From Burkholderiales bacterium (GTDB lineage: Bacteria > Pseudomonadota > Gammaproteobacteria > Burkholderiales > SG8-39), in NCBI GenBank assembly GCA_014860355.1, contig JACZJV010000044.1, positions 1 to 40,855 on the forward strand: a stretch of 40,855 nt of DNA, in the 5' to 3' direction. The translations under genes were made by a program, and so were the position numbers. The notes beneath the pieces are model-generated. The model searched no databases, had not been told where the DNA came from, and was given only the letters and a program-made list of their open reading frames with translations. Below, one piece after another: positions 1 to 40,855 of this stretch (positions are counted from its first letter, which is position 1; each line of letters starts with the position of its first letter).

Positions 1-135
1 GTCGTGGACGCCGCGGCGCGGCGCGGCATCCGCATCGACTGGCGGCGCCACGCGCGCGTAGGCGTGCCGGTGACGCTCGCCACGCTCGCGATCTGCGCGG
101 CCGCGCTATGGTGGCGCCCGTTGCTCGCCGCTTGA
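1..135 (+). CDS. SLC13/ArsB-type permease, C-terminal end only (partial)
   Basis: The window opens inside this gene. Frame 1 is open from the first base to a TGA at 133-135 and gives 44 residues. They contain a short cytoplasmic basic stretch (RIDWRRHARVGVP) followed by one hydrophobic helix (VTLATLAICAAALWW) and a short tail. A basic loop with ARVGVP before a last helix is typical of the C-terminus of SLC13/ArsB/NhaD-type anion or ion permeases, which run about 400 residues in the inner membrane. This is recognition from memory of family ends, so the substrate cannot be named. The rest of the gene lies left of the window. Confidence 0.55.
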   Translation, partial: VVDAAARRGIRIDWRRHARVGVPVTLATLAICAAALWWRPLLAA

Positions 136-263
136 GCGCGAGGTTGCCTGAGACAGGGCGGGCGGCGGCATGCCGGGCGTTGTCAACGAATGCAGGAGCC
201 GAAGCTGCGCAGCCGGGAAGCGCGCAGGTCGGCAGCGGGGCGGGAGCGAGGGCGCGCGCCCGC

Positions 264-836
264 TCAGATTGCCATCGAGCCCTGGGCAGTCCGCAGCGTC
301 GCGCATCGACTCAGGCTTGCGTCGCGAAAGCGCTGGATCGCGTCGATTACCGCGCTGTTGCTGGTGACCACCGGCACACCGAACTCTTCAGACAGCGCAG
401 CGCGCGCCTCGTAGGCGCGGAAGTTGGTGCATGAAACGAATATTCCGTCGAACGCCCGTCCCGCCAGGCGTTCGCTCGCGAATGCCACGATTTCGGCGGG
501 CGTAGGGTCGGCGAGCGCAATATTGTCTTCGATCCCCATGCCGTAGGCGCAGACGATCTCGCGACCGGTCGGAACCGCGGCGGCGACCGACCGGGTAAGG
601 TCCTCGTTATAGGGCGTGAGCACGGCCAAACGCGTCTGCTGCAGCCGGTCTAGCGTCGCGGCGACCGCAAAGATCACGCCCAGCCCCGGGCAGCCTGCGC
701 GTTCGCCGAGTTCGCGGACGGGAAGGAGCGTGCGGACCTGATCGCGTACCTCGCGCAGGCGAACCAGTCGCTCGCGTGCATGCCTATGCGCTCGGGACGG
801 AATAACTCGAATCCAACCTTCGGCGGCTATGGTCAC
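264..836 (-). pseudogene. maleate isomerase / arylmalonate decarboxylase-like (Asp/Glu racemase family), C-terminal half, truncated
   Basis: The reading frame encodes 190 residues, but only the part encoded by about 698-264 looks like a real family member. It has LAVLTPYNEDL, the loop with the second catalytic cysteine (GIFVSCTNFRA), then GVPVVTSNSAV. Family proteins are about 240 residues and begin with an N-terminal domain carrying the first catalytic cysteine. That half is absent. The first ~46 residues of the frame are arginine-rich and low quality, and they are antisense to what looks like a cytochrome c tail. The gene therefore seems cut at about 690 and joined to unrelated DNA. The enzyme would have isomerised or decarboxylated a small dicarboxylic acid in the cytoplasm, but this copy is probably inactive. 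Confidence 0.6.
690..770 (+). pseudogene. class I cytochrome c, C-terminal tail fragment
   Basis: Read on the plus strand, codons 696-770 give CAFAEFADGKERADLIAYL followed by AQANQS. The pattern F-A-x(5)-K-E-R-A-D-L-I-A-Y-L is the hallmark last helix of small class I cytochromes c, found just after the axial methionine loop. No haem motif (CXXCH) or start codon lies upstream in frame, because the sequence to the left belongs to the opposite-strand isomerase remnant. The frame runs on with unrelated residues to a stop at 858-860. I read this as a 25-codon relic exposed at a deletion or recombination junction. The alternative, chance resemblance, is less likely given the specificity of ERADLIAYL. 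Confidence 0.5.
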
Positions 837-948
837 GGCGACGCAATGGACGCTGGCTGAGGCGGGCGTCGCGCCGCACAGGGTACGCTTCGGGGTACGC
901 GTCGAGGCGTTCTACGGTTTCCAGGGCCGGTCGGTGCACAGTGCTTGA
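829..948 (+). other. short open stretch of unknown origin (39 codons)
   Basis: An ATG at 829 opens a 39-codon frame ending in TGA at 946-948, overlapping the -35 hexamer of the next promoter. The peptide begins MVTATQWTLAEAGV and has normal amino-acid composition (LAEAGV, GVRVEAF), which suggests it is the tail of a lost gene rather than a functional small protein. There is no convincing Shine-Dalgarno sequence. I do not recognise the family. It lies in the same decayed zone as the isomerase and cytochrome fragments. Confidence 0.25.
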
Positions 949-972
949 CAATACATCATAACGTGATATATT
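945..972 (+). promoter_or_regulatory. sigma-70 promoter with embedded palindromic operator, upstream of the Yip1/MarR pair
   Basis: The -35 TTGACA (945-950) is a perfect match to consensus. The -10 TATATT (967-972) matches 5 of 6, and the spacer is 16 bp. Between and over them lies an inverted repeat, AATA-N-ATCA-N5-TGAT-N-TATT (950-972), which fills the whole spacer and the -10. This placement is typical of operators of MarR-family repressors, and a MarR gene lies in the same transcription unit (1724-2149). Binding there would block RNA polymerase, so the inference is negative autoregulation. Transcription would start near 979, giving an ~84-nt leader with a small hairpin (CGGACC/GGTCCG) near 1026-1042. 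Confidence 0.65.
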
Positions 973-1062
973 AACCTCGTCGCGCGCAGGAATGCATGGG
1001 CGCCGATTTGCGTGTTGGAGAAATCCGGACCCTGCCGGTCCGCCTAGCCACAGGAGAGTGCC

Positions 1063-1623
1063 ATGAGTCCGTCGCAGATGTCGAAGATGCTCTGGTCGTT
1101 CCACGAGGGATGGGACGAACTGATCAGAATCCACCCCTCCATATCCCGCATGTTTGCGCTGGTAGTGCTGCCCCTGTCGCTGTTGCCGCCAGCCATGATC
1201 TACTATGCCGGCGGCAATTACGGCGACATTTACGTTCCCGGGGTTGCGCCTGGCCAGTGGCACAGCGCCGCCGCGATTTACTTTATCGCTGAGCTGCTCA
1301 CCGTACCGGCCATGGCCTGGGTCATGCACCTTGCGTGCCGCGCGAATAACGTTCCCGCAGGCTATCACCAGTGCTTTACCCTGGCTGCGATCGCGCCGAT
1401 TCCGATGTGGCTGTCCTCGCTCGTGCTGTTCGTTCCGAACCTCCCCGTCTGCCTCGCGGTCGGCGCCCTGGGCCTGCTCGCATCGCTGGCCATTACCTAC
1501 CGCGGGATCTACGCACTGTTTCGCATGCATGAAGACCTGCGCGCAATGCAGATGGCAACGGTCGTGACCGGCGCGGGCCTGCTCGCCTGGCTGATATTGA
1601 TGCAGATCGTGCTGCTGCACTGA
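1063..1623 (+). CDS. Yip1-family integral membrane protein
   Basis: 186 residues. The start is supported by CAGGAGAG 5 nt upstream. The N-terminus (MSPSQMSKMLWSFHEGWDEL) is a short cytoplasmic amphipathic stretch with the aromatic pattern usual for bacterial Yip1 proteins. Five hydrophobic segments follow, roughly at residues 28-47, 68-90, 105-127, 128-150 and 163-184. Bacterial Yip1 proteins sit in the inner membrane and their function is unknown. The gene follows the strong operator-bearing promoter at 945-972 and is followed after 100 nt by a MarR gene in the same direction, so it is the likely target of that regulator. Family assignment is good; function is open. Confidence 0.8.
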   Translation: MSPSQMSKMLWSFHEGWDELIRIHPSISRMFALVVLPLSLLPPAMIYYAGGNYGDIYVPGVAPGQWHSAAAIYFIAELLTVPAMAWVMHLACRANNVPAGYHQCFTLAAIAPIPMWLSSLVLFVPNLPVCLAVGALGLLASLAITYRGIYALFRMHEDLRAMQMATVVTGAGLLAWLILMQIVLLH

Positions 1624-1723
1624 CCGCCGGGGGCGCGGTGCTGACGCCATCCGCTTGCCGGCACGCACGGATTGCGGCACCATGCGCTTCGTTCCGCAGT
1701 AAACGCCACCCCATGGATTTGCC

Positions 1724-2149
1724 GTGCCAGGACCCGATGCGAGCCCGCTGAGCAAACGCGATTTCGAAACACTTGCGGATTTTCGCTATCAAATCCGCAA
1801 ATTCATCAGGTTCAGCGAAAAGCTTGCCCTCAGGCACGGAATCAAGCCGCAGCAGTATCAATTGTTACTGCAGATACGGGGCTATCCGGATCGCGACTGG
1901 GCGACGGTCGGCGAACTGGCCGAGCGTCTGCAGTCGCAGCATCACGGCGTCGTGGCGCTGATTTCACGTTGCGAAAAGCTGGGTCTGGTCGAACGCCGCC
2001 GTTCGTCCGAGGACCGGCGCCGCATCGAAATCCGCCTGCTTGCCAAAGGCGACAGGCTGGTCAACAAGGTGGCGCGACTACACCGGGACGAGTTATTGTC
2101 CCTGCAGGGTCGCTTCGCGGTACCCGACATGCGCGACTTCGGCCGCTAG
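1724..2149 (+). CDS. MarR-family transcriptional regulator
   Basis: 141 residues from a GTG start; no better ATG lies in frame. Winged-helix features are clear. They are helices around QQYQLLLQIRGYP (about 46-58), the recognition region TVGELAERLQSQHHGVVALISRCEKLGLVERR, and the wing with the conserved S-x-E-D-R-R-x-x-E-I-R-L motif (about 94-105). MarR proteins dimerise and bind palindromes, usually repressing neighbouring genes until a phenolic or oxidative ligand releases them. The palindrome in the promoter at 950-972, two steps upstream, is the natural candidate operator. The family call is firm; ligand and regulon are inferred. Confidence 0.88.
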   Translation: MPGPDASPLSKRDFETLADFRYQIRKFIRFSEKLALRHGIKPQQYQLLLQIRGYPDRDWATVGELAERLQSQHHGVVALISRCEKLGLVERRRSSEDRRRIEIRLLAKGDRLVNKVARLHRDELLSLQGRFAVPDMRDFGR

Positions 2150-2272
2150 GGCAGGATTGATTTCGGAGTCGCCGGCGATTCTTCTTAGGCTGACTGGGTC
2201 CGGCGACCAGCCGGATGCAGGCATCGATTTCTGGCTCGACGCAAGCGGCGCGGCCTGTCAAAATTCCCGGCC

Positions 2273-2824
2273 ATGAATACCAGGAAAACCGAGCCGAGCG
2301 AATTCGTGTCCGCCGTTCGCGCAAGCAGGCCCGAGGACGTGCCGGCGATCACCGCGATATACGCCCATCATGTGCTGCACGGCCTGGCGAGCTTCGAAAT
2401 TTTGCCGCCGGATGTGAATGAAATGGCGCGGCGGCGCGCCGACGTGCTGGCGCGCGGCCTGCCGCATCTGGTGGCGGAGGCGGGCACGCGGCTGGCCGGC
2501 TACGCTTATGCTGCGCCCTATCGCGAGCGCCCGGCCTATCGCTATGCGTTGGAAGATTCGGTCTACGTGCACCCCGACTGCATCGGCAGGGGCATAGGGC
2601 GGGCGCTGCTGCAGGCCCTGATCGCAGCCTGCACCGGCGCAGGCGGCCGTCAACTCATCGCCGTCATCGGCGACAGCGGCAATGCGGCTTCGATCGGCCT
2701 GCATGCCGCCTGTGGTTTCGAGCGCACCGGGCTGCTACCCAGCGTTGGATTCAAATTCGGGCGCTGGGTGGACTCGGTGTTGATGCAAAAAGCACTGGGC
2801 GAAGGCGACCGGACTTTGCCTTGA
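2273..2824 (+). CDS. GNAT N-acetyltransferase, phosphinothricin acetyltransferase-like
   Basis: 183 residues. The order of motifs is that of the Pat/YncA branch of GNAT enzymes. There is an N-terminal R-A-S-R-P-E-D-V-P-A-I-T-A-I-Y strand-helix (about 16-30), then Y-A-Y-A-A-P-Y-R-E-R-P-A-Y-R (about 76-90). The acetyl-CoA pyrophosphate loop follows as GRGIGRALLQAL (about 106-117), and the end motif is H-A-A-C-G-F-E-R-T-G. Such enzymes transfer acetyl from acetyl-CoA to an amine such as methionine sulfoximine, phosphinothricin or an amino acid; the substrate here is unknown. A start ATG at 2273 fits the family N-terminus, with a weak upstream ribosome site. It stands alone between the MarR gene and the HD-GYP gene. 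Confidence 0.85.
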   Translation: MNTRKTEPSEFVSAVRASRPEDVPAITAIYAHHVLHGLASFEILPPDVNEMARRRADVLARGLPHLVAEAGTRLAGYAYAAPYRERPAYRYALEDSVYVHPDCIGRGIGRALLQALIAACTGAGGRQLIAVIGDSGNAASIGLHAACGFERTGLLPSVGFKFGRWVDSVLMQKALGEGDRTLP

Positions 2825-2904
2825 CCGAGAGGCAGGCCACGGTCCGGGCGTACTGCTACGCCGCGCGGTGTTGCTGCTAAAGTATCGCGTAACCAAGGCC
2901 GCCC

Positions 2905-4155
2905 ATGCCGAAACTGCGGCCGAACCTGATGGGGAAAGGCACTTGCATGGCCGAGGGCGAACCCGACAGCCGACTCTACGGGCACGCTGACCCGCTCGAC
3001 GACCTAAACCGCAGCGTGGCGCTCGAGCGCAAGCTCGCTTCGATCCACGAGGCCCTGTATGTGCAGATCGAGTGCGTGGACCGGATCTCGGTCGTCGCCT
3101 ATGATCCGGCCACCGATTTGCTGAAGACCTTCCTCGCCAGTTCACCCGGGTGCAACCACCTGGTGCGCTATGAGGCGCGCCTCGCCGAGTCGCCTTCCCT
3201 CGCGCAGATCCTGCGGGCCGGCCGTCCACGCGTGGTCAATGACCTCGAACTCTTCCGCCAGGGGCGCCATCTGCACACCAGGGTCATTGCGGAGGAGGGA
3301 TACCGCTGGAGCTACACGGTCCCGATGTATCTCGACGGCACGTTCTGGGGCTTCATATTCTTCAACTCGCGCAGCCCGGGCGCGCTGGCCGAACCTGCGC
3401 TACGCACGCTCGACGTCTACGCCCACCTGATCTCGGCCGTCGTCACCGCGGAAATGCTCGCGGTGCGCATACTCGCTGCCGCGGTCAAGACGGCGCACGA
3501 CATGGTGCACTTCCGCGATCCGGAAACGGGCGGCCACATCGACCGCATGGCACGCTATGCGCGCGTGATCGCCCAGCACCTCGCGGCGACCGGTGCCGCA
3601 AATCTGGATGACGCCGCTATCGAGCGCATCTTCGAGTTTGCTCCCCTGCACGATATCGGCAAGCTCGCACTGCCCGACCGCATCCTGCTCAAGCCTTCGC
3701 GGCTCTCGGAGGCAGAGCGCGAGGAAATGAAAACGCACACCGTGCGTGGCCTGGAGATGATCGATGCGATCGCCCACAATTTCGGGCTGGAGCACCTGGA
3801 CGGACTGGACCTGTTGCGCCACATTGCCGAATCGCATCACGAAACCATGGACGGAGGCGGTTATCCCCACGGCCTGCACGGCGGGGAGATACCTCTGGAG
3901 GCGCGCATCGTTGCCGTCGCGGACGTGTTCGATGCCCTTACCAGCCCGCGCCCCTACAAGCCTTCGTGGACCGACGATGAGGCTTTCGCCTGGCTGCGCA
4001 AGCTCGCGCGCTCGAAGTTCGACGAGGACTGCGTCGACGCGCTGCTGTACAACATGAAGAAGGTGAAGCAGATCCAGGCGGAGTTCCAGGACCCGGTTGA
4101 GGATACGGTGCCTGCTGGCGCAGCCGGGACGGGCGGGGAAGGCGCAGGACAATAG
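2905..4155 (+). CDS. GAF domain / HD-GYP c-di-GMP phosphodiesterase
   Basis: Up to 416 residues. The N-terminal half (about 30-180) resembles a GAF sensor domain. The C-terminal half is an HD-GYP domain with H-D-I-G-K at about 249-253, the later H-H-E at about 312, and the GYP signature G-G-Y-P-H-G-L-H-G at about 317, followed by ARIVAVADVFDALTSPRPYK. HD-GYP enzymes hydrolyse c-di-GMP to GMP at a di- or tri-iron site. All metal ligands appear present, so it is probably active, with the GAF domain sensing a small ligand. Start is uncertain: the ATG at 2947 is preceded by GGGGAAAGG (2931-2939) and may be the true one, giving 402 residues. The domain has no membrane segment. Confidence 0.85.
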   Translation: MPKLRPNLMGKGTCMAEGEPDSRLYGHADPLDDLNRSVALERKLASIHEALYVQIECVDRISVVAYDPATDLLKTFLASSPGCNHLVRYEARLAESPSLAQILRAGRPRVVNDLELFRQGRHLHTRVIAEEGYRWSYTVPMYLDGTFWGFIFFNSRSPGALAEPALRTLDVYAHLISAVVTAEMLAVRILAAAVKTAHDMVHFRDPETGGHIDRMARYARVIAQHLAATGAANLDDAAIERIFEFAPLHDIGKLALPDRILLKPSRLSEAEREEMKTHTVRGLEMIDAIAHNFGLEHLDGLDLLRHIAESHHETMDGGGYPHGLHGGEIPLEARIVAVADVFDALTSPRPYKPSWTDDEAFAWLRKLARSKFDEDCVDALLYNMKKVKQIQAEFQDPVEDTVPAGAAGTGGEGAGQ

Positions 4156-4321
4156 GCGGAAATCGCGCGCCTGCAGCGCGATGCGATCGATCCGCCCGGC
4201 TCCTCAGCCGCACACGCAGGCAAACTGCCGGGGCGATTGCGTCCTGCTTGCCGATGCCCCGGCATTGCCCGCCGCAGGCTGATTCGGCGACGCCGAACCA
4301 GCCGACTGAGGGCGCGGCGAA

Positions 4322-4768
4322 CTACTTGATGGCGAGTTTCTTGGCTTCAGAGCCGGCTTTCTTCGGCAGCGTCAGCCTCAGCACGCCGTCGCTGTACTCG
4401 GCTTCGGCCTTGCCCTCGTCGATGTCATGCGCGAGGGTAAAGCTGCGGAATTGCTTGCCGTAATAGCGCTCGCTGCGGACCAGCTTCTTGCCTTCCTTTT
4501 CCTCCTTTTCGCGCTTGACTTCGGCGCTGATGGAGATCTGGTTGCCGTCGATCGACACCTGTATGTCCTCTTTCTTCACGCCTGGCACGTCCGCCTTGAC
4601 CGTGTAGGCCTTGTCCGCTTCCGAAATCTCGAGCTTGATCTCGGGCTCTGCTTCCAGGCCCTGGAACACGGGCCGCAGCATAAAGCCCCTGAGATAGTCA
4701 TTTATGTCCCGGAACGGGTCCAGACGCGCCATTTCGCTGAAGGGTTCCCAACGAGTAAGATTTGCCAT
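4322..4768 (-). CDS. Hsp20/alpha-crystallin small heat-shock protein
   Basis: 148 residues. The start MANLTRWEPF at 4768 is chosen over an upstream in-frame start because AAGGAG lies 7 nt before it and because family members begin this way. The alpha-crystallin domain spans about 43-140. Visible elements are PEIKLEISEADKAYTVKADVPGV, the A-D-V-P-G-V-K-K-E-D-I motif, and the beta-8/9 motif D-G-V-L-R-L-T-L-P-K-K near the C-terminus. The C-terminal tail A-I-K lacks a clear I-x-I. It is an ATP-independent holdase that forms oligomers and hands unfolded proteins to DnaK. It lies just downstream of lon on the same strand with a 181-nt gap, part of a heat-shock block. Confidence 0.92.
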   Translation of the reverse strand: MANLTRWEPFSEMARLDPFRDINDYLRGFMLRPVFQGLEAEPEIKLEISEADKAYTVKADVPGVKKEDIQVSIDGNQISISAEVKREKEEKEGKKLVRSERYYGKQFRSFTLAHDIDEGKAEAEYSDGVLRLTLPKKAGSEAKKLAIK

Positions 4769-4949
4769 TATTACGCTCCTTGTTGACGTTTCCACGTGTC
4801 GCACTTTCCAGCCTCATTCGGGCCGCCTAACGCCCGGCCCGGTCGCCCGTCCTTGGCTGACTAAATGCAGTTGCAGGCCAGGACGTCACGATTCAGCTTA
4901 CTTGCTTGGCGATTTCAAACTATGACAAAGATCATAGGCGCGGTGTTCC

Positions 4950-7376
<2,427 letters not shown>

Positions 7377-7387
7377 GATATTTTCGT

Positions 7388-7792
7388 TCACGTGAGGCGG
7401 TGCAGGGTAAGTACCAGGCAGCCATGCTCCAGCCGCTGATCGATCATCTCGAATCCGCCCTCCGGCAGGGAGATGCGGCGTTCGAAGCGCCCATAGGGGA
7501 TCTCCAGACGATGAATGGCCGCGCGCCGGGAATTCGCCGGCAAAGAGCGCTCGCCGCGCACGACGATCTGGCCGGGCGCGAGCATCACTTCGAGTTGTTG
7601 CGCCGTGACGCCCGGCAATGCGACCAGCAGCCATAACTCACCGGCGGTTTCGTACAGATCCACGGGCGGCTCCCAGCAAGGCGCGCCATCGGCCACGCCG
7701 ATGCGGAAGAACTGGCGTTGCAGGCGTTCGGCGTCCTGCAGCAGTTCCAGCGCCTCTGCCCACATCCACGAGTTCGGATTGCGCAATCGCAT
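7388..7792 (-). CDS. Hsp20-family protein, divergent, upstream of lon
   Basis: 134 residues starting at MRLRNPNSWMW (7792), preceded by AGGGA. The upstream extension in the same frame runs into the promoter and is rejected. The alpha-crystallin-type domain covers about 35-132: P-P-V-D-L-Y-E-T-A-G-E-L-W-L-L-V-A-L-P-G-V, then I-V-V-R-G-E-R and the closing strand G-C-L-V-L-T-L-H-R-L. Compared with the other Hsp20 here (4322-4768) it is shorter, has a different N-terminus and ends right after the last strand, so it lacks a C-terminal tail. That suggests limited oligomerisation. Its stop codon overlaps a possible GTG start of lon, so it is probably co-translated with the protease and might feed it substrates (inference). 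Confidence 0.85.
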   Translation of the reverse strand: MRLRNPNSWMWAEALELLQDAERLQRQFFRIGVADGAPCWEPPVDLYETAGELWLLVALPGVTAQQLEVMLAPGQIVVRGERSLPANSRRAAIHRLEIPYGRFERRISLPEGGFEMIDQRLEHGCLVLTLHRLT

Positions 7793-7857
7793 AGTCGATG
7801 TCCCTAGAGTATTCGAGATAGTCTGGACTGCATCTTCGCCGCCCCCTTGATCCCGGT

Positions 7858-7894
7858 CATGATCTATATGCGGGCAAGTCGGGCGCAATACAAG
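7858..7894 (-). promoter_or_regulatory. candidate sigma-32 (heat-shock) promoter for hsp20-lon
   Basis: On the minus strand CTTGTAT (7894-7888) is followed after 14 nt by CCGCATAT (7873-7866). The E. coli sigma-32 consensus is CTTGAAA, a spacer of about 12-15, then CCCCATNT; here 5 of 7 and 7 of 8 positions agree, the degenerate N counted as a match. A transcript would begin near 7858, about 65 nt before the Hsp20 start at 7792. The gene content downstream (Hsp20, Lon) fits heat-shock control. Confidence 0.45.
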
Positions 7895-7931
7895 CGCGGC
7901 AGCGGAGCAACCGGGCCGGGGCGCCATGGCC

Positions 7932-7961
7932 AAAAAAAACCCCGGGACCGGGCCCGGGGTT
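7932..7961 (-). terminator. Rho-independent terminator of the phasin transcript
   Basis: On the minus strand AACCCCGGG pairs perfectly with CCCGGGGTT (7961-7953 with 7946-7938, loop of 6), followed by T8 (7939-7932). Strength should be high. It stops transcription coming from phaP about 200 nt after the stop codon, just before the hsp20-lon promoter. Confidence 0.85.
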
Positions 7962-8024
7962 CAGGGTGCCCCGAGGTTGCCCTCGGGGCCGCTGACAACA
8001 AAGGAGGAGGAGAAGTTGTCAGCG
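7932..8024 (-). ncRNA. candidate 3'-UTR-derived small RNA with anti-Shine-Dalgarno loop
   Basis: Downstream of the phasin gene, minus-strand RNA folds into three hairpins in close succession. (A) A perfect 10-bp stem, 8024-8015 with 7999-7990, has a 15-nt loop reading UUCUCCUCCUCCUUU, an exact complement of strong Shine-Dalgarno sequences. (B) A perfect 9-bp stem, 7989-7981 with 7976-7968, is closed by a GCAA (GNRA) tetraloop and directly abuts A. (C) The terminator hairpin 7961-7938 ends in eight U. A seed loop, a stable middle stem and a Rho-independent terminator is the usual layout of a trans-acting bacterial sRNA, and CCUCC loops are known in anti-SD sRNA families. I see no promoter right upstream, so it is most likely released from the phasin mRNA or made from its promoter. 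Confidence 0.5.
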
Positions 8025-8104
8025 TTTTCTTGAAGAAAGCTTTGGGAAGCTCTAAGCAGACCTGCATGCCAAGGTGAGCTTCCTGTTACACGGGGAATCT
8101 GCAA

Positions 8105-8119
8105 GGGGGCATCGCCCCC
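8105..8119. other. short GC hairpin just after the phasin stop codon
   Basis: GGGGGC and GCCCCC form a 6-bp stem with a 3-nt loop 17 nt past the phasin stop codon. There is no T-run, so it is not a terminator by itself. It could protect the coding part of the phasin mRNA if the 3' region is cut off as a small RNA (inference). The 343-nt interval 7793-8135 holds no protein gene. Confidence 0.35.
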
Positions 8120-8135
8120 CTGGTACAGTCCAAGC

Positions 8136-8678
8136 TTAAGCAGCTTTCTTTTTGCCGGCTTGTTTCACCACATTTGCGGTGGCGGCAGTAACGTTGGCTT
8201 CGGCCAGGTCGGTCGCTTGCTTGACCACTTTGGTGAAGCTGTCGTAGGCGGAATTGGCGGCTGCCATGGCGGATTTGACCGCGGCGACGGCCACGTCCGA
8301 TCCGGCGGGCGCGTTCTTGGTCAGTTTGTCCATCAGCGACACAACCGACTTGTTCATTTCGGCAGCCTGCGATTCGGCCAGCTTGGTGACTTCGGCCTGG
8401 GTCTGGGTCGCCACTTCGTACACATTGCGCGAATATGCAATCGCTTTTTCCAGGGCGGGCTGGGCCGAGGTGGCGCCCAGATTGACGAGTTCTTGCGCGT
8501 CCTTGACCGACATCAGCGCTTTGGCCTGGCCTACGCTCTCTTCAAACGCCGTCTTGGTGGTGTTGAAGTTCAGGGCGGACAAGCGCTCGAACGCGGCGAA
8601 TTGGGCTTGGGCAATAGAAAACAGCGCATCAACGCTGGCTTTGTTGGCAGCAGCAAATTGTTCAGGGGTAGCGTACAT
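8136..8678 (-). CDS. phaP: phasin (PHA granule-associated protein)
   Basis: 180 residues from MYATPEQFAAANKASVDAL (8678), preceded by TTGGAG; the upstream in-frame ATG has no ribosome site. The sequence is a classic phasin: F-A-A-x-N-K-A-S-V-D-A-L near the N-terminus, long amphipathic helices with few charged turns, LNFNTTKTAFEES, and a basic alanine-lysine tail ending KQAGKKKAA that favours granule or nucleoid contact. Phasins coat polyhydroxyalkanoate granules and control their size. The gene is monocistronic, with its own consensus-like promoter, a palindromic operator beside the transcription start and a strong terminator. The family call is firm. PHA synthesis genes are not in the window. 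Confidence 0.93.
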   Translation of the reverse strand: MYATPEQFAAANKASVDALFSIAQAQFAAFERLSALNFNTTKTAFEESVGQAKALMSVKDAQELVNLGATSAQPALEKAIAYSRNVYEVATQTQAEVTKLAESQAAEMNKSVVSLMDKLTKNAPAGSDVAVAAVKSAMAAANSAYDSFTKVVKQATDLAEANVTAATANVVKQAGKKKAA

Positions 8679-8750
8679 TTTCAAATCTCCAATTAAGTTA
8701 CGAAAAAATCCAGCAATCTCGGGTGCAATCGCCTCGTAACTACGAAGATA

Positions 8751-8761
8751 TTGCACTGCAA
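8751..8761. promoter_or_regulatory. palindromic TTGCA-N-TGCAA site at the phaP start, candidate PhaR operator
   Basis: TTGCA, one base, TGCAA forms a perfect inverted repeat at about +2 to +12 of the predicted phaP transcript. A related TTGCAC half-site occurs at 8834-8839, upstream of the -35. TGC/GCA-rich repeats near phasin promoters are the known targets of the PHA-responsive repressor PhaR. No phaR gene is in the window, so the binding protein is inferred. Confidence 0.4.
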
Positions 8762-8769
8762 CAATTTAG

Positions 8770-8797
8770 ATTCTACTCTCAACTCGTTGCCTGTCAA
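8770..8797 (-). promoter_or_regulatory. phaP promoter
   Basis: Minus strand: -35 TTGACA (8797-8792, perfect), 16-nt spacer, -10 TAGAAT (8775-8770, 5 of 6). The start of transcription would be near 8763, giving an ~85-nt leader to the phasin ATG. The strip from 8760 to 8940 is markedly AT-richer than its surroundings. The remainder of the 559-nt interval 8679-9237 (8950-9237) shows nothing I can name. Confidence 0.7.
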
Positions 8798-9237
8798 GTG
8801 TTTTTTTAATATGCTCAATTTATGTTTGATGTGTTGCACAAAACATGTGGAATCATTGACTTAGTATCAAGTGGTGCAAGACCCTGCTGACAGGCGCGCA
8901 ATTTATATATATGTATCAACGCATTATAAGTTGACTACTGAATATGGCCGGGGCCGGCTTGGCGGAGACTCACTTGCGCTCGCCTGCCAGCGGTCGGGTT
9001 GATATACTGCGCCGCTTTCCGACTGCTTAGATGCGGTCAAACTATCCCCGCCCCCCTGCAACACTAGGGGATAGGTTTCTTTCAGTTCCCCCGAATCGGA
9101 GGCGGCTACGCCAAAACTGCAAGGGCTGCTCAGAGCCTACAAAAGGAAGGCCAGCATCTCCTCGCACGCCTCGACGTCAGCGGCCGATTCGTCCGTGCGC
9201 AAACGGCCTCGACGCGCACCGGAATTTCAGGGCAGCC

Positions 9238-10128
9238 ATGCCGCTTGCTGAGAGCCGCGCTGCGCGGCTATGGCTGCAGGCGATGCCCGCGCTATTCGTG
9301 CTCCTGTGGAGCACCGGCTTTGTCAGCGCCAAATACGGCCTGCCCTATGCCGAACCGCTGACTTTTCTGCTGTTGCGCTTTGCTCTGGTGGTGGTGCTGA
9401 TGCTGCCGCTCGCGCTATTGATGCGCGCGGCCTGGCCGGAAACATTGACGCAGCTTGGGCATGTCGCGCTGGTCGGGGTGCTGATGCAGGGCGGTTACCT
9501 CAGCGGCGTGTTCTGCTCCATTCATCTGGGCATGTCAGCGGGTGTCAGCGCGCTGATCGTCGGCTTGCAGCCCATACTCACGGCGTTCGCGAGTGCGCCG
9601 CTGTTCGGTGAAAGCTTGCGGGCGCGGCAATGGTCGGGTTTGGTGCTGGGCTTTGGCGGAGTGCTGTTGGTGGTGCTCGGGCGCTCGACGCTGTCGGGAA
9701 TTACGCCGGAGACGCTGGCCTTGTCGCTGTTGGCGCTGCTATCCATTACCGTCGGCACGCTGTATCAGAAGCGCTATTGCGGCGCGGTGGATCTGCGCAC
9801 CGGTTCGGTGATTCAGTTCTGCGCCGCCGGGCTGGTGATTTTGCCCCTGGCGCTCGCGCTCGAAACCATGCAGGTGCGCTGGACCGGCGAATTCATCGCC
9901 ACTCTGGCCTGGCTGGTACTGGTGCTGTCCATCGGTGCGATATCCCTGTTGTATATCCTCATCCGCAAGGGCGCCGCGACCAGGGTGGCAAGCCTGTTCT
10001 ATCTCGTTCCGCCGACAACGGCGCTGATGGCATTTGCCATGTTCGGAGAAACGCTCAGCCCGATGGCGATGGCCGGGATGGCGCTGGCGGCCATCGGTGT
10101 GGCCCTGGTGGTTTACCGGCGCCAGTAG
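9238..10128 (+). CDS. DMT-superfamily (EamA) transporter
   Basis: 296 residues from MPLAESRAARLWLQAMPALF at 9238. An in-frame extension back to 9031 is rejected because it is arginine-rich and unlike the family. Ten hydrophobic helices form two EamA repeats. The first opens with P-A-L-F-V-L-L-W-S-T-G-F-V-S-A-K-Y-G-L-P and the second with L-S-L-L-A-L-L-S-I-T-V-G-T-L-Y-Q-K-R-Y. Each repeat ends with the usual G-E-x-L motif (FGESL, FGETLSP). Such proteins export amino acids, drugs or metabolites across the inner membrane; the substrate is unknown. It stands upstream of the TetR promoter on the same strand and is separated from it by 148 nt, so it is probably transcribed independently. Confidence 0.87.
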   Translation: MPLAESRAARLWLQAMPALFVLLWSTGFVSAKYGLPYAEPLTFLLLRFALVVVLMLPLALLMRAAWPETLTQLGHVALVGVLMQGGYLSGVFCSIHLGMSAGVSALIVGLQPILTAFASAPLFGESLRARQWSGLVLGFGGVLLVVLGRSTLSGITPETLALSLLALLSITVGTLYQKRYCGAVDLRTGSVIQFCAAGLVILPLALALETMQVRWTGEFIATLAWLVLVLSIGAISLLYILIRKGAATRVASLFYLVPPTTALMAFAMFGETLSPMAMAGMALAAIGVALVVYRRQ

Positions 10129-10210
10129 AAGAACCCGCCATAGGGGTGAACAGGGTAGTCAAGCGCAAGGCTCATGCCACGGGAGAATCAAGATACTGCC
10201 GCCCGGGGTG

Positions 10211-10254
10211 TTGACCCGAAAGGCGAAGTCGTCTATAAAGCAAACAGTCGTTTG
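10211..10254 (+). promoter_or_regulatory. promoter and TetR-type operator of the acyl-CoA mutase operon
   Basis: -35 TTGACC (10211-10216), exactly 17-bp spacer, -10 TATAAA (10234-10239). Immediately after the -10 lies CAAAC-AGTC-GTTTG, a 14-bp inverted repeat (10241-10254) that covers the expected start of transcription. TetR-family dimers bind such palindromes, and the first gene of the operon is a TetR regulator. The inference is autorepression that also controls the mutase and MeaB genes. Confidence 0.65.
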
Positions 10255-10276
10255 TTCTTCTTATAGTTTGGAATCC

Positions 10277-10861
10277 ATGTCCCAGCCCTTACGCATGCCG
10301 CGCAGCGATAACCGCCTGCCGCTGATCCTGGACGCGGCGGCACGGCTGTTTCGCGAGAAAGGCTATGCCGCGACCTCGATGCGCGACATTGCCGCCGCGG
10401 TGGACATGCTGCCGGGTTCGCTGTACTACCATTTCACCGCCAAGGAAGATCTGCTGGTCGCGGTCTACGAGGAGGGCGTGCGCCTGATCACCGAAAAGGT
10501 GCGGGCCGCGGTTGCCAGGCATGCGGAGCCCTGGACCAGGCTGGAGGCGGCGGCGGTGGCGCATCTGGAGGCCTTGCTCAAGACCGGCGACTATGCGCTG
10601 GTGGTGATCCGGGTGCTGCCGCAGGACGTGCCCAAGGCGGCGGCGCGCCTGGTGAAACTGCGCGACGGCTACGATCGCTTGTTTTCGGAACTGGTAGCGG
10701 AGCTGCCGCTGCCGCCGGAGACCGACCGCCAGAGCTTGCGCCTGCTGCTGCTGGGCGCACTCAACTGGAGTCAGCACTGGTTTCGCGAGAACGGCAGGAA
10801 TTCCCCGCGCAGCATCGCACGCAGTTTTCTCAAGTTGCTGCGCGAGGCACAGAAACCATGA
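10277..10861 (+). CDS. TetR/AcrR-family regulator of the mutase operon
   Basis: 194 residues from MSQPLRMPRSDN (10277). An ATG at residue 7 is also possible. The N-terminal helix-turn-helix is standard: ILDAAARLFREKGYAATSM, R-D-I-A-A-A-V-D-M-L-P-G-S-L-Y-Y-H-F, then K-E-D-L-L. The C-terminal domain (about 75-194) resembles the KstR/KstR2-like ligand-binding fold, with the motif N-W-S-Q-H-W-F-R near the end. Related regulators often sense acyl-CoA thioesters. It is followed after 31 nt by the B12-binding mutase subunit, and a palindrome overlaps its start of transcription. An acyl-CoA substrate or product of the mutase is therefore the probable inducer (inference). Confidence 0.85.
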   Translation: MSQPLRMPRSDNRLPLILDAAARLFREKGYAATSMRDIAAAVDMLPGSLYYHFTAKEDLLVAVYEEGVRLITEKVRAAVARHAEPWTRLEAAAVAHLEALLKTGDYALVVIRVLPQDVPKAAARLVKLRDGYDRLFSELVAELPLPPETDRQSLRLLLLGALNWSQHWFRENGRNSPRSIARSFLKLLREAQKP

Positions 10862-10892
10862 AATCAAATCGTTCCGATCGAGGCGGCGCAAC

Positions 10893-11306
10893 ATGAATAG
10901 GCAACCACCCAAGGTACTGGTAACCAAAATCGGCCTCGACGGCCATGATCGCGGCAGTCGCGTGGTCGCTTCGTTTCTGCGCGATGCGGGCATGGAGGTG
11001 GTGTATACGCCGCCGTGGCAGGACATTCCCGCCGTGGTCAAGCTGGCGATGGAGGAGGACGTAGACGTGATCGGCGTGTCCTCGCTCGCGACCGATCACC
11101 TGATCGTGCCCAAGCTGATGCAGGCGCTGGGCGCAGCGGGACTGAACGACATCGCGGTCATCGTCGGCGGCATCGTGCCCGACGCGGACGAGGCGATGCT
11201 GCTCGAGGCCGGCGTGGCGAGGGTATTCCACCCGGGCAGCGCACTCGAGGAAATTGCGGCAGAGATCGGCCGCCTCACCGACGCGCGCCGCGCCGTGAAC
11301 GTTTAG
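10893..11306 (+). CDS. acyl-CoA mutase small subunit, cobalamin-binding
   Basis: 137 residues with a weak purine-rich Shine-Dalgarno. It is a complete Rossmann-like B12-binding domain. The D-x-H-x-x-G motif is Asp16-Gly-His18-Asp-Arg-Gly21, in which the histidine is the lower axial ligand of adenosylcobalamin. V-I-G-V-S-S-L (S-x-L motif) and V-G-G-I-V-P complete the cofactor pocket. The protein matches separate small subunits of isobutyryl-CoA-type and hydroxyisobutyryl-CoA-type mutases rather than the fused 700-residue methylmalonyl-CoA mutase. It precedes its large partner by only 13 nt, an order (small then large) worth noting. Function needs the large subunit at 11320-12999. Confidence 0.9.
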
Positions 11307-11319
11307 GGGGAGCAAACGG

Positions 11320-12999
11320 ATGAACAAGCCACTGGACGCAAGCAAACTATCCGCGCAGGAATCCGCAGCGGCGCGATGGCAGCGCGAATTCGGCGCGACC
11401 GCCGCCAGCGACAAGCCCACGCGCAATCGCTCCGGCATCGATGTCAAGCCCCTGTACACGCCGCAGGACTGGAGCGGCGACTACGCCGCCGAGCTCGGCT
11501 ATCCGGGACAGCCGCCTTACACCCGCGGCATCTACGCCAGCATGCACCGCGGCCGCACCTGGTCCCAACGGCAATTGATCGGGCTGGGCACGCCGCCGGA
11601 CTACAACGCGCGCCTGCTCGATATGATCGCGCAGGGAACCACGGCGGTGTCGCTGATACCGTGCAACTCGGTGTTCCGCGGCTACGACATGGACGAGGTG
11701 CATGCGGAGTTGCTCGGCACCTGCGGCGTGGTCGCGAATACCGTGGATCACATGGAGCTATGCCTCGCCGGGGTGGATCTGGAGCGCACGTCCTGCGCCA
11801 TGAACGATCCTTCTCCGTTTACCCTGCTCGCGTTCGTGCTCGCGACCGCAAAGCGGCGCGGCATCGACTGGCGCGCGATCAGCGGCACTTCCAACCAGAG
11901 CGACTATCTGAGCCACTTCGTCGCCAACCACATGTTCTTCCGCATCGCGCTTGCGGGCGCGCGGCGCATCCTCACCGACCACGTCGAATTCTGCAACCGT
12001 CACTTGCCCAGCTGGAACCCGATGTCGGTGGTGGGGCAGCACATGCAGCAGGCCGGAGCGACACCGGCCGAGGCCATGGCCTTCACCCTGTCATCGGCCA
12101 TCCAGTACGCCGAGGACTGCAGGGCGCGCGGCATGGAGCCGGACGCGTTCCTGCCGCGCTTCACTTTTTTCTTCGACATCTCGGTCAGCCTGTTCGAGGA
12201 GATCGCCAAATTCCGCGCCGGGCGGCGCCTCTGGGCGCGCATCACGCGCGAGCGTTTCGGCGCGCGCGATCCGCGCTCCTGGCGCTTCAAGTTCCACGGC
12301 CAGACATCCGGGGTAGATCTCACGCGGCAGCAGCCGCTGAACAACATCGCGCGCGTCACGGTGCAGGCCATGGCCGGCATCTTCGGCGGGCTGCAGTCGC
12401 TGCACACCGATGCGTACGACGAGGCGCTGTCCTGCCCGACCGAGTTCGGTGCCCGCATCGCAGTCAACACGCAGAACATCCTGCGCGAGGAAGCGCACCT
12501 CACCGACGTGATCGACCCGCTGGGGGGGAGTTACTACATCGAGTCGCTCACTGACGAAATGGAGCGGAAGATCCTGGACATCATGGCGCAAGTGGAGGCA
12601 GCGGGCGGCATGTACGCGGCAGTGGAGCAGGGCCTGGTGCAGAAAATGATAGGTGCATCGGCGCGCGGCTTCCAGGAAAGGATAGAGTCGGGCGAGCAGA
12701 CGGTAGTCGGCGTCAACGCCTACCAGGTAGAGGAAGGCAAGGGCGAGCGCCAGGCGCTGCCCACGCCGGATCCTGCGAAGATGCAGGCGCATATCGCCGC
12801 GTTCAAGGCGTACAAGAGCATGCGTTCACAGGACGCGGTGCGCCAGGCGCAGGATCGCCTCGCCTCTGCCGCCGGTGATTCGAAGCAGAACATATTCGAG
12901 CGCGTGGTCGAGGCGGCCGAAGCCGGCTGCACACACGGGGAGATCTGCGCCACCTTGCGGCGCGAACTCGGCTTCGGCCAGCCGCTGGTCGTGGTTTAA
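11320..12999 (+). CDS. acyl-CoA mutase large subunit, divergent from methylmalonyl-CoA mutase
   Basis: 559 residues, the length of split mutase large subunits, with GGGGGAG before the start. It is a TIM-barrel substrate domain without B12 domain. The catalytic His is kept ([10 protein letters not shown], His241). The substrate-specifying positions differ from methylmalonyl-CoA mutase. Motif [15 protein letters not shown] puts Leu86 where that enzyme has Tyr89 and Gly78 where it has Phe81. [12 protein letters not shown] puts Ala202 where it has the carboxylate-binding Arg207. The usual D-L-P-T-x-R-G-Y-D loop reads C-N-S-V-F-R-G-Y-D. The enzyme should therefore move a carbon skeleton without a free carboxylate, perhaps a branched or hydroxy acyl-CoA. 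Databases would probably label it methylmalonyl-CoA mutase. Confidence 0.85.
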
Positions 13000-13053
13000 G
13001 GGACGGGATGTGGCGATCGATACCGCGTTTGCTCATGCCGCGGCAACGGCGGC

Positions 13054-14007
13054 ATGAAGCCTGAGCCTGGAGTGAGCGCACCGGCAGCCATACTCGCCGG
13101 CGAGCGCCGGGCGCTGGCGCGCGCCATGTCGGCAGTGGAGAACGAGACTGACGCGGGCAAGGCGCTACTGCGCGAACTGCAGCCGCATCTGGGGCGCGCG
13201 CGCGTGCTGGGGATCACCGGCCCCCCGGGTGCAGGCAAGTCCACACTGGTCAGCGCACTGATCGGCGCGTGCCTCGCGCGCGGCGCCAGAGTCGGGGTGG
13301 TGGCGGTCGATCCCTCGAGTCCATTCTCCGGCGGCGCCATTCTCGGCGATCGCATCCGCATGGGGGCCTACCAGGCGGACGAACGCGTATTCATACGTTC
13401 GCTCGCGTCGCGCGGTCACGGTGGCGGACTGTCGCGCACAGCGGCGCGCGTGATCGACCTGCTCGACGCCGCCGGCTACGGGCAGATCATCGTCGAGACC
13501 GTGGGCGCTGGACAGTCCGAGGTCGAAGTGGCGGAAGTTGCCGACACGCGCGTGGTGGTGTGCCCGCCGGGACTGGGCGACGAGGTACAGGCGCTCAAGG
13601 CGGGTATCCTGGAAATCGCCGATATCCTCGTGGTCAACAAGGCCGACCTGCCGCAAGCGGATCGCACCGAACGGGAATTGCTGGCGATGCTGTCGCTGCG
13701 CCACTACCAAGACTGGACGCCGCAGGTCGTGCGCACCGTCGCCACCAGCGGCGAGGGCGTGCCGGAATTGGCCGACCTGATCGAGCGCCATGCGCTGGCT
13801 TGCGCCAGCCAGCGTCGCTCGCACGGGGGCCGTGTGCGGCGTCTGATAGCCGCGAGCGCCGCCGACTGGCTGAAGCGGCGGATCGAGAGCCTGGACAGCG
13901 CCGAATTCGAACGATTGTGCGCCCTCGTGCAGCGCGGTGAACTCGATTACGCCAGCGCCGACCTGCGCGCCGTAGAGCTTGCTCTGCGTGCCGAGGGGCA
14001 AGCTTGA
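13054..14007 (+). CDS. meaB: MeaB/ArgK-type GTPase, chaperone of the B12 mutase
   Basis: 317 residues. It is a G3E-family P-loop GTPase: Walker A GITGPPGAGKST (about 52-63), V-A-V-D-P-S-S-P-F-S-G-G-A-I-L-G-D-R-I-R-M, E-T-V-G-A-G-Q-S-E (switch region, about 149-157), and the guanine-specificity N-K-A-D (about 192-195). MeaB proteins load adenosylcobalamin into the mutase, gate its release and protect it from inactivation. The gene lies 54 nt after the large subunit, in the same operon, which supports a dedicated chaperone for this mutase. No mutation in the P-loop is apparent. Its stop codon overlaps the TTG start of the next gene (TTGA). Confidence 0.93.
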   Translation: MKPEPGVSAPAAILAGERRALARAMSAVENETDAGKALLRELQPHLGRARVLGITGPPGAGKSTLVSALIGACLARGARVGVVAVDPSSPFSGGAILGDRIRMGAYQADERVFIRSLASRGHGGGLSRTAARVIDLLDAAGYGQIIVETVGAGQSEVEVAEVADTRVVVCPPGLGDEVQALKAGILEIADILVVNKADLPQADRTERELLAMLSLRHYQDWTPQVVRTVATSGEGVPELADLIERHALACASQRRSHGGRVRRLIAASAADWLKRRIESLDSAEFERLCALVQRGELDYASADLRAVELALRAEGQA

Positions 14008-14921
14008 ACGCAGAGGAGCGCCAGAACTTTCCGGCTTCTATCCTGTGGTTGCTGGTGGCGCTGACGCTGGGCTGGGGATTCAACTGGCCCATGATCAAGC
14101 TGGCGCTGACCCAGGTGCCGGCGCTCAGCTTCCGCAGCGCCTGTCTCTTGGGGGGCGCAGCCGGCCTGTTCGCCATCGCGGCCGGCTCGGGCTTGCGCTT
14201 GCGGCCGCCGCGCGGCCAAAGGGGCCGGCTGTTGCTCATCACGTTTTTCAATATCACGGTCTGGAACGTGTGCGTCGTCTACGGCATCGGCTACATGGCG
14301 TCCGGCCGCGCGGCCATACTGGCGTTCACCATGCCGCTGTGGGGCGTGCTGTTATCTGCCTGGCTGTTGAACGAACGCCTCACCGCGCGGCGCGTGCTCG
14401 GGGTCGTCCTGGGCATGGGCGCGATGTTGCTGCTGCTGTCGAACGAACTGCAGGCGGTGCAGGCAGCGCCCAAGGGCACGCTGTTGATGCTGGGCGCGGC
14501 GCTTTCCTGGGCCATGGGTACGGTAATGATGAAGCGCTATCCAGTGCGTCTGCCAGTGGCGTCGTTCACCGCCTGGCAGCTGCTGCTGGGCGGCATCCCG
14601 ATTTACGCCGGCGCGTTCGCGTTCGAGATGCACGATCTGCGGCCGCTATCGCCCGGGCCCGCGGCCGCCGTGGCCTACAATATCCTTGTTTCATTCGTTT
14701 TCTGCCAGTGGGCGTGGATCAAAATTGCCACGACGGTTCCGGTGGGCGTGTCTTCGTTGTCGACCTTGATGATCCCGGTCGTCGGGGTATTCAGCGGCAT
14801 GCTGGTGCTATCCGAAGTCCCGCGATGGCAGGATTTCGCGGCGCTGGCGCTGGTGCTGCTGGCGCTCGCCACGGTAATGCTGCAGCCGGGTTCGGTGCGC
14901 GCGCTGTTCAGGATGAAATAA
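14004..14921 (+). CDS. DMT-superfamily (EamA) transporter coupled to meaB
   Basis: 305 residues from a TTG start that overlaps the meaB stop (TTGA), with GAGGGG upstream, so translation is probably coupled. Ten transmembrane helices form two EamA repeats: L-T-L-G-W-G-F-N-W-P-M-I-K in repeat one, A-L-S-W-A-M-G-T-V-M-M-K-R-Y in repeat two, with N-E-R-L and S-E-V-P at the ends. It is only distantly like the other EamA transporter in the window. Because it is the last gene of the TetR-mutase-MeaB operon, its cargo may be related to the mutase pathway, for instance an organic acid (inference). No terminator is visible within 100 nt downstream. Confidence 0.85.
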   Translation: MNAEERQNFPASILWLLVALTLGWGFNWPMIKLALTQVPALSFRSACLLGGAAGLFAIAAGSGLRLRPPRGQRGRLLLITFFNITVWNVCVVYGIGYMASGRAAILAFTMPLWGVLLSAWLLNERLTARRVLGVVLGMGAMLLLLSNELQAVQAAPKGTLLMLGAALSWAMGTVMMKRYPVRLPVASFTAWQLLLGGIPIYAGAFAFEMHDLRPLSPGPAAAVAYNILVSFVFCQWAWIKIATTVPVGVSSLSTLMIPVVGVFSGMLVLSEVPRWQDFAALALVLLALATVMLQPGSVRALFRMK

Positions 14922-15194
14922 CAGTCGTTCACAGAACCTGCGCCACATCGCAGACGGTACGCCACCCGAAGCGTGCTGCGTTCCTGGGGACAGTGTCGAA
15001 GACTATCCGCGCGGGACAGTGAGGCGCAGGCAGTCCGGCACGGCGGCTCACGAGAACAAAAGCGGCGGGACACGCCGGATATTGAAATTTTGCCAATAGC
15101 GTGTAGGCTTAAACAGCCTGACACCGCCTCATGATTTGCAATCTTGAGTATGTTCTCGGGTACTCATTTGATCGACCATCAGGAGGAGATCATC

Positions 15195-15623
15195 ATGGGA
15201 ATTCTCGACAAGCTGTTTGGCGGCAACAAGGACTACCCGCCACTGCCTGAAGATAACGAGGCACAAGCCCAACTCGGCGAGCTAAGAGCGCTGCTCGAAG
15301 ACTTGGCCCGCCGCGCCCCCGACCGCCTTGAAGTTGTGCCAGCGGAACACGAGGCCTTCGTTTTTCTCGGCAAACCACCCAGGAGCTTCGGCATCGCATG
15401 GATCCACGATGGCAAAGTGAGCAGTCTCAAAGAGCTGGCGGAGGAGAACAAGCTGTCGCAAATCCAGGTCGGCAAACTGATCGGCAAACTGGGCCTAGCC
15501 TATGAGCACGCCAGCCAAACACCGCGTTTCTCAACAGAGGTGTGTGGAAAACAGGCGGTGGTCACGCCCTCCAAAGGTCCGGTGCAGGAGGTTCGTCAGA
15601 TCATCGAGGGGGCAATACGCTAA
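15195..15623 (+). CDS. conserved hypothetical protein, function unknown
   Basis: 142 residues from MGILDKLFGGNKDYPPLPED (15195), behind a very strong ribosome site AGGAGGAG (15181-15188). A longer frame from 15144 is possible but lacks one. It has no signal peptide or membrane helix. The N-terminus (D-K-L-F-G-G) recalls soluble envelope-associated or regulatory proteins. The middle has an acidic helix (about 20-40), a strand pair (EAFVFLGKPP, GIAWIHDGK), then a helical L-S-Q-I-Q-V-G-K-L-I-G-K-L stretch that could be a winged-helix-like element. I do not recognise the family. Its Shine-Dalgarno is exactly complementary over nine bases to the loop of the small RNA candidate near 8000. Confidence 0.6.
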   Translation: MGILDKLFGGNKDYPPLPEDNEAQAQLGELRALLEDLARRAPDRLEVVPAEHEAFVFLGKPPRSFGIAWIHDGKVSSLKELAEENKLSQIQVGKLIGKLGLAYEHASQTPRFSTEVCGKQAVVTPSKGPVQEVRQIIEGAIR

Positions 15624-15725
15624 AAGCGCTTGTCGGATAGCAAGTCGCCCGAATCGTCTGCCCAGGGCCGCTGAACCGCGGGTTCTTCTGCGACTGCGCT
15701 TACCGCCTGCGCCGCGGGTCATGTG

Positions 15726-15795
15726 GGGCCGCAGCGCGGCCCGATCGGGCAGTCCTTGAGTCGACCGTCAATCCTTCCGTAGCATCATCGGAAGG
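15726..15795. other. two hairpins between the hypothetical gene and the DUF3014 gene
   Basis: GGGCCGC/GCGGCCC (15726-15732 with 15736-15742, loop AGC) and CCTTCCG/CGGAAGG (15773-15779 with 15789-15795) are perfect 7-bp stems. Neither has a clear T-run, so they are at best weak terminators of the upstream gene. Interval 15624-15891 has no other feature I can support beyond a lone TTGACA at 15814-15819. Confidence 0.35.
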
Positions 15796-15891
15796 GGACA
15801 TCTCTTCTTTGATTTGACACAATTTTCCGTCCGGATGCGGACCTCACCGGAATAAGATAATCTTCACCCATCAGTGTATAGCGAGGTCGGC

Positions 15892-16722
15892 ATGAAAAGA
15901 TTGTGGATAGTGCTGGTGACAGTCCTGGCATTGGTCGCGATCGGCGCATATTTCTGGCTACGGCAGGCGCCGCAGCAACTTCCGCCCGCGGTCCCGGTCG
16001 TGCCGCCCCCCGCGATTGCGCCGCCCCCCGCGACTATACCGCCAGAGCCTGCGATCAAATTTCCCGTCCCGGCGCCGCCCGGCATGACGAGGCTGCCGCC
16101 GCTAGAGCAGGCTGACGATTTCGTCAAGGAGCAGGTCACCGATCTGTTCGGGGCCAAGACCGTCCTGGCGGATCTTCAGTTGGACAATTTCGTGCGTCGT
16201 GTCGTGGCGACGGTGGACAACCTGGCGCGTCCGCTCGCGCCGCCGAGCAGGTGGCCGATACATCCGACGCCCGGACGTTTCAGCGTCGAGACCGTCAATG
16301 GCGCCAGCGTCATCGGTACGGCGAACGCCGCTCGCTACCTGCCGTTCGTCGCGCTGGTCGAAGCCGTGGACAGCGAACGCGCGGTCGCGCTGTACCGGCA
16401 GCTCTACCCGCTGTTCCAGAGCGCCTACGAAAGTCTCGGCTATCCCGGGAAGTACTTTAACGACCGGCTGATTGCGGTGATTGATCTGCTGCTCGACACG
16501 CCCGAACCGGCCGGCGCGCTGCCGGTCGAAGTTCCCGAAATCAGGGGTCCGCTCAAACCGACGCGCCTTTGGTTGCTGTACCGTTTCTCCGATCCCGCGC
16601 TCGAGGGGCTGTCGAGCGGGCAGAAGATACTCCTCCGCGTGGGGACGGAGAACAGGCGACGGCTCAAGTCGAAGCTCGCCGAGATCCGCAAGCTGATCGC
16701 GCAAGAAAAAGCGGGCCGCTAG
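15892..16722 (+). CDS. DUF3014 membrane-anchored protein
   Basis: 276 residues from MKRLWIVLVTVLAL (15892), with GAGG 5 nt upstream. It has one N-terminal transmembrane helix (about 3-22) and then a proline-rich linker (about 26-65, many P-P-x repeats) that would span part of the periplasm. A globular DUF3014 domain follows (about 75-255) with L-D-N-F-V-R-R-V-V-A-T-V-D-N-L-A-R and Y-E-S-L-G-Y-P-G-K-Y-F-N-D-R-L. The tail is lysine- and arginine-rich. The function of DUF3014 is unknown; topology suggests an inner-membrane-anchored periplasmic protein. No operon partner is evident; the next gene is convergent. Confidence 0.8.
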   Translation: MKRLWIVLVTVLALVAIGAYFWLRQAPQQLPPAVPVVPPPAIAPPPATIPPEPAIKFPVPAPPGMTRLPPLEQADDFVKEQVTDLFGAKTVLADLQLDNFVRRVVATVDNLARPLAPPSRWPIHPTPGRFSVETVNGASVIGTANAARYLPFVALVEAVDSERAVALYRQLYPLFQSAYESLGYPGKYFNDRLIAVIDLLLDTPEPAGALPVEVPEIRGPLKPTRLWLLYRFSDPALEGLSSGQKILLRVGTENRRRLKSKLAEIRKLIAQEKAGR

Positions 16723-16869
16723 GATACGCCGCACGCATCGCGGCCGCCTGCGCCAGGAACAGCGGGCCGCCGCCGATCTTGTCGCGCGTTTGTGGAGCGG
16801 ATACCTCTGATATCCGTGAACCTGATGCGATGGGCCATCGTTCTGTTCAGGCGTGCCGAGCCCATCAAT

Positions 16870-17772
16870 TTACAGGCTGCAGGTAAGGGGAAGACTGTGC
16901 CGCTGCGGGATGCGCTCTGAATTCCAGTTTGCATAGGCCCAGTCCCAGAACTCGGCCAGGGTCGCTCGCTGCAACTGCGGCGGCGGCGTCTGGCCGAGAA
17001 AGCGCATCACCTGCGCCAGCGCGGGTACCGGATCGCGCCCGTCCACCGGTGCGGCGCGCGTCTGTTTGGACAGCTTCTCTCCTGCGGCATTCACTGCGGC
17101 CGGCAGGTGGAGGTAGCGCGGCGTGGGCAATCCGAGCAGGCGCTGCAGATAGATCTGGCGTGGTGTCGAGTCGAGCAGATCGGCACCGCGTACTACATCG
17201 GTGATCCCCTGTTCGGCATCGTCGACCACCACCGCGAGCTGGTAGGCATAGAGTCCATCGGCGCGCAGCAACACGAAGTCGCCGGCTGCGGCAGCGAGAT
17301 CCTGGCATATCCGTCCCTGCAGCGCGTCGTCGAATTTGATCACTGTGTCGCCGACGCGTACGCGGGCGGCGCGAGGCGTTTTTCCGGTCGCGAGACCATT
17401 GCGGCAGGTGCCCGGATAGATCAGCGCGCCGTCCGGAGCGAGAATCGAATCCGCAATTTCCCGTCTGGAGCATCCGCAGGGATAGGTCAGGCCGTGCGCC
17501 TGCAGGCGCGCCAGCGCGGCGCCATAAGCGTCGCTGCGCTGGCTCTGGTACACGACCTTGCCATCCCAGCGCAAACCGCAGGCCTCGAGCGTGCGCAGGA
17601 TCGTGTCGGCGGCGTCGGGCTGCTCGCGCGGCGTGTCCAGGTCTTCCATTCGTAGCAGCCACTGGCCGCCATGGCTGCGCGCTTCCAGGAAGCTGCCCAC
17701 CGCGGCCACGAGCGAGCCGAAGTGCAATGGTCCCGTGGGCGAGGGGGCGAAGCGGCCGCGATATTGGTTCAT
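16870..17772 (-). CDS. gluQ: glutamyl-Q tRNA(Asp) synthetase
   Basis: 300 residues from MNQYRGRFAPSPTGPLHFGS (17772); the upstream extension is rejected. GluQ-RS is a truncated glutamyl-tRNA synthetase without anticodon-binding domain. It activates glutamate and attaches it to queuosine at position 34 of tRNA-Asp. Features are the class I motif P-S-P-T-G-P-L-H-F-G-S (HIGH equivalent), M-E-D-L-D-T-P-R, a zinc site of the form C-x-C...Y...C (P-C-G-C-S-R about 102-107, Y-P-G-T-C-R about 122-127), and K-L-S-K-Q in place of KMSKS. Length matches the family (about 290-300). It is divergent from a degraded methyltransferase fragment that begins about 50 nt upstream. Confidence 0.95.
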   Translation of the reverse strand: MNQYRGRFAPSPTGPLHFGSLVAAVGSFLEARSHGGQWLLRMEDLDTPREQPDAADTILRTLEACGLRWDGKVVYQSQRSDAYGAALARLQAHGLTYPCGCSRREIADSILAPDGALIYPGTCRNGLATGKTPRAARVRVGDTVIKFDDALQGRICQDLAAAAGDFVLLRADGLYAYQLAVVVDDAEQGITDVVRGADLLDSTPRQIYLQRLLGLPTPRYLHLPAAVNAAGEKLSKQTRAAPVDGRDPVPALAQVMRFLGQTPPPQLQRATLAEFWDWAYANWNSERIPQRHSLPLTCSL

Positions 17773-17822
17773 GCGCGATTCTAAGCAAGAATCGGGTGGC
17801 GGCGCATACTTTGCGACCGATA

Positions 17823-18062
17823 GAATGGCGCCGTCATCAACCAAGGCGAAAGCGATGTCCGCAAACGATTATTGCGCGAAACCTGGGCCAGCCGCGCGCT
17901 GCGCGTGCGGTCGGCGGCGCCGTCGCCGCCAACCCGATCGCCTATCTCGTACCCTGCCACCGCGTGATACGCAGCACCGGCAGTTTCGGCGACTACCGTT
18001 GGGGCGCGCTGCGCAAGCGGGTGCTGCTGTCGCGCGAACTGGCGCAGGCGCAAGCGGCCTAG
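17823..18062 (+). pseudogene. ogt: O6-methylguanine-DNA methyltransferase, C-terminal fragment with frameshift
   Basis: The frame from about 17876 to the stop at 18060-18062 encodes ARNLGQPRAARAVGGAV, the active-site motif P-C-H-R-V-I (Cys codon 17955-17957), then G-S-F-G-D-Y-R-W-G-A-L-R-K-R-V-L-L. This is the last ~60 residues of an Ogt or Ada methyltransferase, which removes alkyl groups from O6-guanine. Just before it, a different frame reads K-A-M-S-A-N-D, the expected lead-in to D-I-A-R. One extra T near 17873 would explain the break. The N-terminal domain and start codon are absent; gluQ begins divergently at 17772. The fragment is therefore truncated and frameshifted, hence non-functional even though the catalytic motif survives. 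Confidence 0.7.
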
Positions 18063-18236
18063 TGTTCGTTGCAATATGGGGGGATATCGCCCCTGATGCT
18101 CCCCTGTATGCGCCGCGGCAGGATTGATCCCGCCACGGGGTCTGGGCGCTATTGCATGCTTTGCCAGTGGCGCCGGGCTTCACTATGATGCCGGCATGAG
18201 GCGCCAAGCTTATTTCACACCGGACGACTGCGGCTG

Positions 18237-19109
18237 TTGCCGCCCGGGCGCGCCCTCGCCCGCCCTGCGGCGGGTGAAGCTGCGTTGAACGCGAAACTGA
18301 AAGCCAGGCTGCTCGACTGGCTCAAGCTCGCCGGCTGCGTCGCCCTGGGCTTTCCGGTGTTGATCTACCTGTTCCAGGAGCGGCTGATTTTTTTTCCGCA
18401 ACCCCTAACCCAGGATCCGGTGCAGGCGTTTCCCGATGCGGCTATAGAGGAGGTAAGCCTGGCCGCAAACGACGGGGTGAAGCTGCGCGGCTGGCTGGTG
18501 CATCCAAGGGCTGCGCAAGCGCCTGCGCCGGTGCTGATCTATTTCGGCGGCAATGGCGAGGAAGTGTCCTGGCTCGCGGCGACAGCGGGCCAATACGCCG
18601 GCTGGTCGCTGCTGCTCGTAAATTACCGCGGCTACGGCGGGAGCGAAGGCAAGCCGGGGGAGGCCGAGCTGTTCAGCGATGCGCTGCAAATTTACGACTA
18701 CGCGGCCCGCCGCGCACCGGGCGCTCGCGTTGCCGTGATGGGACGCAGCCTGGGCAGCGGCGTCGCGGTCTATCTCGCGTCGCGGCGTCAGGTAGCGGGG
18801 GTGATCCTCGTTTCCCCGTACGATAGCGTGCAGAGCGTGGCCGAGGGCATCTATCCGTACCTGCCGATCCGGCTGATGCTCAGGCACCGTTTCGATTCGC
18901 TGTCGCGTGCGCCGCAGATCAGTGCGCCCTTGCTGTGTCTGGTTGCCAGCGACGACCGCGTGATTCCGCGTCCGCACTCCGAGCGATTGTACGCGGCCTG
19001 GGCCGGACGCAAACGGTGGCGCGAAATCCGCCCGGCAGACCACGACAGCCTCGCCGCAGAGCCGGATTACCGTCGCGCGATCGCGGAATTTCTGGAAACC
19101 CTGGGGTAG
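18237..19109 (+). CDS. alpha/beta hydrolase, BEM46/serine aminopeptidase-like
   Basis: 290 residues from a TTG at 18237. A second TTG at 18285 (274 residues) fits the membrane helix better and may be the true start. One N-terminal helix (about 30-48, G-C-V-A-L-G-F-P-V-L-I-Y-L-F) anchors it to the inner membrane. Next come Q-E-R-L-I-F-F-P-Q-P, the oxyanion region I-Y-F-G-G-N-G-E, N-Y-R-G-Y-G-G-S-E-G, and the nucleophile elbow G-R-S-L-G-S-G (about 169-175). The acid is in A-S-D-D-R-V-I and the histidine in D-H-D-S-L. The order is that of the ABHD13/BEM46 family. The catalytic triad is complete; the substrate, perhaps an ester or acyl group, is unknown. Confidence 0.85.
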   Translation: MPPGRALARPAAGEAALNAKLKARLLDWLKLAGCVALGFPVLIYLFQERLIFFPQPLTQDPVQAFPDAAIEEVSLAANDGVKLRGWLVHPRAAQAPAPVLIYFGGNGEEVSWLAATAGQYAGWSLLLVNYRGYGGSEGKPGEAELFSDALQIYDYAARRAPGARVAVMGRSLGSGVAVYLASRRQVAGVILVSPYDSVQSVAEGIYPYLPIRLMLRHRFDSLSRAPQISAPLLCLVASDDRVIPRPHSERLYAAWAGRKRWREIRPADHDSLAAEPDYRRAIAEFLETLG

Positions 19110-19169
19110 TGCATGCGCGGCTGCTTCTGCCGTGCTGATATAATTTCGAAAACCCGATCGGAGACAGGC

Positions 19170-19538
19170 ATGGCCACCGTAGAACTGACCAAGGACAATT
19201 TCGAGCAGGTCGTCACCGGCAACGACGTGGTGATCGTCGATTTCTGGGCGCCCTGGTGCGCGCCCTGCCGCGCTTTCGCGCCCACCTTCGAGCAGGCGTC
19301 CGAGCAGCACGCCGACGTGGTATTCGCGAAGGTCAACACCGAGGAGGAACAGGAGGTCGCGGGCGCGTTCAATATTCGTTCCATCCCCACCCTGATGGTG
19401 TTTCGTGAGAAGGTGATTCTCTATGCCGAAGCGGGCTCGCTGCCGGCGCCGGCGCTGGAACAAGTGATCACCCAGGCCAAGGACATCGACATGTCTGCCG
19501 TGCACCGCGAGATTGCCGAGCGCGGCGCCGAGGGCTGA
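19170..19538 (+). CDS. thioredoxin-family protein with WCAPC active site
   Basis: 122 residues from MATVELTKDNFEQV (19170), behind GGAGACAGG. It has a thioredoxin fold with D-F-W-A-P-W-C-A-P-C-R (Cys30 and Cys33) and cis-proline motif R-S-I-P-T-L. The usual thioredoxin dipeptide Gly-Pro is replaced by Ala-Pro, which is known in a beta/gamma-proteobacterial side family and tends to alter redox potential. The C-terminus has a short extra helix beyond standard thioredoxin. It lacks a signal peptide, so it acts in the cytoplasm. It sits 60 nt after the hydrolase and 28 nt before the DUF1499 gene, and may be co-transcribed with both. Confidence 0.88.
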   Translation: MATVELTKDNFEQVVTGNDVVIVDFWAPWCAPCRAFAPTFEQASEQHADVVFAKVNTEEEQEVAGAFNIRSIPTLMVFREKVILYAEAGSLPAPALEQVITQAKDIDMSAVHREIAERGAEG

Positions 19539-19566
19539 ACGCGCTTGCGCCACCCGTGTCCGCAGC

Positions 19567-20079
19567 ATGGCCGAGGGTAGTGCGTCCGGCTTTTGGAAAA
19601 GATCGCTGCGCGTTGCGGCCCTGCTCGCCGCGCTCGCTGCGCTAGTCATTGCCATCGGAGCGACCATGGGTCTATTCAGCGGCACGCGACCGGACAATCT
19701 GGGACTGCGCGACGGGCGCCTCGCGCCGCCGAAGCGCTCTCCCAATAATGTCAACAGCCAGATCGACAGGAACGCAGACGCAGAGCATTACATCGAGCCT
19801 TTGCGCTACGCGGGCGATGCCGGCCAGGCCTGGGCTGCCTTGCGACGCATCGTCGAGGGCATGCAGCGAGCCAGGGTGGTGCAAGCGGGGCCGGACTATC
19901 TGTACGCCGAATTCAGCTCCAGGCTGATGGGCTTCGTCGACGACGCCGAGTTCTACCTGGACAAGAAGGCCGGTGAAATTCAGGTGCGCTCGGCTTCGCG
20001 CCTGGGGAGGCGCGATTTCGGCGTCAACCGTGAGCGCATCGAATACATCCGCGCCAGGCTGGCGCAAGCCAAACCCTGA
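19567..20079 (+). CDS. DUF1499 protein with N-terminal membrane segment
   Basis: 170 residues from MAEGSASGFWKRSLR (19567). An earlier in-frame start overlaps the thioredoxin gene and is less likely. A transmembrane helix (about 15-35) is followed by L-F-S-G-T-R-P-D-N-L-G, then a DUF1499 core: P-N-N-V-N-S-Q, Y-I-E-P-L-R-Y, and the late motif F-V-D-D-A-E-F-Y-L-D followed by R-S-A-S-R-L-G-R-R-D-F-G-V-N-R-E-R. The family is widespread, found near membranes in bacteria and plastids, with unknown function. The gene probably belongs to the thioredoxin transcription unit. It converges on the LysR gene that ends 9 nt downstream. Confidence 0.8.
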   Translation: MAEGSASGFWKRSLRVAALLAALAALVIAIGATMGLFSGTRPDNLGLRDGRLAPPKRSPNNVNSQIDRNADAEHYIEPLRYAGDAGQAWAALRRIVEGMQRARVVQAGPDYLYAEFSSRLMGFVDDAEFYLDKKAGEIQVRSASRLGRRDFGVNRERIEYIRARLAQAKP

Positions 20080-20088
20080 GGCCGGTAT

Positions 20089-20994
20089 TCAGTAGCGCAG
20101 CAGCGCTGCGCGCACTTCCTGGCTTTCCAGGCGCTGGAGGAACCAGTGCAGCGCCTTGCCTTTCTCGCGCGAGCGCCAGGCGTAGTAGAGGTTGCCCGAG
20201 GGCTTGATTTCCTCCACCTCCTTTACCACCAGGCGCCCGGTCTTGATCAGCGCTGCGGCCGCATGCGCGGGCAGATAGCCGCAACCCAGACCCGCCGCCT
20301 GCGCCGCCACCTTGGATTCCAGGTCCGGGACCGTGAGCACGTCCTGACCGGTCAACAGCCCGACCGAGCGCGGCCTCAGATTGCGCGAACTGTCGCCGAT
20401 GGCGACCGCGCGGTGCACGAGTATCTGCTCGTGCTTCAGTGGTTCGGACATCGCCGCCAGGGGGTGGCCGGGTGCGACGGCGAACACGAAATCCTTGTAG
20501 CCGAGCATGCGGATGGCGTATCCGCCGCCGGGCGGCACTTCACCCGATACGCCCAAGGCCAGTTCCGCACGGCCCGAAACCAGGGCATCCCAGGTGCCGG
20601 CCAGCACCTCGTGCATCAGGCGTATGCGTGTGCCCGATTCCTGCTCATAGAAATCCTTGACCAGCGCGAATAATTGCACCGCCGGTATCATGATGTCGAG
20701 CGCGATGCGCAGTTCCGTCTCCCAGCCGGTGGCCACCCGCTTGACGCGGCATTCCAGTTCGCCGGCGGCGCGCAGCAGCTGACGGCCTTCCTGCATCAGT
20801 TCCCGTCCGGCGGGCGTCAGCCGTGCGCGGTGGCCGCTGCGGTCGAACAGGACCACGTCCAGATCCTGCTCCAGCTTCTGCACCGTATAAGTAAGCGCGG
20901 ACGGTACCCGATGCAGATCGGCCGCGGCTGCGGCAAAGCTGCCATTGCGCTCGATCGCGTCCATGACTTGCAGGGCGTCCAGGGTCAGCCTCAT
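20089..20994 (-). CDS. LysR-family regulator, divergent from the pirin operon
   Basis: 301 residues. The N-terminal winged helix-turn-helix is standard: N-G-S-F-A-A-A-A-A-D-L-H-R-V-P-S-A-L-T-Y-T-V-Q-K-L-E (about 16-41), followed by L-F-D-R-S-G-H-R-A-R-L-T-P-A-G. A substrate-binding domain of two alpha/beta lobes follows (about 90-295). A very regular 21-bp palindrome lies just upstream (21007-21027), overlapping the -35 of the divergent pirin promoter. This fits control of both genes. The arrangement LysR-pirin-DoxX is that of E. coli YhaJ and its targets yhaK and yqjF, where YhaJ responds to aromatic breakdown products. The analogous role here is inference. Confidence 0.9.
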   Translation of the reverse strand: MRLTLDALQVMDAIERNGSFAAAAADLHRVPSALTYTVQKLEQDLDVVLFDRSGHRARLTPAGRELMQEGRQLLRAAGELECRVKRVATGWETELRIALDIMIPAVQLFALVKDFYEQESGTRIRLMHEVLAGTWDALVSGRAELALGVSGEVPPGGGYAIRMLGYKDFVFAVAPGHPLAAMSEPLKHEQILVHRAVAIGDSSRNLRPRSVGLLTGQDVLTVPDLESKVAAQAAGLGCGYLPAHAAAALIKTGRLVVKEVEEIKPSGNLYYAWRSREKGKALHWFLQRLESQEVRAALLRY

Positions 20995-21006
20995 GCTCGA
21001 AATGTT

Positions 21007-21050
21007 GTTCAGTCAATTTGATTGAACAGGTGAAAATTGTCCGCTATTAA
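21007..21050 (+). promoter_or_regulatory. pirin promoter with 21-bp LysR palindrome
   Basis: The sequence G-TTCA-N-TCAA-N-TTGA-N-TGAA-C at 21007-21027 is a perfect inverted repeat. Overlapping its right half is -35 TTGAAC (21022-21027), 17-bp spacer, -10 TATTAA (21045-21050). The LysR start lies 13 nt to the left on the other strand. LysR proteins bind such partial dyads between divergent genes to autorepress and activate. Confidence 0.65.
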
Positions 21051-21121
21051 TTTGGAAAGCGCAACCCTACACTTGGCAACAGCTTATTCATCGATTGAGA
21101 ACATTCAGTTTGGAGAATCGC

Positions 21122-21820
21122 ATGCTACAGGTACGCAAGGGCAAGGAACGCGGCTACGCCGACCACGGTTGGCTGAAGTCCTTTCACACATTCTCGTTTG
21201 CCGGTTATCACGATCCGGAGCACATGGGCTACGGCAGCCTGCGCGTGATCAACGAGGACCGCATTCTTCCCGGCAGCGGCTTCGGCACCCACGGTCACCG
21301 CGATATGGAAATCATCAGCTACGTGCTCGAAGGTGCGCTGGCGCACGAAGACAATATGGGCAACGGATCGAGCATCGTCCCTGGGGATGTACAGCGCATG
21401 AGCGCGGGCAAGGGGGTGCTGCATTCGGAATACAACCATTCCAAAGACGCGACCACTCACTTTCTGCAAATCTGGATCGAACCCAATGTCACCGGCATCC
21501 GGCCGAGTTACGAGCAGAAGCATTTCGACGCCGCGTCCAAGCGCGGCCGACTGCGCCTGATCGCATCCGGCGATGCGCGCGAGGGTTCGGTGCTGATCCA
21601 TCAGGACGCCATGGTCTACGCGGCTCTGCTCGACGGGGCCGAGCGCATCGAGCACAGGCTGGACGCCGCCCGCAGGGCCTATGTGCACGTGGCGCGCGGC
21701 AGGCTCACGGTAAACGGCCGGTTGCTGCAGGCCGGCGACGCCCTCAAGGCGGGCGGTGTCGAAGCGCTGGTATTTGAAAAGGGCGAGCAGGCGGAATTCA
21801 TCCTGTTCGATCTGGCATGA
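21122..21820 (+). CDS. pirin-family bicupin
   Basis: 232 residues from MLQVRKGKERGYADHGWL (21122), with TGGAG 7 nt upstream. The N-terminal cupin has the pirin metal motif G-F-G-T-H-G-H-R-D-M-E-I-I-S-Y (about 52-66), then H-E-D-N-M-G, the G-D-V-Q-R-M-S-A-G-K-G-V-L-H-S-E stretch with the third His and Glu, and F-L-Q-I-W-I. The C-terminal cupin is degenerate, as in YhaK. Some pirins oxidise quercetin-like compounds, others act as redox-sensing iron proteins. It is the first gene of the plus-strand unit controlled by the LysR palindrome, followed by DoxX with a 4-nt or 26-nt junction. Confidence 0.9.
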   Translation: MLQVRKGKERGYADHGWLKSFHTFSFAGYHDPEHMGYGSLRVINEDRILPGSGFGTHGHRDMEIISYVLEGALAHEDNMGNGSSIVPGDVQRMSAGKGVLHSEYNHSKDATTHFLQIWIEPNVTGIRPSYEQKHFDAASKRGRLRLIASGDAREGSVLIHQDAMVYAALLDGAERIEHRLDAARRAYVHVARGRLTVNGRLLQAGDALKAGGVEALVFEKGEQAEFILFDLA

Positions 21821-21846
21821 GAAATGAAATCGAGCGTGGGGAAAAG

Positions 21847-22257
21847 ATGAATACAAATCTGCAAAATTCCGCGGCCCTGGCCGGCCGCATTCTGCTGGCG
21901 CTGATCTTCATCATCTCCGGCTACGGCAAAATCGCCGGCTACGCCGGCACCGCAGCCTATATGGCGAGCAAGGGCGTGCCTCTGGTCGGCATTTTGCTGC
22001 CCCTTACGATACTGGTGGAACTCGGGGGAGGCCTGCTCGTCGCCATGGGCTGGAAAGCGCGCTGGGCCGCGGCGGTGATCTTCCTGTTCCTGATCCCGGT
22101 CACACTGGTGTTTCACAATCCCTCGGGTCTAGCGCCGGCCGAGGCGCAGCAGCAGACCATCCAGCTACTGAAGAACCTGTCCATCATGGGAGGGATGCTG
22201 GGGGTCTTTGCTTTCGGTGCCGGCCGCTTTAGTATTGACGCAATGAAAGGTGCATGA
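21847..22257 (+). CDS. DoxX-family membrane protein (YqjF/YphA-like)
   Basis: 136 residues from MNTNLQNSAALAGRI (21847), preceded by GGGGAAAAG. An in-frame ATG at 21817 overlapping the pirin stop (ATGA) would add ten residues and has no ribosome site. Four transmembrane helices are visible: A-G-R-I-L-L-A-L-I-F-I-I-S-G-Y-G-K (about 12-28), V-G-I-L-L-P-L-T-I-L-V-E (about 45-65), W-A-A-A-V-I-F-L-F-L-I-P-V (about 75-92) and a last one near 110-130. DoxX proteins in operons with pirin and reductases are linked to redox or thiol stress. It follows the pirin gene directly. Confidence 0.87.
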   Translation: MNTNLQNSAALAGRILLALIFIISGYGKIAGYAGTAAYMASKGVPLVGILLPLTILVELGGGLLVAMGWKARWAAAVIFLFLIPVTLVFHNPSGLAPAEAQQQTIQLLKNLSIMGGMLGVFAFGAGRFSIDAMKGA

Positions 22258-22362
22258 GCGGGGGGCATGGGTGTTTCGCGCACGGGGCCGGCGCGGCAAC
22301 GCGCCGCCGGTTCGAGACGGCGTGAGTACCGGCGTTCTTTCGCCGATCAGGGAGATTCGAAC

Positions 22363-22863
22363 ATGATCAGAAAGCTCCATCACAACGCCTATCGCTGCCG
22401 CGACTCGGAGCAGACACGGCAATTCTACGAGGACTTTCTCGGGCTGCGCCTGGCCGGCACGCTCGAGATCAAGGAGACGAAAAGCGGCCGCAGGACCGAT
22501 ACGCTGCATACGTTCTACGAACTCGGCGACGGATCCTATCTCGCGTTCTTCGAAGCGCCGGACATGGATTTCGAATTCAAGCAGCAGCACGACTACGATC
22601 TGCACATCGCCCTCGAGGTCGGGGAGCCCGAGCTGGAGCAAATGATGGCAAAAGGAAAGGCGCAGGGTATCGAAACCCGGGGGATCGCCGACCACGGCTT
22701 CATACGCTCGATCTACTTTCGCGACCCGAACGGCTACGTCATCGAACTGACCGCGAAAATGCCCGGCCATGCAAGCGAGATGGATCCTGCGATCAACGGT
22801 GCGCGCGCCAGGCTGGACCGGTGGAGCGCGAACAAGCTGCAGCAATCGACGACACCCGGCTGA
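22363..22863 (+). CDS. VOC (glyoxalase/dioxygenase-fold) protein
   Basis: 166 residues from MIRKLHHNAYRCRDSEQT (22363), with AGGGAG 8 nt upstream; the 32-residue extension is rejected. Two beta-alpha-beta-beta-beta modules are present. The first has H-H-N-A-Y-R-C-R-D and F-Y-E-D-F-L-G-L-R-L-A. The second has D-L-H-I-A-L-E-V (about 77-84), then the C-terminal F-R-D-P-N-G-Y-V-I-E-L-T (about 120-131) whose Glu is a metal ligand. The residue set H, H, E suggests a metal-dependent glyoxalase- or dioxygenase-like enzyme. The substrate is unknown. It is located between DoxX and an FMN reductase, in the same direction with a 105-nt gap. Confidence 0.85.
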   Translation: MIRKLHHNAYRCRDSEQTRQFYEDFLGLRLAGTLEIKETKSGRRTDTLHTFYELGDGSYLAFFEAPDMDFEFKQQHDYDLHIALEVGEPELEQMMAKGKAQGIETRGIADHGFIRSIYFRDPNGYVIELTAKMPGHASEMDPAINGARARLDRWSANKLQQSTTPG

Positions 22864-22910
22864 TGCGGACAGTCCTCACCGAGGCGCGCAGCACACACGG
22901 AGAGCAGATC

Positions 22911-23486
22911 ATGACTGTCAGGATTCTCGTATTCGCGGGCAGCGCGCGTGCAAGCTCGCTCAATAAGAAGCTGGCGCGGGTCGCCGCCGCGGCGCTGCGT
23001 GCGGCCGGCGCGAGCGCGACCTTGGTCGACCTTGCCGACTATCCGATTCCGCTCTACGACGGGGACCTGGAAGCACGCGAGGGTCTGCCTGCCAACGCGC
23101 GCAAACTCAAGGACCTGTTCATTGCGCATCAGGGCCTGTTCATCGTTTCTCCGGAGAACAATGCCTCGGTGTCGGCTTTGCTCAAGAACACGCTGGACTG
23201 GGTCTCGCGCCAGGACGGCAGCGAAAGCGGCCTGGTGCCGTATCAGGGCAAGGTTGCGGCGATCGCCGGTGCTTCGCCCGGGATGCTGGGCGGCCTGCGC
23301 GGATTGACGCATTTGCGTGCGATTCTCCAGACCCTGCGGGTGCTGGTGCTGTCCGAGCAATTCGCGCTCGGCCACGCGGATCAGGCTTTCAACCCGGACG
23401 GCAGCCTCAAGGACGCGGCGCAACAGGCGGCAGTCGCAGCCTTGGCAACGCGTCTGGTGGAAGTCGGCGCCAAGCTCGGCGCCTGA
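22911..23486 (+). CDS. NADPH-dependent FMN reductase (quinone/chromate reductase type)
   Basis: 191 residues from MTVRILVFAGSARASSLN (22911), with GGAGAG upstream. It has a flavodoxin-like fold: F-A-G-S-A-R-A-S-S-L-N-K-K-L is the FMN phosphate loop, I-V-S-P-E-N-N-A-S-V (about 76-85) binds the isoalloxazine ring, and K-N-T-L-D-W-V-S, then A-A-I-A-G-A-S-P-G-M-L-G-G-L-R complete the site. These enzymes reduce quinones, azo dyes or chromate by two electrons, avoiding semiquinone radicals. Position immediately before a Kef antiporter recalls E. coli KefF-KefC, where a quinone reductase is an obligatory partner of KefC, although KefF belongs to a different flavodoxin-like branch. Confidence 0.9.
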   Translation: MTVRILVFAGSARASSLNKKLARVAAAALRAAGASATLVDLADYPIPLYDGDLEAREGLPANARKLKDLFIAHQGLFIVSPENNASVSALLKNTLDWVSRQDGSESGLVPYQGKVAAIAGASPGMLGGLRGLTHLRAILQTLRVLVLSEQFALGHADQAFNPDGSLKDAAQQAAVAALATRLVEVGAKLGA

Positions 23487-23697
23487 ATATCATCGGCAGG
23501 GCGCGCCCCGCCGGTGCGGCCAATGGCGCTCGACCTCGGGCGGTCCTGCACCGTGCCGCGCCCTTTGGGATTCGTTTCGCAATGAGAGGACATCGGCTGC
23601 GGGGACTGCCGTTGGGGCGCCTTCCTTCAAGCTGCCCCGACCAGGGGCGATTTCGGCAATTCTGAAACGGCTTCCTGGTTTTCATCCGAGGATCGCC

Positions 23698-25515
23698 ATG
23701 CATTTGATCGAACAGGCTGCAATATTTCTGCTTACTGCCGTGTTGCTGGTGCCGCTGTTCAAGCGGCTCGGGCTGGGCGCAGTACTGGGCTACCTTGCTT
23801 CGGGCATGGCCATCGGCCCCTGGGGCATGGGGCTGATAGGCGAGGTCCAGGCGACGATGAGCTTCGCCGAATTCGGCGTGGTGCTGCTACTGTTCCTGAT
23901 CGGCCTCGAATTGCAGCCAAGCCGGCTTTGGGTGTTGCGCCGGCCGGTATTCGGCCTGGGCACCGCGCAAGTGGCGGTGACCACGCTCGCGCTGCTCGCG
24001 GCGTGCCTGCCGTTCGGCTTGGGTTGGCGCGAGGCGCTGGTTGTCGGCTTCGGCCTGGCGATGTCATCGACGGCACTGGTGATTTCCTCGCTCGCCGAGC
24101 GCGGCCAGCTCGCCGCGCGCCACGGGCGCAGTGCCTTTGCCATACTGTTGTTCCAGGACCTGTCGGTAATCCCGATGCTGGCCTTGCTGCCCTTGCTGGC
24201 ATCGAATGGCGCTCATGCCGGCGGCAACTGGATGGCGGCGCTCAAGGGCGTCGCCGTAGTCGTCGCGGTGATCGCCGGCAGCAGGCTGGTGGTGCGCCCG
24301 CTGCTCAAGCTCGTGGCGCGTTTTGGCGGGCGCGAGGTATTCACGGCTGCGGCTTTGCTCCTCGTCGTCGGTGCTGCGCTGGTCATGGAAAAGATCGGCC
24401 TGTCGATGTCGCTGGGCGCATTTCTCGCCGGAGTGCTGCTGGCAGATTCCGAGTTCCGCCACGAGCTCGAAGCGGACCTGGAGCCGTTCAAGGGCTTGCT
24501 GCTCGGTTTGTTCTTTATCGCCGTGGGCATGAGTGCCAATCTCGGGCTCGCGTGGCAACAGCCTGTTGCGGTGTTCGGACTGGCGCTGAGTTTGATGGCG
24601 GTCAAGTTCGTACTCGTTTACGCCCTCGCGCGCGCCGGCGGCTCGCCCGACGCTACGGCGCAGCGGCTCGCGGCGGCGCTGGCCCAGGGTGGCGAGTTTG
24701 CTTTCGTGCTGTTCGCCGCCGCGGCGGGCCTGGGCGTGTTTAGCACTGCAACGGCGCAACTGCTGGTGATGGTGGTGACGCTGTCGATGCTGCTGGCGCC
24801 ACCGTTTTTTGCGCTGCACGAGCGCCTGCTCGAGCGCTGGCTGGCGCGGAGCGCGACGCCCGAGTACGACAGCATAGACGGGCCCGGCAATCCGGTGATC
24901 ATCGCCGGATACGGCCGCTTCGGCCAGATCGTGTCGCGCGTGCTGCGCATGTGCGGCCTGCCCTTCACTGCCCTGGAGGCGAACTACCAGCAGGTGGATT
25001 TCGTGCGCCGCTTCGGCAGTAACAAAGTCTATTACGGCGACGCCTCCCGGCTCGAACTGCTGCACGCGGCCAAGGCGGGCGAGGCCAAGCTGTTCGTGCT
25101 GGCCATCGACGACGTCGAGGCGTCGGTCAAGACCGCAGAGGTGGTGCGCAAGCACTTTCCCGATCTGCCGATCCTCGCGCGTGCGCGCAACCGCGTGCAC
25201 TACTTCCGGCTGCGCGACCTGGGCATCAAAGCGATCCACCGCGAGACCTTTCCGGCCAGCCTCGATGTGGCGCGCCTGGCGTTGCTACGGCTCGGTTTCG
25301 GCGCGGCAGCGACCGAACACGCAATCGCAATGTTCCGGCAGCACGACGAGGGCCAGCTCGAGGCGCAATACGCGCTGAAGCATGACGAGGCGCGGTTGAT
25401 TCAGAGCGCGAAAGAGGCCGCCGAGCAATTGCGCGAATTGTTCGAGGCCGACAGCTTCGGACCGCTGGCCGATTTCCCGCGCAAGGCCGCGGATGGCGAC
25501 CCGACCCGCGCCTGA
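23698..25515 (+). CDS. Kef-type monovalent cation:proton antiporter (CPA2) with TrkA-N domain
   Basis: 605 residues from MHLIEQAAIFLLTAVLLVPL (23698); the longer frame back to 23317 overlaps the reductase in another frame and is rejected. Twelve or so transmembrane helices (about 5-380) include the family signature Y-L-A-S-G-M-A-I-G-P-W-G and F-L-I-G-L-E-L-Q-P. A cytosolic TrkA-N nucleotide-binding domain (about 397-520, V-I-I-A-G-Y-G-R-F-G-Q) and a short C-terminal helix follow. Kef proteins release K+ and acidify the cytoplasm when glutathione adducts of electrophiles bind the TrkA-N domain, protecting against methylglyoxal and quinones. Length and domain order equal KefB/KefC. Confidence 0.92.
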   Translation: MHLIEQAAIFLLTAVLLVPLFKRLGLGAVLGYLASGMAIGPWGMGLIGEVQATMSFAEFGVVLLLFLIGLELQPSRLWVLRRPVFGLGTAQVAVTTLALLAACLPFGLGWREALVVGFGLAMSSTALVISSLAERGQLAARHGRSAFAILLFQDLSVIPMLALLPLLASNGAHAGGNWMAALKGVAVVVAVIAGSRLVVRPLLKLVARFGGREVFTAAALLLVVGAALVMEKIGLSMSLGAFLAGVLLADSEFRHELEADLEPFKGLLLGLFFIAVGMSANLGLAWQQPVAVFGLALSLMAVKFVLVYALARAGGSPDATAQRLAAALAQGGEFAFVLFAAAAGLGVFSTATAQLLVMVVTLSMLLAPPFFALHERLLERWLARSATPEYDSIDGPGNPVIIAGYGRFGQIVSRVLRMCGLPFTALEANYQQVDFVRRFGSNKVYYGDASRLELLHAAKAGEAKLFVLAIDDVEASVKTAEVVRKHFPDLPILARARNRVHYFRLRDLGIKAIHRETFPASLDVARLALLRLGFGAAATEHAIAMFRQHDEGQLEAQYALKHDEARLIQSAKEAAEQLRELFEADSFGPLADFPRKAADGDPTRA

Positions 25516-25568
25516 CATGCGCGGCCCTTGCTGGCTGTCGAACCGCCGTTTGGCTTTAGAATGCCGGT

Positions 25569-26183
25569 ATGAAACGCATGCTTGTCCTGATTTCCGGCCG
25601 CGGCAGCAACATGCAGGCCATGGTCGAAGCCGGCTTGCCGGTAACGGCAGTGATCAGCAACCGCGCGGACGCGGCCGGCCTGGCCTACGCGGCCGGCCGC
25701 GGCATAGCCACAGCCGTCGTCGCCCACGGCGGCTATGCCACGCGCGAGGCATTCGACGCGGCGCTGGCGCAGGCGATCGACGGCTTTCATCCAGACCTGG
25801 TAGCCCTGGCAGGTTTCATGCGCATACTCACCTCAGGATTCGTGCAGCGTTACGAAGGCCGCTTGCTCAACATCCATCCCTCGCTGCTGCCCGCGTTCAC
25901 CGGGCTGGATACCCACGCGAGGGCGCTTGCGGCGGGGGTGAAGCTGCATGGCTGCACGGTGCACTTCGTCACGGCGGCGCTCGATCACGGACCGATAGTC
26001 ATCCAGGCGGCGGTGCCGGTGTTTGCGCACGACGATGAAACCAGGCTCGCTGCGCGCGTGCTGGCGCAGGAGCACCGCATCTATCCTCAAGCCGCGCGCT
26101 GGTTCCTGGACGGGAAACTGGTCATCGAAAACGGGGTGGTGCGCATTGAAGGTGACCATCCCCAGCAGTTGTACGCGCCATGA
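25569..26183 (+). CDS. purN: phosphoribosylglycinamide formyltransferase 1
   Basis: 204 residues. PurN formylates glycinamide ribonucleotide with 10-formyltetrahydrofolate in purine synthesis. Visible elements are the phosphate-binding loop S-G-R-G-S-N-M-Q-A (about 9-17), A-G-F-M-R-I-L-T (about 83-90), and the catalytic region N-I-H-P-S-L-L-P-A-F (about 101-110) with the essential Asn and His. The D-H-G-P-I-V-I-Q motif (about 139-146) carries the catalytic Asp. Length is near the E. coli enzyme (212). The start is the first ATG, with a weak upstream ribosome site. Its stop overlaps the start of the DUF3108 gene (ATGA), indicating translational coupling. Confidence 0.96.
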   Translation: MKRMLVLISGRGSNMQAMVEAGLPVTAVISNRADAAGLAYAAGRGIATAVVAHGGYATREAFDAALAQAIDGFHPDLVALAGFMRILTSGFVQRYEGRLLNIHPSLLPAFTGLDTHARALAAGVKLHGCTVHFVTAALDHGPIVIQAAVPVFAHDDETRLAARVLAQEHRIYPQAARWFLDGKLVIENGVVRIEGDHPQQLYAP

Positions 26184-26881
26184 TCAGATCAATCGCGTTT
26201 GTCGCCGCCTGCCTTTTCGCCGGCTATTGCGCGGCGCTGCCGCCGCAAAAGCTGAGTCTGACTTACGAGCTGAGCTACGCCGGCATCGTTGCCGCAGAGA
26301 TGACGGAGGTGCTCGAGCACGATGGCAAGCATTTTTCGCTGAGTTCGGCAGGCCGCGGCAAGGGCATAGGTGCGCTGCTCTACAGCGGCACCGCAAGGCG
26401 CTGGTGCCGCGGCGAGATTACCGGCGCCGGCCTGCGCCCGCTCGAGTATCGGGAACAGCGCGGGGACAGGCCGGCTTCCGTGGCCAAATTCGACTGGACC
26501 GGGAAGACGCTGACGCAGGAGCACGAAGGCAGGAGCGAGACCACGAACATGGTCCTGCCGCTGCAGGACCGGCTGAGCTTTGTCTACAATTTCGCGTTCC
26601 AGTCCTCGCCCGATCTCAAGCCGGGCAAGCAGATCGATATCACGGTGACCGACGGCAGGGGGTTGACGCATTTTCAGTATAAAGTCGCCGGCGATGAAGT
26701 GCTGAAGACGCCGGCGGGCGAGTTTGCAAGCGTGCATCTGGTCAAGCAGCGCGAGAATAGTGAAGACAAGGCCACCGAACTCTGGTTTGCGCGCGACCGC
26801 CATTACCTGCCGGTACGCGTCCTCGTCATAGAGAAAGACGGCGTGCGCATCGACCAGATGCTGACGCACATCGGCAAATAG
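26180..26881 (+). CDS. DUF3108 exported protein
   Basis: 233 residues, starting in an ATGA overlap with purN. A signal peptide occupies residues 1-19 (I-A-F-V-A-A-C-L-F-A-G-Y-C-A-A), so the mature protein is periplasmic or outer-membrane associated. The DUF3108 pattern is Y-E-L-S-Y-A-G-I-V-A-A-E-M, then G-L-R-P-L-E-Y-R-E-Q-R-G, followed by L-P-L-Q-D-R-L-S-F-V-Y and late T-P-A-G-E-F-A-S-V-H. Its function is unknown. Pairing of purN with a DUF3108 gene and an RsmB-type gene looks like a usual betaproteobacterial gene order. The next gene starts 32 nt downstream. Confidence 0.88.
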   Translation: MIRSIAFVAACLFAGYCAALPPQKLSLTYELSYAGIVAAEMTEVLEHDGKHFSLSSAGRGKGIGALLYSGTARRWCRGEITGAGLRPLEYREQRGDRPASVAKFDWTGKTLTQEHEGRSETTNMVLPLQDRLSFVYNFAFQSSPDLKPGKQIDITVTDGRGLTHFQYKVAGDEVLKTPAGEFASVHLVKQRENSEDKATELWFARDRHYLPVRVLVIEKDGVRIDQMLTHIGK

Positions 26882-26913
26882 TGTCCGACCCGCGCGCCGC
26901 TGACTCCTGAATC

Positions 26914-28170
26914 ATGTCATTGCCCCGACCCCTGCTGGATCACACTGCGACCGCGCTTGCCGCGGTGCTTGAATTCAAGTATCCGGCGGATGCCGTGGTA
27001 TCGCGTTATTTGCGCGCCCACCCGATACTGGGGCAGCAGGACCGCGCCTTTGTCGCCGAGACCGTTTTCGCCGTGCTGCGCCGCCTGCGCCTGCTTGAAT
27101 CCCTGGCCGGGGGGCGGGATCCGCGCCGCCTGGTGCTGGCGGCACTGACGCGCTTGCGCGGCCTGAGTCTGCGCGAGCTGGATTCGGCGTTGAAAGCGGG
27201 AGAACGCGAGTGGCTCATCGAATTCAAGACACGGGCCGAGGACAGCTCGCTCGCGGCGCGCTGCGATTTCCCTGATTGGCTGCTTGCCAGGCTGCAGCGG
27301 CAATACAGCGACAAGGAACTGCTGGCGCTTGCGCTTAGCCTGCACAAGAGTGCGCCGCTGGATCTGCGCGTGAACGTGCAGAAGGCCGAGCGCGAGGCGG
27401 TGCTCGCGCGCCTGGCGGCCGACGGAATCGCCGCGCATGCGACGCCGTACTCGCCGACAGGCGTGCGTCTGGAGGGCAAACCGCAGATCAATCGGCACGC
27501 GTTGTTTCTCGAGGGCGCGGTCGAAATCCAGGACGAAGGCAGCCAGATCCTGTGCCAGCTGTTGGCCCCGCGACGCGCAGAGATGGTGGCGGATTTCTGC
27601 GCCGGCGCCGGCGGCAAGACCCTGGCGCTGGGGGCGCTGATGCGTTCCAGTGGCAGGCTGTATGCGTTCGACGTTTCGGAAAAGCGTCTCGCGGGGCTCA
27701 AGCCGCGCCTTGCGCGATCGGGACTTTCCAACGTGCATCCGCAGTGGATCGCCAGCGAAAACGACGCGCGTCTGAAGCGTCTTGCGGGCAAGCTCGACCG
27801 CGTGCTGGTGGATGCGCCCTGCACCGGGCTGGGTACGCTGCGGCGCAATCCCGATCTCAAATGGCGCCAGAGCGTAGAGACTTTGACCGCATATCGCGCA
27901 AAGCAGGAGGTGATCTTGGCTGCCGCCGCCAGGTTGGTGAAGCCGGGCGGCTTGATGATGTATGCAAGCTGCAGCCTGCTCGAAGAAGAAAACGCGGAGG
28001 TGGTGCAGTCTTTTTTGGCCGGACACGCGCAGTTCGAGTTGCGCCCGGCCGGCGAGGCTCTGGCGCAGCAGCGCATCGAACTCGATACCGGGGAATACCT
28101 GCGCCTGGCGCCGCATGTGCACGGTACCGACGGCTTTTTCGCGGCCCTGCTGGCGAAGAAGAAGGCATGA
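26914..28170 (+). CDS. RsmB/NOP-family RNA m5C methyltransferase
   Basis: 418 residues. An N-terminal NusB-like RNA-binding region (about 1-150) is followed by the methyltransferase domain (about 165-415). SAM binding is shown by A-D-F-C-A-G-A-G-G-K-T-L (about 226-237) and F-D-V-S-E-K-R-L. Motif IV is V-D-A-P-C-T-G-L-G-T-L-R-R-N-P-D (about 297-312). Motif VI is Y-A-S-C-S-L-L-E-E-E-N (about 350-360), with the nucleophilic Cys. Such enzymes methylate C5 of cytosine in 16S rRNA (C967 for RsmB) or another RNA. The neighbourhood (purN, DUF3108, PLD nuclease) differs from the usual fmt-rsmB context, so it may be a paralogue with another target. Confidence 0.88.
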   Translation: MSLPRPLLDHTATALAAVLEFKYPADAVVSRYLRAHPILGQQDRAFVAETVFAVLRRLRLLESLAGGRDPRRLVLAALTRLRGLSLRELDSALKAGEREWLIEFKTRAEDSSLAARCDFPDWLLARLQRQYSDKELLALALSLHKSAPLDLRVNVQKAEREAVLARLAADGIAAHATPYSPTGVRLEGKPQINRHALFLEGAVEIQDEGSQILCQLLAPRRAEMVADFCAGAGGKTLALGALMRSSGRLYAFDVSEKRLAGLKPRLARSGLSNVHPQWIASENDARLKRLAGKLDRVLVDAPCTGLGTLRRNPDLKWRQSVETLTAYRAKQEVILAAAARLVKPGGLMMYASCSLLEEENAEVVQSFLAGHAQFELRPAGEALAQQRIELDTGEYLRLAPHVHGTDGFFAALLAKKKA

Positions 28171-28796
28171 GGCGGATCGTGCCAGCGCTGGTGATGCTCT
28201 GCGCTTGCGCGGCCGCAGCGCAGGCGCCGGAACAGCGGGCGCCGGAGCAGCGGGCGCTGACTCCCGTACTGCGGCAAGCGCCGCCGATCCTGCCGGTGAG
28301 GCGTATGCCGCCGGCGCTGCCGGCGCGGGGCACGGTGCAGCTGGCGTTCACACCCTGGGACAATGCCGAAGCAATGATAGTCGAGGGTATTCGCGGGGCG
28401 AAGCAACAGATTCTGGTGCAGGCTTTCAGCTTCACCAGCCGCGCGTTGGCGTATGCGCTGATCGCAGCCAGGAAGCGCGGCGTGGATGTGCAGGTCATGG
28501 CGGACAGGGAGCAGACCTACAGCGGCGAGGCCAGCCGCATACCCGACCTGGTCCAGGCCGGCGTTCCGGTCGTACTGGAGGTACGTTATCAAAGTGCGCA
28601 CAACAAGGTGATGGTCGTGGACGCGGGGACCGCCGACGGCGCGGTCATCACGGGGAGCTACAATTGGACCTATGCCGCGCAATACAAGAACGCCGAGAAT
28701 GTGCTGATCCTGCGCGGCAACCCTGATATCGTGAGCGCTTACGCCGCCAACTGGAGACGGCACTTTGCCGAAGCTTTGCCCTACGCCGAGCAATGA
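28167..28796 (+). CDS. secreted phospholipase D-family nuclease (Nuc-like), single HKD
   Basis: 209 residues, starting in an ATGA overlap with the methyltransferase gene. The signal peptide is residues 1-19 (I-V-P-A-L-V-M-L-C-A-C-A-A-A-A-Q-A). A low-complexity linker with A-P-E-Q-R twice follows. The PLDc-2 domain (about 55-205) has one HKD motif, H-N-K-V-M-V-V-D (about 147-154), then G-S-Y-N-W-T and N-A-E-N. Single-HKD proteins such as Nuc and BfiL dimerise to build one active site and hydrolyse DNA or phosphodiesters without metal. Location should be periplasmic. It is translationally linked to the MscS gene downstream by another ATGA overlap. Confidence 0.87.
   Translation: MRRIVPALVMLCACAAAAQAPEQRAPEQRALTPVLRQAPPILPVRRMPPALPARGTVQLAFTPWDNAEAMIVEGIRGAKQQILVQAFSFTSRALAYALIAARKRGVDVQVMADREQTYSGEASRIPDLVQAGVPVVLEVRYQSAHNKVMVVDAGTADGAVITGSYNWTYAAQYKNAENVLILRGNPDIVSAYAANWRRHFAEALPYAEQ
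28224..28253 (+). repeat. two 15-bp tandem repeats in the nuclease signal-peptide linker
   Basis: GCGCCGGAACAGCGG at 28224-28238 is repeated at 28239-28253 with one silent A-to-G change. It encodes A-P-E-Q-R twice, just after the signal peptide cleavage zone. It lies in a flexible linker and keeps the frame. Confidence 0.7.
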
Positions 28797-30070
28797 AGAA
28801 CCCGTTTAGCCCCCTGCTGGAAAAGGCCTGGATCGATCTGCACGACCCCCAGGTCGCATGGCAGATCGCGATCCTGCTCGTCTTCTTCGCGCTTGCCTGG
28901 GCAGTGGGCCGGGCGCTGCGCCTGGACCGCGTCGCAGCCGATGGCATCTGGAGGTTCGGCGTCGGCGGCTTGAGGCGCATCCTGTTTCCTGGCGTCGCAC
29001 TGATCCTGCTCGCGGTGAGCATCAACCTGTTCAAACACTGGATTGAAGTCGATCTGCTGCGGCTGTTCGTGCCGCTGCTCCTGGCGCTTCTGCTGGTGCG
29101 AATTTTCTTTTACCTCCTGCGCCAGGCGTTTCCGCGGGGCAGCGTCGCGCGCACCTTCGAAAGAGCCATTGCGATCATGGTATGGGGCGCGCTCGCGCTG
29201 CACATCGCGGGTGTGCTCCCGGAGGTGATCGATTTTCTGGACGAAATCACCTTCCGTTTTGGCAAGGAGAAATTCTCGCTGTGGCTGGCGTTGCAGGGAT
29301 TGTTCTGGGCCGTGATCACCCTGCTCGGGGCGTTGTGGCTCAGCGGTGTCATCGAGGCGCGGCTGATGCGTGCCGAATCGCTGCATTCTAGCCTGCGCGT
29401 GGTGTTCTCGCGCCTGGCCACCGCCTTGCTGGTGCTGGTGGCCGTGCTCATGGTGCTGCCGATAGTCGGTGTCGATCTCACTGTATTGTCGCTGTTCGGC
29501 GGCGCAATAGGCGTTGGCCTGGGTTTCGGTCTGCAAAAGATCGCCAGCAACTACGTCAGCGGTTTCATCATCCTGCTCGACCGTTCGATCCGCATCGGTG
29601 ACCTGATTACCGTGGACAATTTCTATGGCGAAGTGAAAAACATCACCACGCGCTACGTGGTAGTGCGCGCACTCGACGGGCGCGAGGCCATCATTCCCAA
29701 TGAACTGCTGATTGCGACGACGGTTCTCAACCACTCCTACTCCAATCGCCAGATCCGGATCGGGCTTGATCTGCAGATTGCGTATCGCAGCGACCTGCAG
29801 CGGGCGATGCAGCTGATGGAGGAGGCGGCGCGCAAGCACCCGCGCGCGCTTGCCGACCCGCCTCCGACAGCTTTCCTGATCCGCTTCGCCGACAGCGGCG
29901 TCGATCTCCAACTGGGCGTCTGGATCGGCGATCCGGAGCAGGGTACGCTCAGCATCCGCTCCGAGATTTATCTGGATATCTGGCGCGCGTTCAAGGAAGC
30001 GGGGATCGAGATTCCGTTCCCGCAGCGGGAAGTCCGGATCCTGCCCAACGCCGACGGCACGCCGGGCTGA
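28793..30070 (+). CDS. MscS-family mechanosensitive ion channel
   Basis: 425 residues, starting in an ATGA overlap with the nuclease gene. It has about five or six transmembrane helices, more than the three of E. coli MscS. The pore helix and following beta domain are conserved: L-S-L-F-G-G-A-I-G-V-G-L-G-F-G-L-Q-K-I-A (about 231-250), then N-Y-V-S-G-F-I-I-L-L-D-R-S-I-R-I-G-D-L-I. The glycine-alanine-rich pore helix and the D-R-x-I-R-I-G-D motif are strong markers. The channel opens under membrane tension and relieves osmotic pressure. It is the last gene of the series that starts at purN or rsmB. Confidence 0.93.
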   Translation: MKNPFSPLLEKAWIDLHDPQVAWQIAILLVFFALAWAVGRALRLDRVAADGIWRFGVGGLRRILFPGVALILLAVSINLFKHWIEVDLLRLFVPLLLALLLVRIFFYLLRQAFPRGSVARTFERAIAIMVWGALALHIAGVLPEVIDFLDEITFRFGKEKFSLWLALQGLFWAVITLLGALWLSGVIEARLMRAESLHSSLRVVFSRLATALLVLVAVLMVLPIVGVDLTVLSLFGGAIGVGLGFGLQKIASNYVSGFIILLDRSIRIGDLITVDNFYGEVKNITTRYVVVRALDGREAIIPNELLIATTVLNHSYSNRQIRIGLDLQIAYRSDLQRAMQLMEEAARKHPRALADPPPTAFLIRFADSGVDLQLGVWIGDPEQGTLSIRSEIYLDIWRAFKEAGIEIPFPQREVRILPNADGTPG

Positions 30071-30176
30071 TTCGGCGCGCGGCGCGCCTGGCCTAGCGCG
30101 TTGTACCAACGCTCATTGCGGTATACTTCGAAGATCCTGCAGGTCCGGCAAAAATTATGGGTTCTATGGAGCGTTG

Positions 30177-31352
30177 ATGCTTTTTTCGGGGATTTTGGAT
30201 TTGCCTTGGTGGGGTCTGGTCTTGGTGACGCTGGTGCTGACCCATGTCAGCATCGTTGCCGTTACCATTTATCTGCATCGCCACCAGGCGCACCGCGCGC
30301 TGGATCTGCACCCGGTGGCGAGCCATTTCTTCCGCCTCTGGCTGTGCCTGACCACGGGCATGGTGACCAAGGAGTGGGCCGCCATCCACCGCAAGCACCA
30401 CGCCAAATGCGAGACTGCGGATGATCCGCACAGTCCGCAGATATACGGGATCAATCGCGTGCTTTGGGGGGGCGTGTTTCTCTACGTCAAGGAATCCCAT
30501 AACAAGCAGACGCTGGAACGCTACGGCCACGGCACGCCGGACGACTGGCTGGAGCGCAATATATACAGCAACCGCGCCAAGATCGGGCTGTTGCTGATGG
30601 GTGTGGCAAACATCGCAATGTTCGGTATCGTGCCCGGCCTGTTGATTCTGGCGGTGCAGATCGCGTGGATCCCTTTCTGGGCTGCCGGCGTAATCAATGG
30701 CATCGGCCATTATTGGGGCTACCGCAATTGGTCTACCGCCGATGCCAGCACCAATATTTTCCCCCTGGGAATCCTGATCGGCGGGGAGGAGCTGCATAAC
30801 AATCACCACGCCTACGGCTCATCGGCGAAGCTCTCCAACAGATGGTACGAGTTCGACATCGGCTGGGCGTATATCCGCACGCTCGAACTGCTGGGGCTGG
30901 CCGATGTCAAGAAGGTCGCGCCCAGGCCGCGATTCACCGAGGCGAAGCCGGTGGCCGATTTCGATACGCTGCAGGCCGTCATCGCCTGCCGCTACGACGT
31001 TCTGGCGAAGTACGCCAAATCGTTCAAGAATACCTATGCCGAGGAACTGCGCGCGCTGCACCGCTTCGCGCCGCAGGAAGCGCAGTCCCTGAAGGGGCTG
31101 AAGCGCTGGCTCAATCGAGACGAAAAACAGATGTGCGGTGAAGAGCGCGCCAGGCTGGCCGCGGCGCTGTCCAAAAGCGAGAAGCTGTCGACGTTCTACA
31201 CCATGCGCAAGGAACTGGCTGCGCTATGGGAGCGTTCCAACGCCTCGCGCGAGCAATTGCTGAAACAACTGCAGGACTGGTGCCGGCGCGCCGAGGCAAG
31301 CGGTATCCGGCAGTTGGAGGAGTTCTCGTTCAGGCTGCGCACCTACGCCTGA
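30177..31352 (+). CDS. fatty acid (acyl-CoA/lipid) desaturase with C-terminal extension
   Basis: 391 residues from MLFSGILDLPWWGL (30177), with TGGAG upstream. Three histidine boxes bind the di-iron centre: H-R-H-Q-A-H-R (about 33-39), H-R-K-H-H (about 70-74) and H-N-N-H-H-A-Y-G-S-S (about 206-215). The membrane helices between them match integral-membrane delta-9 desaturases, which insert a cis double bond to keep membranes fluid. The domain ends near residue 270. A charged helical tail of about 120 residues (Y-A-K-S-F-K-N-T-Y-A-E-E-L onward) is not part of the catalytic fold and its role is unknown. The gene is alone, closed by a strong terminator shared with rpmG. Confidence 0.92.
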   Translation: MLFSGILDLPWWGLVLVTLVLTHVSIVAVTIYLHRHQAHRALDLHPVASHFFRLWLCLTTGMVTKEWAAIHRKHHAKCETADDPHSPQIYGINRVLWGGVFLYVKESHNKQTLERYGHGTPDDWLERNIYSNRAKIGLLLMGVANIAMFGIVPGLLILAVQIAWIPFWAAGVINGIGHYWGYRNWSTADASTNIFPLGILIGGEELHNNHHAYGSSAKLSNRWYEFDIGWAYIRTLELLGLADVKKVAPRPRFTEAKPVADFDTLQAVIACRYDVLAKYAKSFKNTYAEELRALHRFAPQEAQSLKGLKRWLNRDEKQMCGEERARLAAALSKSEKLSTFYTMRKELAALWERSNASREQLLKQLQDWCRRAEASGIRQLEEFSFRLRTYA

Positions 31353-31357
31353 AATGA

Positions 31358-31381
31358 AAAAGGCCGCAGCGGCGGCCTTTT
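31358..31381. terminator. bidirectional Rho-independent terminator between desaturase and rpmG
   Basis: AAAAGGCCGC pairs with GCGGCCTTTT around an AGCG loop: a perfect 10-bp stem with A-run and T-run on opposite sides, so it works from both directions. It lies 5 nt after the desaturase stop and 18 nt past the rpmG stop. Confidence 0.85.
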
Positions 31382-31399
31382 CAACGATTCCATAGACGC

Positions 31400-31555
31400 T
31401 TACTTCAGCTTGGTCTCTTTGTAGAGTACATGCCGGCGCACCTTGGGATCGAACTTCATGATTTCCATCTTGTCCGGCATGGTGCGCTTGTTCTTGCTCG
31501 TGGTGTAGAAGTGGCCGGTGCCGGCTGTCGATTCCAGTTTGATCTTGTCGCGCAT
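31400..31555 (-). CDS. rpmG: 50S ribosomal protein L33
   Basis: 51 residues, read directly from the sequence: [37 protein letters not shown], ending V-L-Y-K-E-T-K-L-K. This is the full length of bacterial L33 without zinc-binding cysteines, that is the C-minus form. It binds 23S rRNA near the E site. It is preceded by rpmB with two bases between the stop of L28 and this start, the universal rpmB-rpmG operon order. GGGGGAG, which precedes the start, overlaps the end of rpmB. Confidence 0.96.
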
Positions 31556-31557
31556 GA

Positions 31558-31791
31558 CTAAATCTCCCCCTTGGCGCGCAGGTCTTTCAGAACTGCGTCT
31601 ATGCCCTTCTTGTCAATGGTGCGCAGGCCGTTGGCGGACACGCGCAAGCTGATCCAGCGGTTCTCGCTTTCGACCCAGAAACGGCGATAGTGCAAATTGG
31701 GCAGAAAGCGGCGATTGGTGCGGTTGTTGGCGTGGGACACATTGTGTCCGGCCATGGGCTTCTTGCCGGTTACTTGGCATACGCGTGCCAT
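31558..31791 (-). CDS. rpmB: 50S ribosomal protein L28
   Basis: 77 residues, the usual length for proteobacterial L28. Motifs are [38 protein letters not shown] and [15 protein letters not shown]. It binds 23S rRNA in the large subunit and forms a two-gene operon with rpmG. The upstream space to radC is 184 nt, which should carry the operon promoter, although I cannot point to convincing hexamers. Confidence 0.97.
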
Positions 31792-31975
31792 GGTAATACT
31801 CCGAATGCGGAAAAGCGCGAATTATACGCTACTATCTCGCGGAATTTCAAGCGGAAATTCGGCAATACGCAGCACAGGGCGAAATTCAAGTCACTGTTTC
31901 ATAGGCCATTCAGGAGGATTTGCATCGAGGAACCTTCGGCCGCGGGGCGGCCGGAAACAGGCATTCTGGTCAAAA

Positions 31976-32650
31976 TCAGATCAGGCCGCGTTCAGCGAAC
32001 GATAGCGCCGAATTGCCGGCGACGATGAAATGGTCCAGGACTCGTATGTCCACCAGGTCCAGGGCGTGTTTGAGCGACTGCGTCAGCACCTGGTCTGCGT
32101 GGCTGGGTTCGGCCACCCCGGAGGGATGGTTGTGCGCGAGAATCACCGCGGCGGCGTTGTGCTCCAAGGCGCACTTGACCACTTCGCGCGGATATACGCT
32201 GGTCTGGGTCAGGGTGCCGCGGAACAACTCCTCGCAGGCGAGGACCCGGTTCTGTGCGTCCAGCAGTACGGCGAGAAACACTTCGTGTTCGCGCTTGGCC
32301 AGGGTCAATCGCAGAAAATCGCGCACAGCCGCGGGCGAGCCGAGCGCGTCGCCCGAGCGCAGCGTTTCCGCGAGCGCGCGGCGTGCCATTTCCATCACTG
32401 CTTGCAACTGGGAAAATTTCGCGTCACCCAGGCCCGGTAGTCCGGCCAGGTCGGAGCGCTTGGCTGCGAACAGGGACGACAGACCTCCGCAGTGCAGGAG
32501 CAGCTCGCGCGCCAGGTCTACCGCGCTCTTGCCGCGCACGCCGGTGCGCAGAAAGATGGCCACTAGCTCGGCGTCCGAAAGCTTCGCCGGCCCGAGTTTC
32601 AGCAGCTTTTCCCTAGGTCGTTCCAGTTCCGGCCAGTCGGTGATCGCCAT
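31976..32650 (-). CDS. radC: RadC-family JAMM protein
   Basis: 224 residues from [17 protein letters not shown] (32650), with AAAGG upstream; a TTG at 32665 is less likely. The N-terminal UPF0758 helix-hairpin-helix region has P-R-E-K-L-L-K-L-G and L-P-G-L-G-D-A-K. The C-terminal MPN/JAMM domain has the zinc motif H-N-H-P-S-G-x(7)-D (about 171-184), typical of metalloproteases. Despite its name, RadC is not established as a DNA-repair protein; its activity is unsettled. It is divergent from coaBC, an order usual in this group of bacteria. Confidence 0.95.
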
Positions 32651-32712
32651 GTGCGGCCTTTTCAATTGGCGTAAAATTCATTATCCGTTTTAACGCGTGG
32701 TTGCTGATTTCG

Positions 32713-33906
32713 ATGACCGATATCAAGGGCAAGCGCATTCTGCTGGGGCTGAGCGGCGGAATAGCCGCCTACAAAATTGCCGAATTGACCCGCTTGCTCA
32801 CGCAGGCGGGCGCAGAAGTGCAGGTGGTGATGACGGCGGCGGCCTGCCGCTTCATCACGCCCGTAACCATGCAGGCACTTTCTGGAAATCCGGTGCATGG
32901 CGACTTGTGGGACGCAAGCGTGCCCAACAACATGGCTCACATCGAATTGTCGCGCGGATGCGATGCCATTGTGGTTGCGCCGGCCAGCGCCGATTTCCTC
33001 GCCAAACTTGCACAGGGCCTGTGTGACGACCTGCTCTCTACCCTGTGCCTGGCGCGCGAGTGCCCGCTGCTGGTGGCGCCGGCGATGAATGTGCAGATGT
33101 GGGGCAATCCGGCTACGCAGCGCAACGCGAAGCAGCTGAGCGCGGACGGGGTCATCATCCTCGGGCCCGCTAGTGGCGACCAGGCCTGTGGCGAAGTCGG
33201 CATGGGGCGCATGCTCGAAGCGGAAGAAATCTTCGAAGAGATCGATGCCTTTTTCCAGCCGAGATTGCTCGCCGGCAAGCGCGTGCTCGTCACCGCCGGG
33301 CCGACATACGAGGCGATCGACACGGTGCGCGGAATTACCAATATCAGCTCCGGAAAGATGGGCTATGCGGTGGCGCGCGCGGCGCGCGAAGCGGGTGCCG
33401 TGGTAACACTGGTGAGCGGTCCTACGGCGCTGGCCGCGCCGCGTGGCATGGAGCGAATCAAAGTCTCGGCTGCGCAGGAGATGTATGACGCGGTGATGGC
33501 GCGCGTGGGGAAGGCCGATGTGTTCATCGGCGTCGCCGCGGTCGCGGATTACCGGCCTAAGGAGGCCAGGCGCCAAAAGCTTAAAAAAGGTACGGGCGGG
33601 ATGACACTCCAATTGCAGCAAAATCCCGATATTCTCGGTACCGTTGCTGCGCGCAGAAAGGCGCCGTTCTGCGTCGGCTTCGCCGCAGAGACGGAGAACC
33701 TGGACGCTTATGCGCAAGCGAAACGCCGGCGCAAGAACGTGCCGCTGCTAGCCGCCAACCTTGCCCAATACGCTTTTGGCGCCGACGACAACCAGCTGAT
33801 CCTGTTCGATGACCAGGGCAGGCACGAACTTGCGCGCGCACCCAAGATCGAGCTCGCGCGCGCACTCGTCGCACACATCGCCAGCTTGCTGCTGCCGAAA
33901 AAATAA
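32713..33906 (+). CDS. coaBC: bifunctional phosphopantothenoylcysteine decarboxylase/synthetase
   Basis: 397 residues from [20 protein letters not shown] (32713). CoaC is the N-terminal HFCD flavoprotein that decarboxylates phosphopantothenoylcysteine: G-G-I-A-A-Y-K (about 15-21), active-site region H-I-E-L-S (about 76), and P-A-M-N-V-Q-M-W (about 122-129) with the substrate-binding clamp. CoaB is C-terminal, the CTP-dependent ligase: [23 protein letters not shown], then A-A-V-A-D-Y-R-P and K-x-K-K. Both are complete. The pair makes 4'-phosphopantetheine in coenzyme A synthesis. It is followed by dut, the usual coaBC-dut order. Confidence 0.96.
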
Positions 33907-33988
33907 GAACCTGCGACTGCGGGGACGCCAAGGACCCGCTGCCTCGTTTTTCCTCCAAATCCCTTGCGTTCGATTAGAAATGTCAGCC

Positions 33989-34438
33989 ATGCACAAACTC
34001 GATGTGAAGATCCTTGATCCGCGCCTCAGGGCCAATTTGCCGCACTACGCCACTGAGGGGGCCGCCGGCCTGGACCTGCGCGCCTGCATCGATGCACCGG
34101 TAGAGCTCGAGCCCGGAGCAACCGAGCTTGTGCCCAGCGGCATTGCCATCCATCTCACCGATCCCGCGCTCGCGGCCATTGTGCTGCCGCGCTCGGGGCT
34201 GGGTCACAAGCACGGCATCGTGCTCGGCAACCTGGTCGGCTTGATCGACTCCGACTACCAGGGGCAGATTTTCGTGTCGCTGTGGAATCGAGGCGGCAGC
34301 GCGTTCACGCTCAATCCCCTGGAGCGCATAGCCCAGCTGGTGGTGGTGCCGGTGCTGCAGGTGCAGCTCAACGTGGTCGAGGATTTTGCCGCAAGCGAGC
34401 GCGGCATCGGCGGTTTTGGCAGTACGGGCAAGGCGTGA
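33989..34438 (+). CDS. dut: deoxyuridine 5'-triphosphate nucleotidohydrolase (dUTPase)
   Basis: 149 residues from [14 protein letters not shown] (33989). An ATG three codons upstream (33980) is also possible. All five dUTPase motifs are present. Motif 1 is G-A-A-G-L-D-L-R-A (about 26-34). Motif 2 is [11 protein letters not shown] (about 67-77). Motif 3 is G-L-I-D-S-D-Y-Q-G (about 85-93) with the catalytic Asp. Motif 4 is E-R-I-A-Q-L-V (about 112-118). Motif 5 is the mobile lid [10 protein letters not shown] (about 138-147). The trimeric enzyme hydrolyses dUTP to dUMP, keeping uracil out of DNA. It follows coaBC by about 80 nt. Confidence 0.97.
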
Positions 34439-34465
34439 CGCCGCTGTCTGCGACCCGGTGAAACG

Positions 34466-34491
34466 AAACAGGCCGCGTCTGCGGCCTGTTT
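34466..34491. terminator. bidirectional Rho-independent terminator between dut and fccB
   Basis: AAACAGGCCGC and GCGGCCTGTTT form a perfect 11-bp stem around a GTCT loop, 28 nt after dut and 48 nt past the fccB stop. T-rich ends on each side allow termination for both convergent transcripts. Confidence 0.8.
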
Positions 34492-34538
34492 GCCCGGGGC
34501 TTGCTACGTTCGCGTTCGTCGTTCGGGCGGGTTGCGGA

Positions 34539-35831
34539 TCAGCCGAACATGTCGTCGATGATGTTTTGATACCAGCTTTCGGCGTAGGAAGCCTCCAGGC
34601 TGAAGTGGCCGTCCTTGGGCGTCAAACCTCCGGCGCCCTTCACCTCTGCGATCTTGCCATCCGTGTAAGTGTACACCCCGGCGACGGAGAGACCGTGGTC
34701 GGGTGTAACCAGGCTGTAGCAGGTATTGACCCATGAAGGCACATCCGGTGACCTGCCGTTCAGCAAGGCGACAATGGCCGCAGCGCAGACCTTGGCCTCG
34801 GAGTTTGCGGCATAGCCCGACTTGGGTATGGGTGCCTGAATGGCAGCATCGCCGATCACGTGGATGCCCTTGTGCACCTTGGATTCCCAGGTGAGAGGGT
34901 CCACCGGGCACCAGCCCGAGGCGTCGGTGAGACCGGCGACTGCGGCGATATGCCCCGCCTTCTGAGCGGGTATCACATTCAGCACATCCGCCTTGACTTC
35001 GCCGAATTCGGTGACGACCGTGCGGCTTTCGGCCTTGATCGCGCGCGCCATGCCGTCATTGGCCTTGGACCGCCATTCGATCATGCTGTTGGCTGTACCG
35101 TAGCCGTAATGCGTAGTCCAGCCCGCGACGAACAAGCCCTGTTTGGAGAATGCGTCCTTCGCATCCATAATCAGAACCTTGGATCTTGGCTTGTGCTTCT
35201 TGAAATAGTTGGCGACGAGGCTGGCGCGTTCATAGGGGCCCGGCGGGCATCGGAACGGATTCGGTGGAGCGGCAATGACGAACAAGCCTCCATTCCGCAT
35301 GGACTCCAGCTGCTTGCGTAGCAGCGCCGTCTGCGGACCGGCGTGCCAGGCGTGAGGCACCGATTCGGCAACGGCTTCCCCGTAACCGTCAATGGTGTCA
35401 TAGCGGAAGTCCACGCCCGGAGACACCACGCAGCGATCGTATTTGATGCTCTGTCCGCCCCTGGTCTTGACCACTTTGGCGACCGGGTCGATGCTCACCG
35501 CCGTGTCGTGGACCACGTTGATGCCGTGCTTCTTCGACCAGCCGGCATATCCATGGGTGATCCAATTCTGCTCCTTGATTCCGCCGATGACCCAGTTGCT
35601 CATGAAACAGGTGGCGAACTCGGTCTTGGGCTCCACCACGGTCACCTTGACGCCCGAGTCCAAATGGCGGATGTACTTTGCGCAGGTCGCACCACCCGCA
35701 CCGCCGCCAATGATGACCACGTGACCGCTGCCCGGCTTGGAACCGGCGCTTGTGCAGCCTACCAAGCCAAGACCGGAGAGCGCTCCCGCCGCGCCCACGG
35801 CCTTGATAAAGCGTCGTCTGTTCATTGTCAT
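34539..35831 (-). CDS. fccB: flavocytochrome c sulfide dehydrogenase, flavoprotein subunit
   Basis: 430 residues behind GGGGAGGAG. The N-terminus is a twin-arginine signal (N-R-R-R-F-I-K, residues 4-10) with a hydrophobic stretch, ending in L-V-G-C (23-26), which also fits a lipobox. FAD binding is V-V-I-I-G-G-G-A-G-G (about 38-47). The cysteine that carries covalent FAD in Allochromatium FccB aligns with Cys75 in T-C-F-M-S-N. The redox-active disulfide cysteines are seen in N-P-F-R-C-P-P-G and in N-T-C-Y-S-L-V. FccB oxidises sulfide in the periplasm and passes electrons to FccA. The gene starts 12 nt after fccA. Confidence 0.93.
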   Translation of the reverse strand: MTMNRRRFIKAVGAAGALSGLGLVGCTSAGSKPGSGHVVIIGGGAGGATCAKYIRHLDSGVKVTVVEPKTEFATCFMSNWVIGGIKEQNWITHGYAGWSKKHGINVVHDTAVSIDPVAKVVKTRGGQSIKYDRCVVSPGVDFRYDTIDGYGEAVAESVPHAWHAGPQTALLRKQLESMRNGGLFVIAAPPNPFRCPPGPYERASLVANYFKKHKPRSKVLIMDAKDAFSKQGLFVAGWTTHYGYGTANSMIEWRSKANDGMARAIKAESRTVVTEFGEVKADVLNVIPAQKAGHIAAVAGLTDASGWCPVDPLTWESKVHKGIHVIGDAAIQAPIPKSGYAANSEAKVCAAAIVALLNGRSPDVPSWVNTCYSLVTPDHGLSVAGVYTYTDGKIAEVKGAGGLTPKDGHFSLEASYAESWYQNIIDDMFG

Positions 35832-35843
35832 TGTCTCCTCCCC

Positions 35844-36146
35844 TCACTTCAGGCCGCTGTAGTACTTGGCCACGTTATCCAGCTCGCCATCGCTGTAACC
35901 CTTGGCGATCCGGTTCATGATGGTGCCTTTCCTCTTGTCGGACTTGAACTCCTTCATGCTTTCGGACAGGTAGACCGCCGGCTTTCCTCTCAAACCCGGG
36001 ATAATGCCTTTACTGATTCCCTCGAAGCCGTGACACCCGTTGCACTGTGCGGCGATTATTTTTCCACCTGCATCGGCCGCCGAAACGGCCTGACTGGCGG
36101 CAATTCCAGCGATTGCCAAAAACGCATATAGCCTGGTTCTGCGCAT
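35844..36146 (-). CDS. fccA: sulfide dehydrogenase cytochrome subunit, monohaem
   Basis: 100 residues with a signal peptide (about 1-23, Y-A-F-L-A-I-A-G-I-A-A-S) and a GGGGGG ribosome site upstream. Haem c attaches at C-N-G-C-H (35-39). Met77 in G-T-I-M-N-R-I is the probable axial ligand. The rest (G-I-I-P-G-L-R-G-K-P, Y-S-D-G-E-L-D-N-V-A-K-Y-Y) is typical of small class I cytochromes that serve FccB. The chain is short, so it carries one haem, unlike the two-haem subunit of Allochromatium. It accepts electrons from sulfide oxidation and delivers them to the respiratory chain. Confidence 0.9.
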   Translation of the reverse strand: MRRTRLYAFLAIAGIAASQAVSAADAGGKIIAAQCNGCHGFEGISKGIIPGLRGKPAVYLSESMKEFKSDKRKGTIMNRIAKGYSDGELDNVAKYYSGLK

Positions 36147-36348
36147 ATCGGTATCCCCCCTTACGACATATTTGCCACAAAAAGACGTTCAGTCGATCCG
36201 CTGCCGGCGAACACGGCAGTCAATAGCGCAACGCGCACTGGTTATGCGGACGATCCCCCTTGTTCGGGAATGTTTTTCTTGTTCGCTAGTTTTGAAGTGT
36301 CGGCTTGAGTCTGGTCGGTGTCAAGTCGGGCGCACAGTCGTCGGGCGC

Positions 36349-36372
36349 CCGGCTTATCGGCGCATAAGCCGG
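36349..36372. other. 9-bp hairpin in the fccA-clpA intergenic region
   Basis: CCGGCTTAT and ATAAGCCGG form a perfect stem with a 6-nt loop (CGGCGC). No T-run follows. It stands just ahead of the clpA terminator. Interval 36147-36381 shows no gene and no clear fccA promoter beyond the AT-rich stretch near 36160-36190. Confidence 0.4.
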
Positions 36373-36381
36373 ATCGGCTGC

Positions 36382-36412
36382 GAAAAAAGACCGCCAGCGG
36401 CGGCCTTTTTTC
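36382..36412 (-). terminator. terminator of the clpS-clpA operon
   Basis: AAAAAAG-x-CCGCC and GGCGG-x-CTTTTTT pair around an AGC loop with a single A/C mismatch. Reading from the clpA side, the stem ends in a T-run. It lies 16 nt past the clpA stop codon. Confidence 0.8.
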
Positions 36413-36427
36413 GATCCTGCAGGTGCT

Positions 36428-38703
<2,276 letters not shown>

Positions 38704-38707
<4 letters not shown>

Positions 38708-39015
38708 TCAGTTTCCTCCATCACGCATTGAAGCGGATGTTGATGTTGGCGGGCGAAACTGCCCACCTGTTCTACCTTGGTAACGGCTACGTCCCTGGGA
38801 TAGACTCCGCATACTCCCATCCCTTCCCGGTGCACCTTCAGCATTACCTGTGTTGCCTGTTCGCGGCTCAGGTTGAAGAACGTCTGCAGTACGACGACCA
38901 CGAATTCCATGGGCGTGTAGTCGTCATTCAGCAGCATTACCTTGAACAGCGGCGGCGGCTTGACCCTGGCCTTCTTCGCCTCTAAGACGGTCCCTTCACG
39001 CGTCCGGTTCGCCAT
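38704..39015 (-). CDS. clpS: ClpS, N-end rule adaptor of ClpAP
   Basis: 103 residues, with GAGTGAG-type purine run (GTGGGTGAGCG) upstream. Diagnostic motifs are the flexible N-terminus, [15 protein letters not shown] (about 25-39; Asn-Asp-Asp bind the N-terminal residue of the substrate), and [11 protein letters not shown] (about 62-72). ClpS delivers proteins with bulky N-terminal residues to ClpA. It is the first gene of the operon. Confidence 0.96.
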
Positions 39016-39033
39016 GCTCGCTCACCCACCTAA

Positions 39034-39069
39034 ACACTATTCCAGATTCTACACTCAGTCAATTTGACT
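39034..39069 (-). promoter_or_regulatory. candidate clpS promoter with a 13-bp palindrome at the -35
   Basis: Minus strand: -35 TTGACT (39062-39057), 17-nt spacer, -10 TAGTGT (39039-39034, weak, with T-A and final T). The -35 lies in AGTCAA-T-TTGACT (39057-39069), a perfect inverted repeat on the plus strand. This is the only clear element of the 535-nt interval 39016-39550 besides the 13-bp tandem repeat. No protein gene there is supported. Confidence 0.4.
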
Positions 39070-39294
39070 TGTGCTTCGATACGTTCAGGAAATCTCAAGC
39101 GGGCATCGAAATGAAGGGTCTCTCCCCTTGCTTGACCGGTCTTGTCCATGATATTGGGGGTCATTCCGGAAATTCCGAACGCGCCCGTTTGACAATGATG
39201 CACGGCACCAAGTTCCGCCCATCATTGCTGCATTATCGCCCGAAAAGCGCTATTCCTGCGCGTAATCGTAATCGCTGTTGCGACGCGGCGCAAT

Positions 39295-39329
39295 GCTTGC
39301 GGAAGGTGCTTGCGGAAAGTGTGGAAGGT
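39295..39329. repeat. 2.7 copies of a 13-bp tandem repeat
   Basis: GCTTGCGGAAGGT (39295-39307) is followed by GCTTGCGGAAAGT (39308-39320) and the partial GTGGAAGGT (39321-39329). Copies differ by one base. It lies in non-coding DNA between clpS and icd. Tandem repeats of this kind vary in copy number between strains. Confidence 0.6.
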
Positions 39330-39550
39330 GCAAATCCGGAGCATTCGTGTCAAGGGCGCAGCCACTTGTAGTAACCCAAGGCCCGCAGGGCAAGCAAGCC
39401 TCCGGCATCCTGGTTGCCGACTTAACCGTCGCCTGAGCGGCGGCGGTCGGGAACGCGGCAGGAGGCGCTGGGCCAGCTGCCGCTTTCATTCCGGCGCGCA
39501 CCGCTCGAACGCGAGTGAGCAGGTCGCGCGCAAAACGGCGAAGTACCGCC

Positions 39551-40813
39551 TCAGCGCATGTTGTCGATCAAGGCCTGGCCGAATCCCGAACACGAGACTT
39601 GCTTGGCGCCGGTCATGAGGCGCGCAAAGTCGTAGGTGACGGTCTTGGCCTGGATCGCCGTGGTCATAGCGTTGATGATCAGATCGGCTGCCTCGACCCA
39701 CCCCATGTGGCGCAGCATCATTTCCGCCGAGAGTATCTCCGATCCGGGGTTGACGTAGTCCTTGCCCGCGTATTTCGGCGCTGTGCCGTGGGTGGCTTCG
39801 AACATGGCAACGGTGTCGGACATGTTGGCGCCAGGTGCGATGCCGATGCCGCCGATTTGCGCTGCCAGGGCATCGGAGATCAAGTCGCCGGTCAGGTTTA
39901 GGGTCGCGATCACGTCATACTCGGCCGGGCGCAGCAGGATCTGCTGCAGCATTGCGTCGGTGATCACATCCTTGACCACGATTTCCTGGCCCGTCTTCGG
40001 GTTCTTGTAGCTCATCCACGGACCACCGTCGATCAACTTGGCGCCGAATTCCTTCTGCGCGAGCGCATAGCCCCAATCGCGGAACGCGCCTTCCGTGAAT
40101 TTCTGGATATTGCCCTTGTGCACCAGGGTGACCGACTTGCGATTGTTGTCGATCGCGTACTGGAACGCTTTCCTGATCAGCCGTTCGCTACCTTCGCTCG
40201 AAACCGGCTTGATGCCGATGGCCGAAGTCGCCGGAAAGCGGATCTTTGTGACCTTCATTTCCTTAATCAGGAATTCGATGATCTTCTTCGCCTCTGGAGT
40301 CCCTGAGGCCCACTCGATGCCGGCGTAGATGTCCTCGGCGTTCTCGCGGAAGATCACCATGTCGGTCTTCTCCGGCTCTTTGACCGGGCTTGGAACTCCC
40401 GGAAAGTAGTGCACCGGGCGCAGGCAGACGTAAAGATCGAGTTGCTGGCGCAGCGCCACGTTAATGGAGCGGATGCCGCCGCCGACGGGCGTGGTCAGCG
40501 GCCCTTTGATCGACACCACGTATTCCCTGGATGCCTCCAGAGTCTCATCCGGCAGCCAGACATTCTCGCCGTAGACCTTGCACGACTTTTCGCCAGCGTA
40601 CATTTCCATCCAGGAGATCTTGCGCTTGCCAGCGTAAGCCTTGGCAACTGCTGCATCCACGACCTTGATCATCACGGGGGTGATGTCGACGCCTATGCCG
40701 TCGCCTTCGATGAAGGGGATGATGGGTTGGTTCGGTACTTCAAGGGAATTGTCCGGCCGGACGCGGATTTTCTCGCCTACAGCGGGGACTTTGATGTGTT
40801 TGTAGCTGGCCAT
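39551..40813 (-). CDS. icd: isocitrate dehydrogenase, NADP-dependent
   Basis: 420 residues, with CAGGAG 6 nt before the start. The family is clear from [12 protein letters not shown] (about 34-45) and the phosphorylatable substrate loop [12 protein letters not shown] (about 111-122). [10 protein letters not shown] and the coenzyme loop [10 protein letters not shown] (about 340-349) follow. Lys-Tyr here, together with T-Y-D-F-A-R-L, are the residues that select NADP rather than NAD in E. coli Icd. The enzyme makes 2-oxoglutarate in the TCA cycle and supplies NADPH. The gene is monocistronic, and its promoter would lie right of the window. Confidence 0.97.
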
Positions 40814-40855
40814 GTGGACTCCTGTAATGGATGGGATCGCGAGGGAGGGTAGGGA

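Follow-up and report, generated by a model that had tools for sequence, protein, structure and literature searches.

The mRNA of phaP, a phasin gene on the minus strand of the 40,855-nucleotide stretch of DNA analysed here (the window), ends in a hairpin displaying the anti-Shine-Dalgarno (anti-SD) sequence of 16S rRNA in copy, followed by a terminator. Anti-SD small RNAs are common, and PhaR is a PHB-sensing repressor of phasins. The phaP tail probably belongs to a group of anti-SD RNAs, some of which PhaR would control, that would mask Shine-Dalgarno (SD) sites when PHB accumulates.

The phaP tail and its counterparts after other phasin genes

An initial annotation, made from the letters of the window, described three hairpins and a run of eight U on the minus strand after phaP (7932-8024). 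Folding bears this out, as the minus strand of 7920-8040 has a minimum free energy of -63 kcal/mol where its shuffles average -41.6 (sd 3.9; z -5.55), none of 200 shuffles being as low. The first hairpin has a perfect stem of 10 bp and a loop of 15 nt, UUCUCCUCCUCCUUU, and an Rfam scan of the window gave no family at its cut-off. The spacer that separates the phaP stop codon from the element is an insertion relative to close relatives and has GCTT at either end. A promoter scan of the spacer revealed nothing sigma-70-like, which speaks against a promoter of its own there for a tail RNA; any small RNA derived from phaP would thus require processing. The features are collected in Table 1, in which R1 is a covariance model built on the hairpin.

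Table 1. Features of the phaP region of the window, and the free-standing hairpin copy elsewhere in the source genome
Feature	Position	Strand	Basis or remark
phaP, phasin gene	8136..8678	(-)	PF09361, E 3e-26
Anti-SD hairpin (hairpin 1)	7990..8024, loop 8000-8014	(-)	fold; model R1, 46.3 bits; six-row covariation
Middle hairpin (hairpin 2), 9 bp, GCAA tetraloop	7968..7989	(-)	fold
Intrinsic terminator: hairpin 3 (7962-7937) and U8 tail (7939-7932)	7932..7962	(-)	fold
Spacer, about 95 nt, phaP stop to element	8041..8135	(-)	absent from close relatives L004-L012
phaP promoter-like TTGACA-16-TAGAAT	8770..8797	(-)	promoter scan
PhaR-operator-like TGCACTGCAACA, near-palindrome	8752..8763	(+)	just downstream of phaP -10 box; published consensus (PMC12849132, PMC6201568, each in partial text)
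Free-standing intergenic copy (L133), source genome	C48:60991-61025	(-)	exact loop match

Phasin relatives came from two sets. In the first, 60 genomes were searched, 51 had a match and 51 loci were read (L002-L052); the second comprised the best 80 of 361 matches in a named genome collection, from which L090 and L100 were dropped since the available DNA held no stop codon. The resulting 129 phasin loci reduce to 103 distinct downstream regions. CUCCUCC or CCUCCU occurs within 150 nt past the stop codon at 45 of the 103, against 7.5% of dinucleotide shuffles, a count that includes L030, which looks like chance, and excludes the copy after the second phasin of the source genome (L002), which has CTCCTTCCTCC; for the labels of the phasin tree the former was dropped and the latter added. 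On that tree, made by a quick method and with many weak branches, the motif trait changes 10 times versus 33.7 for shuffled labels, and the motif is retained in 35 of the 43 rows of one phasin clade. It is lacking from the other 58 loci, among them one entire phasin clade (33/33) and all three Accumulibacter loci read. Sulfurisoma sediminicola (L119), a cultured species, has a CUCCUCC stretch in the tail of its phaP. Under a stricter rule, which asks for a hairpin with 7 or more contiguous bp and CUCCUCC or CCUCCUC in its loop, 22 of the 103 phasin genes are followed by such a hairpin, and the corresponding figures are a mean of 0.17 and a maximum of 2 for 100 shuffles, 0/103 for the opposite strand and 2/2760 for flank windows. 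Outside the genus the strict hairpin follows 13 of 88 phasin regions.

Within the genus the stems and the loop are kept in all 10 close phaP loci read (L003-L012), as expected of an element whose stem is conserved and whose loop does not drift freely. Among five further phasin loci read in the genus, a hairpin with a CU-rich loop is present in L002 and L052 and lacking in L033, L046 and L051. At L033, the second phasin of genome G012, the loop motif has been lost: a similar stem region lies downstream with its CU-rich loop replaced, perhaps a decayed copy. The copy at L002 gives the source genome a second phasin with the hairpin behind it, though model R1 scores it at only 19.6 bits (E 0.1) and it is not among the whole-genome R1 matches.

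In other genera the sequences of the stems differ and yet pair, as in CGCTGACAAC/GTTGTCAGCG, GCGTTCGCGG/CCGCGGGCGT, CCCACAG/CTGTGGG and CTGCCTG/CAGGCAG. Six rows that align without gaps show changes on both sides at 10/10 stem pairs, with 95% of cells paired and at most 55% in slid controls. The rows were selected as hairpins aligning gap-free at equal length (one loop is shorter by one base) which by itself raises the share of paired cells to some extent; more weight falls on the changes on both sides. Alignments A2, A3, A5, A6, A7 and A8 were left out of the counts for misplaced gaps, for being fitted to the model or as unneeded. As judged from the alignments, the CU-rich loop motif has been kept, in loops of varying length, while the stem was rebuilt in different sequence, which supports the earlier reading of the element as an RNA of the phasin 3′ region: its anti-SD loop is constrained and its stems covary.

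The three hairpins do not hold together as one conserved unit, as they had been taken to do. The middle hairpin is present in the genus; among the copies of the loop type read from elsewhere none showed it, and in these the terminator directly follows hairpin 1. Phasin tails of Rhodocyclales are arranged differently again, the CUCCUCC stretch being just 5′ of a hairpin, not inside its loop, with a different hairpin between the CU stretch and the terminator. At another phasin locus, L022, two glycine riboswitch aptamers (RF00504) score over the cut-off at 2880-3101 (+).

Free-standing copies and their relation to known RNA families

The hairpin is not confined to phasin tails. The free-standing copy in the source genome has a 9-bp stem, the loop UCCUCCUCCUCCUUU and a terminator with U8 (z -5.48). 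A strict promoter scan gave no site for it; a candidate TTGCAT-17-TAGTAT fits 7 of 12 consensus bases, and the conserved block upstream ends in a TGTTGTANTATT-like stretch that might, weakly, be read as a -10 region. Model R1 recovers this copy from 13 of the 14 genomes of the genus, each time with a score of 34.3 bits, and finds further copies too. In the source genome as a whole there are just two clear matches, the window copy and the free-standing one, and two weak ones (contigs C7 and C41; E 0.9 and 1.2), so that terminators of this genome do not commonly carry such a hairpin. Across the whole family, 39 genomes out of 98 have an R1 match at E up to 0.02, as do 14 genera out of 26, the matches having been inspected in part; among the weak ones, L155 and L156 are CU-rich sequence with no U-tailed terminator. 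One locus (L151, G024:C424, 693-870 (-)) has a tandem array of three anti-SD hairpins at a spacing of about 70 nt. Four others (L167, L168, L169 and L170) have another type of hairpin, with a CCGCC/GGCGG stem, UCUCCUCCUCCU in the loop and no PhaR-type site within 150 nt, and one of them, L168, scores 26.1 with RF02278, below the cut-off.

The initial annotation compared the element with anti-hemB and CcsR RNAs. RF02837 (anti-hemB) and RF02791 (CcsR1) do have a CU-rich anti-SD stretch and a terminator as here, but the window is below the cut-off of both, 49.5 for RF02837 (best sub-threshold scores 30.4 for L104 and 25.2 for L002) and 65.3 for RF02791 (21.2 bits for the free-standing copy), and the closer known kind is RF02278. 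Members of alpha-r8 (RF00519), which comprises MmgR of Sinorhizobium and SisA-D of Caulobacter, the latter being sibling copies, also have an anti-SD motif as here. According to the accessible parts of the reports, MmgR limits PHB and its promoter is bound by PhaR/AniA. The family is alphaproteobacterial and free-standing, and MmgR is Hfq-dependent. RF00519 has no match in the window, the free-standing copy or L002, and the relative L021 reaches 27.1 against a cut-off of 41. RF02344 (alpha-r14), likewise an alphaproteobacterial family, gives the free-standing copy its best sub-threshold Rfam score (31.6 bits, E 0.007; 21.9 for L002 and 36.6 for L015; cut-off 58.8). With all of these scores under the cut-offs, membership in anti-hemB, CcsR1, mmgR or alpha-r14 is ruled out.

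RF02278, Betaproteobacteria toxic small RNA, includes the double-hairpin RNAs ncS03, ncS05, ncS27 and ncS62 of Burkholderia cenocepacia. In the available text of one report, expression as a discrete sRNA is described for Burkholderia, overexpression of ncS27 slows growth and interactions are predicted to be at ribosome binding sites (PMC5688073). RF02278 RNAs are also reported in Herbaspirillum seropedicae SmR1 (PMC7011215). Shared with the present element are the CU-rich anti-SD stretch in the first hairpin, the shortness of the RNA, a terminator as second hairpin and several copies per genome. The order of anti-SD hairpin first and terminator second is that of the free-standing copy; the window has the middle hairpin in addition. 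RF02278 differs from the element in having a second CU stretch before the hairpin, and it is not described as a phasin mRNA tail in those parts of the literature that were searched. Membership is ruled out by score, as there is no match in the window at the gathering score (50 bits) and none to the free-standing copy or L002 up to E 5. The search does work, since a true member is found in the source genome at C120:9718-9782 (60.6 bits), and it carries the operator core discussed below. When 16 phasin loci were scanned, seven tails (those of G054 and G056, four from Rhodocyclales and one from another proteobacterium) scored 30-38 bits against the cut-off of 50, which hints at a possible common descent with RF02278.

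PhaR-type operator sequences

The operator of PhaR has been deduced as YTKNTGCRNYGCANMAR for Ralstonia eutropha (PMC12849132, accessible text) and given as TGCRNYGCASMA in Bradyrhizobium, where one site overlaps a -35 box (PMC6201568, accessible text). The site at the window phaP fits only the shorter operator core. Phasin promoters were inspected at 32 of the 103 loci, and TGCN3GCA is present in 32/32, its strict form in 31/32. Five of these loci have no hairpin-type element and have the operator as well, so at phaP it marks phasins, not the hairpin.

By the sequence TGCRNYGCANMA, the PhaR regulon would take in the window phaP and 16 of 17 free-standing copies of one stem type, that with GCGGGG, where the operator sequence is 33-34 nt upstream. 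In the 13 free-standing orthologues TGC and GCA are the same throughout, and the three bases between them vary. Twelve R1 matches found independently of phasins (L149, three in L151, L167-L170, L172, L193, L195 and L199) have other stem types and no strict operator within 150 nt.

The source genome (5.09 Mb) has a phaR gene (PF07879, E 1e-30) and 17 TKNTGCRNYGCANMA sites versus 5 for the reversed control. One is at the free-standing copy, one at the second phasin and two are between phaR and the third phasin; the remaining 13 are at genes with no evident link to PHB, or are unread. In flanking DNA the operator core occurs 9 times in 212,046 nt. At the third phasin (G000:C193:9057-9955, L186-L188) phaR is divergent from the phasin gene, with the two PhaR-type sites in between.

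The operator also accompanies a large share of RF02278 members. Members over the cut-off occur in 48 of 120 genomes of the order, with 71 copies in all. A PhaR-type operator is within 150 nt of 31 of the 62 copies examined, the reversed motif within that distance of 0/62, and shuffles give a mean of 0.6 and a maximum of 3; from the density of the operator in the rest of 30 of those loci, 0.006 per copy would be expected. Of the remaining nine copies over the cut-off two have the operator, and in a set of 40 RF02278 matches from 40 relatives it is within 140 nt of 18. On secondary replicons of Burkholderia, Paraburkholderia and Caballeronia, 8 of the 31 matching records were read (L318-L325); all eight copies are RF02278 by the cut-off, and the operator is at 0/8. 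The PhaR link therefore depends on the lineage, and B. cenocepacia is not included in the claim. A PhaR operator as a universal feature of these RNAs is ruled out by the twelve operator-free hairpin copies, and also by half of the RF02278 copies and by all eight on secondary replicons.

In most of the secondary-replicon copies the RNA is immediately preceded by a GGGTTTATACT-like stretch. Another motif, TATTAGANAAT, often followed by TCTAATA (for example in L253, L286, L296 and L299), is upstream of 12 of the 31 operator-free RF02278 copies versus 0 of the 31 with the operator, and this suggests that a second regulator may act on the former.

A tie between the tail and PHA state, as initially proposed, thus gains indirect support from the PhaR-type operators that accompany phaP and one free-standing type of this hairpin. 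Precedent comes from Sinorhizobium, where, in the accessible parts of the reports, PhaR shifts the mmgR promoter and the first loop of MmgR has a predicted anti-SD motif. As this alphaproteobacterial PhaR-MmgR link uses a different RNA, the design may have arisen twice. In the available text of a 2017 study the regulator of sRNA accumulation is stated as unknown (PMC5688073), and an upstream motif common to three of the double-hairpin RNAs is mentioned (its Figure S3). The word PhaR or PHB is absent from the main text of PMC5688073 and of PMC4603805. No description of an anti-SD RNA in a phasin 3′-UTR, or of PhaR control of RF02278, was found in what is accessible of the open-licence PMC literature, a scope outside which lie the main NcS27 paper (doi 10.1099/mic.0.000848) and Figure S3 of PMC5688073, either of which could hold part of it.

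Candidate targets, alternatives and a proposed PHB-responsive mechanism

Pairing of the loop with SD sites was calculated for 43 mechanical ORFs of the window, with the best of several starts taken for each. The initial annotation had singled out the gene at 15195 for its nine-base match, AGGAGGAGA, before the ATG. The match is real (-16.4 kcal/mol; the gene has no Pfam match), but this gene is not supported as a special target, as the strongest pairing in the window is with the gene starting at 35825 (-), at -20.3 kcal/mol, which encodes flavocytochrome c sulfide dehydrogenase (34539-35831 (-)). SD complementarity is unspecific, and these window genes can be regarded as candidate targets only.

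The SD of phaP itself, GGAGA, is complementary to UCUCC in the loop, and the copies found through phasins are directly after the gene, as would suit a cis element by which phasin synthesis or mRNA stability is subject to feedback. The pairing is weak, however, at -7.6 kcal/mol and rank 17 of 43, and the hairpin also stands free between genes in nearly all genomes of the genus, so that a purely cis role is unlikely. About equally unlikely is that an RNA-binding protein or chaperone attaches to the CU-rich loop and so protects phaP mRNA or localises it, SD pairing being incidental. A conserved loop by itself does not separate RNA from protein partners, and phaP mRNA should, from general knowledge, be abundant in PHB-rich cells; the conserved portion is nevertheless the core anti-SD sequence CUCCUCC, in several registers. 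Less probable still is a sponge, the phaP tail titrating another GGAGG-bearing RNA rather than mRNAs, an idea for which there is a parallel in the RNA sponge that acts on the anti-SD sRNA system in Caulobacter (PMC12559287, accessible text). That the element arose by chance, or by mere drift of CU repeats near a terminator, is very improbable despite loops of CUC repeats that are able to expand, given the opposite-strand, shuffle and flank controls, the both-side stem changes and the retention of the motif in most of one phasin clade.

The preferred reading, that the tail belongs to a set of anti-SD RNAs acting on other mRNAs, would work as follows. On accumulation of PHB, PhaR would leave the DNA and both phaP and the free-standing RNA would be transcribed. 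An RNA of about 95 nt would be released from the tail of the phaP mRNA, or the tail may act while attached. Its loop would pair with GGAGG-type SD sites of other mRNAs and so lower their translation, with phaP itself largely spared by its weak SD match.

A bolder and more tentative extension is that the phasin mRNA is bifunctional and, with its free-standing sister RNA and many RF02278 RNAs, makes up a PHB-responsive translational programme, in which granule growth removes PhaR from DNA and the anti-SD RNAs so released lower many mRNAs at once. On this view PhaR could be the regulator so far missing for a large part of the Betaproteobacteria toxic small RNAs, in those lineages whose copies bear the operator. 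From sequence, PhaR is proposed as a regulator for part of the betaproteobacterial anti-SD sRNAs, with PHB as the signal. With a regulatory RNA in the mRNA of a storage-granule protein, carbon storage would be tied to translation.
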